A stretch of DNA of 64,000 nt from Streptomyces sp. NBC_01353 (GTDB taxonomy: Bacteria > Actinomycetota > Actinomycetes > Streptomycetales > Streptomycetaceae), in contig NZ_CP108352.1 of assembly GCF_036237275.1 (NCBI RefSeq), forward strand, positions 992,001 to 1,056,000. The letters run 5' to 3'. The position numbers were made by a program, and so were the translations under genes. The notes under the pieces were generated by a model. That model saw only the letters and a list, made by a program, of their open reading frames with translations, was not told the origin of the DNA and searched no databases. Below, in pieces: positions 1 to 64,000 of the stretch. Numbering within the stretch: position 1 is the first letter of the stretch; each line of letters opens with the position of its first letter.

Positions 1-95
1 GTGTCAATGCATTCCGAGGGGGGAGATGATCTTGACACGTTGGCGGTAGGGCTCCGTGACGGCTGCGCACCGTGAGGCGCGGTCCCCGCCCGCCG
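1..95. other. left edge, no gene supported
   Basis: A plus-strand frame is open from base 1 to a stop at 73-75. It could be the tail of a gene cut by the window edge, but 24 codons are too few to recognise. A GTGTCA...TGACAC inverted repeat brackets bases 1-38. Nothing firm can be called here. Confidence 0.3.
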
Positions 96-743
96 TCAGC
101 CCACGCCACGGGGGCGGAACTGGACGCTGATGCGCGGCCCGACCGCGCGGGTCGTCTTCGGGATCGCGTGTTCCCAGGTGCGTTGGCAGGAGCCGCCCAT
201 CACCACGAGGTCGCCGTGGCCCAGGGGGAGCCGGAGGGCGACGGGACCGCCGCCGCGGGGGCGGAGGGCGAGGTCACGGGGGTCGCCCAGGGAGAGGATG
301 GCGATCATGGTGTCCTGCGTGGCGGAGCGCCCCATGCGGTCACCGTGCCAGGCCACGCTGTCGCGGCCGTCGCGGTACAGGCAGAGGCCGGCGGTGACGA
401 AGGATTCGCCGAGCTCGGATGCGTAGTGGGCGCTCAGAGCCTCGCGAGCTTCGACGAGAGCGGGGTGCGGGAGGGGGGCGCCCTCGCGGTAGTAGGCGAG
501 GAGGCGGGGTACGGCGACCACGTTGTCGTACATCTTGCGCTCCTCGGCCTGCCACGGGACGCCCTCGGCCAGCTCCTCGAACAGCGCGTCGGCCCCGTGG
601 AACCACCCGGGCAGGTGGTCGACCCAGGCCCCGCCGTCGAGCGCGACCCGCCGGACGCTGCCCAGTGGGCCGGGCCGGATGTCGGCGCCCTGATCGAAGA
701 GCGAGCCCTGCAAGCCGGGCATCTGTGGTCGCGGTGCGGTCAT
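96..743 (-). CDS. AlkB-family 2-oxoglutarate/Fe(II) dioxygenase
   Basis: Predicted oxidative demethylase that repairs N-alkylated bases in nucleic acid using iron, oxygen and 2-oxoglutarate. The 215-residue protein has the usual size of the compact bacterial AlkB2-like group. The iron-binding triad is visible as H133 and D135 in AWHGDRMG and H192 in WEHAIPK. The 2-oxoglutarate-binding arginines are R204 and R210 in GPRISVQFR. The ATG at 741-743 is used. The gene stands alone: its neighbour across the start is a degenerate aldolase fragment on the other strand. Family assignment is firm; the natural substrate (DNA, RNA or other) is not shown by the sequence. Confidence 0.9.
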   Translation of the reverse strand: MTAPRPQMPGLQGSLFDQGADIRPGPLGSVRRVALDGGAWVDHLPGWFHGADALFEELAEGVPWQAEERKMYDNVVAVPRLLAYYREGAPLPHPALVEAREALSAHYASELGESFVTAGLCLYRDGRDSVAWHGDRMGRSATQDTMIAILSLGDPRDLALRPRGGGPVALRLPLGHGDLVVMGGSCQRTWEHAIPKTTRAVGPRISVQFRPRGVG

Positions 744-829
744 GGTCCCAGCGTAAACGACGATTCGAATGCATGAGCGAATCAGGAGCGCGGCCCCTCC
801 GTCACGCGTCGAGGCCTCCGCGCTTCACG

Positions 830-1195
830 AGCTGGCTCGCGATGACGTTGCGCTACGCGGCTCTGGCCCACGCCCGCTCCCGACTGGTCGTCGCCTCGCC
901 GCCGCGGGCATCTGCCCGCCGATCGGCGGCGACACCACGGACGTACGGGACACGGAGGTGCTGCGGGCCGACGTCGCCCACGTGCGCCGCCTGCGCTTCA
1001 CCGGCAAGCTCTGCGTCCATCCGGCACAACTTCCGTCGGTGGCGGAAGGGTTCGCGCCGTCGGCGCAGGAACTTCGGCGGGCCCGTGCCGTCTTCGACGC
1101 CGGCGACTCGGTCACCACGGTCGACGGCCAGATGGTCGACAAGCCGGTACTGGACCGCGCCCGACACCTCCTGGCCTCGGGACCCGGCCCCGCGG
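830..1195 (+). pseudogene. frameshifted CitE/HpcH-HpaI aldolase remnant
   Basis: The remains of the C-terminal third of a CitE-like (citrate lyase beta, HpcH/HpaI family) protein are spread over two frames. One frame encodes LRYAALAHARSRLVVAS at about 850-897, matching the family's ARSRLVVASRAAG helix. The sequence then resumes in another frame as AAGICPPIGG and GKLCVHPAQ, ending in MVDKPVLDRARHLL, the family's usual C-terminus. The shift lies at about 897-905, where one or two bases seem lost. There is no N-terminal two thirds, no start and no stop at the expected end. It is surely non-functional as an aldolase unless the shift is a sequencing error, which would still leave the 5' part missing. 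Confidence 0.75.
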
Positions 1196-1238
1196 TTCAC
1201 GGGTGCCGCCGCTCAACGAGAGTGAGGATCCGCCCCGG

Positions 1239-1838
1239 TCACTCCGCGGAAGTGTCGTTCTCGCGATGGAGGAGGCAGGACGCGACGACCACGAAAGGCC
1301 ACACGGACTGCACACAGGTCACGAGGCGTTCGGCGACACCGGCGGGGCCGTGGCGGTTGATCTCGACCAGGAACCAGGCCGCGCCGAGGCCCATCAGGGC
1401 GGTCGCCGCGAGGGCGGGCGCGGGTCGTAGGCCCCACGGTGCGGCTCCGCCGCGGACGGCGGCCAGAACCGGCCACACGGCCAGGAGGACGAAGCCGACC
1501 GCGGCGACCGAACCGTGGCGCAGGGAACCCCCGCTGCTCGGCACCGGCAGCAACGCCACCACGAACGCCGTGACTCCGCCGGCGGCCAGCGTCAGCCGTC
1601 CGGCGAGCGCGGCGGGGCGCAGCCCCCAGGCGGTCAACAGATGGCAGGCGCCCAACGCGAGCAGGGCGCCGGTCATCACCCAGAATCCCGCGGCTCCGTA
1701 GGCGGCCAGGACGCTGATCGTCTGGGTGAAGGGATCGTAGGCGGACCCCTCCATGTCCGCCGCGATCATCCAGCCTCCGGCCAACAGGACGGGGGCACAC
1801 CCCGACGAAAGAAGGGACCACCTGGGAACGGATCGCAT
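1239..1838 (-). CDS. DUF998-type integral membrane protein
   Basis: A 199-residue polytopic membrane protein with about six hydrophobic segments separated by short loops. The first (SLLSSGCAPVLLAGGWMIAA) is followed by the DPFTQTISVLAA segment typical of DUF998 proteins. The start chosen is the ATG at 1836-1838, giving MRSVPRWSLL; the frame stays open far upstream, but that part has no hydrophobic or family-like sequence. Function is unknown for the family. It points away from the molybdoenzyme gene at 2140, and the two share a roughly 300-bp divergent region. Confidence 0.7.
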   Translation of the reverse strand: MRSVPRWSLLSSGCAPVLLAGGWMIAADMEGSAYDPFTQTISVLAAYGAAGFWVMTGALLALGACHLLTAWGLRPAALAGRLTLAAGGVTAFVVALLPVPSSGGSLRHGSVAAVGFVLLAVWPVLAAVRGGAAPWGLRPAPALAATALMGLGAAWFLVEINRHGPAGVAERLVTCVQSVWPFVVVASCLLHRENDTSAE

Positions 1839-2139
1839 CAGCCCACGGTAAGGCGTGGTCCTGCCGCCTTCCGGCATCGACGGGCTTCCCGGGGCGTCGG
1901 GGCATTTCGATCGCCCCGTTCCCGGCAATTGGCGAGGCATTCCCGTGCGATAAGCACCACCTATCGACTCATCGAAAAGCCCTCTTTGACACCCACCAGG
2001 AAAACAGCGGAAGCTCTCTCGCAGCGGATTCGAATGCTCGCGGACAATCCCGAACCGAAAAGGGAATGGGCCGCCGCCTTTTTCTCCGGACAGCGGTATC
2101 GGTCCGCCGGGGCCGTGACAGAGAGAGGCACTCCCCATC
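1839..2139. promoter_or_regulatory. divergent intergenic region upstream of the first molybdoenzyme
   Basis: This 301-bp gap between two divergent genes holds no supported gene. It is locally less GC-rich (for example around 2040-2090), as expected for promoters. It contains the CGATA...TATCG dyad annotated separately and a TTGACA hexamer at 1986-1991 without a convincing -10 box at the right distance. Confidence 0.4.
1948..1966. promoter_or_regulatory. candidate LysR-type box (ATA-N9-TAT dyad)
   Basis: CGATA at 1948-1952 and TATCG at 1962-1966 form an inverted repeat with 9 bases between the arms. This has the spacing of a LysR-regulator dyad. It lies about 175 bp upstream of the Mo oxidoreductase start, in the same cluster as a LysR gene at 6752. 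The link between the two is inference. Confidence 0.35.
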
Positions 2140-4431
2140 ATGACCAGCATCGAGGACCCCAGCGACGACCTCTCGGTCACCCCGCCCAGGACCTGGGCGA
2201 CCGGCGTTCCCGCCGTGACGCACGCGTTGGAGTACGCGCTGGGGCAGACGTCCGTGCGGCGTACCGCTCTGACCCTGCTGAACATCAATCAGGCCAAGGG
2301 ATTCGACTGCCCCGGATGCGCCTGGCCGGAGCCCGCGCCCGGTGAGCGGCATAGGAACGAGTACTGCGAGAACGGTGCGAAGCACATCGCCGACGAAGCC
2401 ACCTCTCGACGCGTCACCGCCGATTTCTTCCGTGCGTACTCGATCGCCGAGCTGGGCCGTAGGTCCGACTACTGGCTCAACCAGCAGGGCCGGCTCACGG
2501 AGCCCATGGTCAAGCGGTCCGGTGCCTCGCACTACGAGCCGATCGGCTGGGACGACGCCCTTGGCATTCTCGCCGAGGAGCTGCGCCGCCTCGACTCCCC
2601 CGACGAGGCCCTCTTCTACGTCTCCGGCCGGCTCAACAACGAAGCCGCTTTCCTGCTCCAGCTGTTCGCCCGCGCGTACGGCACCAACAACCTGCCCGAC
2701 TGCTCCAACATGTGCCACGAGTCCAGCGGCTTCGGGCTCGGGGAGACCCTCGGCATCGGCAAGGGCAGTGTGTCGCTCGACGACATCCACCACTCCGACC
2801 TGATCTTCGTCGTGGGGCAGAACCCGGGCACCAACCACCCGCGCATGTTGTCCGCCCTCGAGGAGACCAAGCGCAACGGCGGCCAGGTCGTGGCGGTCAA
2901 CACGCTGCCCGAGGCCGGTCTGATGCGGTTCAAGCACCCACAGCGGGCGCGGGGCGTGATCGGCAAGGGCACCCCGATCGCCGACCAGTTCCTCCATATA
3001 CGCGCCGGTGGCGACCTCGCCCTCTTCCAGGCGCTGAACCTGCTGCTCCTGGAGGCGGAGGACGCCGCTCCGGGCACGGTCCTCGACCGGTCCTTCATCG
3101 ACTCCGACACCACCGGCTTCGAGGAGTTCGCGGAGCACGCCCGCAAGATCCGCTGGGACGACGTCATCGCCGCGACCGGTCTGACCCGTGAGGAGATCGA
3201 GGAGGTCCACCAGCGCGTGCTGAACGCCAAGAGCGTCATCGTGTGCTGGGCGATGGGTCTGACCCAGCAGAAGCACGGCGTTCCCAGCATCCGCGAGATC
3301 GTCAACTTCCTGCTGCTGCGCGGCAACATCGGCAGGCCCGGCGCCGGCGTCTGCCCCGTCCGCGGCCACTCCAACGTCCAGGGCGACCGCACCATGGGTG
3401 TGTGGGAGCGGATGCCGCAGGCGTTCCTCGATTCCCTCGGCCGCGAGTTCGATTTCACGCCTCCCTCCCACCACGGCCTGGACGCGGTCGACTCGATCCG
3501 CGCCATGCGCGACGGGAAGGCCCATGTCTTCCTCGGCGTCGCCGGGAACTTCGTGCGCGCCACTCCCGACAGCGCCGTCACCGAACAGGCCATGCGCAAC
3601 TGCCGGCTGACGGCGCAGATCTCCACCAAGCTCAACCGCTCCCACACCGTGTGCGGTGAAACGGCGCTGATCCTGCCGACCCTGGGCCGCAGCGACCGCG
3701 ACATCCAGGAGAGCGGCGAGCAGTTCTACACCGTCGAGGACTCCATGAGCGAGGTCCACGCCTCCCGCGGCCGCCTCGCCCCCGCCTCTCCGCATCTGCT
3801 CAGCGAGGTCGCGATCATCTCGCGTCTGGCCCGGCGCACGCTCGGCGACTCGGTGGACATCCCCTGGGAGCTGTTCGAGCGGGACTACGGCACGATCCGC
3901 GACCGCATCGCGCGCGTGATCCCCGGCTTCGAGGACTTCAACGCCCGCGTCGACAGGCCCGGCGGCTTCACCCTGCCCAACCCCGTCAACCACGGCGTGT
4001 ACCCGACCCCCAGCGGCAAGGCCGTCTTCACCCGCAACGAGTTCACGATGCTGCGCGCGCCCAAGGGGCACCTCATCCTGCAGACGCTGCGCTCCCACGA
4101 CCAGTGGAACACCGTCCCGTACGCGATGAACGACCGCTACCGGGGCATCCACAACGCCCGCCGCGTCGTCCTGGTCAACCCCGACGATCTGGCCGACCTC
4201 GGCCTCGCCGACCGCGACCTCGTCGACCTCGTCGGCGTCTGGGACGACGGCGTCGAGCGCCGAGCCCCCGGGTTCCGGGTCGTGGCGTATCCGACCAGCC
4301 CCGGCTCAGCCGCCTCGTACTACCCCGAGACCAATGTCCTGGTCCCTCTCGACAGCGTCGCCGACATCAGCAACTGCCCCACGTCCAAGGGCGTGGTGGT
4401 CCGTCTGGAACCGGCACGCGACTCCGACTGA
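2140..4431 (+). CDS. FdhF/YdeP-family Mo-bisMGD oxidoreductase (copy 1)
   Basis: A 763-residue member of the FdhF/YdeP group of the DMSO-reductase superfamily, often annotated as formate dehydrogenase alpha-like; length is typical. The N-terminal FDCPGCAW...YCENGAK cysteines (about residues 53-80) are the family's Fe-S region. The DCSNMCHESSG motif near residue 190 lies where the Mo pocket is formed. NPGTNHPRM and GVCPVRGHSNVQGDRT belong to the molybdopterin-binding domain. The C-terminal pterin-binding domain begins near the LRSHDQWNTV motif. No TAT signal is seen, so it is probably cytoplasmic. It starts at ATG 2140. A transporter, fdhD and a LysR gene follow on the same strand. The substrate is uncertain; YdeP members are linked to acid resistance as well as formate. 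Confidence 0.9.
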   Translation: MTSIEDPSDDLSVTPPRTWATGVPAVTHALEYALGQTSVRRTALTLLNINQAKGFDCPGCAWPEPAPGERHRNEYCENGAKHIADEATSRRVTADFFRAYSIAELGRRSDYWLNQQGRLTEPMVKRSGASHYEPIGWDDALGILAEELRRLDSPDEALFYVSGRLNNEAAFLLQLFARAYGTNNLPDCSNMCHESSGFGLGETLGIGKGSVSLDDIHHSDLIFVVGQNPGTNHPRMLSALEETKRNGGQVVAVNTLPEAGLMRFKHPQRARGVIGKGTPIADQFLHIRAGGDLALFQALNLLLLEAEDAAPGTVLDRSFIDSDTTGFEEFAEHARKIRWDDVIAATGLTREEIEEVHQRVLNAKSVIVCWAMGLTQQKHGVPSIREIVNFLLLRGNIGRPGAGVCPVRGHSNVQGDRTMGVWERMPQAFLDSLGREFDFTPPSHHGLDAVDSIRAMRDGKAHVFLGVAGNFVRATPDSAVTEQAMRNCRLTAQISTKLNRSHTVCGETALILPTLGRSDRDIQESGEQFYTVEDSMSEVHASRGRLAPASPHLLSEVAIISRLARRTLGDSVDIPWELFERDYGTIRDRIARVIPGFEDFNARVDRPGGFTLPNPVNHGVYPTPSGKAVFTRNEFTMLRAPKGHLILQTLRSHDQWNTVPYAMNDRYRGIHNARRVVLVNPDDLADLGLADRDLVDLVGVWDDGVERRAPGFRVVAYPTSPGSAASYYPETNVLVPLDSVADISNCPTSKGVVVRLEPARDSD

Positions 4432-4463
4432 TCCCGCGCCGAGCACCGAAAGGACCCGTCCCC

Positions 4464-5657
4464 ATGCCCGCAGATCGCGCCGCGCGCGGCTGGCTTCCGG
4501 CGGCGGCCGCGCTCTTCGCCGCCGGGTGGGGCGCGAACCAGTTCACGCCGCTCGCGGTCGTGTACCGGACGCAGGAGCACTGGCCCTCCGTCCCGGTCGC
4601 CGCCATGTTCACCACCTACCTGCTGGGGCTCCTCCCCGGTCTGCTGCTCGGCGGCCCGTTCGCGGACCGGCTCGGCAGGCGGCGCGTGGTGCGGCATGCG
4701 CTGGTACTGTCCGCCGCCGCCAGCGCCCTACTGGCGGCGGCGGACATGTCCCAGAACGCCGTGTACGTCAGCCGTCTGGCCACCGGCGTCGCGGCCGGCG
4801 TCATCCTGACCGCCGGCACCCCATGGCTGGAAGAACTGTCCTCCGGTGCGAAGCGCCCGGGCGCCGGTGCCCGCCGTGCGACGTACGCCACGGGTGGCGG
4901 CTTCGCCGCCGGGGCGCTGACGGCGGGCGTCCTCGCCGAATGGCTGCCGCAGCCGATGGTGCTGCCCTGCCTCGTCCACTCCCTGCTGGCCCTGCTGGTG
5001 CTCGGCGCGACCACCACCGTGCCGGAGACCGCACGGCCCTCCCCCGTCGTCCCCTGGGAGCCGCGCATCGCCCGTCTGCGCCGGGCGGCCGTCACGCACC
5101 GCCGCTTCGTACGGGTGGTGCTGCCGGCGAGCCCGGCCGTCTTCTGCGCCGCCACGGTGGCCTATGTCGTGCTGCCGTCGTTGGTGGCCGACCGCGTTCC
5201 GGGTTACGCACCTGTGTTCAGCGGTCTGGTGACGGCGCTGACGCTCGTCGTGGGCATGGCCGTCCAGCCCCTGGCCGTCCGGCTGGACCACGCGCACAGC
5301 GCGCGGGCGACCCTTGTCTCGATGGTCACCGTGATCGCCGGACTTCTGGTGGGCGCCTGCGCCGTGTACGGGAACTCCGCGGGCCTGGTGCTGGCAGCGG
5401 CGGTCCTCCTGGGCGCCGGATACGGCCTCACCCTGGCCTCGGGGCTCATGGAGATCGAACGCCTGGCGACACCGAAGGCCGTGCCCTCGACGGCGTTCCT
5501 CCACCAGGGCGCCACCTACAGCGGCTTCCTGACGCCGCTGTTTCTCGCGGTGGCCGCCGGGGCCGCTCCGTACCCCGCCCTGCTGGCGGCCCTGGCGGCC
5601 GTGGGGCTGCTGTGCCTGGTGATCACCGCGCGGTTCAGCCGCCGGAGCCTTCCGTGA
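4464..5657 (+). CDS. MFS transporter in the formate dehydrogenase-like cluster
   Basis: A 397-residue major facilitator with about 12 transmembrane segments. It begins with the ATG at 4464 (MPADRAARGWLPAAAAL), 32 bases after the molybdoenzyme stop. The loop between helices 2 and 3 has the MFS signature as GPFADRLGRRRVVRHAL. The frame is open upstream, but that part overlaps the molybdoenzyme and is not real. Its place between the molybdoenzyme and fdhD suggests co-transcription and a role in moving the enzyme's substrate, product or an inhibitor. The cargo cannot be read from the sequence. Confidence 0.85.
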   Translation: MPADRAARGWLPAAAALFAAGWGANQFTPLAVVYRTQEHWPSVPVAAMFTTYLLGLLPGLLLGGPFADRLGRRRVVRHALVLSAAASALLAAADMSQNAVYVSRLATGVAAGVILTAGTPWLEELSSGAKRPGAGARRATYATGGGFAAGALTAGVLAEWLPQPMVLPCLVHSLLALLVLGATTTVPETARPSPVVPWEPRIARLRRAAVTHRRFVRVVLPASPAVFCAATVAYVVLPSLVADRVPGYAPVFSGLVTALTLVVGMAVQPLAVRLDHAHSARATLVSMVTVIAGLLVGACAVYGNSAGLVLAAAVLLGAGYGLTLASGLMEIERLATPKAVPSTAFLHQGATYSGFLTPLFLAVAAGAAPYPALLAALAAVGLLCLVITARFSRRSLP

Positions 5658-5833
5658 TGGCGTGGGAACGGGGCGGGGTTCGCCGCGGGTCATATCGTCG
5701 GCCGTCGGACCGGACCCACGACGACCCCACGGCACGGTCCACAGCCTCACGCCCAGGTCCCGCCCGACGGACCGTCGAACGAACTCAACCGCACGACACC
5801 GTCGGAGCAGGGCTCCGGCGAGAGGAGCAGACC

Positions 5834-6670
5834 ATGGGACGAGTGACCGTACGACGGCGGGTGCTGCGCGTTCGGGAGGGGGTGTCCTCGCACCGACCGG
5901 ACACCCTGGCGGCCGAGGAGCCGATGGAGATCCGGGTCGGCGGGCGCCCGCTCACCGTCACCATGCGCACCCCTGGCGACGACTTCGACCTCGCGGCCGG
6001 GTTCCTGGTGAGCGAGGGCGTGGTGCATGCCGCCGACGAGGTGGCGGGGATCCGGTACTGCGCGGGCGCCACGGCCGACGGCGGCAACACGTACAACGTG
6101 GTGGACGTCGTCCTGGCCCCGGGCGTCGCCGCCCCCGACGCGTCGCTGGAGCGGAACTTCTACACCACCTCCTCATGCGGGCTTTGCGGCAAGGCCAGCC
6201 TGGACGCGGTGCGCACCACGGCGGCGTGGTCCGTCGCCGAGGACCCGCTGCGCATCGGACCGGAGGTGATGACCGCCCTGCCGGACCGGCTGCGGGCGGC
6301 CCAGCGGGTGTTCGACACCACGGGCGGCCTGCACGCCGCCGGGCTCTTCTCCGCCGACGGTGAGCTGTTGTGTCTGCGGGAGGACGTGGGGCGGCACAAC
6401 GCCGTGGACAAGGTCGTGGGCCACGCCCTGCGGTCGGGACTGCTGCCGCTGCGCGAATCGGTGCTGATGGTGAGTGGCCGGGCCTCGTTCGAGCTGGTGC
6501 AGAAGGCGGTGATGGCCGGAATCCCGATGCTGGCGGCCGTCTCCGCGCCGTCCTCGCTCGCCGTGGACCTGGCCGAGGAGAGCGGGTTGACCCTGGTCGG
6601 ATTCCTGCGCGGCGCCTCGATGAACGTCTACACCGGGTCCGAGCGCCTGCAACCGCTGCCCGTGGCATGA
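5834..6670 (+). CDS. fdhD: formate dehydrogenase accessory sulfurtransferase FdhD
   Basis: A 278-residue FdhD. In the studied family this cytoplasmic protein relays sulfur from a cysteine desulfurase to the Mo cofactor and is needed for activity of FdhF-type enzymes. The sulfur-carrying CxxC loop is present as SSCGLCGK (C115, C118). TPGDDFDLAAGFLVSEG near the N-terminus and REDVGRHNAVDKVVG and VSGRASFELVQKA in the second half are strongly conserved family blocks. The start is the ATG at 5834, after an AGAGGAG ribosome-binding site. Its position beside a YdeP-type enzyme supports service to one or both such enzymes in this window. Confidence 0.95.
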   Translation: MGRVTVRRRVLRVREGVSSHRPDTLAAEEPMEIRVGGRPLTVTMRTPGDDFDLAAGFLVSEGVVHAADEVAGIRYCAGATADGGNTYNVVDVVLAPGVAAPDASLERNFYTTSSCGLCGKASLDAVRTTAAWSVAEDPLRIGPEVMTALPDRLRAAQRVFDTTGGLHAAGLFSADGELLCLREDVGRHNAVDKVVGHALRSGLLPLRESVLMVSGRASFELVQKAVMAGIPMLAAVSAPSSLAVDLAEESGLTLVGFLRGASMNVYTGSERLQPLPVA

Positions 6671-6751
6671 CAACGGCCAGGGCGGTCCGCCGCGCCCCGC
6701 GACGTGCGGCCCAGGCTGGCTTTCGGACGAGTGGTCAGGTAGACCCGTAGC

Positions 6752-7681
6752 GTGCTGTTCCGTCAACTCGAGTACCTGGTCGCCCTCTCCCGGGAGCGTC
6801 ACTTCGCCCGGGCCGCCCAGGCCTGCTACGTCTCCCAGCCCGCGCTCTCCGAGGCGATCCGGAAGCTGGAGGAGGAGCTGGACGTGCCGCTGGTCCGGCG
6901 CGGGCGCACGTACGAGGGCCTCACGCCCGAGGGCGAGCGCATCGTGGTGTGGGCGCAGCGGATCCTGGCCGACCGCGACGCCCTCAAGGACGAGGTCGGC
7001 GCCCTGCGCACCGGGTTGAGCGGCACGATACGGATCGGTTCGGTCCCGACCGCCGTCGGCGCCGTCTCCCTGCTGACCGCCCCCTTCTGCGTGGCCCATC
7101 CGCTGGTGAGGGTGGAGGTGATAGCGGACCTCCAGTCGCAGGACATCCTCCGGCAGTTGCGGAACTTCGAGATCGACGCCGGGATCACGTATCTGCACAA
7201 GGGTTTCTCGGAGGACTTCCGGTCGGTCCCGCTGTACGAGGAGCGGTACGTGCTCCTGACCAGTGCCGCCGACATGCCCGTCCATCGGGCGACGGCGACC
7301 TGGGCGGAGGCGTCCCGGCTGCCCTTGTGCCTGCTGACGGGTGCCATGCAGGGCCGCCAGGTGCTGGACGAGGTGTTCGCCGAGGCCGGGGTGGAGCCGT
7401 CGCCCCGGGTCGAGACCGATTCGGTGGCCGCCCTGTTCGCCCACGTCAGGACGGGCCGGTGGGCCAGCGTCGTGCCGCACACCTGGCTGCACGTCTTCGG
7501 CGTCCCGCACGGCATGAGGGCGGTGCCGCTGGTCGAGCCTGCCCGCACGGTGCCGGTCGGTCTCGTGGTCACCGCCCGGGAGCCCGGTTCGGTCTTGGCC
7601 CGGGCGCTGACGGCCGTCGCCCGACAGACCGATGTCGCCGCCGCCCTGGACCACCTCCCCGGGGATCCCGCGCCCCCGTAG
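6752..7681 (+). CDS. LysR-family transcriptional regulator
   Basis: A 309-residue LysR regulator. The N-terminal winged helix-turn-helix covers residues 1-60 (MLFRQLEYLVALSRERHFAR, then CYVSQPALSEAIRKLEEEL). A periplasmic-binding-protein-like effector domain runs from about residue 90 to 295. The GTG at 6752 is the only sensible start, directly before the conserved first helix. It lies 81 bp after fdhD on the same strand rather than divergent from its probable targets, slightly unusual for the family. It probably controls the molybdoenzyme cluster; an ATA-N9-TAT dyad sits upstream of gene 2140. The effector is unknown. Confidence 0.9.
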   Translation: MLFRQLEYLVALSRERHFARAAQACYVSQPALSEAIRKLEEELDVPLVRRGRTYEGLTPEGERIVVWAQRILADRDALKDEVGALRTGLSGTIRIGSVPTAVGAVSLLTAPFCVAHPLVRVEVIADLQSQDILRQLRNFEIDAGITYLHKGFSEDFRSVPLYEERYVLLTSAADMPVHRATATWAEASRLPLCLLTGAMQGRQVLDEVFAEAGVEPSPRVETDSVAALFAHVRTGRWASVVPHTWLHVFGVPHGMRAVPLVEPARTVPVGLVVTAREPGSVLARALTAVARQTDVAAALDHLPGDPAPP

Positions 7682-7708
7682 GAGCCGGTCGGCCGGCGCG
7701 CCGTCACG

Positions 7709-9133
7709 TCAGTCGGGCCGGATGCCGAGGTGCCGCAGCGCGGACCTCGCCGCCCCGGCGCCGCACATGCCATGGGCCCCGGGGCCCGGCGGGACGGCGG
7801 CCGAACACACGAACACCCCGGGCAGGCCGGTGGCGTACGGGTCGAGTGCCGGGCGGGCGCCGAGGACGAGTTGAGGGATCGTCTTGGCTCCCGTGAGGAT
7901 GTCGCCGCCCACGAAGTTGGCGTTGGCGGTGGCGAAGTCGGCGGGTCGGTTGCTCTGCAGGCCCACGACGCGTTCCCGTACGCCGGGGGCGAAGCGCTCC
8001 AGCTGCCGCAGGATCGCCTCGGTGGCGTCCCCTTCGTAGCCGTACGGAACGTGGGCGTACGTATAGACGGGGTGGACGTTCCCCACCGACCGCGAGGGAT
8101 CCGCCAGATACTGCTGGCCGACCAGGACGAAGGGGTGCTCCGGCATCCGGCCGGCCGTCACGTCCTTCTCCCCCCGCGCCACCTCGGCGAGCGGCCCGCC
8201 GAGGTGCACGGTGCCCGCGCGCCGGGCGTGTTCGTTCGTCCAGGGCACGCCGTCCTCGACGGCCAGGTCGACCTTGAAGGCGCCGGGGCCCCGGCGGAAG
8301 CGGCGGTACGCGGTCCGTACACGGGGCGGCAGGCGGTCGCCGTACACGGACGCGATCTGGCCGGGGTCGAGGTCGAGGAGGGTGACGTCGGCGGGCGGGA
8401 TCTGCGCGGCGTCGGTGATACGTACCCCGGTGTGGATGGTGCCGCCGTGCTCCAGGAGCAGAGCCTCCATGGCGCGGGTGATGGACTGTGAGCCGCCTTC
8501 GGCCACGGCCCATCCGGCGGTGTGGCCGGCAGTGAGGATGCCGAGTCCGATCGCCGAGCTGAGCGGGTGGGACAGCGGGCGGAAGGCGTGGGCCGCGACG
8601 CCTGCCCACAGCGCCTGCGCCGCGGGGGTCCGGAAGAGGCGTGCGAGGGCGGCGGCGGGCAGGACGGTGGGCAGACCGAAGCGGGCGAGCAGCAGCGGGT
8701 GCGACGGGATCCGCAGCAGGGGGCCCATGACGTCCTCGGCGAGTGCCTCCCAGCGCCGTACCGAAGGCTCTATCAGGGCCCGGTAGCGGCTGCCGTCGGC
8801 GCCGAGCCCCGAGGCGGTGTCCTCGACGGAGCGCAGCAGCACCCCGGCGGACCCGTCGTCCAGTGGATGCACACAGTCGATGTCCGGAAGCAGCCAGCGC
8901 AGCCCGTGGCGTTCCAGGTCGAGCGACCGGAGCGCGGGCGAGGTGACGGCCATGGGGTGGATGGCCGAGCAGTGGTCGTGCAGCAGTCCCGGCAGGATCG
9001 CCTCGTAGCTGCGGGTGCCGCCGCCGACCTCGTCGGCGGCTTCGAGGACGGTGACCTCCAGGCCTGCCTTCGCGAGCAGGGCAGCGGCGGCGAGCCCGTT
9101 GGGACCACCGCCGACGACGACCGCGGACGTCAT
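7709..9133 (-). CDS. FAD-dependent NAD(P)/phytoene-desaturase-like oxidoreductase
   Basis: A 474-residue flavoprotein. The Rossmann dinucleotide motif opens the protein (VVVGGGPNGLAAAALLAKAG), followed by LEAADEVGGGTRS, as in the amine oxidase/phytoene desaturase superfamily. A second FAD-contact region lies near the C-terminus (GVFVCSAAVPPGPGAHGMCG), the arrangement of the bacterial phytoene-dehydrogenase-related proteins (PYROXD2-like). The start is the ATG at 9131-9133, immediately before the FAD motif; the longer open frame adds a run without family features. It is convergent with the LysR gene and has no carotenoid genes nearby, so the substrate is unknown. Confidence 0.85.
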   Translation of the reverse strand: MTSAVVVGGGPNGLAAAALLAKAGLEVTVLEAADEVGGGTRSYEAILPGLLHDHCSAIHPMAVTSPALRSLDLERHGLRWLLPDIDCVHPLDDGSAGVLLRSVEDTASGLGADGSRYRALIEPSVRRWEALAEDVMGPLLRIPSHPLLLARFGLPTVLPAAALARLFRTPAAQALWAGVAAHAFRPLSHPLSSAIGLGILTAGHTAGWAVAEGGSQSITRAMEALLLEHGGTIHTGVRITDAAQIPPADVTLLDLDPGQIASVYGDRLPPRVRTAYRRFRRGPGAFKVDLAVEDGVPWTNEHARRAGTVHLGGPLAEVARGEKDVTAGRMPEHPFVLVGQQYLADPSRSVGNVHPVYTYAHVPYGYEGDATEAILRQLERFAPGVRERVVGLQSNRPADFATANANFVGGDILTGAKTIPQLVLGARPALDPYATGLPGVFVCSAAVPPGPGAHGMCGAGAARSALRHLGIRPD

Positions 9134-9248
9134 GAGGCGGTGGTCAGGGGCGGAACGGGCGAGGGCTGCGTCGTGGATCTCATACGTCCGAGTCTGACGC
9201 CGAACGGGCCGACCCTCCAAGCCCGGTCCCGGGCCGTACCGGCCGACG

Positions 9249-9884
9249 TCAGCCGGTGACGAGTCCGACGACGAGGTTGATGGCTGTGGCCAGAATGCTG
9301 GTACCGAAGACGTAGGACAGCAGCGAATGCCGTAGCACCACCGCGCGGATCGTCGGACTCGATACGTCGGTGTCGGAGACCTGATAGGTCATACCGAGGT
9401 TGTAGCTGAAGTAGAAGAAGTCCCGATACGCGGGCTGCCGATCGGAATTGAAGTCGATCCCTCCCTCTGAATTGCCGTAGAAGAGGAACGCATAACGGGT
9501 GGCGTACATCAGGTGCAGCGCCGCCCAGGCCATGAACACACCGCTGAGCGCGGTCGCGGCGGCGGCGTGGCCGGTGTCGGTTCCGCCGCGCAGGAGCAGG
9601 ACGACGATGCTGCCGAGTCCGCACAGGGCGACTGCGACGATGACGACTTCGTCCGTCGCGGGCCGGAAGTCCTCACGACGGGCGTCGCGCCGGGTGGTGG
9701 CCGCGTCCAGCGGCCACATCTGGATCCAGCCCGCGACGACGAATCCCGTCTCCGTCACGGCGATACCTGCGAGAACTCCCAGCGGCACGTCGGTCAGGAC
9801 GCCGATGACGACGCCCATCACCACTCCGACGGCCACCGAACAGACAAGCCGGGAGACCGCGGACCGCGGCAGCCAACGTCTCAT
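9249..9884 (-). CDS. DUF1345 membrane protein
   Basis: A 211-residue membrane protein with about five transmembrane segments. It carries the DUF1345 signature: [14 protein letters not shown] followed by [20 protein letters not shown] and then the [20 protein letters not shown] segment. The family has no known activity. The start is the ATG at 9882-9884 ([10 protein letters not shown]). It is divergent from the GreA-like gene across 129 bp. Confidence 0.85.
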
Positions 9885-10013
9885 GGGCCGTCACATTAGC
9901 GGCGCCCATATGGCCCGCCGGGTCCGCCGGGCCGCGATTTGCCGGTCTCTCCACGGAGTGCGGTAATTGAATTGCCTGTACGACCGATTCGCCCGCGTAT
10001 CACGGGAGCAGGA

Positions 10014-10490
10014 ATGACCGGTGGACCCGAGCCCATCAGCGCCGTCGCTCTGCGGGCGCTCCAGCAGGAACTCGCAGACTTGCGCGCCGAACGGGATTCG
10101 GCGGCGGCGACCTTGCGTGGCGAGGACCCTGTGGGCGACAGGGCGGACGAGGCGGACGAACTGCAGCGGGCCTCGGAGGTCGCCCGTCTGGACAGGCACA
10201 TCGCCGAGATCGAGGGCCGGATCCGGGAGGCGTCCGTCGCGGGCGCACCGGCGACGGATGTGATCGGGGTGGGCAGCACCGTCTCCGTACGGTTCGCGGA
10301 CGGGACGGAGTCGACCCTCCAGGTCGGCGAGGTGGCCGAGGAGCTGGACCTGACCCTGGTGACCGCCGACAGCCCGCTCGGGCACGCGCTGCTCGGTCAC
10401 CGCGCCGGCGACACGGTGACCTACCGGGCGCCCGATGGCCGCACGACCGCGGTCGTCCTCTCTCTCGGCGACATCCACGGCTCGTCGTAG
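10014..10490 (+). CDS. GreA/GreB-family transcription elongation factor
   Basis: A 158-residue protein with the two-part architecture of GreA/GreB. An N-terminal antiparallel coiled coil (about residues 10-75; LRALQQELADLRAERDSA and VARLDRHIAEIEGRIREA) is followed by an FKBP-like C-terminal domain (IGVGSTVSVRF to GDTVTYRAPDG). Such proteins enter the RNA polymerase secondary channel. The coil tip carries acidic residues (RGEDPVGDRADEADE), as expected for transcript cleavage. The start is the ATG at 10014, after GGGAGCAGGA. It is probably a Gre paralogue, since the housekeeping greA usually lies in another context. Confidence 0.85.
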   Translation: MTGGPEPISAVALRALQQELADLRAERDSAAATLRGEDPVGDRADEADELQRASEVARLDRHIAEIEGRIREASVAGAPATDVIGVGSTVSVRFADGTESTLQVGEVAEELDLTLVTADSPLGHALLGHRAGDTVTYRAPDGRTTAVVLSLGDIHGSS

Positions 10491-10521
10491 CGCGGCGGGC
10501 AGGGTTCGGGTCGTCGAGGCT

Positions 10522-11337
10522 TCAGGACGTGAGCACGACGACGGCCTCGTCCGTGTACGTCAGGAAGGTCAGCGTCTCCTGGAAGTACAGATCGACGCTG
10601 CTCGCGTCGTGCCCGGTGTAGCCGATCGCCAGGTCCTGACCGAGGAGCAGCTCGAAGTCGCCGCCCCGGGTGGACAGGACGAACGCGCCGCGCAGCGCGG
10701 GCGCCCAGATCGGGTCGCCTCCCAGGATCCGGCCCAGGTGCGCCGCGATCGGGTAGCCGTGGTCGGAGGTCTCGCTGACCGCCGTGTACGCGTCGGCGCC
10801 GAGCAGCAGCGCGTACGGCCCGTCGACGCCGGCCAGCCGCAGCGACGTCAGGGCCCTGCTGATCGCGTCGGGGTAGTCGCGCGGCTCGGCGGGCAGGGCC
10901 AGCTCCGGGTTGGAGGTCCGCGACCGCAGCCCTTCGATGCCCGCCGCCGCGTACCCGTCGAACACGGCGCGGTCCTCCGCGAAGGCCATGGCGCGTGCCG
11001 CGTCCTTCACGGGCTGCCAGTCGGAGTCGTGCGAGCCGCGCTCGACGTCGTCCACGGCGGCCCGGCTGACGGTGAACGGGACGCGGAGTTCGACCAGTCG
11101 GCGTGCTTCGCGCAGCCGCGCGGTGACGCCGGGGGCGGGCGGGTCGATCTCGTCGAGGTGGCCGGTACCGGCGGCGGCGAGCCCCGGGCCCGCCGGGCCG
11201 GGGACGTCGACGACCCGGCGCCCGGCGACATGGCGCCGGAAGGTGCGGCGCGCCTCTTCTTCGATCTCGGCCCAGGCGGCGGGGGTGATCGGGGCGAGTT
11301 CGCGGTGCAGGTTGTCGGTGGCGGCGGGGTTCGTCAT
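10522..11337 (-). CDS. family 1 encapsulin shell protein
   Basis: A 271-residue encapsulin, an HK97-fold protein that self-assembles into a hollow nanocompartment. Family hallmarks are the opening LHRELAPITPAAWAEIEEEA with the downstream ARRTFRRHVAGRRVVDV, and the C-terminal LGQDLAIGYTGHDASSVDLYFQETLTF motif. The length matches family 1. The ATG at 11335-11337 lies only 5 bases after the stop of the DyP peroxidase gene upstream, so the two form one transcription unit. The upstream protein ends in a cargo tail, so this shell almost certainly packages that peroxidase. Confidence 0.93.
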   Translation of the reverse strand: MTNPAATDNLHRELAPITPAAWAEIEEEARRTFRRHVAGRRVVDVPGPAGPGLAAAGTGHLDEIDPPAPGVTARLREARRLVELRVPFTVSRAAVDDVERGSHDSDWQPVKDAARAMAFAEDRAVFDGYAAAGIEGLRSRTSNPELALPAEPRDYPDAISRALTSLRLAGVDGPYALLLGADAYTAVSETSDHGYPIAAHLGRILGGDPIWAPALRGAFVLSTRGGDFELLLGQDLAIGYTGHDASSVDLYFQETLTFLTYTDEAVVVLTS

Positions 11338-11342
11338 GACGC

Positions 11343-12344
11343 TCAGGCTCCTTTGAGGCTGCCGATGCGCAGGGAATCGCCGCGGTGGGCGGTCCCGGAG
11401 GCCGGGGCGGGGAGGTCGCCGAGGAGGTCGGCACTGGGTACGAAGAAGAGGCCGCCGGTGACGGCCGTGGAGAAGTCGAGGATGCGGTCGGTGAGGCCCG
11501 GCGGGTCGCCGAGGAACATGTTGCGCAGCATGTGTTCGGTCACCGCGGGAGTCCGCGCGTAGCCGATGAAGTACGTGCCGAACTCGCCGCGGCCGACCTC
11601 GCCGAACGCCATGTTCTCGCGCACGATCTTCTGTTCGGTGCCGTCGTCGTCGACGATCGTGTTGAGCGCGACGTGCGAGTCGTCCGGTTTGACTCCGTCG
11701 GGGAGTTCGACGTTGGACGCCTTCGTGCGGCCGATGACGTGTTCCTGCTCCTCGACGCTGAGCGACTGCCAGGCCGCCATGTCGTGGACGTACTTCTGCA
11801 CGATGACGTAACTGCCGCCGAGGAAGGGCGGCTCGTCGTCGGTGACGAACACGGCTTCGTCCGCCTGTCCGCCCTCCGGGTTCTCGCTGCCGTCGACGAA
11901 ACCGAGGAGGTCGCGCTCGTCGAAGTACTTGAAGCCGTGCACCTCGTCGACGACGGTCACGGCGGCGCCCAGGGCGTCGACGATGAGCCGGGCCAGTTCG
12001 AAGCAGAGGTCCATACGGCGGCCGCGTACGTGGAAGAGCAGATCGCCCGGGGTGGACGGCGCCCGGTGCCGGGGGCCTGTCAGCGGCGTGAAGGGGTGGA
12101 GCTCGCGCGGGCGCGGTCCGCCGACGAGCCGGTCCCACGCCATCGAGCCGATGCCCGCGACGCAGGTGAGGACGGAGTCCGGCGAACGGAAGGCCACGGA
12201 GCGCGTCAGCCCGGCGAGATCGGCCAGCGCGTCCCGTACGGCTGCCTCACCGCCGGGGTTCAGCGTGGCCACGAGGAACACGGCGGCTCTCGGCGGCGGT
12301 ACGACGACGGGCTGCGTGGTGACCACGTGACTCCCGGCAGACAT
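11343..12344 (-). CDS. DyP-type haem peroxidase, encapsulin cargo
   Basis: A 333-residue dye-decolourising peroxidase. The catalytic GFVDGSENP motif (D151), the predicted proximal haem ligand H224 in DDSHVALN and the distal arginine in VRENMAFG are all present. No TAT signal is seen. The C-terminus reads DSLRIGSLKGA, a clear encapsulin-targeting peptide of the LxIGSLK type, joined through a Pro/Ala-containing linker. It is the first gene of a two-gene operon with the shell. In studied systems such nanocompartments protect against peroxide or process phenolic compounds; the role here is not visible. The start is the ATG at 12342-12344. Confidence 0.95.
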   Translation of the reverse strand: MSAGSHVVTTQPVVVPPPRAAVFLVATLNPGGEAAVRDALADLAGLTRSVAFRSPDSVLTCVAGIGSMAWDRLVGGPRPRELHPFTPLTGPRHRAPSTPGDLLFHVRGRRMDLCFELARLIVDALGAAVTVVDEVHGFKYFDERDLLGFVDGSENPEGGQADEAVFVTDDEPPFLGGSYVIVQKYVHDMAAWQSLSVEEQEHVIGRTKASNVELPDGVKPDDSHVALNTIVDDDGTEQKIVRENMAFGEVGRGEFGTYFIGYARTPAVTEHMLRNMFLGDPPGLTDRILDFSTAVTGGLFFVPSADLLGDLPAPASGTAHRGDSLRIGSLKGA

Positions 12345-12419
12345 TCAGTCACGAACAGCGGCAAAGGGTACGGCGTCAGCGTATCCGGCCTGCCGCCGCG
12401 ACGCAGTCCGGGCACCGCC

Positions 12420-12606
12420 GTCAGCAGGCGCCGACCCACTCCTCGGTGCCCGAGGACCCGGGCGAAGAGCGGCCCGTCGGCGCGCAGGGCCCGGACCCGT
12501 CCATGGCCTCCGCCAGGGTCGTGGCCCGATACGGCTCCTCCGGCGTGACTGCGGCGGCCTTGGCGCCCGCCCAGTAACGGATGGTGCCGACCGGCGCGGT
12601 GGTCAC
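12420..12606 (-). pseudogene. moaD: frameshifted moaD remnant
   Basis: The GTG at 12604-12606 begins MTTAPVGTIRYWAGAKAAA and EEPYRATTLAEAM, the N-terminus of actinobacterial MoaD, the small subunit of molybdopterin synthase. Homology then jumps frame at about 12500 (RVRALRADGPLFARVLG in the shifted frame). The frame that starts correctly ends after about 61 residues, without the essential C-terminal Gly-Gly. The product cannot be thiocarboxylated and so would be inactive. Confidence 0.7.
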
Positions 12607-12669
12607 TTCCGTGCTTCTTCCTCTCGTCTTCGCGCCATGGCTCTCGTCCTCGCGCAAGGGCAGGCGCTC

Positions 12670-12915
12670 ATCGGCCAGGACGCCCAGAACCTCTGTCGCG
12701 GAGGTTTCGGCGAGTCCACCCGGCGGGACCACTGCGAGGCCGTCGGCGAGGGCCAGTCCGCGCAGCATCGCCGGGCCGTCGAAGGCGAGCGGCACCGCGG
12801 TGCCCTCGGTGAGCCGCACCGGCAGCAGCCGGGTGTCCCGCGCGTGCCCCGGCAGCGGCGCGGCGGCTACGGCTCGGCGCGGAGCCCCGTCGACGTGTCC
12901 GCCCAACCGGCGCAA
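12670..12915 (-). pseudogene. moeA: moeA C-terminal fragment
   Basis: About 80 codons encode the last domain of a MoeA-like molybdopterin molybdenumtransferase. Visible blocks are HARDTRLLPVRLTEGTAVPL, AFDGPAMLRGLALADGLAVV and VPPGG. The catalytic N-terminal and central domains are absent. The fragment is fused in frame or near frame to a broken moaA on its upstream side, and no start codon belongs to it. Confidence 0.7.
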
Positions 12916-12918
12916 CAG

Positions 12919-13243
12919 CGGAGCCCGAGAGGCGGGCGACCAGGCCGGGCAGTCCGCGGCGGAGCAGCGGTTCGCCGCCGGTGAGCCTGACCTCGGTGAT
13001 GCCCAGGCGCCGGGTGCCGATGCGCACGAGGCGTACGACCTCGTCATCGGTGAGCAGGTCCGTCCGGGGCAGCCGGTCCAGGCCCTCGGCCGGCATGCAG
13101 TAGGCGCAGCGCAGATTGCAGCGGTCGGTGAGCGAGAGCCGCAGGTCCGTGTGGACCCGTCCGAAGCGGTCCAGGAGCGGACTCCGGACGGAGGGTGCTG
13201 GGGGCACTGGCTCACCTTTTCCCGTCTCCGAATTCCATTGCAT
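12919..13243 (-). pseudogene. moaA: moaA 5' fragment (radical SAM GTP 3',8-cyclase)
   Basis: The ATG at 13241-13243 starts a readable MoaA N-terminus: LLDRFGRVHTDLRLSLTDRC leads into the radical-SAM cluster motif CNLRCAYC, then MPAEGLDRL and EVRLTGGEPLLRRGL. After about 108 codons the frame leaves the family and runs into the moeA fragment. The 4Fe-4S GTP-binding C-terminal half is missing, so no cyclic pyranopterin could be made. It lies directly downstream of the second molybdoenzyme on the same strand, suggesting decay of a once-linked cofactor operon. Confidence 0.75.
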
Positions 13244-13329
13244 TCGAAAGAAATCTTCGGTGAAGCCGGCGGAGTGCGTCAAAGAGGAATTCCGTATCAC
13301 GCGATAAAGGGCGGCATCACATGTGGAAT

Positions 13330-15642
13330 TCAGGCGGCGGGCGTGATGGTGACCTTGACGTGTTTCATGATCGGCTGGTCGCTCTGGGTGCTGTAGTCGC
13401 CGAGCGCGCACAGGACGTTCATCTCGGGCATGTAGCCGGCCGCGCAGCCGCGCGGGATGTCGTACGGAATCGCCAGATAGCCGTTGAGGCGGCGTTGGCT
13501 GCCGTCCTTGGCGGTGCTGGTGATGTCGACGGGGTCGAACTTCGAGATCCCGCGTTCGCGCATGTCGTCCTGGTTCATGAAGACGAGGGTGCGCAGGTTC
13601 TTGATGCCGCGGTAGCGGTCGTTGTCGGAGTAGATGGTGGTGTTCCACTGGTCGTGGGAGCGCATGGTGCCCAGCGCCAGCATCCCGGGGTCCGGGAGGA
13701 CGTCGGGGAGTTCGGCGGTGGAGAACTCGGCACGCCCGGACGGGGTGAGGAAGACGAGTTCACGCGCGGGCTGCTTGATGCGGAAGCCGAGCGGCAGCCG
13801 TACACGGCGGTTGAAGTCCTCGAAACCGTCGAGGGCTTGGGCCATGGTGTCGCGGATGCGGTCGTAGTCCTCGATGTACCACTCCCACGGCGTCTCGCTC
13901 TCGGGCAGGGCGGCGCGGGCCATGCCGGCGACGATCGCGGGCTCGGAGAGCAGGTGCGAGGAGGCGGGGCGCTTCATGCCGACGGACAGGTGCACCATGC
14001 TCATCGAGTCCTCGACGGAGGTGCTCTGGACGCCGTTGCGCTGGTCGTCCTTCTCGGTCCGGCCGAGGCAGGGCAGGATGAGCGCCCGGCGCCCGTGGAC
14101 GATGTGGCTGCGGTTCAGTTTGGTGCTCACCTGGACGGTGAGGTCGCAGCGGCTCAGCGCCTCGTGCGTGTACGGGGTGTCGGGCGCGGCGAGGGCGAAG
14201 TTGCCGCCCATGCCGACGAACACCCTCACGTCGCCGCGGTGCATCGCCTGGATGGTGCCGATGGTGTCCAGGCCGTGCTCGCGAGGCGGCTCGATCTTGC
14301 AGACCTTGGCGAGCCGGTCCAGGAACTCCTCGGTGGGGTGGTGGTCGATGCCGCAGGTGCGGTTGCCCTGGACGTTGCTGTGGCCGCGCACGGGCGAGGG
14401 TCCGGCGCCCTCCCGGCCCAGATTGCCGCGCAGCAGAAGGAGGTTGACGATCTCCCGTACGGTGTCGACGCCGTGTTCGTGCTGGGTGAGGCCCAGGCAC
14501 CAGCTGATGATGCTGCGGTCGGCCTCACGGTAGACGCGGGCGGCCTTGAGGATGTCGGCGCGGCCGATCCCGGACTGGTTCTCGATCTCGTCCCAGGGCG
14601 CGGCCTCGCACAGGGCGCGGTACTCCTCGAAGCCGGTGGTGTGGCGTTCGATGAACTCCGGGTCCAGCGCCTTGGGATCGGAGTCGGACTGCTCCAGGAT
14701 CGCCTTGGCCATGCCTCGTACGAGCGCCATGTCGCCGCCGATGCGCGGCTGGAGGTTGAGGGTGCTCGTCCGGGTCGAGTGGAAAGTGGCCATGTCCTTG
14801 AAGTCGTGCGGGATGATCGTGCGTGTGGCGCCCGCCTCGACGAGGGGGTTGATGTGCACGATCTGGGCGCCGCGGTGGTGCGCCTCGGAGAGGGCGGTGA
14901 GCATCCGGGGCGCGTTGGAGGCCACGTTGACGCCCATGATGAACAGGGCGTCGGTGGTCTCCCAGTCCTTGAGGTCGACGGTGCCCTTTCCGGTGCCGAG
15001 TGCCGCCTGGAGGGCGCGGCCGCTGGCCTCGTGGCACATGTTGGAGCAGTCGGGCAGGTTGTTCGTGCCCAGTTCCCTGGCCATGAGCTGGTACAGGAAG
15101 GTGGCCTCGTTGCCGAGCCGGCCGGAGGTGTAGAACGACGCCTGGTGCGGGGAGTCCAGCGCGCGCAGAGTACGCCCGACGAGATCGAAGGCGTCCTTCC
15201 AGCTGACGGGGACGTAATGGTCCGTGTCGGGGTCGTAGACCATCGGCTCGGTGAGCCGCCCCTGGTTCTCCAGGTCGTAGTCGCTCCACCCGGACAGCTC
15301 GGTCACCGAGTGGGTGGCGAAGAACTCACGCCCGACCCGTTTGCGGGTCATCTCCCAGGTGACGTGCTTGATCCCGTTCTCGCAGATGTCCAGGTGCAGG
15401 CCCTTGGTGTCGTCCGGCCAGGCGCACCCGGGGCAGTCGAACCCGGTGTTCTCGTGGTTCATCTTCATGATGGCCCGCGGCCCGTCCACCAGCGCGCCCT
15501 CGCGCGCCATGAACCGCGTCACGCTCTTGGCCGCACCCCACCCGGCGGCCGGATGGTGATAGGGCTGGAACTCCGGCTCGGCGTCGGGCTCGGGGCCCAC
15601 CCGCGCTTCCGGTCGTTCCTGCTCTTCGGGAGAGGCGCTCAA
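13330..15642 (-). CDS. FdhF/YdeP-family Mo-bisMGD oxidoreductase (copy 2)
   Basis: A 770-residue paralogue of the enzyme at 2140, with the same signature blocks: FDCPGCAWPDDTKG...CENGIKHV, then GTNNLPDCSNMCHEASGRAL, GPSPVRGHSNVQGNRTCG and MRSHDQWNTTIYSDNDRYRG. The motifs match but the sequence is clearly divergent, so the two are old paralogues or have different origins. The TTG at 15640-15642 is preceded by GAGGAC at good distance and adds a Glu/Pro-rich head of about 30 residues. The redox partner is not encoded nearby. Broken moaA, moeA and moaD follow it. The substrate is unknown; formate is one possibility. Confidence 0.9.
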   Translation of the reverse strand: MSASPEEQERPEARVGPEPDAEPEFQPYHHPAAGWGAAKSVTRFMAREGALVDGPRAIMKMNHENTGFDCPGCAWPDDTKGLHLDICENGIKHVTWEMTRKRVGREFFATHSVTELSGWSDYDLENQGRLTEPMVYDPDTDHYVPVSWKDAFDLVGRTLRALDSPHQASFYTSGRLGNEATFLYQLMARELGTNNLPDCSNMCHEASGRALQAALGTGKGTVDLKDWETTDALFIMGVNVASNAPRMLTALSEAHHRGAQIVHINPLVEAGATRTIIPHDFKDMATFHSTRTSTLNLQPRIGGDMALVRGMAKAILEQSDSDPKALDPEFIERHTTGFEEYRALCEAAPWDEIENQSGIGRADILKAARVYREADRSIISWCLGLTQHEHGVDTVREIVNLLLLRGNLGREGAGPSPVRGHSNVQGNRTCGIDHHPTEEFLDRLAKVCKIEPPREHGLDTIGTIQAMHRGDVRVFVGMGGNFALAAPDTPYTHEALSRCDLTVQVSTKLNRSHIVHGRRALILPCLGRTEKDDQRNGVQSTSVEDSMSMVHLSVGMKRPASSHLLSEPAIVAGMARAALPESETPWEWYIEDYDRIRDTMAQALDGFEDFNRRVRLPLGFRIKQPARELVFLTPSGRAEFSTAELPDVLPDPGMLALGTMRSHDQWNTTIYSDNDRYRGIKNLRTLVFMNQDDMRERGISKFDPVDITSTAKDGSQRRLNGYLAIPYDIPRGCAAGYMPEMNVLCALGDYSTQSDQPIMKHVKVTITPAA

Positions 15643-15931
15643 AGTCGGTCCTCAGTTTCCGCCGTGCGGGCGTGGGGCCCGGGAGGTGGCCATTTCCCTC
15701 AGCCTAGGCTCGCCGCGGACACCCCGCGATTTCAGCTGGGCCGCCCGAAATCCAGGGGAAGGGCAGCCACGCGGCGACCTCGGTCGGCGTGGGGCCGGGC
15801 AGCACGGCGTCGAGTTCGGCGGACGCCTGACGCACCAGCGTCCCGGCGGCATGCGCGTCGAAGCCCGGTGTCGTAAGGACGTCGACGAAAACCACTTGCG
15901 AGCCCGGTCCGCACAGATGATCATGCGACGC
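15643..15931. other. divergent gap upstream of copy-2 molybdoenzyme
   Basis: The gap is 289 bp. The minus strand is open across 15704-15916 with protein-like codon use (for example FVDVLTTPGFDAHAAG), but I recognise no family and no start, so it may be the worn end of an old gene. No palindrome matches the dyad at 1948. Confidence 0.3.
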
Positions 15932-16489
15932 ATGAGTGAGCAACCCGCACGATGGACCCAGGCCACCGTCTACGCCGACATGTGGACCGACCCGGACAAC
16001 GACCCCCGCGACGGCGACGGAGACGGTCCGGAGGGCGAGCTTGCCACGCTGCTGGACTTCCTGGCGGGCTATCGCATGACCCTGCGGATGAAGTGCGAGG
16101 GCCTGGACGCGGAGCAGCTGGCCCGACGGTCGGTTCCGCCGTCGACGATGTCGCTGCTCGGGCTGATCCGCCACCTCGTCGAGGTGGAACGGGACTGGCG
16201 CAGCTGGATCAGCGGCGATCCGGTGCCGAAGCTGTACGGCGTCAAGGACGCGGACTTCCACGGTGCGGTCGCCGAACAGGCCGTCGTCGACGCCGCGTTC
16301 GTCGATCTGGAGCGTGAGCAGTCCGCGACCGACGCCGCGCTCGCCGAGCACCCGGATCTGAGCGAGCGCCTGCCGAAGGACGGGATCGCGGTGCGGGAGC
16401 TGATGGTGCACCGGATCGAGGAGTACGCCCGTCACTGCGGACACGCCGACCTGCTGCGCGAGTGCGTGGACGGCAGGGTGGGCCAGTGA
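15932..16489 (+). CDS. DinB-like DUF664 protein
   Basis: A 185-residue protein of the DinB/DUF664 four-helix-bundle superfamily, which includes mycothiol- and bacillithiol-dependent enzymes of actinobacteria and firmicutes. The conserved SLLGLIRHLVEVERDWRSW helix carries the first metal-type histidine. The C-terminal RELMVHRIEEYARHCGHADLLRE helix carries the paired histidines. The ATG at 15932 is chosen because MSEQPARW begins typical homologues; in-frame ATGs at 15917 and 15923 are alternatives. The substrate is unknown; a thiol-dependent transferase role is inferred from the family. Confidence 0.85.
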   Translation: MSEQPARWTQATVYADMWTDPDNDPRDGDGDGPEGELATLLDFLAGYRMTLRMKCEGLDAEQLARRSVPPSTMSLLGLIRHLVEVERDWRSWISGDPVPKLYGVKDADFHGAVAEQAVVDAAFVDLEREQSATDAALAEHPDLSERLPKDGIAVRELMVHRIEEYARHCGHADLLRECVDGRVGQ

Positions 16490-16587
16490 CGGGGGCCTGA
16501 AGCCGACGGGGCGGCGGGTCGGCCTCGCGCGGGATCAGGCGAGGTCTCCGGGGAACGCCCGATGACGGGCGGCCGTGCCGGAGGCCG

Positions 16588-17295
16588 TCACCCGGTGGCG
16601 GACCATCCCGGAACCGTCGGCAGGACCTTCTCGGCGATGTCGAGCAGCACCGCGTCGTCCGGTACCCAACCGTCCTGGCGCCACAGGGTCACTTCGAAGG
16701 AGCCGCCGCTGTCCTTGGCGTCCCGGGCCACGACGACGGTGCGGGTCGGGACGCCGGGTCCGGTCTGGGCGTCGCTTCCGTCGAGGCGGAACCTGATGCT
16801 GATGGTCCGGTCCGAGTAGAGGACCGCCGGGCGGCCCAGAAGCTTCCGTCGCTGCGCGTCGTTCCACAGAATCGAGGGCTCCCCGCCCACCGGACGGTCG
16901 TCGTAGGTGGCCGACAGCGTCACGGTGTACGTTCCGATCTCGACCTCGGCCGAGGGCGTGGCGACCTTCTCGTCGCCGATCCCGAAGGAGCTGTCGCTGC
17001 CGTGGGCGGACTTCACCGGCTCCGTCGGCGTGCCCAGCAGCTCAGCGAGGTCGGGACGGTTCAACACCTCGCACAGTTGCGTCCCGGTGACGGGCACCTG
17101 CCCCGGCTCCACCGGCGCCTTCTCGGGCTCCCCGTCCGAGCACGAGGCAGGCCCCTTGGCGCTGTTCACGCCGTTCGAGTCCACCGTCTCGCCCAACACC
17201 CACAGACCCGCGCAGAGCGCCGGCACCAGGAGCAAGCCCGCGACGGCCTGTCGCACGCCCTGACGTCTGGAGAGCACCGCCGTGTCGTCCGCCAT
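16588..17295 (-). CDS. membrane-anchored DUF6215-like protein
   Basis: A 235-residue protein with a short cytoplasmic N-terminus and one hydrophobic helix (AVAGLLLVPALCAGLWVLG, about residues 17-35), then an extracytoplasmic domain. Domain blocks such as QLCEVLNRPDLAELLGTP, EVEIGTYTVTLSATYDDRPV and DAVLLDIAEKVLPTVPGW look like the Streptomyces DUF6215 family, which has no known function. Two cysteines (in CSDGEP and LCEVL) could form a disulfide. The ATG at 17293-17295 fits the anchor. It is transcribed towards the DinB-like gene with no partner. Confidence 0.75.
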   Translation of the reverse strand: MADDTAVLSRRQGVRQAVAGLLLVPALCAGLWVLGETVDSNGVNSAKGPASCSDGEPEKAPVEPGQVPVTGTQLCEVLNRPDLAELLGTPTEPVKSAHGSDSSFGIGDEKVATPSAEVEIGTYTVTLSATYDDRPVGGEPSILWNDAQRRKLLGRPAVLYSDRTISIRFRLDGSDAQTGPGVPTRTVVVARDAKDSGGSFEVTLWRQDGWVPDDAVLLDIAEKVLPTVPGWSATG

Positions 17296-17395
17296 CTTCC
17301 CCCGCCTGTCCTGATCCCCCGATATGTGCCCGGGGACCTTAACCCGTGATCATCGGGCGGACAAGGGGATTTGGTGGCGGCCGGGTGGGGGTGGA

Positions 17396-18196
17396 TCAGA
17401 CGGACACGTTCCTGCGGAACCAGCCGCTGAACAGCTCGTCATCGGGTTCGGCCGCGCGCTGCTCGGCCCGCTCCAGGACCTTCTCGGCCTCCGCCCGCCA
17501 GGTCGCGGCGTCCGCGCGGGGCGGGGGCACGAAGGGGCCCCGCCCCGGCGCATCGGCGGCGGCGCCGAAGAAGTCGCCGCCCTTGCGCCTGAAGTCGTCC
17601 GTTCCCCATGCGCGGCCGGTGCCGTGCAGCGGCACCTTCTGCAGATGCGGGATGTGCTTGGCGCAGTGGATGTACGCCTCCTCGACGGCGACCTCCACCC
17701 ACACCTGGGCGCGGCGGCCGGGCACGGGGTCGGAGGCGAGCCCGGCGTGGGCGCGGCGCATCTCGTCGTCGGCCACGACCCGTGCGGTGCCGTTGACATG
17801 GAGGCCGATGCGGTCCTGGTGGAAGTCCATCATCAGGATGCCGACGTGCGGGTTCTCCTCGATGTTGCCCAGGCTGGCCTGGACGCCGTTGCCCCGGTAC
17901 TCGGGGTAGGCCAGGGTCCGGTCGTCCAGGACGTGGAGGAAGCCGGGCGGGCCGGCCCGGAAGGTGTTGTCGCACTCGCCGTGTCTGTCGGCGGTCGCGA
18001 GGAAGAACATCTCCTGTCGCGCCGCGAACTCGCGCATCCGGGTGTTGAGTCGGTCCAGAACCTGCTCGGCGTAGAACTTGTCGGCGCGCTCCGTGGTGCC
18101 CATGCGCTGCTGGACCTGATGTTCGCCGTCACTGCCCGGGCGGGTGGTGCGCAGGGGCGTCGCCTGCCGCTGCCCGGTCTGTTCGAAAGTGCTCAA
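17396..18196 (-). CDS. pyridoxamine 5'-phosphate oxidase-family flavin-binding protein
   Basis: A 266-residue member of the FMN-binding split-barrel (PNPOx-like) superfamily. The core runs from MFFLATADRHGECDNTFRAG through LGNIEENPHVGILMMDF and IGLHVNGTARVV, where flavin or F420 binding is expected, to HCAKHIPHLQKV. The start is a TTG at 18194-18196 that overlaps the stop of the flavohaemoglobin-like gene (TTGA), so the pair is translationally coupled. The coupling suggests a shared redox or nitric-oxide/stress role; the bound cofactor and substrate are not known. Confidence 0.8.
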   Translation of the reverse strand: MSTFEQTGQRQATPLRTTRPGSDGEHQVQQRMGTTERADKFYAEQVLDRLNTRMREFAARQEMFFLATADRHGECDNTFRAGPPGFLHVLDDRTLAYPEYRGNGVQASLGNIEENPHVGILMMDFHQDRIGLHVNGTARVVADDEMRRAHAGLASDPVPGRRAQVWVEVAVEEAYIHCAKHIPHLQKVPLHGTGRAWGTDDFRRKGGDFFGAAADAPGRGPFVPPPRADAATWRAEAEKVLERAEQRAAEPDDELFSGWFRRNVSV

Positions 18197-19770
18197 GTCG
18201 TTGCCCCGACCAGTTCCTCGATGGAGTCGTGCCGTATGCGATGGGTGGGGATGCCGATGCCCACCAGGGTGTCGACACTGCGCCGGATCATGCCGGGCGG
18301 GCCGGACAGGTATGCGTCGTACGTGTGCCACGGGCCGAACTCGCGCACGGCCTCCGGGATGCCGCCGGACAGCAGGCCCACGGGGCCGTCGTCCACGACC
18401 GGGCGGACCGAGAGCCAGGGGTGCGACTGCTGGAGCCGCAGCATCGTGTCGATGTCGTAGAGGTCGTTGTTCCTGCGGGCGCCGTAGAACACGTCGACGG
18501 TGCGGCGGCGGCCGTGCTGGGCCACGTCCTCGACCAGGGCCTTGATGGGCGCGATGCCGGTGCCGCCGCCGAGGCACAGCAGCCCGTTGTCGGTGCTGTG
18601 GTCCACGGTCATGGATCCGGAGGGGGGACCGAGCCGGATCACGTGCCCCGGGCGGGCGCGGTGCACGAGGGCGTTGGAGACCCAGCCCGCCGGCACGGCC
18701 TTGACGTGGAAGGAGAGCAGCCCGTCGGAGCGGGGCGCGGAGGCGAAGGAGTAGTGCCGCCAGACACGCGGCCACCAGGGGGTCTCCAGCGAGGTGTACT
18801 GCCCGGCGAGGAAGGGATAGGGCTGGTCGGGCCGGACCGTCACGACCGCGATGTCCGGGGTACGCATGTCGTGCGCGACCACTTCCGCCTGCCACCAGGC
18901 GGGGGCGCGCAGCTCGTCCTCGGCCGCCGCGTCGATCATGATCTGGGAGATCGCGGTGTAGGCGCCCACCCAGGCGGCCTCGGTCCTCGGCCCCCAGCTC
19001 TCGGGGGCGTAGCGGGAGAGGGCGCCGATGAGGCACTCGCCGACGGCCGGGTAGTGCTCGGGAAGGGTGCCGTACTTCCGGTGCCCGCGGCCGAGGTGGG
19101 ACAGGTACGTGGTCAGGGTGGCGGTGTCGTCCGCATGGGTCGCGGCGGTGAGCAGCGCCTTGAAGAGCCGGTCGCGCTGGGTGTCCATCGCCGCGGGGAA
19201 GAGGCTCCGCAGGTCGGGGTGGCGGAGGAAGAGCAGGGCGTAGAAGTGCGAGGTGACCTTGTCGGCGATCGGCTCGATCTCGGCCATGGTGCGGCGCAGG
19301 AGACCGGCGTCGGACGTGTCCTCGGGCGGCGTGGCGGGAGCCGCGGCCGGTGGCTCGGGCTGAGGGGCGGGTCTTGGCGCCGGGGCCGGGGTCGGAGCGG
19401 GGGCTGCGGCGGGCGCCGGGCTCGGAGCGGGAGCGGCGGCGGCGGACGGCAGGCTCGGAGCGGGAGCTGCGGCCGGTCTCGACGCCTGGGCGGGCACGCG
19501 GGCCGGGGCCTGGGCCGAGGTCGGGCTTGCTGCGGGAGCCGGTCGCTGAGGTGCCGTACGGCTTCTGTCGGCACCGTTGCCCACCGGGCGTATCGGGGTG
19601 ACGGGGCGGCTGGGTATGCGGTCCTCCGCGTCCCGGGATCCGGATCCGTCCTGCTGATGCTGCGGGCTTCGACCGAACCAGCCCGCGTCCCGACTGCTGC
19701 CACCGGAGCCGGCTCCGGGACTTGCGCCGGACCTGTCACCGTCGGCCGACGTGGGGGTCGGAGCATCCAT
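18193..19770 (-). CDS. flavohaemoglobin-like protein with long Pro/Ala-rich N-terminus
   Basis: A 525-residue protein. Residues 1-145 are disordered and very rich in Pro, Ala and Ser, with none of the globin fold. A globin domain follows (about 150-285; MAEIEPIADKVTSHFYALLF, with the probable proximal histidine in GRGHRKYG). Then come an FAD-binding barrel (RVWRHYSFASAPRSDG) and an NAD-binding domain (LLCLGGGTGIAPIKALVED, then VFYGARRNNDLYDID). This is the domain order of flavohaemoglobins, which oxidise nitric oxide to nitrate. Ordinary members are about 400 residues, so the leader is extra. The ATG at 19768-19770 is used. It is coupled to a PNPOx-like gene. Confidence 0.85.
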   Translation of the reverse strand: MDAPTPTSADGDRSGASPGAGSGGSSRDAGWFGRSPQHQQDGSGSRDAEDRIPSRPVTPIRPVGNGADRSRTAPQRPAPAASPTSAQAPARVPAQASRPAAAPAPSLPSAAAAPAPSPAPAAAPAPTPAPAPRPAPQPEPPAAAPATPPEDTSDAGLLRRTMAEIEPIADKVTSHFYALLFLRHPDLRSLFPAAMDTQRDRLFKALLTAATHADDTATLTTYLSHLGRGHRKYGTLPEHYPAVGECLIGALSRYAPESWGPRTEAAWVGAYTAISQIMIDAAAEDELRAPAWWQAEVVAHDMRTPDIAVVTVRPDQPYPFLAGQYTSLETPWWPRVWRHYSFASAPRSDGLLSFHVKAVPAGWVSNALVHRARPGHVIRLGPPSGSMTVDHSTDNGLLCLGGGTGIAPIKALVEDVAQHGRRRTVDVFYGARRNNDLYDIDTMLRLQQSHPWLSVRPVVDDGPVGLLSGGIPEAVREFGPWHTYDAYLSGPPGMIRRSVDTLVGIGIPTHRIRHDSIEELVGATT

Positions 19771-20143
19771 CGGTTTGCCTCGCCTCGAACATCTTTCGGT
19801 CGGTCTTCGTACGTGGGGTCCGAGTGTGCCCCGATTTCCCTCTCCCTATCGGAATTCCCGGTGTTCGCCCCATCCCTTCAAATCTGCTGGTACGTACCGC
19901 ACTTGATTTGCCAGGGGCGCCCGGTCGTTCGAACGGGCTCGACCATACCCCGCTCGCGTGAATCCATGAACGGGAACTTCGGCCATCACGGCGACGCCGA
20001 GTTCCGGCTGGTCAGGACGGCGCGAGGCCAGGAACTCGAACGTTTTCACGAGTTACCGATGAGTTCGAGCGATACGACAAGCCGTTCACCACGCGACTGG
20101 TAGGAATTCGCTGACGGAAAAGATACGACGCGACCCCAAGCCC
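19771..20143. other. 373-bp gap, probable promoter region
   Basis: The gap lies upstream of the flavohaemoglobin-like gene and downstream of... the next gene's start side is distal: gene 20144-22198 ends here. No RNA or convincing gene is seen. A 67-codon minus-strand frame (19846-20049) lacks family features and a good ribosome-binding site. The stretch is less GC-rich near 19790-19900, consistent with a promoter for the minus-strand gene at 19770. Confidence 0.35.
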
Positions 20144-22198
20144 TCACGCCGTGCGCGCGGGCTCTTCACCGTTCCCACGCATGAGCCGCTGCCACAGGAA
20201 GGTGTGGACCAGGGCGTCGTTGTGGGCAGCCTGTTCGTTGTCGCCGGCACCCGCGTGGCCACCGCCGGTGTTCTCGTGGAGCAGGACCTCGTGGCCGAGT
20301 TCGCGCAGTCGCGCGGCAGCCTTGCGGGCATGGCCCGGGTGGACACGGTCGTCACGGGTGGAGGTCATCAGCAGGACCGGCGGGTAGACGCGGTCCTCGG
20401 CGAGCTGGTGGTAGGGCGAGATCGCACGGAGGTGAGGGCGATCGGCTTCGTCGTCCGGATTGCCGTACTCGGCGATCCAGGAAGCCCCGGCGAGGAGCTT
20501 GTGGAAGCGGAGCATGTCGAGGAGCGGCACCTGGGCGACGATCGCACCGAACAGCTCCGGGTGGCGGGTGAGCATCGCGCCCATGAGCAGACCGCCGTTG
20601 CTGCCCCCTGCCGCGCCGAGCATGGCGGGGGTGGTGATTCCCCGGGCGACGAGGTCCGCGGCGACCGCCGCGAAGTCCTCGAAGGCGCGCGGCCGATGGG
20701 CGCCGAGCGCGGCCTGGTGCCAGTCCGGTCCGTACTCACCGCCACCCCGGATGTTCGCGATCACGTACGTGCCCCCGCGCTCCAGCCACGCCCGGCCCTT
20801 CACCGCGCCGTAGTAGGGGGTGAGGGAGACCTCGAAGCCGCCGTAGCCGTACAGCAGGGTCGGTCCGGGGCCGGTGGCGGCGCGGTCGGGGCCGATGACG
20901 AAGTACGGCACCCGCGTCCCGTCCGGGGATGTGGCGAAGAACTGCTCGACCGTCAGGCCGGCCGTGGCGAAGCGGGCCGGAGCCTGCTTGAGGATCTCGG
21001 TGTCGGCGCCGATCTCTCCCCGGTACAGGGTGGAGGGTTGCAGGAACCCCGACACATCCAGGAAGTACTCGTCGGAGAGGTCGGGGTCCGTGTCCACGAC
21101 GGTGACCGCCGACAGCTCCGGAACGTCCGTGAGCGGCGTGCGCGCCCAGGCGCCTCCGGGGTCGGGGGTGAGGACTTCGATGCGGGTGCTGACGTCCCGC
21201 ATCGTCTCCAGGATCAGATGGTGACGGGTCCACGAGTGTCCCGCGAGGGCGGTCCGCTCGTCCGGGGTGAACAGCACCGCCGCCGTCCGGTCGCCCGTGA
21301 GGAAGGCCTCGAAGTCGAACGCCAGCAGGGAACCGGCCCGTTGCCCGAGCCAGTCGGACTTCAGGGTGACGATCAGATGCCGTCGGTGGACGTAGGAGTC
21401 GGCGTCGTCGGGGACGTCGATCTTCACGAGCGTGTCGTCGGCACCGAGGACGTACGTCTCGCCGCGGAAGAAGTCCAGGGAACGGGCGACGAAGTCCCGT
21501 TCGAATCCGGGCGTGGTGTCGCGCCAACCCGAGGCGGCCACATCGACCGGGTCCGCCTCGAAGACCGGCTCGGCCTCCTCCAGCGGCGTGCCGCGCCGCC
21601 ATCGGCGCACGGTGCGCGGATAGCCGGCGTCCGTCAGCGAGCCCGGTCCGAAGTCCGTGCCGATGAAGACGGTGTCGGCGTCGATCCACCCGATCCGCGT
21701 CTTCGCCTCGCCGACCCGGAAACCGCCGTCGACGAAGGTCCGCGTGGCGAGGTCGAACTCGCGGACCACCACGGCGTCCCCACCGTCGCGCGACAGACAC
21801 ACCAGGGCCCGGTCGTACTCGGGGTGGCGCACCCGCGCCCCCGCCCACAGCCACTTCTCGTCCTCCGCGGCGGCGAGCGCGTCGAGGTCGAGGACGTCTT
21901 CCCACTGGGGGGCGTCCTTGCGGTACTGCTCAAGGGTCGTACGCCGCCACACGCCACGTACATGCGTCGCGTCCCGCCAGAAGTTGTAGAGGAACGCTCC
22001 GCGACGCGCCGTGTAGGGGATGCGGTCCGAGGCGTCCAGCACCTCGCGCAGGCGCTTCTTCAGGGCGGTGAAGTCCGCGTCGGAGGCCAGTGCGGCCGCC
22101 GTCTCGGTGTTCCGCTCGGCCACCCACTCCAGAGCGGCCTCGCCCTCCACGTCTTCCAGCCACAGGTACGGGTCGTCGTCATCGCGTGGCGTCGTCAT
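20144..22198 (-). CDS. prolyl oligopeptidase family serine peptidase (S9A)
   Basis: A 684-residue S9A peptidase. Residues 1-400 form the beta-propeller that restricts access (DPYLWLEDVEGEAALEWVAE is the family's opening). The rest is the alpha/beta-hydrolase domain, with the nucleophile in GGSNGGLL near residue 534, the acid in TSTRDDRVHPGHA and the histidine in GGGHAGA. There is no signal peptide, so it probably acts in the cytoplasm on short peptides with proline. The ATG at 22196-22198 is chosen. It is probably transcribed alone; a 43-codon membrane peptide gene lies 10 bp upstream on the same strand. Confidence 0.92.
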   Translation of the reverse strand: MTTPRDDDDPYLWLEDVEGEAALEWVAERNTETAAALASDADFTALKKRLREVLDASDRIPYTARRGAFLYNFWRDATHVRGVWRRTTLEQYRKDAPQWEDVLDLDALAAAEDEKWLWAGARVRHPEYDRALVCLSRDGGDAVVVREFDLATRTFVDGGFRVGEAKTRIGWIDADTVFIGTDFGPGSLTDAGYPRTVRRWRRGTPLEEAEPVFEADPVDVAASGWRDTTPGFERDFVARSLDFFRGETYVLGADDTLVKIDVPDDADSYVHRRHLIVTLKSDWLGQRAGSLLAFDFEAFLTGDRTAAVLFTPDERTALAGHSWTRHHLILETMRDVSTRIEVLTPDPGGAWARTPLTDVPELSAVTVVDTDPDLSDEYFLDVSGFLQPSTLYRGEIGADTEILKQAPARFATAGLTVEQFFATSPDGTRVPYFVIGPDRAATGPGPTLLYGYGGFEVSLTPYYGAVKGRAWLERGGTYVIANIRGGGEYGPDWHQAALGAHRPRAFEDFAAVAADLVARGITTPAMLGAAGGSNGGLLMGAMLTRHPELFGAIVAQVPLLDMLRFHKLLAGASWIAEYGNPDDEADRPHLRAISPYHQLAEDRVYPPVLLMTSTRDDRVHPGHARKAAARLRELGHEVLLHENTGGGHAGAGDNEQAAHNDALVHTFLWQRLMRGNGEEPARTA

Positions 22199-22208
22199 GG
22201 AGAGCCGA

Positions 22209-22340
22209 TCACCAGGGCCACAGCGTGAACAGGCCGACCATCACCAGGACCAGCAACGCCCAGCCGAGCACGCCGATCCTCCGACGCTCCGGATCACGCC
22301 CCTGGCCCCATTCGCCGGACCGGTGCGGTGTGTCTCCCAT
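22209..22340 (-). CDS. small single-span membrane peptide
   Basis: A 43-codon reading frame with ATG at 22338-22340 and TGA at 22209-22211. The first 22 residues are polar and charged (GQGRDPERRRIGV). Then comes one hydrophobic helix, LGWALLVLVMVGLFTLWPW, that ends the protein. The positive-inside pattern predicts an N-in orientation. It lies 10 bp upstream of the prolyl oligopeptidase gene on the same strand and may be co-transcribed. Function unknown. Confidence 0.55.
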   Translation of the reverse strand: MGDTPHRSGEWGQGRDPERRRIGVLGWALLVLVMVGLFTLWPW

Positions 22341-22470
22341 GGCCCCCACCCTACGGCCCCGGCAATCCGGCGGGCGGAACTCCTGGCAGATCGAGGTGAT
22401 GGGGCTCTATGATCACTGCGATGACTACTCACTCTCTCCACAGATTGGGGGACCCGTCCGCGCAAGGTGA

Positions 22471-23880
22471 GTGCTGATGCTCACTGACACCGCGTATGGG
22501 GATTCCCCGCTTTCCTTCTGGCTGCGCGTGCGCGAGTTCGCCGTGCCGCCCTCCATGATCGAGACTGCGACCACCCGCCGCTCTGCCGGGGACTGGGCAG
22601 GAGCCTGCGCCGCAGCCGGCGTGGACGTCGATCTCGACCTCAAGTCCGTGTCGCGTACCCATGGCCGGGAACTGGCCACCCGAGTACGGGCCGATCTCCG
22701 CCATCTGGCGCCCGACCTGCTGCGCTGGCATCTCCCGAGGGTCGCTCCCGACGGGCTGCTCCGCCCGGGTCTGACCATCGCCCTGGCCCGGTACGAAACC
22801 GCCGGACGGGACGGGACCGGCCCGGTCCACCTGGTGGTCCGGACTCCGCCGGCGTGGGCGGACGGCGGTCAGCGCATCAGCCTCGCGCTGTGGGACGGAT
22901 CGCACTCCGGGCCGAGCGCTCGCCGTCATCCGCACCCTCATCCGAACCGGCGGTTCCGACTCGACCTGCATCGCCACCTGTGGGACGCGCGCCGGACGGA
23001 CGAGCTCCGTGCCCGGTCCGGGTCCGCGCCGCCGTCGGAGGACGACCCTCCCCCGACGATCCCGGAGGCACGGGGGACGGTACCGCGGGACCTCCGCTGC
23101 GCCGTCGACCGATGGGCGGACGAGGCGGGGATCCTGCTCCACGCCGAGGGGCGGCCAACCGGCACCGTCAGCGTGCGCGTCGGGGCCCGGCAACGGCTGC
23201 TCCTGGACCTGGTGGCGGACCGGGACGGCCCCGGACCGCCCTCGATGCGGATCGCGGAGGCGCCCGCGGACGGTGTCGTCTCCGCGCTGCCGGTGCTGCC
23301 CGATGCGGCGACCTGGGTGCTGCCCGACCTCGAGCTGCTCCACAGCGGGCTGATCGAGGCCGACCGGCTGCACCCGCTGGTCGCGTCCGCACTCGTACCC
23401 GGTCTGCCACCGGCCGGTTCGCGGCCGCTGTCGGACCGGCCGGGGCAACCGCACATCGTGGAGTGCCGGGGAGCCCGACACCGGATCGGCCTGGTCGACG
23501 GGGTGCTGTCCCCGCTGGACCACGACCCGGCCGAGCTCCGCCGGGAGGAATTGCTGGCCGCGCTGTCCGGCACCCCACTCCCCTGCCTCCAGGCCGTCGA
23601 CCGGGCGCACCGGCGTCCGGACTGTCTCGACGGCGTCCGCGAACGCCTGCACCACGGCGACATCGCCGGCGCGCTGGCCGTCGTCGAGGGCCTGCTGGGC
23701 TCCGAGGCGCTGCTGCGCGACGGCGCCCTGCGGGACGAGCTGGAGGCAGCCGCCCAGCGGCGCCTGACCTACGGCCTGTTCAGGGCCGGCCTGATCGGCC
23801 CTGGACCCGGCCGTATGCGGCAGGGCCCAGGCCGACGCCGTGGCCACCGCGCGCGGCCGAGGCACGCCACCCGCCTCTGA
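22471..23880 (+). CDS. unknown protein upstream of a MoxR ATPase
   Basis: A 469-residue protein with no family I recognise. The start is GTG 22471 (MLMLTD), with ATG 22477 as alternative; AAGGTGAG precedes them. No signal or membrane segment is seen. The sequence is rich in Arg, Asp, Pro and Leu. A middle section contains a His/Arg/Pro-rich loop (ARRHPHPHPNRRFR), and the last 30 residues are strongly basic. It lies 60 bp ahead of the MoxR ATPase and with it and the HExxH/VWA protein forms a three-gene unit, so it may be that system's substrate-recognition or scaffold part (inference). Confidence 0.6.
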   Translation: MLMLTDTAYGDSPLSFWLRVREFAVPPSMIETATTRRSAGDWAGACAAAGVDVDLDLKSVSRTHGRELATRVRADLRHLAPDLLRWHLPRVAPDGLLRPGLTIALARYETAGRDGTGPVHLVVRTPPAWADGGQRISLALWDGSHSGPSARRHPHPHPNRRFRLDLHRHLWDARRTDELRARSGSAPPSEDDPPPTIPEARGTVPRDLRCAVDRWADEAGILLHAEGRPTGTVSVRVGARQRLLLDLVADRDGPGPPSMRIAEAPADGVVSALPVLPDAATWVLPDLELLHSGLIEADRLHPLVASALVPGLPPAGSRPLSDRPGQPHIVECRGARHRIGLVDGVLSPLDHDPAELRREELLAALSGTPLPCLQAVDRAHRRPDCLDGVRERLHHGDIAGALAVVEGLLGSEALLRDGALRDELEAAAQRRLTYGLFRAGLIGPGPGRMRQGPGRRRGHRARPRHATRL

Positions 23881-23940
23881 CCCGGGGCACCGCTCCCCGC
23901 ACTCCCTCTTTCTTCACGACGAGCCCTCAGGTGATGACCC

Positions 23941-25164
23941 ATGCCCTCACACGCCCCTTCCCAACTCGACGTCGCCGGCGACCTGCTGACCCTTCTGCGC
24001 GACACCACCACCGAGCCGCGCCCCGACCCCCAGCTGGAGGCCCTCACCCTGGCCGTCGCCGCCGACCTGCCCGTGCTCCTGTGGGGTGAGCCGGGGATCG
24101 GCAAGACCGCGGCCCTCACGCAGCTCGCGGAGACCCTGGACCTGCCGCTGACCACCGTGATCGCCAGCGTGCACGAGCCGTCGGACTTCGCCGGCCTGCC
24201 GATCATCGGCGACGATCCGGCGGAACACGGTGTCCCGATGGCTCCGCCGGACTGGGCCGTACGACTCGTACGGGCCGGCCGAGGGCTGCTGTTCCTCGAC
24301 GAACTGTCCACCGCCCCGCCGGCCGTGCAGGCCGCCCTGCTCCGCCTCGTCCTCGAACGGCGCATCGGCGCCCTCCGACTGCCGCCCGGGGTACGCATCG
24401 TGGCCGCCGCCAATCCGCGGGCCTCGGCGGCCGACGGCTGGGAGCTGAGCCCGCCCCTGGCCAACCGGTTCGTTCACCTTCAGTGGGTCCACGACCACGA
24501 GGTCGTCGTCCGCGGGCTCGGGGGGACCTGGCCCCGGGCGACGCTGCCCCGGCTCGACGCGGCGAAGATGACGGAGGCCGTGGCCTTCGCCCGCCGCGCC
24601 GTGTGCGGGCTGCTCGCCGCCCGTCCCAAGCTCGTCCACCAGCTGCCCGGCAACGAGGCCCGCAGGGGCGGACCCTGGCCGTCGCCGCGCAGCTGGGAGA
24701 TGACCCTGCATCTGATCGCCTTCGCGACCGCGGCCGGCTCCTCCCGGGACGTGCTCTCCATGCTGGTCAGGGGAACCGTCGGCGACGGTCCGGGCCTTGA
24801 ACTGCTTGCGAGCCTGGACCGGCTGGACCTACCGGATCCCGAGACGCTGCTCGCCGACCCGGAGAGTGCCGTCCTCCCCGAGCGCGGAGATCTCCGCCAG
24901 GCCGTGCTCGACGGCGTGGTCGCCGCGGTCCGCACGCGCCCGGAGAAGACCCGCTGGGACGCGGCGTGGGCGCTCCTGGTGCGGGCGATGGAGACCGGAG
25001 CCCCTGACCTGGTGGTCGTTCCCGCGACCACTCTCGCCTCACTCCGCCAGCAGGAGTGGGACGTACCGGAGTCGATCGAACGGCTCGCCGGAGCGGTGTC
25101 CCTGTCCCGGCGCGCCGACCGGGCCGGGGCCCGGGCCGCGCTCGCCACGCAGGCCGGCCGTTGA
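23941..25164 (+). CDS. MoxR-family AAA+ ATPase
   Basis: A 407-residue MoxR-type AAA+ ATPase. Walker A is GEPGIGKT at residues 49-56, Walker B is GLLFLDEL near residue 120, and sensor 1 is in AAANPR. The family is known for chaperone-like activation or insertion of metal centres, working with a von Willebrand A (VWA) protein. That partner follows at once: its TTG start overlaps this gene's TGA (TTGA), so the two are translationally coupled. The start is the ATG at 23941. The target is unknown. Confidence 0.88.
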   Translation: MPSHAPSQLDVAGDLLTLLRDTTTEPRPDPQLEALTLAVAADLPVLLWGEPGIGKTAALTQLAETLDLPLTTVIASVHEPSDFAGLPIIGDDPAEHGVPMAPPDWAVRLVRAGRGLLFLDELSTAPPAVQAALLRLVLERRIGALRLPPGVRIVAAANPRASAADGWELSPPLANRFVHLQWVHDHEVVVRGLGGTWPRATLPRLDAAKMTEAVAFARRAVCGLLAARPKLVHQLPGNEARRGGPWPSPRSWEMTLHLIAFATAAGSSRDVLSMLVRGTVGDGPGLELLASLDRLDLPDPETLLADPESAVLPERGDLRQAVLDGVVAAVRTRPEKTRWDAAWALLVRAMETGAPDLVVVPATTLASLRQQEWDVPESIERLAGAVSLSRRADRAGARAALATQAGR

Positions 25165-26411
25165 GCGCGGGCGCACCGGGGCCGGAGAAGGCCCTGGACC
25201 GCGACAAGCTGTTCGCCGCCCGGCTCCAGGCCGCGCGGGCGCGGCCCTATCTGGCGACGGCGCTGTTCGCCCTGCACACCGTGGAGTCGACGCGGGTGCC
25301 GACGATGGCCGTCGACCGGTACTGGCGGTGCTACGTCTCACCGGCGTTCGTCGACCGGACCCCGGTGGAGGAACTGGCCGGGGTATGGGTCCACGAGGTC
25401 TCGCATCTGCTGCGCGACCATCACGGGCGCGGTGACCGGGTCGCGCGGGCGCGCGGACTGACGGGCCCCGGGGAGCGGCTGCGGATGAACATCGCCGCGG
25501 ACTGCGAGATCAACGACGACGTGTTCGGCGACGGTCTGGTCCGGCCCGAAGGCGCCGTCATGCCTGAGACGTTGGGGCTCGATCCCGGACAGCTCATGGA
25601 GGACTATCTGCGCCAGTTCTCCCTCGGGGCGCGGACGCTCGAGCATGCCTGGCTGGACTGCGGCAGCGGCGCCGACGGGCTCGACAGGGAGTGGGAACTC
25701 GGGCCGGACGGTGCGCACGGGCTCAGTGCGCAGGAGCGGGACGCCGTCCGGTTCCGGGTGGCGCAAGGCATCACCGGCCGTCCGGGAAACGCCTCGAAGG
25801 CGTGGCAGCGGTGGGCGGAGGAGGCGTTCCATCCTCCACAACCGTGGCGAGACCTGCTGGGGGCGGCCATCCGCTCGGCGGCTTCCGCCTCCGGCGCCGG
25901 CGAGGACTACACGTACGGCCGGCCGGCCCGGCGGTCGGCCGGGCTGCCGGGCGTGGTGCTGCCGAGCCTGCGACGGATGCCACCCCGGGTGTCCGTGGTC
26001 ATCGACACGTCCGCCTCCGTCAGCGACGCCGAGCTGGGCGGTGCGCTCCTCGAGGTCGCCGCCATCTCCCGTGCCGTGGGCGGCCGTCGGGACCTCGTCA
26101 GCGTGCTGCCGTGCGACGCGTCGGCCCAGTTCGTGCACCCGCTGTGCAGCGCCGAGGGAATCCCGCTGATGGGCGGTGGGGGTACGGATCTGCGTACGGG
26201 CTTCGCCAGGGCGCTCAAGGCGCGGCCGGCGCCCGATGTGGTCGTGGTCCTGACCGATGGTCAGACACCGTGGCCGGACACCCGGCCTCCGTGCCGGACG
26301 GTGGTGGGGCTGTTCCCGAGGCGGTTCTCGAACCGATCGTGGGACGAGGACGACCCCGACTACGTCCCCGACTCGCCGCCCGACTGGGCACGTGTCGTCG
26401 ACATCGGGTAG
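25161..26411 (+). CDS. VWA-like, metallopeptidase-like DUF2201 protein
   Basis: A 416-residue protein of the DUF2201 type. The N-terminal half carries a zinc-peptidase-like HEVSHLLRDHH (HExxH near residue 77) and MNIAADCEINDD, typical of metallopeptidase domains. The C-terminal half is a VWA-like domain with a MIDAS-type DTSAS near residue 280 and GGGGTDLRTG and LTDGQTPW loops. The start is TTG 25161, overlapping the ATPase stop. Partnership with the MoxR ATPase is inferred from overlap and from known MoxR-VWA pairs. Whether the HExxH site cuts anything is not known. Confidence 0.85.
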   Translation: MSAGAPGPEKALDRDKLFAARLQAARARPYLATALFALHTVESTRVPTMAVDRYWRCYVSPAFVDRTPVEELAGVWVHEVSHLLRDHHGRGDRVARARGLTGPGERLRMNIAADCEINDDVFGDGLVRPEGAVMPETLGLDPGQLMEDYLRQFSLGARTLEHAWLDCGSGADGLDREWELGPDGAHGLSAQERDAVRFRVAQGITGRPGNASKAWQRWAEEAFHPPQPWRDLLGAAIRSAASASGAGEDYTYGRPARRSAGLPGVVLPSLRRMPPRVSVVIDTSASVSDAELGGALLEVAAISRAVGGRRDLVSVLPCDASAQFVHPLCSAEGIPLMGGGGTDLRTGFARALKARPAPDVVVVLTDGQTPWPDTRPPCRTVVGLFPRRFSNRSWDEDDPDYVPDSPPDWARVVDIG

Positions 26412-26840
26412 GCATCAGGGCCACCGGGAGCTCGGGGCGGGTATCGCAGTGGGCGCACCCTCTCCATCAAGTCATCGCACCTGTCGAAAACCTGCACATC
26501 GTGCGCGTGACCTGGATGCGCCCCCTTCATTGCTCCTCGATTCGACCGATGGATCCCGTCCGTGTGGTGCGTCTCTGTCCGTTTGATACCCCGCACGCGA
26601 CGGGTCGCCCGGATCTGTTACTCGTTCCTGCGGAGAAGGTGTCACCGTTCGGTGAAATTAGCTGCACGGCTGCTGTCCGAGGTACACAACCACGTACGTG
26701 AGGGCGTCAACAGAATTGGCCGGGTAGCCCGTTCGCATGCTTGGATCACCGCGCTGCGGCAGTCGTGAAGTACGGCCGATCTTCGGTCTGCTGAATGGCC
26801 GCAGGAATGGAATCCCCCCAACAAATGAAGGGTGCGCATC
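26412..26840. promoter_or_regulatory. 429-bp upstream region of the exported-peptide gene
   Basis: No gene is supported here. Two short perfect palindromes stand out: TCACCG-TT-CGGTGA at 26642-26655 and CACGTACGTG at 26691-26700, both 140-200 bp ahead of the peptide start. They may be operators for regulated expression. The DNA is less GC-rich between about 26510 and 26830, as at a strong promoter. The functions are inferred. Confidence 0.35.
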
Positions 26841-27092
26841 ATGCGTAACGACCTTGAGACCCGCGAGATCGCCGACACCGAGCTGGACGCCGTTTCCGGT
26901 GGTCTCGTCAGCATCTCCGGCGGCGTCGCCGGCGCTGCGACCAGCGACGTCACCAACGTCCTGGGCGCCGTCACCTCCCTCCAGACCGTTCAGGGTGTCG
27001 AGGGCCTCGTCGCCGGCGTCCCCGGCCTGGCCTCCAACGTCACCGGCCTTTCGGTGAACACCTCCGCCGTCACCGGTCTCGCCGGTCTCTGA
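26841..27092 (+). CDS. double-glycine leader peptide, probable exported RiPP-like precursor
   Basis: An 83-residue precursor. Residues 1-21 (MRNDLETREIADTELDAVSGG) are a classic double-glycine leader (ELDxVSGG), the substrate for C39 peptidases. The predicted 62-residue core has no Cys, no aromatic, no Lys and no Arg, with only one Asp and one Glu. It is built from Val, Gly, Ala, Thr, Ser and Leu, with recurring VT(G/N) and GL steps. The ATG at 26841 sits 8 bases after GAAGGG; a GTG at 26832 is less likely. Codons are strongly those of highly expressed genes. Export genes follow. No modifying enzyme is near. It could be a bacteriocin or a surface/structural peptide; the charge-poor core argues against a typical cationic bacteriocin. 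Confidence 0.8.
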   Translation: MRNDLETREIADTELDAVSGGLVSISGGVAGAATSDVTNVLGAVTSLQTVQGVEGLVAGVPGLASNVTGLSVNTSAVTGLAGL

Positions 27093-27104
27093 GCGGAATA
27101 TCGC

Positions 27105-27143
27105 CCATGAACCCCGGAACCTGCCCGGTTCCGGGGTTCATGG
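27105..27143 (+). terminator. 17-bp hairpin between precursor and export genes
   Basis: Perfect 17-bp arms (27105-27121 and 27127-27143) flank a five-base loop, 12 bases after the precursor stop. There is no U-tract, as is common in high-GC actinomycetes. The position suggests partial termination or mRNA stabilisation, so that the peptide is made in excess over its transporters. Confidence 0.75.
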
Positions 27144-27189
27144 CCTCCCCCGTGCCGAACCGAAACAAATGCAGTTGAAGGAATAGTCC

Positions 27190-27996
27190 GTGCAGTTCCG
27201 CCAAAAGGCACTTTCCAAGCTGCAATCGCCCGAAGAACTCGACGTCCCCGTACGCTTCGCGCGCCCGCAGGGCCGCCTCGTACTGGTCGTCACGGTCGTC
27301 GTCATGGCGATCGCGAGTTTCTGGGCGCTCACCGGCACGGTGTCGTCCAAGCAGAGCGCGCCCGGCATCCTCACCCGCGCCGAGGGCAGTTACCTGCTGC
27401 AGAGCCCCGTCGCCGGACAGGTGACCGACGTCCTCGTCGAGGAGGGCACGTCCGTGTCCGCCGGGACGGCGCTCCTCACCGTCCGTACGGAGCAGGGCGA
27501 CCGGCCCGTGCGCGCGGTCGCCGACGGCCGGGTGACCACGCTGTTCGCCAGGATGGGTTCGGTCGTCACGACCGGCGCCGACGTGGCGACGGTGGAGCGG
27601 GTGACGCGTCCCGACGATCCGCTGGTGGCAATGCTCTACATGCCTGGCGACAGCGCGTCGACGATCCAGGTGGGAGCCTCGGTCGACCTGAGCGTCCAGT
27701 CCGCCCCCCGAAGCCGGTTCGGAGTGCTGCGCGGCCAGGTGAAGGCGGTGGGCCGCGCGCCCCAGACGCAGGCGCAGATCGGCAACTTCCTCGGCGACAG
27801 CGGGCTGGCCGCACAGTTCTCCCGGCAGGGCAACCCGATCGCGGTGCTCGTGACGCTGGAGCGCTCCGCCGCCACCAAGTCCGGCTACACCTGGTCCTCC
27901 ACGGACGGACCCCCGAACGCCATCGACTCCGGTACGCCGGTCACCGGCGCCGTCCATCTGTCCGCGCAGCGCCCCGTCGACTGGCTGCTGCCGTGA
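27190..27996 (+). CDS. HlyD-like NHLP-type secretion protein
   Basis: A 268-residue membrane-fusion/adaptor protein. One N-terminal membrane span (about residues 35-55, LVLVVTVVVMAIASFWALTG) is followed by a biotinyl-lipoyl-like hairpin (AEGSYLLQSPVAGQVTDVLV, then VADGRVTTLFARMGSVV). Members with this layout are the secretion proteins of NHLP (nitrile-hydratase leader peptide) bacteriocin export systems. The start is GTG 27190 after GAAGGA. Its GTGA overlap with the next gene shows tight coupling to the C39 exporter. It probably links the ABC exporters to the outer face of the cell. Confidence 0.82.
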   Translation: MQFRQKALSKLQSPEELDVPVRFARPQGRLVLVVTVVVMAIASFWALTGTVSSKQSAPGILTRAEGSYLLQSPVAGQVTDVLVEEGTSVSAGTALLTVRTEQGDRPVRAVADGRVTTLFARMGSVVTTGADVATVERVTRPDDPLVAMLYMPGDSASTIQVGASVDLSVQSAPRSRFGVLRGQVKAVGRAPQTQAQIGNFLGDSGLAAQFSRQGNPIAVLVTLERSAATKSGYTWSSTDGPPNAIDSGTPVTGAVHLSAQRPVDWLLP

Positions 27997-30269
27997 GCGC
28001 CCGCAGGGAGGCGTCCCAGGAGTCCGCCGGGAGCCGCGCCCGCTCGCGGTCGCGCTCCTCGCCCCGCCGGCTCCCGCCCGCCGAGCGCCGTCGCCGTCCC
28101 GCCCCCAAGGGCAGGAAGCCCCGGACCGTCCGTACCCCCACCGTGCTCCAGATGGAGGCCGTGGAGTGCGGCGCCGCCGCCCTCGCCATGGTGCTCGGCC
28201 ACTTCGCTCGCTTCGTGCCCCTGGAGGAGCTGCGCATCGCCTGCGGCGTCTCCCGCGACGGCTCCCGGGCGAGCAACCTCCTGAAGGCGGCGCGCGGTTA
28301 CGGGCTCCAGGCCAAGGGGATGCAGATGGACCTGGCCGCGCTGGCCGAGGTCAGCGCCCCGGCGATCCTCTTCTGGGAGTTCAACCACTACGTCGTCTAC
28401 GACGGCATGGGCCGACGCTTCGGCCGCAGGGGCGTGTACGTCAACGACCCCGGCAAGGGCCGCCGGTTCGTCCCCATGGACGAGTTCGACACCAGCTTCA
28501 CCGGCATCGTGCTCACCTTCGAGCCCGGCGCCGGCTTCCGCCGCGGCGGGCGCAAGCCGGGCGTCATGAGCGCCATGCCCGCCCGCCTGCGCGGCACGGC
28601 GGGCACGATGGCCGCCGCCGTGATCTCCAGCCTCCTGCTGGTGGCCGTCGGCGCGTGGGTGCCCGCCCTGAGCCGTACGTACATCGACATGTTCCTCATC
28701 GGGAGCCAGACCTCGCTGCTGGGCGTGCTCTTCGTGGCGATGGCGACCACCCTCGTCCTCACCGCGACGCTCACCGCGGTGCAGCAGGCCAATCTGCTGC
28801 GCGGGCGGATCATCTCCTCGACCCTGGGCAGCGCCCGCTTCCTCCGGCACCTGCTCAGACTTCCCATCAGCTTCTACTCCCAGCGCAACCCGGCCGACCT
28901 GGTGCAGCGCCTGCAGTCCAACGACGCGGTCGCCGAGACCCTCGCACGCGACCTGGCCGCGGCGGGCGTGGACGCCGTCGTCGTGTTGCTCTACGCGGTG
29001 CTGCTGTGGACGTACGACCCGCAGCTCACGGTCGTCGGCGTGCTGATCGCCCTGCTCAACGTCGTGGCCATGCGGGTCGTGATCCACCTGCGGGCCACCA
29101 ACACCCAGAAGCTGCGGGCCGAGAGCGCCCGGCTGACCAACACCTCGTACAGCGGTCTCCAGCTCATCGAGACGATGAAGGCCACCGGCGGCGAGAACGG
29201 CTTCTTCCGCCGCTGGGCGGGGCAGCACGCGATCACGCTCGACGTCCAGCAGCGGCTCGGTATGCCCAGCGCGTGGCTGGCGGTCGTCGCCCCCACCCTG
29301 GCCGCGCTCAACAGCGCGCTGATCCTGATGATCGGCGGTCTGCGGGCGGTGGAGGGCCATCTCTCCGTCGGTCTGCTCGTCGCCTTCCAGGCCCTGGTGA
29401 CCAGCTTCACCGCGCCGATCACCCGTCTCAACGGCGTGGCCGGCCGCATCCAGGACTTCGCCGCCGACGTCGCCCGCCTCAAGGACGTGGAGAACTTCCC
29501 CGTCGATCCGCTCTACACACGGCGCGAGCCGGCCGCCCGCACCCGCCGGCTCAAGGGTCATGTGGAGCTGGACGACATCACCTTCGGCTACAGCCCGCTG
29601 GACGCCCCGCTGTTGAAGGGCTTCTCGCTCTCGGTCGGCCCCGGTCAGCAGGTCGCGCTGGTCGGCGGCTCCGGCAGCGGCAAGTCCACCGTCTCCCGGC
29701 TGATATCCGGCCTCTACGCCCCCTGGGAGGGCGCCATCCGCATCGACGGGATGCGGCTGGAGGACATCCCGCGCAGCGCGCTCGCCGCCTCCGTCTCCTT
29801 CGTGGACCAGGACGTCTTCCTCTTCGAGGGCACCGTCCGCGACAACATCGCGCTGTGGGACCCCTCCGTCCCGGACGAGGCCGTGGTCGCCGCCCTGGAG
29901 GACGCCGCCGTGTACGACGTGGTCGCCCGGCGTCCCGGCGGCATCCACAGCCGCGTGGAGCAGGACGGCCGCAACTTCTCCGGCGGCCAGCGCCAGCGTC
30001 TGGAGATCGCCAGGGCGCTCGTGCGCCGGCCGAGCATCATGGTCCTCGACGAGGTGACCAGCGCCCTCGACGCGGCGACCGAGCAGCTCATCATCGACAA
30101 CCTGCGGCGCCGCGGCTGCGCCTGCGTGGTCATCGCGCACCGGCTGAGCACGGTGCGCGACAGCGACGAGATCGTCGTGCTCGACCGCGGCACGGTCGTG
30201 GAGCGCGGACGGCACGAGTATCTGGTCGCGGCGCAGGGCCCGTACGCCGAACTGGTCAAGGAGCACTGA
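27993..30269 (+). CDS. NHLP-type ABC exporter with C39 peptidase domain
   Basis: A 758-residue peptidase/permease/ATPase. The N-terminal C39 cysteine-peptidase domain has the catalytic residues C59 (QMEAVECGAA), H132 (FNHYVVYDG) and D152 (NDPGKG). It is expected to cut the precursor after Gly-Gly on the cytoplasmic side. The transmembrane domain (about residues 200-480) is followed by an ABC ATPase with Walker A GGSGSGKST near residue 557, signature FSGGQRQ and Walker B MVLDEVTSALD. The GTG start overlaps the HlyD stop. With its complete active site, this is the processing exporter for the peptide at 26841. Confidence 0.92.
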   Translation: MSARREASQESAGSRARSRSRSSPRRLPPAERRRRPAPKGRKPRTVRTPTVLQMEAVECGAAALAMVLGHFARFVPLEELRIACGVSRDGSRASNLLKAARGYGLQAKGMQMDLAALAEVSAPAILFWEFNHYVVYDGMGRRFGRRGVYVNDPGKGRRFVPMDEFDTSFTGIVLTFEPGAGFRRGGRKPGVMSAMPARLRGTAGTMAAAVISSLLLVAVGAWVPALSRTYIDMFLIGSQTSLLGVLFVAMATTLVLTATLTAVQQANLLRGRIISSTLGSARFLRHLLRLPISFYSQRNPADLVQRLQSNDAVAETLARDLAAAGVDAVVVLLYAVLLWTYDPQLTVVGVLIALLNVVAMRVVIHLRATNTQKLRAESARLTNTSYSGLQLIETMKATGGENGFFRRWAGQHAITLDVQQRLGMPSAWLAVVAPTLAALNSALILMIGGLRAVEGHLSVGLLVAFQALVTSFTAPITRLNGVAGRIQDFAADVARLKDVENFPVDPLYTRREPAARTRRLKGHVELDDITFGYSPLDAPLLKGFSLSVGPGQQVALVGGSGSGKSTVSRLISGLYAPWEGAIRIDGMRLEDIPRSALAASVSFVDQDVFLFEGTVRDNIALWDPSVPDEAVVAALEDAAVYDVVARRPGGIHSRVEQDGRNFSGGQRQRLEIARALVRRPSIMVLDEVTSALDAATEQLIIDNLRRRGCACVVIAHRLSTVRDSDEIVVLDRGTVVERGRHEYLVAAQGPYAELVKEH

Positions 30270-30270
30270 G

Positions 30271-33200
30271 GTGACGTTCCCTCACCAGCCCACGGTCCAC
30301 GACCCCCACGCCGCGGTGCACGGCCACGGCCAGGACGCGGTGGCCGGCGGCCCCGACGCGACAGCCACCGGCCGGCAACCGGCGGTCGTCACCGACGGGC
30401 AGCACGCCGGCGTCGTGCACGACCCGGTCGTCGCGGCGCTCGGCGGGCTGGGTTCCGCGGTCGACTGCACCGGGATGCGCAGCATCTCCCTCGAAGGCCC
30501 GCACGTGCTGTGGCTCCTCGTCGACGGCGCCATGGACCTGTTCGCCGTCGACAGCGCCCAGCTCGGCCCCTGGCACTTCCTGGGCCGACTGGAGGCGGGC
30601 ACCCTGCTGCTCGGTCCGGTCGAGGGCCCCGAGCACACCCTGATCGGCCGCCCCCTGCAGGGCTGCCTGCTGCGCCGTGTCGAGCTGAGGGAGCTGTCGT
30701 TCCCGGCCGGCCAGTGGGCGGCGAATCAGTGGTCTGGCGAGCAGATCCAGTACGGCGCCGTCGAGCCCCGGTTGAGCCCGTTGGAGCACGCCTTCGCGCT
30801 CGGTGTCGGCCGTGGTCTGCGCGTGCTCTACCAGGCACCGCTGGGCGGCCCCGCCACCCCCACCGGCCAGGTCGGGGCGGACGACGACATCCTCTGGATG
30901 CAGATCGCCCCCGGCAGCGTGCAGTACGGCGCGGCGTACGAGGGATACGGAGGGGACGGAGGGTACGGAGGGGATACTGTCGGCACCCTCCTCGTCGACC
31001 AGGCGATGTGGCACGGCATGGTCGACCAGCAGTACCGGCTGCTGTACGCCCTGGACACCTGGATCGAGCAGCTCGAGCGCGCCCACGAGGACCGTACGGC
31101 TGCAGGTATCCAGGCCGGCGAGGCCGCCCGTACGCAGGCGGACCAGGCGCTCCTCGACTCCATCGGCCGCTCCGGCGGCGCCTCCGGCAAGGGCGCGCGC
31201 GGTCGCGCCGGCGACGACGCGACCTACGCCGTCTGCCGGCTGGTCGCCGACGAAGCACGTATCACCCTGTCCGAACCCACCGAGGCGGGCGCCGTCTCCG
31301 CCCGTCTCGACCCGGTCGAGCGCATCGCGCTCGCCTCGCGGATCCGCACCCGTGCCATCAAGCTCAGCGGCAAGTGGTGGCAGGAGTACGGCGGACCCCT
31401 GGTCGGATACCGCGAGGAGGACGCGACCCCGGTCGCCCTGCTCTGGCGGCGCGGCCGGTACGAGGCCGTCGACCCGGCCACCGGCGAGCGGGAGCGCATC
31501 GGCAGGGACAACGAGGAGTACTTCGAAGCGCGCGCCGTCATGCTCTACCGCCCCTTGCCCGACCGGCCGCTGGGCCTGCCGTCGCTCCTGCGCTTCAGTG
31601 TGCGGGGCACCCGCACGGAGCTGCGGAGCCTTCTGCTGGGCGGGCTCGTCGCGGTCGGCCTGGGGTCGCTGGTGCCCATCGCCACCGGCAAGGTGCTCGG
31701 CGAGTACGTACCCAACGCCGAGAACGGCCTGATCGTGCAGACCGCGCTGGCGATCCTCGCGACCAGCGTCGTGTCCGCCGCGTTCATGCTGATGCAGAAC
31801 GTCTCGATCCTGCGGATGGAGGGCCGGATCGAGGCCACCTTGCAGCCCGCGGTGTGGGACCGGCTGCTGCGGCTGCCGACGAGGTTCTTCGCGGGCCGTT
31901 CCACCGGTGAACTGGCCAGTGCGGCGATGGGCATCAGCGCCATCCGCCGGGTGGTCTCCGGCATCGGTCCGGTCGTCGTCCAGGCGGGCACCGTCGGCAC
32001 GATGAACCTGGTGCTGCTGCTCGTCTACAGCGTGCCGCTCGCGCTGGCCGCGCTCGCCATGCTGCTCGTCATCGCTGCCGTGTTCCTGAGCCTGGGGTTG
32101 TGGCAGTTGCGCTACCAGCGGCAGCTGATCAAGATCGGCAACAAGCTCAACAACCAGGCGTTCCAGACCTTGCGCGGCCTGCCCAAGCTGCGGGTGGCCG
32201 CGGCCGAGAGCTTCGCCTACGCCGCGTGGGCCGACGAGTTCGCCCGCACCCGCGAGCTGCAGCAGAAGGTCGGCCGCCTGAAGAACGTCGTCGCCGTCCT
32301 CAACGCGGTCTGTCTGCCGCTGTGCACCCTCGTGATGTTCATGCTGCTGGCCGGACCGGCCCGGGGTTCCATGTCCGCGAGCGAGTTCCTCACCTTCAGC
32401 ACCGCCGTGACGATGATGCTGTCCTCGGTCACGCAGCTGACCGGCGCGCTCCTGTCGGCCGCCGCCGTGCAGCCGATGTTCGAGCAGGTCAAGCCGGTCT
32501 TCCGGGAGACCCCCGAGGTACGCGGCTCCAGCACCCCGCCGGGCGAGCTGAGCGGTGCCATGGAGGCGCAGAACCTCTCCTACCGGTACTCCGACGACGG
32601 CCCCCTCGTCCTCGACGAAGTCAGTTTCCAGGTACGGCCGGGCGAGTTCGTCGCCGTCGTCGGGGCGAGCGGCTGCGGCAAGTCGACGCTCCTGCGGCTG
32701 CTCATCGGCTTCGACAAGCCGATGTCCGGCAGCGTGCGGTACGACGGTCAGGACCTGGCGGCACTCGACCAGGCGGCCGTGCGCCGCCAGTGCGGGGTCG
32801 TCCTGCAGAACGCCCAGCCCTTCTCGGGCTCGATCCTCGACTGCATCTGCGGCACGGAGCCGTTCCCGCTCGAGGACGTCTGGGCGGCGGCCGCGATGGC
32901 GGGGCTGGCCGAGGACATCAAGGCCATGCCGATGGGGATGCACACCATGCTGTCCGACGGCGGGGGCACCATCTCGGGCGGGCAGCGTCAGCGGCTGATG
33001 ATCGCCCAGGCCCTCATCCGCAGGCCCCGCGTCCTCTTCTTCGACGAGGCCACCAGCGCGCTGGACAACGAGGCCCAGCGGGTGGTGATCGAGTCCACCC
33101 GCGCCCTGAAAGCGACCCGTGTCGTGATCGCCCACCGGCTGTCCACGATCATGGACGCCGACCGTGTGATCGCCATGGCGGACGGCCGGATCGTCCAGCA

Positions 33201-33273
33201 GGGCACCCCCGCCGAACTGCTCGCCGACACGGGCGGCCTGTTCCACGAGCTGGTCCGCCGCCAGCTGCGCTGA
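30271..33273 (+). CDS. second NHLP-type ABC exporter, permease/ATPase without peptidase
   Basis: A 1000-residue permease-ATPase. The first 430 residues carry no C39 domain. They start with a His/Ala-rich head and a cupin/cyclic-nucleotide-like segment (GPHVLWLLVDGAMDLFAVD), a feature of the second NHLP exporter subunit. Near residue 230 there is a short Tyr-Gly-Gly-Asp repeat. Transmembrane helices follow (about 445-730), then an ABC ATPase with Walker A GASGCGKST, signature ISGGQRQRL and Walker B VLFFDEATSALD. The GTG at 30271 is one base after the previous stop. It probably pairs with the C39 exporter as a heterodimer. Confidence 0.9.
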   Translation: MTFPHQPTVHDPHAAVHGHGQDAVAGGPDATATGRQPAVVTDGQHAGVVHDPVVAALGGLGSAVDCTGMRSISLEGPHVLWLLVDGAMDLFAVDSAQLGPWHFLGRLEAGTLLLGPVEGPEHTLIGRPLQGCLLRRVELRELSFPAGQWAANQWSGEQIQYGAVEPRLSPLEHAFALGVGRGLRVLYQAPLGGPATPTGQVGADDDILWMQIAPGSVQYGAAYEGYGGDGGYGGDTVGTLLVDQAMWHGMVDQQYRLLYALDTWIEQLERAHEDRTAAGIQAGEAARTQADQALLDSIGRSGGASGKGARGRAGDDATYAVCRLVADEARITLSEPTEAGAVSARLDPVERIALASRIRTRAIKLSGKWWQEYGGPLVGYREEDATPVALLWRRGRYEAVDPATGERERIGRDNEEYFEARAVMLYRPLPDRPLGLPSLLRFSVRGTRTELRSLLLGGLVAVGLGSLVPIATGKVLGEYVPNAENGLIVQTALAILATSVVSAAFMLMQNVSILRMEGRIEATLQPAVWDRLLRLPTRFFAGRSTGELASAAMGISAIRRVVSGIGPVVVQAGTVGTMNLVLLLVYSVPLALAALAMLLVIAAVFLSLGLWQLRYQRQLIKIGNKLNNQAFQTLRGLPKLRVAAAESFAYAAWADEFARTRELQQKVGRLKNVVAVLNAVCLPLCTLVMFMLLAGPARGSMSASEFLTFSTAVTMMLSSVTQLTGALLSAAAVQPMFEQVKPVFRETPEVRGSSTPPGELSGAMEAQNLSYRYSDDGPLVLDEVSFQVRPGEFVAVVGASGCGKSTLLRLLIGFDKPMSGSVRYDGQDLAALDQAAVRRQCGVVLQNAQPFSGSILDCICGTEPFPLEDVWAAAAMAGLAEDIKAMPMGMHTMLSDGGGTISGGQRQRLMIAQALIRRPRVLFFDEATSALDNEAQRVVIESTRALKATRVVIAHRLSTIMDADRVIAMADGRIVQQGTPAELLADTGGLFHELVRRQLR

Positions 33274-33392
33274 CCGGGCCCGGCCCTGGGGCCGCCCGCG
33301 CCCTCGGCCGGTGACCGGGGGCGTACGACATGCCACTCCCCAAATTCGGACATATCGTTCGTTTCATTGGCCTGTTCCCCCTGGAGGCACGA

Positions 33393-33881
33393 GTGTCTGA
33401 GCTCATCGTCATCGGATACGACGACCCGGAAGTGGCCCAGAACGCCTTCGCGACGGTCCAGGACCTCCAGCGCGACTACGTGGTCCATCTGAACGGCCTC
33501 GCGGTGGTCTCCGTGGACGCGGACGGCGATACGCACGTGGACACGACGAGCCGCATCGTGGGCGCTTCGGTCACGTCCGGAGCGGTGTGGGGCGCGATCT
33601 TCGGCCTGCTGTTCCTGCTGCCCGGGGTCGGACTGCTGACCGGCGCGGCGGTCGGCGGGCTGATCGGCAAGCTCAGCAAGTCCGGTCTCGACGACCAGTT
33701 CCGGCAGCAGGTGCAGAACCTGCTCAAGCCGGGTTCGGCGGCCGTGGTGATCATGTCGTCGAAGCTCACGGACGACAAGTTCACGGTGGCCATGCAGCCG
33801 CACGGCGGCACGGTCCTGAAGACCTCGCTGAGCGACGCGGACGAGAAGGAACTGGCCGAGCAGCTCGCCGGCCCCCAGTAG
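33393..33881 (+). CDS. DUF1269 membrane-associated protein
   Basis: A 162-residue protein of the DUF1269 family: the start of the domain (ELIVIGYDDPEVAQNAFATV), then a Gly-rich hydrophobic hairpin (VTSGAVWGAIFGLLFLLPGV to AVGGLIGKL), and a C-terminal part with SAAVVIMSSKLTDDKF. No biochemical function is known. GTG 33393 follows GGAGG at ideal spacing; an in-frame ATG at 33330 would add a run with no family match. It lies 119 bp after the exporter and is probably unrelated to it. Confidence 0.85.
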   Translation: MSELIVIGYDDPEVAQNAFATVQDLQRDYVVHLNGLAVVSVDADGDTHVDTTSRIVGASVTSGAVWGAIFGLLFLLPGVGLLTGAAVGGLIGKLSKSGLDDQFRQQVQNLLKPGSAAVVIMSSKLTDDKFTVAMQPHGGTVLKTSLSDADEKELAEQLAGPQ

Positions 33882-33948
33882 CAGTCACCCATCCTCCGGA
33901 AGAGGAGGATGCCCCAGGCCCGCCGGAACGGTGGCCTAGAGTTCCCCC

Positions 33949-34347
33949 GTGCCGTCGTACAGCATTGGGCAGGCAGCGCAGCTGCTCGGAGTGAGTTCTG
34001 AGACCGTTCGCCGGTGGGCCGACGGTGGGCGGTTGCGTGTGGATCGGGACGGTGCGGGCAACCGGGTGATCGACGGGGTGAGTCTGGCCGCCTTCGCCAA
34101 GGAGCGGGGCTCCGGGGTGTACGCGGTGGCGGACGACGAGGTCTCCACGTCCGTGCGCAACTCGTTCGTGGGGATCGTGACCTCGGTCCGGGTCGACGAT
34201 GTGGCCGCGCTCGTGGAGATCCAGTCCGGTCCGCATCGGCTGGTCTCGCTCGTGACCCGGGAGTCCGTCGAGGAGCTCGATCTCGCCGTCGGGATCACCG
34301 TCACCGCGCGGGTGAAGTCGACGAACGTCCACGTCGATCTGCGCTGA
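33949..34347 (+). CDS. HTH-TOBE protein (molybdate/tungstate-binding type)
   Basis: A 132-residue protein. An N-terminal MerR/excisionase-like helix-turn-helix (YSIGQAAQLLGVSSETVRRW) is joined to one TOBE/Mop domain (SVRNSFVGIVTSVRVDDV to GITVTARVKSTNVHVDL). The pair is typical of small molybdate-responsive proteins in actinobacteria. Mop domains bind molybdate between subunits, so it may act as a sensor or store. The start is GTG 33949. With two Mo enzymes and fdhD in the window a regulatory tie is possible, but distance and the lack of modABC here make that a guess. Confidence 0.82.
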   Translation: MPSYSIGQAAQLLGVSSETVRRWADGGRLRVDRDGAGNRVIDGVSLAAFAKERGSGVYAVADDEVSTSVRNSFVGIVTSVRVDDVAALVEIQSGPHRLVSLVTRESVEELDLAVGITVTARVKSTNVHVDLR

Positions 34348-34355
34348 CCGCGCCA

Positions 34356-35537
34356 TCACACCTTCCGGCGCGCCAGATGGACGCCGATCGTCGCGGCGAG
34401 CACCGTGACGCAGGCGGTGAAGATCAGCCCGGCGGCGTCCAGACCCACCCACATCGTCAACGCGCCCACACCCACCACCGGCAGGGAGATGCCCGTGTAG
34501 GCGACGACGAAGAACGAGGAGATCGTCGCCGCCCGGTGCGCGGGCGGGGCCGCGTCACCGACGGCGGTGAGGGCGGCTCGGAAGGAGAGGCCCTGGCCGA
34601 GCCCGCCGCAGGCCGCGCCGGCCACCAGAAGCGGCAGCGCCTCCGCCCAGAGCGAGGCGCCGACGAGCAGAAGACCGACCACCAGGACGAGACAGCCCAG
34701 CGGCAGCGCGGCACTCACCGGCAGCTTCCCCGTCAACGACTGCCCCACTGTCGAGGCGAGGAACACCGAGAAGACCACGACGCCCGAAACGGCCAGGTTG
34801 GTGATGTCGAGGGTCTGGGAGACGAAGCTCGGCGCCACCGCGGTGAACAGGCCGAGGAGCGCGAACCCGGCGAAGGCCGCGAGCGCCGAGGGGGTGAAGA
34901 CACCGCGCACCTGGGGCGGTACGTACAGACCCGGCGGCCGGGGCCGGGTCCGCAGGCGGGCGTGGGCGACCGTCTCCGGCAGCAGCAGGACGATGACGCA
35001 GGCCACGCACACCAGCCCGAGGTGGGTCAGGAACGGCAGGATCAGCGGCATCGGCGCGTACTCGGCCAGCAGTCCGGACAGCAGAGGGCCACAGCCGAGG
35101 CCGCCCATGTTCGCGGCGGTCGCGGCGAAGCCCGCGCGTGACTTCCGCTCCGGTCTCGCCAGCTCCAGCACGGTGACCGTGCCCGCCCCGCTCAGCAGCC
35201 CGGCGGAGAATCCCGACAGCAGCCGGCCGGCGAAGAGGAACGGCAGACCACCCTCGAGGAGGAAGCACCCCGCACTCGCCGCGGCCAGGCCGAGCGCGCA
35301 GAACAGGACAGGGCGGCGCCCCGCCTCGTCCGAGTAGTTGCCGACCAGCAGCAAGGTGGCGATCACGCCCACGGCGTAACTGGCGAAGATCACCGTCACC
35401 ATCAGCTCGGAGAAGCCGATCTCCTCGCGGTACAACCCGTACAGCGGTGTGGGCAGCGTCGTGCCGGCCATGCCGATGGCGAAGACCGCTGCCGCCGACT
35501 TGTAGCCCGGGCGGCTCCCGCGATGCGAGGTCGTCAC
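34356..35537 (-). CDS. MFS transporter
   Basis: A 393-residue major facilitator with about 12 transmembrane helices. The loop-2/3 signature is GNYSDEAGRRPVLFCAL, and helix 4 is LFAGRLLSGFSAGLLSGAG. The start is GTG 35535-35537, overlapping the TGA of the upstream DMT transporter gene (GTGA), so the two are coupled. The substrate is not determinable; the family has drug- and sugar-efflux members. It is convergent with the HTH-TOBE gene. Confidence 0.85.
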   Translation of the reverse strand: MTTSHRGSRPGYKSAAAVFAIGMAGTTLPTPLYGLYREEIGFSELMVTVIFASYAVGVIATLLLVGNYSDEAGRRPVLFCALGLAAASAGCFLLEGGLPFLFAGRLLSGFSAGLLSGAGTVTVLELARPERKSRAGFAATAANMGGLGCGPLLSGLLAEYAPMPLILPFLTHLGLVCVACVIVLLLPETVAHARLRTRPRPPGLYVPPQVRGVFTPSALAAFAGFALLGLFTAVAPSFVSQTLDITNLAVSGVVVFSVFLASTVGQSLTGKLPVSAALPLGCLVLVVGLLLVGASLWAEALPLLVAGAACGGLGQGLSFRAALTAVGDAAPPAHRAATISSFFVVAYTGISLPVVGVGALTMWVGLDAAGLIFTACVTVLAATIGVHLARRKV

Positions 35538-36388
35538 GACGTGCTCACCCCGCCCTGTGCCAGCGCGAACACCCCGAAGACGATCAGGCCGATGCCGAGC
35601 ATCTCCGGCAGGAGCCACCACCCGCCCCGTACATGCTCCTCGTACAGCAGCACTCCCAGCATGAGACTCACCGTGGCGTCCCCCAGGGTCAGCGCCGGTT
35701 GCGAGGCGACGAGCGGCCCGCCCTGCATGGCGTGTTCGAGCAGCAGAAGGGCGGCGATCCCGGTCACGCAGAAGGCGTACGTCTGCCAGGTCGTCAGGAA
35801 CGCGCCCAGGCCACCGTCGTCGAGGATGTGCATGGCCGCCTTCATCAGGGCCGCGGTGAGCGCGTAACAGATCGCTGTGGCGGCGCCCAGGCATCCGGCG
35901 CGGGCGCGGCCCGGTGGCTTGCGCAGACCGGCCGCCGCGAGCACCACCACCGCGACGCAGCTCACCGCGAGCGCCGGAATCCAGCGCTCCAGCTCCACAT
36001 GCGTACGGTTCCCGCTGGGCGAGGCCGCCACGAGCGCGATCCCGAGCCCCACCACCACCCCTGCCACGGCCGGCCAGAGTGCCTTGGGCAGCCGCTCCCG
36101 TGTCATCAGCGTGGCGATCAGCAGCGCGAGCGGCAGTTCGAGCACGAACAGCGGCTGCACGAGCGACAGCGGACCGGTCGCCAGCGCCGCCGCCTGCCCG
36201 ACCCCGGCCGCGATCACTGCGAGGATGCCGGCCAGCCACAGCGGCCGCCGCAGCAGATCGATGATCAGTCCGGGGCGGAAGGAGTCGGACTGGGGGACGG
36301 TGAGCGCGGCACGGCGTTGAAGCACCGTGGCGAGCGCATTGCTGAACGCGGCGAGCGTCGCGAACAGGACCGGCAGGACGATGCCCAT
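35534..36388 (-). CDS. DMT/EamA-type transporter
   Basis: A 284-residue polytopic protein with about ten short helices, the drug/metabolite-transporter fold. It starts MGIVLPVLFATLAAFSNALA, and the second half repeats the topology. LSLVQPLFVLELPLALLIAT is typical of the EamA half. The ATG at 36386-36388 is used; the frame is open upstream, but that region is polar. Its stop overlaps the start of the MFS gene. The cargo is unknown. Confidence 0.8.
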   Translation of the reverse strand: MGIVLPVLFATLAAFSNALATVLQRRAALTVPQSDSFRPGLIIDLLRRPLWLAGILAVIAAGVGQAAALATGPLSLVQPLFVLELPLALLIATLMTRERLPKALWPAVAGVVVGLGIALVAASPSGNRTHVELERWIPALAVSCVAVVVLAAAGLRKPPGRARAGCLGAATAICYALTAALMKAAMHILDDGGLGAFLTTWQTYAFCVTGIAALLLLEHAMQGGPLVASQPALTLGDATVSLMLGVLLYEEHVRGGWWLLPEMLGIGLIVFGVFALAQGGVSTS

Positions 36389-36551
36389 CCCCCGATACTC
36401 ACCGCACGGGCCGACGGCCGCCGTGACGACACCGGCCGGGGCCGGGGGGTTCTCCGCGTATTCGCCCGTCCGGACCTCCCGGGCCCCGAACTCGGGCGAA
36501 TGTCGGGGCTCGGGCGTGGTCCGCCGCGTGCCTGGTGGTACGTCGTTGGCC

Positions 36552-37616
36552 ATGCAGCAAGGCACACCACCGTCGGTGATCCCGTTCCTCCGCACCGCCG
36601 CCGCCTACGCATGGCGGCTGCTCGTCGTCGGAGCGGCGGTGTACAGCCTGTTCGCGCTGCTCGGGCGCTTCCACGAGATCGGGGTGGCGGTCTTCCTCGG
36701 TCTGGTGATCACCGCTCTGCTGCGCCCGGTCGCCGATCTGGTCGCCCGGGGGCTGCCCCGCCCGCTGGCGGTCGCCCTCACGCTCCTCGGCAGCATCGCG
36801 CTCGTCCTCGGAGTGCTCGCGCTGGTCGGCGAGGCGGTGGAGGGCGAGCGGACGACGCTGGTACGCGAGTTCCGGGACGGCGTCGAACGGATCGAGTCCT
36901 GGCTGGAGCGGCCGCCGTTCCGGCTGAACCCGGACGCCCTCTCGAACGTGCAGGCCAAGCTCGAGCAGTATCTGTCGAGCCACCGCTCGACCCTGATCAG
37001 CAGGGCGCTGAGCGGAGCGCATCACCTGGTGGCCGTGCTCACCACACTGGCCCTGGCGCTGTTCTGCTCGGTGTTCTTCATCCACTCGGGGGACCGTCAG
37101 TGGACCTGGCTCCAGACGCAGTTGCCGCGGTCGGTACAGGGTCGCGTCACGATCGGCGGCCGCGCGGCCTGGCGCACCTTCACCGGCTACACCCACGGAA
37201 TCGTGCTGGTGGCGGCGGTGAACGCGACCCTCGTCGGTCTCGCGCTCTGGCTCCTCGGGGTCCCTCTGGCGGTCCCGCTCGCCCTGCTGGAGTTCATGGC
37301 CGCCTTCGTCCCGCTGATCGGTTCGCCGGTCGCGCTCGCGGTCGCCGCAGTCGTCGCGCTCGCCTCGCAGGGCCCGGTGGTGGCGGCGATCGTGGTCGGC
37401 CTGATCGTGGTCATCGGCCAGATCGAGGGACATCTGCTGCACCCGCTCGTCATGAGCTGGGCGGTACGGCTGCACCCCCTCGTCGTCGCGATCTCGGTGA
37501 TCGCGGGGACGATCGCGGCGGGCATCGTGGGTGCGGTGGTTGCCGTGCCGCTGGTGTCGGTGATCTGGTCGGTGCGCACGGCCCTCCGCGAGGCGCACGA
37601 ACCGGAGAACGACTGA
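36552..37616 (+). CDS. AI-2E/PerM-family transporter
   Basis: A 354-residue membrane protein of the AI-2 exporter (PerM/TqsA) family. Eight helices are expected, with the long amphipathic middle region (residues about 85-150; EFRDGVERIESWL). The family's C-terminal core is present: LLEFMAAFVPLIGSPVALA, then GQIEGHLLHPLVMSWAVRLH. The start is ATG 36552. Members export quorum signals or antiport sodium; the function here is not known. It is divergent from the DMT gene across 163 bp. Confidence 0.88.
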   Translation: MQQGTPPSVIPFLRTAAAYAWRLLVVGAAVYSLFALLGRFHEIGVAVFLGLVITALLRPVADLVARGLPRPLAVALTLLGSIALVLGVLALVGEAVEGERTTLVREFRDGVERIESWLERPPFRLNPDALSNVQAKLEQYLSSHRSTLISRALSGAHHLVAVLTTLALALFCSVFFIHSGDRQWTWLQTQLPRSVQGRVTIGGRAAWRTFTGYTHGIVLVAAVNATLVGLALWLLGVPLAVPLALLEFMAAFVPLIGSPVALAVAAVVALASQGPVVAAIVVGLIVVIGQIEGHLLHPLVMSWAVRLHPLVVAISVIAGTIAAGIVGAVVAVPLVSVIWSVRTALREAHEPEND

Positions 37617-37741
37617 GCCGGTCGGAACCAGGGGCGGGGCTGCCGGGCGCCCACGGTTCATGCGGTCCGGGGGGCATGGACGGCACCGGTTTGGATAGGG
37701 TGCCGGACGACAACGGGGTTCTGTGTGGGAGACATGAGTTG

Positions 37742-39622
37742 ATGAGTGGTCAGCAGCCCGGCCATGGGGACGCGTCGAAGATTTTCCAGCCGCTGGCCGG
37801 GGACGACCCGACCACCGTCGCGGGCTACCGCCTGGCCGCGAGGCTCGGCGCCGGCGGCATGGGCAAGGTGTACCTGTCGTACACGCCCGGCGGGCGGCCG
37901 GTCGCCATCAAGGTGATCCGGTCCGAGTTCGGTGACGATCCCGAGTTCCGGCGCCGGTTCGCGCAGGAGGTGAAGTCGGCGCAGCGGGTGCAGGGGCTGT
38001 TCACCGCGCCCGTCATCGATGCGGACACCGACGGCGAGCGGCCTTGGCTCGCCACCGCGTACGTGCCCGGGCCCTCGCTCGCCGACGCCGTCGTCGCCCA
38101 CGGGGCGCTGCCCGTGGAGACGGTCCTGCTGCTCGTCGCCGGTATGGCCGAGGCGCTGCACGTCATCCATGGCGCGGGCATCGTGCACCGCGATCTCAAG
38201 CCGTCGAACGTCCTGCTCGCCGCCGACGGTCCCCGTGTCATCGACTTCGGCATCGCCTACGCCGCCGACGCGACCTCGCTCACGGGCAGCGGCGTCACCA
38301 TCGGCACGCCGACGTTCATGGCTCCCGAGCAGGCGGAGGGCGGCCGGATCACCCCGGCCACCGACATCTTCGCGCTCGGCCAGGTCGCGGCGTACGCGGC
38401 GACGGGGGTGCCGGCGTTCGGCGAGGGGACCTCGCACGGCGTCCTGTACCGGATCGTCCACCAGGAGCCCGATCTCGGCGCGGTGCCCGAGCGGTTGAGG
38501 GAGCTGGTCGGCCGCGCGCTCGCCAAGGACCCCGCCGCGAGGCCGTCGATCGCCGAGATCATCAGCCTCTGCCAGGCCGCGAACGCCGAGACGGTGCTGC
38601 GACGCCCGGAGGACTGGCTGCCGGGCACGGTGGCCGCCGACATCACCGTACGTACGGCTGCTCCCGCCCCGGCCGCCGACCGGACTCCGCCGCCTCCGGG
38701 CTACACCCCCACGGCACCGGCCACCCCTCCGCCCACGGGCTACGCCCCCACCGCGCCCGCTGCTCCGGCCCCCGCCTACAACCCCACGGGGCCCGCCACC
38801 CCTCCGCCCACCGGCTACGCCCCCACCGCACACGCCACCCCGCCGCCCACGAGCTATGCCCCCACGGCTCACGCCACCCCGGCTCCTGGCGCCACCGGAC
38901 CGGTCCCGGCACCGACCCCGGCTCCCGGGTACGCCTACGCGCCGACGCACACCGGCCCGCAGGCTCCCGGGTTCCCCGGCGCACCCGTGCCGCCCGGGTC
39001 GCGTCCGCCCGCGGCCCCGCGCAAGCGGGGTCCGATCGTCGCCCTCGCCGCCGCGCTGGTCTTCGGCATCGCCGCGGGTGGCACGGCGTACATGCTGCTC
39101 AAGGACAAGGATCAGGCGACGAAGAGCAGCGGTTCGACGCAGGGCGGCAGCTCCTCGCAGGGCGGGCAGGGCGGCGCGACCACGGACGCCGGCGCGAAGC
39201 CGAGCTCCAAGCCCAGCACCAAGCCGGAGCCGAAACCCTCCGACTTCAAGGGCATCAACCTCACCGCCGGGTACCACCTGACCCTCGGGGACGAGACCGT
39301 CCGGCCGCAGGACGGCGAGGACGGCGGGTACGAACTCTCCTACGACACCGGTGGCTACCTGGACGCCGAGAGCTCGGGCGGAAGCCTCGTCCTGCTCGAC
39401 CCCGGCCAGGAGGGGTCGCTCGCCGTCTGCCGCGCGGACACCCGCTTCACCGAGAACGTCGACGTGCAGATGCTGTCGCCCGGGCGTCAGGTCTGCGTCA
39501 CGACCGGCACGGGGCACATGGGCCTCGTCACGGTCCGGGGCTTCTCGGCCGAGGAGTCCCCCAGCAAGTACATGACCCTGGACCTGACGGTGTGGCGCAA
39601 CGCCGTGGCGTCCTCGGGCTGA
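37742..39622 (+). CDS. Ser/Thr protein kinase, PknB-like, with TM and extracellular tail
   Basis: A 626-residue bacterial eukaryotic-type kinase. The kinase domain covers about residues 28-290: glycine loop RLGAGGMGKVYL, lysine in VAIKVIRSE, catalytic loop IVHRDLKPSN, VIDFGIAYA, GTPTFMAPEQ. A Pro/Ala/Thr repeat linker follows (about 305-425), then one membrane span (GPIVALAAALVFGIAAGG). The extracellular part starts with a Ser/Gln/Gly-rich stretch and ends in a 130-residue domain with two cysteines. No PASTA repeats are seen, so the sensed signal differs from PknB. The ATG at 37742 begins the accepted frame. Confidence 0.92.
   Translation: MSGQQPGHGDASKIFQPLAGDDPTTVAGYRLAARLGAGGMGKVYLSYTPGGRPVAIKVIRSEFGDDPEFRRRFAQEVKSAQRVQGLFTAPVIDADTDGERPWLATAYVPGPSLADAVVAHGALPVETVLLLVAGMAEALHVIHGAGIVHRDLKPSNVLLAADGPRVIDFGIAYAADATSLTGSGVTIGTPTFMAPEQAEGGRITPATDIFALGQVAAYAATGVPAFGEGTSHGVLYRIVHQEPDLGAVPERLRELVGRALAKDPAARPSIAEIISLCQAANAETVLRRPEDWLPGTVAADITVRTAAPAPAADRTPPPPGYTPTAPATPPPTGYAPTAPAAPAPAYNPTGPATPPPTGYAPTAHATPPPTSYAPTAHATPAPGATGPVPAPTPAPGYAYAPTHTGPQAPGFPGAPVPPGSRPPAAPRKRGPIVALAAALVFGIAAGGTAYMLLKDKDQATKSSGSTQGGSSSQGGQGGATTDAGAKPSSKPSTKPEPKPSDFKGINLTAGYHLTLGDETVRPQDGEDGGYELSYDTGGYLDAESSGGSLVLLDPGQEGSLAVCRADTRFTENVDVQMLSPGRQVCVTTGTGHMGLVTVRGFSAEESPSKYMTLDLTVWRNAVASSG
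38694..38890 (+). repeat. tandem Pro/Thr/Ala repeat coding region in kinase linker
   Basis: About five imperfect copies of a 12-13-codon unit of the form ATPPPTGYAPT lie in the kinase linker. They are near-identical at DNA level, so copy number may vary between strains. Confidence 0.8.
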
Positions 39623-39626
39623 GGTC

Positions 39627-40430
39627 TCAGTCGGTGTTCCCCGCCGCGTCGACCAGCTGCGCCAGGGCCGTGGCGAGTGCGTCGAGGCCCGGCCCGGCGG
39701 GGCCGCCCGGCTCCTTCATGTAGACGTCGCGACGGATCTCGACCATGAGGGCACTGACGCGCGTGTCCCGGCCGTAGTGGTCCAGCGGCACGTACGTACC
39801 CGCGAAGGGGCTGTCCGTGCCGACCCCGCCGAAGCCTTCGAACGCCGCCCGCGCCGCCGCGAGGAGCGCGGGCGGTGTGTGGTGCCGGTCCGTACCCAGG
39901 CAGATGGGCGGGCGCGGACCGTCGCCGTGCAGCTCGTACGGCAGAGGCTCGGTCGGGTACGAGTGGACGTCGATGATCACGGCGCGGCCCACGGTGGCCA
40001 GCCGGTCGGCGACGGCGGCGGTCATGGCCCGCGCGTAGGGCTCGAAGTACCGGCCCAGGAGGGGCCGCGCGTCGAAGCCGGCCGGCCGCAGCTCGGCGCG
40101 GTGCGTGGTCCGTGTGTACACCGCGCCCATCCCGACGGCGATCATCTCCTCACGCTCGTCGGGGAAGCGCTCGGGGTCGACGACCAGCCGCGAGAGCCGG
40201 TTCACGAACCGCCACGGGGTCGTGCCGGCGGCTCCGGCGGCCAGGTCGGCGATCCGCTCGGTGTGGGAGTCGGTGATGTGGTCGAGCTCGCGTGCGAGGT
40301 CCTCGTCGCCGAGCACGATGCCGTCGCGCACGTCCGGGGGCAGCTCGCGCGAGGAGTGCGGCACATGGAGGAGCACCGGGGAGTCCGGCGCCCCGGGGAG
40401 GAGCTGGAAGGAGTGCGGTGCGTCGGTCAT
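39627..40430 (-). CDS. N-formylglutamate amidohydrolase-family protein
   Basis: A 267-residue member of the N-formylglutamate amidohydrolase (HutG) family, zinc enzymes that release formate from N-formyl amino acids. Family blocks are SPVLLHVPHSSRELP near the start, LVVDPERFPDE, AVIIDVHSYP (probable zinc site) and AGTYVPLDHYGRDTRVSALM. No hut genes are adjacent, so the true substrate is uncertain. The ATG at 40428-40430 is used; the frame is open upstream without family features. It is convergent with the kinase, 4 bp from its stop. Confidence 0.88.
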   Translation of the reverse strand: MTDAPHSFQLLPGAPDSPVLLHVPHSSRELPPDVRDGIVLGDEDLARELDHITDSHTERIADLAAGAAGTTPWRFVNRLSRLVVDPERFPDEREEMIAVGMGAVYTRTTHRAELRPAGFDARPLLGRYFEPYARAMTAAVADRLATVGRAVIIDVHSYPTEPLPYELHGDGPRPPICLGTDRHHTPPALLAAARAAFEGFGGVGTDSPFAGTYVPLDHYGRDTRVSALMVEIRRDVYMKEPGGPAGPGLDALATALAQLVDAAGNTD

Positions 40431-40553
40431 GGGCGGTCCTCGCTGTACGGCGTCGATGGCTGGTGACTTGTGGCTCGTGGGCTTGCGACTTCCGGCACCA
40501 GCATGATCAACGGAGCGCGGGTAGGGGCGCCCTGGCTGGAATAGAATGGCCGT

Positions 40554-40910
40554 GTGACCGAGAATCTTCCGCCGTGCCCCCAATGTTCCAGTGCGTACAC
40601 CTATGAGATGGGCGCGCTTCTGGTCTGCCCCGAGTGCGGCCACGAGTGGTCCGCCTCCGCCGACTCCGCCTCGGGCGGCGCCGGCGGGGAGAAGGTGATC
40701 AAGGACGCGGTCGGCAATGTGCTCGCCGACGGCGACACCGTCACCGTGGTCAAGACGCTGAAGGTCAAGGGCAGCCCGAGCGGCATCAAGGCGGGCACCA
40801 AGGTGCGCAACATCCGTCTGGTGGACGGCGTGGACGGGCATGACATCGACTGCAAGGTCGACGGGTTCGGCCCGATGCAGCTCAAGTCGAGCGTGGTCAA
40901 GAAGGCCTGA
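40554..40910 (+). CDS. PhnA/YjdM-type zinc-ribbon protein
   Basis: A 118-residue PhnA-like protein. The zinc ribbon [25 protein letters not shown] has two CxxC pairs. A beta-barrel domain follows with the family block [20 protein letters not shown], then [20 protein letters not shown]. The start is GTG 40554. Despite its name the family is not a phosphonate hydrolase in most bacteria, and its role is unclear. No phn genes are near. Confidence 0.88.
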
Positions 40911-40993
40911 CGCCTCATCGCCCTCAGGACCGGACGGCGGCCGCAGCCACGGAGCCGCAGGGGCGCCGACCGGTCCGTCCGGTCAGGTCCGTT

Positions 40994-43795
40994 CTACGGG
41001 ACGTCCCGTACCGAGCCCGTGAACTCCGGACCCTCGTGCGGTTCCCAGTCCGCGTCGTACGTGGTCAGCCGGGCCCGCAGCGACTCGGTCGGCTCGCTCA
41101 GCGCGTCCCTGACCGTCGGTACGTTCACCTCGGCGCTCGTCTGCCCGGCGGGCACGTTCACCGAGACGAACGGGTCCTCCCAGATCCCCGAGAGCGGCAG
41201 AGGCTGTTCCGGGAGCTCGCCGAAGTTCTCCTCCAGCCAGCTCCGTTCGACATCCGCGGTGGACAGCTCGGCGCCGCCGACGACCGGCAGGAGGGCGAGC
41301 GAGCCGCCCATCTCCACGTCGGCGGCCTCGGACAGCGTGAGCCGCCAGGTCAGCGACGCGCCCTCGGTGACGTCGTCCGCGACCGGGGTCAGCGTCAGCG
41401 TGGGCATCGCGTCGTCGTTCCGCGCGGTCACCCCGCCGCGATGGGAGCCGACGGCCACGCCGCGTACCGCCTTCACGAACACGTCCCGCGAGAGGTCGTA
41501 GCCGTAGCGGGTGTTGCCCCGTACCTCGACCGGCACGTCGATGGCCTGGCTGCCGGGGCGTACCGTCACGATCCGGGACGTGATCTCGTCCGTGCCCGGC
41601 TTGGGGACGAACACGCGGACCTGGCCGCTGCCCGGGCCCGAGACGCGGACCGGGACGCGGTAGGTACGGACCCCGGAGTCGCCTTCGTCGACGGTCAGCC
41701 GGCCGATGTCGACGCGGGGCATGGTGGCCGGGCGGGCCGCCGGAGTGCCGGGGCGCCAGCCCCAGGCGTCCATCAGCCACGCGCTTCCGGAGCCGCCCCG
41801 CGGGGTCAGTTCGAGGGTCGTGACCCGCTTGATGTCCAGGCCGGCCCGTACGGCGGCCGCCAGCGGGACGCGGACCTCGCGGGCCCAGTGGGATGTGGTC
41901 CTGTCACTGCCGGGGAGTCCGTCGATCTGTGTCCGGCCGAGGTGCGCCCGGCGGCCGGAGGCGTCGACGACCGCGACGTCCAGCCGCGTTCCGCCGGTGT
42001 TGGGCGGCACGATGACGCGCAGCGCCAGCGCCTCGGAACCCTTCAGGGACACGGGCCGCGCCGAACGGACCGACACCGCGGAACCCGTACCGGCTGCCGG
42101 CCACCGGAACGCGACGGCGTCGCGTCCCGGCTCGGGCGTCGCCTCCCAGAACGCGAAGTGCGGCGATCGGCCGCCCGCGTCGGGCGACAGGCAGGCGCGG
42201 TTCGGGTCGGGATCGATCTGCGCGCACACCCGGCCGCCGGTCACGGCGGTCGAGGGGCCGGGCAGGAATCCGGGAGTACGGTGCGCGCCGACTGCGTGGC
42301 TGAGGACGCGCGCGGGGCCGGCCGAGGGCGCGCGCCGGCCGGAGCCGTCGAGCAGCGGGCGCACGCGGTCGTCGCCGGCGACGAACAGGCGGGCCGCCGC
42401 GGCGATGTAGGTGGCGCCCGCGGTCTGCTGCTGCGGGGCGGTCAGCCGGGTGCTCGTGCCCGGTGAGCACACCGGGTCCGGGGTGTCGTCGGTGGAGAAG
42501 TCGTCGTCGGCCGGCGCTTCCGCCTGGCCGGGGGTCCACTCGCTGTTGAAGAAGTTGTGGTTGGCCCCGACCATGTACACCGCGCTCTGCAGCGCGGAAC
42601 CGCGGCTCACGCCGCGCGTGCCGTCGACGTACATCTGACCCTGGAGGTCGGACACATCGCCGTCGCAGCCGGGCAGGATCGTCATCGAGGGCACGTCGGG
42701 GGCCGGGTTCTGCCCGAAGAGGGTGGGGCCGATCAGGACGTTGCCGCGGATGGTCCAGCGCACCGGGCCCTGGTGGCCGTCCTGGTCGGCGGGGGGCCGG
42801 TGGAGGCTGTCGAGCGCGGCTCGGTTGACGCCCTCGCCGCCTCGGGAGTGGCCGACGAGCAGGACGCGGGAGAGGTCGGCGGGCGACGATGCGCGTACGG
42901 CGGCCGGCGCGCCGGACCGGTTCGCCGCCCAGTCCGCCCAGCGGGCCAGGTGTTGCCGCACCAGGGACGAGCGGGCCTGTGCGCCGGCGTCGTCCACGCC
43001 GTGGTCCTGCGCGTTGATGCCGTTGGCGGAGATGGAGACCGTCACATAGCCCTGGGAGGCGAGCAGCTGCTGGGCACGCAGATACCCCCGGTGACTGGGG
43101 ACCGGCCGTGTGCCGGGCGGGCAGGGCCAGGAGCCGTTCAGTTCGCCGCCGGGGCTGTAGCAGGTGGAGTGCCGGCCGTGCAGGAACAGCGCGAGCGGCC
43201 GCTTCCCCGGGGCGTCGGCAGGCCCCACGACCGCGGCCTGCATCTCGATCGGCTCTGCGAATCCGGGCAACCGGACCGACTTCAGGGCGTATTCACCGCT
43301 GACGGTGCGGAAGCCGCCGGGTACTCCGGGGTCGACCCCGTTCGCGGGGAGCGGGGCTTCCGGGCTCGGCGCCGGGGAGCGCAGCCGGGCGCCCGGGGAG
43401 GCCGAGGACGGAGCGCCCGCGTCCAGACGGCGGCCGCCTGCCAGCACCCTCAGCTCGGCCGGCGAACCGATGCGTACGCCGTCGGCCTCGAGCCGGTGGC
43501 GACGCCCGTCCGGCGTCGTTGTCGGGCGGCCGAGCAGTCGGTCCCCGGCGTAGAACTCGACGCGGGCATCGCCCATCGGGATGGGGACGGGGGACGTCCA
43601 GACCAGTTCCCGGCCGGCACCGGTGCCGGTCAACCGCCAGCCTTCGGGGAGGTTTCCGTCCTCCCCTGGCTGCGCGGCCCGCGGCGTGGAGCCGGGCCCC
43701 GGTTGGGCGTACGCGGGCGCCGGCGTGGCCAGCGCGAGTAACGCGACGGCCGCGGTCACCGCGCGTGTGACACGTATCAAAGCGGACTTCCTCAC
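40994..43795 (-). CDS. large secreted alpha/beta hydrolase with C-terminal beta modules
   Basis: A 933-residue exported protein. GTG 43793-43795 begins a signal peptide (VTRAVTAAVALLALATPAPA, cleavage after AYA near residue 30). The middle is an alpha/beta hydrolase: RPLALFLHGRHS forms the oxyanion region and VGHSRGGEGVNRAAL the nucleophile elbow; a histidine near GANHNFFNSEW may complete the site. From about residue 700 there are Calx-beta-like segments (LTVDEGDSGVRTYRVPVRVS and DVTEGASLTWRLTLSEA). The hydrolase part resembles the cutinase/dienelactone group. The longer upstream frame lacks a signal and is rejected. The substrate is unknown. Confidence 0.78.
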   Translation of the reverse strand: MRKSALIRVTRAVTAAVALLALATPAPAYAQPGPGSTPRAAQPGEDGNLPEGWRLTGTGAGRELVWTSPVPIPMGDARVEFYAGDRLLGRPTTTPDGRRHRLEADGVRIGSPAELRVLAGGRRLDAGAPSSASPGARLRSPAPSPEAPLPANGVDPGVPGGFRTVSGEYALKSVRLPGFAEPIEMQAAVVGPADAPGKRPLALFLHGRHSTCYSPGGELNGSWPCPPGTRPVPSHRGYLRAQQLLASQGYVTVSISANGINAQDHGVDDAGAQARSSLVRQHLARWADWAANRSGAPAAVRASSPADLSRVLLVGHSRGGEGVNRAALDSLHRPPADQDGHQGPVRWTIRGNVLIGPTLFGQNPAPDVPSMTILPGCDGDVSDLQGQMYVDGTRGVSRGSALQSAVYMVGANHNFFNSEWTPGQAEAPADDDFSTDDTPDPVCSPGTSTRLTAPQQQTAGATYIAAAARLFVAGDDRVRPLLDGSGRRAPSAGPARVLSHAVGAHRTPGFLPGPSTAVTGGRVCAQIDPDPNRACLSPDAGGRSPHFAFWEATPEPGRDAVAFRWPAAGTGSAVSVRSARPVSLKGSEALALRVIVPPNTGGTRLDVAVVDASGRRAHLGRTQIDGLPGSDRTTSHWAREVRVPLAAAVRAGLDIKRVTTLELTPRGGSGSAWLMDAWGWRPGTPAARPATMPRVDIGRLTVDEGDSGVRTYRVPVRVSGPGSGQVRVFVPKPGTDEITSRIVTVRPGSQAIDVPVEVRGNTRYGYDLSRDVFVKAVRGVAVGSHRGGVTARNDDAMPTLTLTPVADDVTEGASLTWRLTLSEAADVEMGGSLALLPVVGGAELSTADVERSWLEENFGELPEQPLPLSGIWEDPFVSVNVPAGQTSAEVNVPTVRDALSEPTESLRARLTTYDADWEPHEGPEFTGSVRDVP

Positions 43796-43966
43796 CCTCG
43801 GTCTCGTCGGGGCACCTCGGGAGACCCGGGCGCCCCTCTCGTCACCGGAGGACGGCAACTCGCCGCCGTGGGTTGCCTCATGGGGCGGGTCGAGAGCGGG
43901 GCGTGGAGAGATCCGTGGAATGTGGCGCACGGGGGTAGGCCCGCACGGGACTCTTGTTATACGTTC

Positions 43967-43996
43967 CGTCTAACAGCTTGCTAGACGCCTCGTCTA
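43967..43996. promoter_or_regulatory. three-half-site operator upstream of the di-iron oxygenase
   Basis: CGTCTA (43967-43972), TAGACG (43982-43987) and CGTCTA (43991-43996) make two nested inverted pairs, with spacers of 9 and 3 bases. They lie 106-135 bp ahead of the oxygenase start. This pattern is typical of TetR-type operators controlling such two-gene systems. No TetR gene is in the window next to it. Confidence 0.55.
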
Positions 43997-44101
43997 ACAA
44001 GCGTGGTGGCGCTCGGTGGCCTTCGGTCTCGTCACACGGGAACGGAAGGGACGAAGCCGGCCGGCGTCGGGTCGAACTCTCTCGATTCAAGGAGCCGCAC
44101 C

Positions 44102-64000: not shown

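Follow-up and report, generated by a model that had tools for sequence, protein, structure and literature searches.

The closest described system is the SCO0753-SCO0756 locus of Streptomyces coelicolor, which, in the available portions of Arroyo-Perez et al. (2019, PMC6629963), encodes a Cys-free hydrophobic peptide and a secretion system and is conserved in many Streptomyces. According to the same portions, SCO0753 was the most over-expressed gene in the dispersed-growth kinase mutant Sco5282-D125G, and the operon was nearly silent in the null mutant; lowered expression of matB, cslA and glxA was also offered as an explanation of the dispersed growth. In the parts of the literature at hand, SCO0753 has been filed as a bacteriocin-cluster or lanthipeptide-like gene, and PMC11043171, likewise available in part, concerns another system, GarR/GarS. 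By the published description, the S. coelicolor locus and the window (the whole 64,000-nt stretch of Streptomyces sp. NBC_01353 DNA analysed here) share the four-gene order, the Cys-free hydrophobic peptide, an HlyD protein and two ABC transporters. SCO0753 was described as 77 aa in length and 57% hydrophobic (PMC6629963, available portions), whereas the window precursor has 83 residues and a leader of a second subtype (MRND..., 21 residues). The relative L092, when read from an upstream Met, also gave 77 aa and was 57% hydrophobic with Gly counted or 44% without.

The four genes of the window cassette lie on the + strand in the order precursor, HlyD-type protein, C39-peptidase ABC exporter and second NHLP-type ABC exporter (Table 1). 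The sequence-only reading had delimited the same cassette; however, its start at 26642 was corrected to 26841, with the promoter block occupying 26624-26755.

Table 1. Features of the cassette and its upstream region in the window.
Feature	Position	Strand	Evidence or remark
Conserved upstream block: operator-like repeat region and promoter-like region	26624..26755	+	Model R1, 69.9 bits
Direct-repeat operator-like element, downstream half, GGTGAAATTAGCTGCACG	26651..26668	+	Presumably bound by a regulator
Promoter-like element TTGG ... TGCTTGGATC	26714..26747	+	Pattern count in upstream regions
Ribosome-binding site GAAGGG	26827..26832	+	8 nt before the ATG; also in the 77-sequence consensus
Precursor peptide gene	26841..27092	+	Leader codons 26841-26903, core codons 26904-27089, then stop
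Strong RNA hairpin in the precursor-hlyD gap, no T tail	27105..27143	+	z -5.3 for 27093-27160
HlyD-type secretion protein	27190..27996	+	TIGR03794, 165.7 bits (cut-off 156.2)
Peptidase-containing ABC exporter	27993..30269	+	TIGR03796, 1011 bits (cut-off 853.3)
Second NHLP-type ABC exporter, without a peptidase domain	30271..33273	+	TIGR03797, 877 bits (cut-off 709.4)

All three adjacent transport genes exceeded the curated NCBIfam cut-offs, which identifies an NHLP-type export system. The C39 domain (Peptidase_C39) corresponded to residues 48-179 of the first exporter, in which the catalytic residues C59, H132 and D152 were read from the sequence, and the protein matched ComA and solved bacteriocin transporters such as 4ry2 over its full length. 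In the second exporter, the TIGR03797 match started at residue 315. The earlier claim of a full C39 exporter, an HlyD-like protein and a second NHLP-type ABC exporter beside the precursor was borne out by the TIGR03796, TIGR03794 and TIGR03797 scores and the catalytic triad. PADLOC matches to the exporters were, by appearance, generic ABC matches and were set aside.

Translation of 26841-27092 agreed with the leader and core first proposed: the 83-residue precursor consists of a 21-residue double-glycine leader ending in DAVSGG and a nearly uncharged 62-residue core that contains two acidic residues and no Cys, Lys, Arg or aromatic residue. At E 0.1, the window precursor matched neither leader_NHLP (TIGR03793) nor any Pfam family, and the precursor profile found nothing below E 0.4 among solved structures. 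One of 47 relatives matched leader_NHLP (E 0.041); matches of the family to Pfam and NCBIfam models were scattered and weak.

The precursor was found directly upstream of hlyD in 77 of 81 homologous loci, the contig ending at that point in the other four. Loss of the 26841 frame in relatives had been named as a possible refutation, and the precursor was present at all 77 uncut loci. The 77 cores, 44-62 residues in length, were all free of Cys. The cassette is kept by roughly 70% of the Streptomyces species sampled, with precursor and exporter both present in 141 of 199 genomes and neither in 50 (table 141/4/4/50; Fisher p 2.6e-37, a statistic that ignores phylogeny). On the exporter tree of 77 sequences, precursor subtype changed once, compared with a mean of 22 changes in label shuffles (L096 was assigned by hand to the MNxTPQ type).

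The block upstream of the precursor was 135-137 nt long in 36 of 38 compared cassettes, the outliers being L048 (113 nt) and L060 (146 nt). The R1 model was built from 36 cassette promoters, including the window copy and leaving out the two length outliers, both of which were still matched as held-out loci. Overall, R1 matched 41 of 45 held-out cassette loci, the other four being cut by contig ends (41/41 uncut). The block was found in 136 of 199 genomes; for six of the 141 genomes with a cassette, R1 gave nothing at E 1e-3. A regular expression for the direct repeat alone recovered 15 of 77 upstream regions, the window copy not among them, and the alignment model was used instead. A TTGG-N16-24-TGCTT-type pattern was present in 58 of 77 upstream regions compared with 2.2 in shuffles, and no canonical sigma-70 promoter was found in 26400-33500. 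Weak R1 matches were also seen elsewhere in the window (4873-4958, E 0.1) and in L172 (E 0.013). Downstream of the precursor, z was below -2 in the following 90 nt at 69 of 77 loci (mononucleotide shuffles), and Rfam gave nothing above gathering scores in 26400-27300. The hairpin may have a role in setting the stoichiometry of precursor to exporter. The 136-nt promoter block appears to be new. The available portions of PMC6629963 describe neither this block nor the hairpin, and mention no helix-like period and no dispersed precursors.

Within the genus, all 150 R1 matches listed lay upstream of a double-glycine precursor; 126 of these were exporter-adjacent, four had the exporter not on the same contig stretch, and 20 were dispersed. 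By tblastn, the exporter was absent from the 15 dispersed-precursor stretches L156-L170. R1 matched eight of these 15 precursors (L162-L166, L168, L169 and, weakly, L159 at 5e-4) and gave no match at E 1 in L156-L158, L160, L161, L167 and L170; some of the R1-negative precursors carry the half-site GTGAAGAAG, as judged by eye. As the same promoter and leader mark dispersed precursors in some relatives, the exporter probably handles several peptides in those species, and the shared promoter offers a simple way to list the peptides that it may carry. In the window genome, the cassette alone was found, with no dispersed precursor. A wider proposal, put forward tentatively and considered less likely than not, is a genus-wide Streptomyces regulon of unmodified, secreted helical peptides. 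In it, one NHLP-type cassette would share its 136-nt block and leader, in some species, with dispersed precursors that have different cores, and the peptides would be co-released, remodelling the hyphal surface; the window would hold the cassette of this regulon.

In the cores, hydrophobic positions repeat at intervals of 3-4 and 7 residues, and the spacing is of the GxxxG type. The resulting helix-like 3.5-residue period reached p < 0.05 in nine of 17 representatives of the homologous sequences, and the window core alone was borderline in the spectrum (p 0.052), with lags 2, 3, 5 and 7 each at p < 0.04. The beta band reached p < 0.05 in none of the 17, the nearest being L045 (0.06). A self-assembling peptide had been suggested earlier; in the beta or amyloid sense this found no support in the period of the sequence, although two FapA (amyloid chaperone) models were weakly matched by three and two of 47 relatives, respectively. 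Across 249 related pairs, 369 of 2495 core differences (14.8%) involved charged, aromatic, Cys, Met, His or Gln residues, compared with 30.7-36.1% expected of random one-step changes, the comparison being rough and the data non-independent. The composition of the core thus seems to be kept during change. Median dN/dS was approximately 0.9 in the core and 0.4 in the leader, a measure that is unreliable at this GC3. The predicted product is a hydrophobic, nearly uncharged peptide, rich in Gly and Val, whose GxxxG period of 3.5 residues is helix-like.

The absence of a maturase within reach, as first noted, held in the window: a Pfam scan of 12 neighbouring ORFs revealed no maturase family, and tblastn found no LanM in the 64-kb window, 80 loci or 20 more regions. 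For LanM, the search used the longest ORFs from L152-L155; the L154 query aligned with L155 on its opposite strand and may have been read from the wrong strand. The positive control, L155, was detected. In the window genome, PF13575 (LanM) had no match at E <= 1e-10 and the sole YcaO match lay 1.93 Mb from the cassette. At genome-wide cut-offs of E <= 1e-10 for LanM and E <= 1e-20 for YcaO, and with counts that ignore phylogeny, both enzymes were rarer with the cassette (LanM, 31/141 cassette genomes vs 22/58 others; YcaO, 88/141 vs 48/58), and 44 of the 141 had neither. A modified peptide with its maturase encoded elsewhere in the genome could be envisaged from the link of such exporters with modified peptides (PMC3140520, available portions), the one YcaO of the window genome, the YcaO and oxidase adjoining the distant same-genus exporter L172, and the weak matches of three of 47 relatives to L_biotic_typeA. 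This reading is set against the Cys-free cores and the LanM and YcaO results above and is considered highly improbable. A remote LanM or YcaO maturase was not supported, and the proposal of a bacteriocin with a remote maturase was left unsupported for these two enzyme kinds, the ones surveyed. With no Cys in 77 cores and no PF13575 match at E <= 1e-10 in the window genome, the evidence speaks against a lanthipeptide reading of the SCO0753-type gene; as for an azol(in)e peptide, the sole YcaO match is distant, and YcaO is negatively associated with the cassette. The other suggestion, an unmodified, hydrophobic exported peptide, was strengthened by the Cys-free cores, the lack of a recurrent flank family among ORFs of at least 70 aa and the under-representation of LanM and YcaO.

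A possible but rather unlikely reading is that the exported Gly-zipper peptide is an unmodified bacteriocin that inserts into the membranes of competitors, the mode of action proposed for class II microcins and two-peptide bacteriocins. The export logic is that of class II microcins, with a C39 exporter and a membrane fusion protein (PMC9746304, available portions), and the GxxxG spacing and fast core evolution would also fit an antagonistic bacteriocin. Weak matches were obtained to Bacteriocin_IIc (three of 47 relatives, best E 3e-4), to a CTB-family bacteriocin model (12 of 47, best 0.0024) and to two class IIb models (one relative each of 47). The initial remark was that the core lacks a cationic bacteriocin pattern; a non-cationic core does not preclude a bacteriocin. 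No conserved immunity gene was found among flank ORFs of at least 70 aa at 81 loci, where no ORF family occurred in more than 16, or among 60-aa gene calls. The flank search used unfiltered ORFs, left out the 400 nt upstream of the cassette, had an excluded span that grew to approximately 12 kb in three loci, and was blind to immunity genes that are short or diverge in sequence between loci; the gene calls missed genes, with hlyD called in 57 loci compared with 79 by tblastn. The occurrence of the cassette in 141 of 199 species, its single conserved promoter, the link to the dispersed-growth mutant and the composition-conserving change fit a general physiological role better than a bacteriocin.

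The explanation preferred overall, considered about evenly balanced between true and false, is an export operon of the SCO0753-0756 kind for an unmodified hydrophobic peptide that acts at the hyphal envelope. Docking of the leader on the C39 domain, cleavage after Gly-Gly and export are established for the C39 family. In the window, a dedicated regulator would switch on the conserved promoter; the literature and the repeat layout suggest that it may be an orthologue of the OmpR-type response regulator Sco5283. Precursor would be made in excess over exporter, with the hairpin restraining read-through. The leader would then dock on the C39 domain and be cleaved after Gly-Gly, and the ABC exporters and HlyD would carry the 62-residue core, unmodified, through the membrane. 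Helix-to-helix packing of the core is probable, either at the hyphal envelope or within it, and may change the surface or aggregation properties of the hyphae. A very unlikely alternative is that the peptide is secreted as a signal or pheromone for its own controlling two-component system: export by a C39 exporter homologous to ComA resembles that of the ComA pheromone, and the S. coelicolor locus is under two-component control, but kinase Sco5282 reportedly has an extracellular loop of only four residues (both PMC6629963, available portions), and a length of 44-62 residues and a fast-changing sequence of conserved composition are unlike a receptor-matched signal. If peptides of the preferred, envelope-acting kind do coat or loosen hyphae, they could partially explain the dispersed growth of the Sco5282 mutant, which would be of interest for fermentation.

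Compared with NHLP/NHLM bacteriocin export, the window likewise has TIGR03794, TIGR03796 and TIGR03797 proteins above cut-offs, but differs in its short leader, to which the NHLP leader model gave no match, and in that no maturase was found. Upstream of a S. cadmiisoli plasmid exporter (58% identical), a 138-aa reading contains a double-glycine motif and has a short tail with Cys. With class II microcins, the window shares the double-glycine leader, C39 exporter, HlyD-type fusion protein and apparently unmodified core; it differs in its Gram-positive host, its second ABC exporter and the lack of a conserved immunity gene among flank ORFs of at least 70 aa. Chaplins and SapB are likewise small peptides, hydrophobic or surface-active, that Streptomyces hyphae secrete. 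The chaplin family PF03777 was not matched by the window precursor and had nine matches elsewhere in the genome. SapB is treated in the available portions of PMC6629963, where it is pointed out that SCO0753 has none of the cysteines required by lantibiotics of the SapB kind. This kind of cassette was already described in S. coelicolor in the same portions, and the present analysis adds the promoter block, the hairpin and the precursors scattered in related genomes; neither this precedent nor these features figured in the sequence-only reading.

The cassette of the window comprised the four genes that the sequence-only reading had stated, with the family cut-offs exceeded and the catalytic residues claimed for the C39 exporter all in place.

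Cassette genes in the window
Feature	Coordinates	Strand	Basis
Precursor peptide gene	26841-27092	+	read from sequence
HlyD protein	27190-27996	+	TIGR03794 above cut-off
C39 exporter	27993-30269	+	TIGR03796 above cut-off; triad C59/H132/D152 intact
Second exporter	30271-33273	+	TIGR03797 above cut-off

In the genome (8.57 Mb), a single exporter exceeded the TIGR03796 cut-off, and the family profile identified a single precursor (E <= 1e-3). A hairpin in the gap between the precursor gene and hlyD gave z -5.3 in the window and z < -2 in 69 of 77 loci. Upstream, at 22471-26411 (+), were three ORFs, encoding a 469 aa protein that matched no Pfam family, a MoxR-like AAA ATPase and a DUF2201 metallopeptidase/VWA-like protein, which probably form an operon unrelated to the cassette. 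A prolyl oligopeptidase family protein was encoded at 20144-22198 (-). The DUF1269 protein directly 3' of the cassette (33330-33881, +), with weak glycine-zipper matches, probably lies outside it, since flank families recurred in no more than 16 of the 81 loci.

These 81 loci were the window and the best 80 of 570 confirmed named loci from the exporter search, those 80 almost all from Streptomyces (exceptions: Actinacidiphila, L065; '[Kitasatospora] papulosa', L067; Streptantibioticus, L096). A double-glycine precursor was encoded immediately 5' of hlyD in 77 of them, and the other four (L066, L073, L076 and L095) had a contig end at that position. The leaders fell into two subtypes, MRND... 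(the window) and MNxTPQ..., with one change on the exporter tree compared to a mean of 22 in shuffles. Among 199 Streptomyces genomes, the precursor profile (E <= 1e-3) matched 145 and the exporter was found in 145: both in 141, precursor only in 4, exporter only in 4 and neither in 50. Across the class, 394 genomes were sampled and 30 matched (E <= 1e-5), every one from the same genus. A 1.16-Mb linear plasmid of Streptomyces chartreusis NBC_00851 (L223) carried an exporter relative, 83% identical, with a cassette-type precursor. On an S. cadmiisoli plasmid, a reading of 138 residues (L224:6386-6799) that had a double-glycine motif and a short tail containing Cys was located 5' of an exporter 58% identical to that of the window.

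Of the 38 loci compared, 36 had a block of 135-137 nt 5' of the precursor, and in L048 and L060 it measured 113 and 146 nt; the block contained a repeat, TGTGAAGAAG..TG, GGTGAA....CTGCACG, and a second element, TTGG...CGTGCTTTGATC. A sequence-only promoter model trained on the 36 blocks matched 41 of 45 held-out cassette loci, which are kin of the training loci (E <= 0.01); the four misses were loci cut at contig ends, and no match outside cassette blocks was found in 0.93 Mb at this threshold. At E <= 1e-3, matches were present in 136 of the 199 genomes, namely 135 of the 141 cassette genomes and G119, and in 0 of the 4 exporter-only genomes. In the window's genome the cassette was the only such match. 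Among the 150 matches listed (further ones were weaker), 130 stood 51-141 nt 5' of a main precursor, with an exporter <= 2.5 kb downstream for 126; none was found within that distance for the remaining four (G002, G081, G119 and G163), three of which had an exporter listed on another contig.

The other 20 of the 150 listed matches were dispersed: for 18, a fixed regex, which matched 7 of 2000 random 1-kb flank pieces, recognized a double-glycine precursor downstream, and for the remaining two such a precursor was recognized by eye. None of the 20 had an exporter <= 2.5 kb downstream, and none was found in 15 dispersed-precursor stretches of 12-14 kb each (L156-L170). The cores of the precursors in these stretches could be sorted into a small number of types, for example GYGAAVNVGDVVG... 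and ...SDADVLAQVDAVKNEVLG..., and three neighbouring genes (L157, L163 and L165) were unrelated to one another. One core among the 20 (L240) and another found with the same model (L219) had one Cys, so freedom from Cys is true of the 77 cassette precursors and not of all dispersed ones. This promoter-and-leader regulon in relatives is what is new here.

No LanM was found by tblastn in the window, the 80 loci and 20 further regions (control positive); a genome-wide search of the window's genome also gave none. LanM was present in 53 and YcaO in 136 of the 199 genomes, both being rarer with the cassette (LanM 31/141 vs 22/58 others, p 0.03; YcaO 88/141 vs 48/58, p 0.007; kinship ignored), and 44 of the 141 cassette genomes had neither. 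Two distant exporters of the same genus adjoined maturase-type proteins, a YcaO protein and a nitroreductase-family protein at L172 and a nitroreductase/ThcOx-like protein at L174; a linked maturase is therefore detectable where present. At L175, a more distant NHLP exporter of the genus, a YcaO match was close to the exporter. The peptide is likely processed and exported unmodified.

The 77 cassette cores (44-62 residues, 1-4 of them acidic) all lacked Cys, 66 lacked Lys and Arg, and 71 lacked aromatics. Among 17 representatives sharing less than 60% identity, the correlation of hydrophobic residues was positive at lags 3, 4 and 7 and negative at lags 1, 2 and 5, and glycine peaked at lag 4 (z 7.5, independence being overstated as the sequences are homologous). 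The helix band reached p < 0.05 in 9/17 and the beta band in 0/17. For the window core alone, the helix band gave p 0.052 and lags 2, 3, 5 and 7 gave p 0.004, 0.03, 0.007 and 0.012, lag 4 being non-significant. In ten dispersed cores the trend was weaker: z was 3.2 at lag 7 and 2.8 for glycine at lag 4, and hydrophobic residues were non-significant at lags 3 and 4. Weak family-model matches of the precursors diverged among bacteriocins, lantibiotics and FapA chaperones. An unmodified bacteriocin is the main rival and is considered rather unlikely; no flank ORF family (>= 70 aa) recurred in more than 16/81 loci, and with this size limit the immunity-gene search was incomplete. For that reason, the bacteriocin is rated slightly higher, and an unmodified peptide cut by the C39 exporter, exported and acting at the hyphal surface slightly lower, at about an even chance; the surface role itself is a best guess.

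In the accessible portions of the open-licence literature, no description of the promoter block or the dispersed precursors was found. The cassette is of a known, poorly understood kind: according to PMC6629963, SCO0753-0756 of S. coelicolor has the same gene order, and SCO0753 has 77 residues, 57% hydrophobic, without cysteines. SCO0753 was the most over-expressed gene in the dispersed Sco5282-D125G strain, and with its exporter was nearly silent in the null mutant (PMC6629963); it was raised in an aor1 mutant (PMC5733086). Sco5283 is listed as OmpR-type (PMC9739842), in agreement with the tandem repeats of the upstream block, which we infer it binds. Export of SCO0753 via the adjacent system, with possible action at the hyphal surface, was already proposed in PMC6629963.
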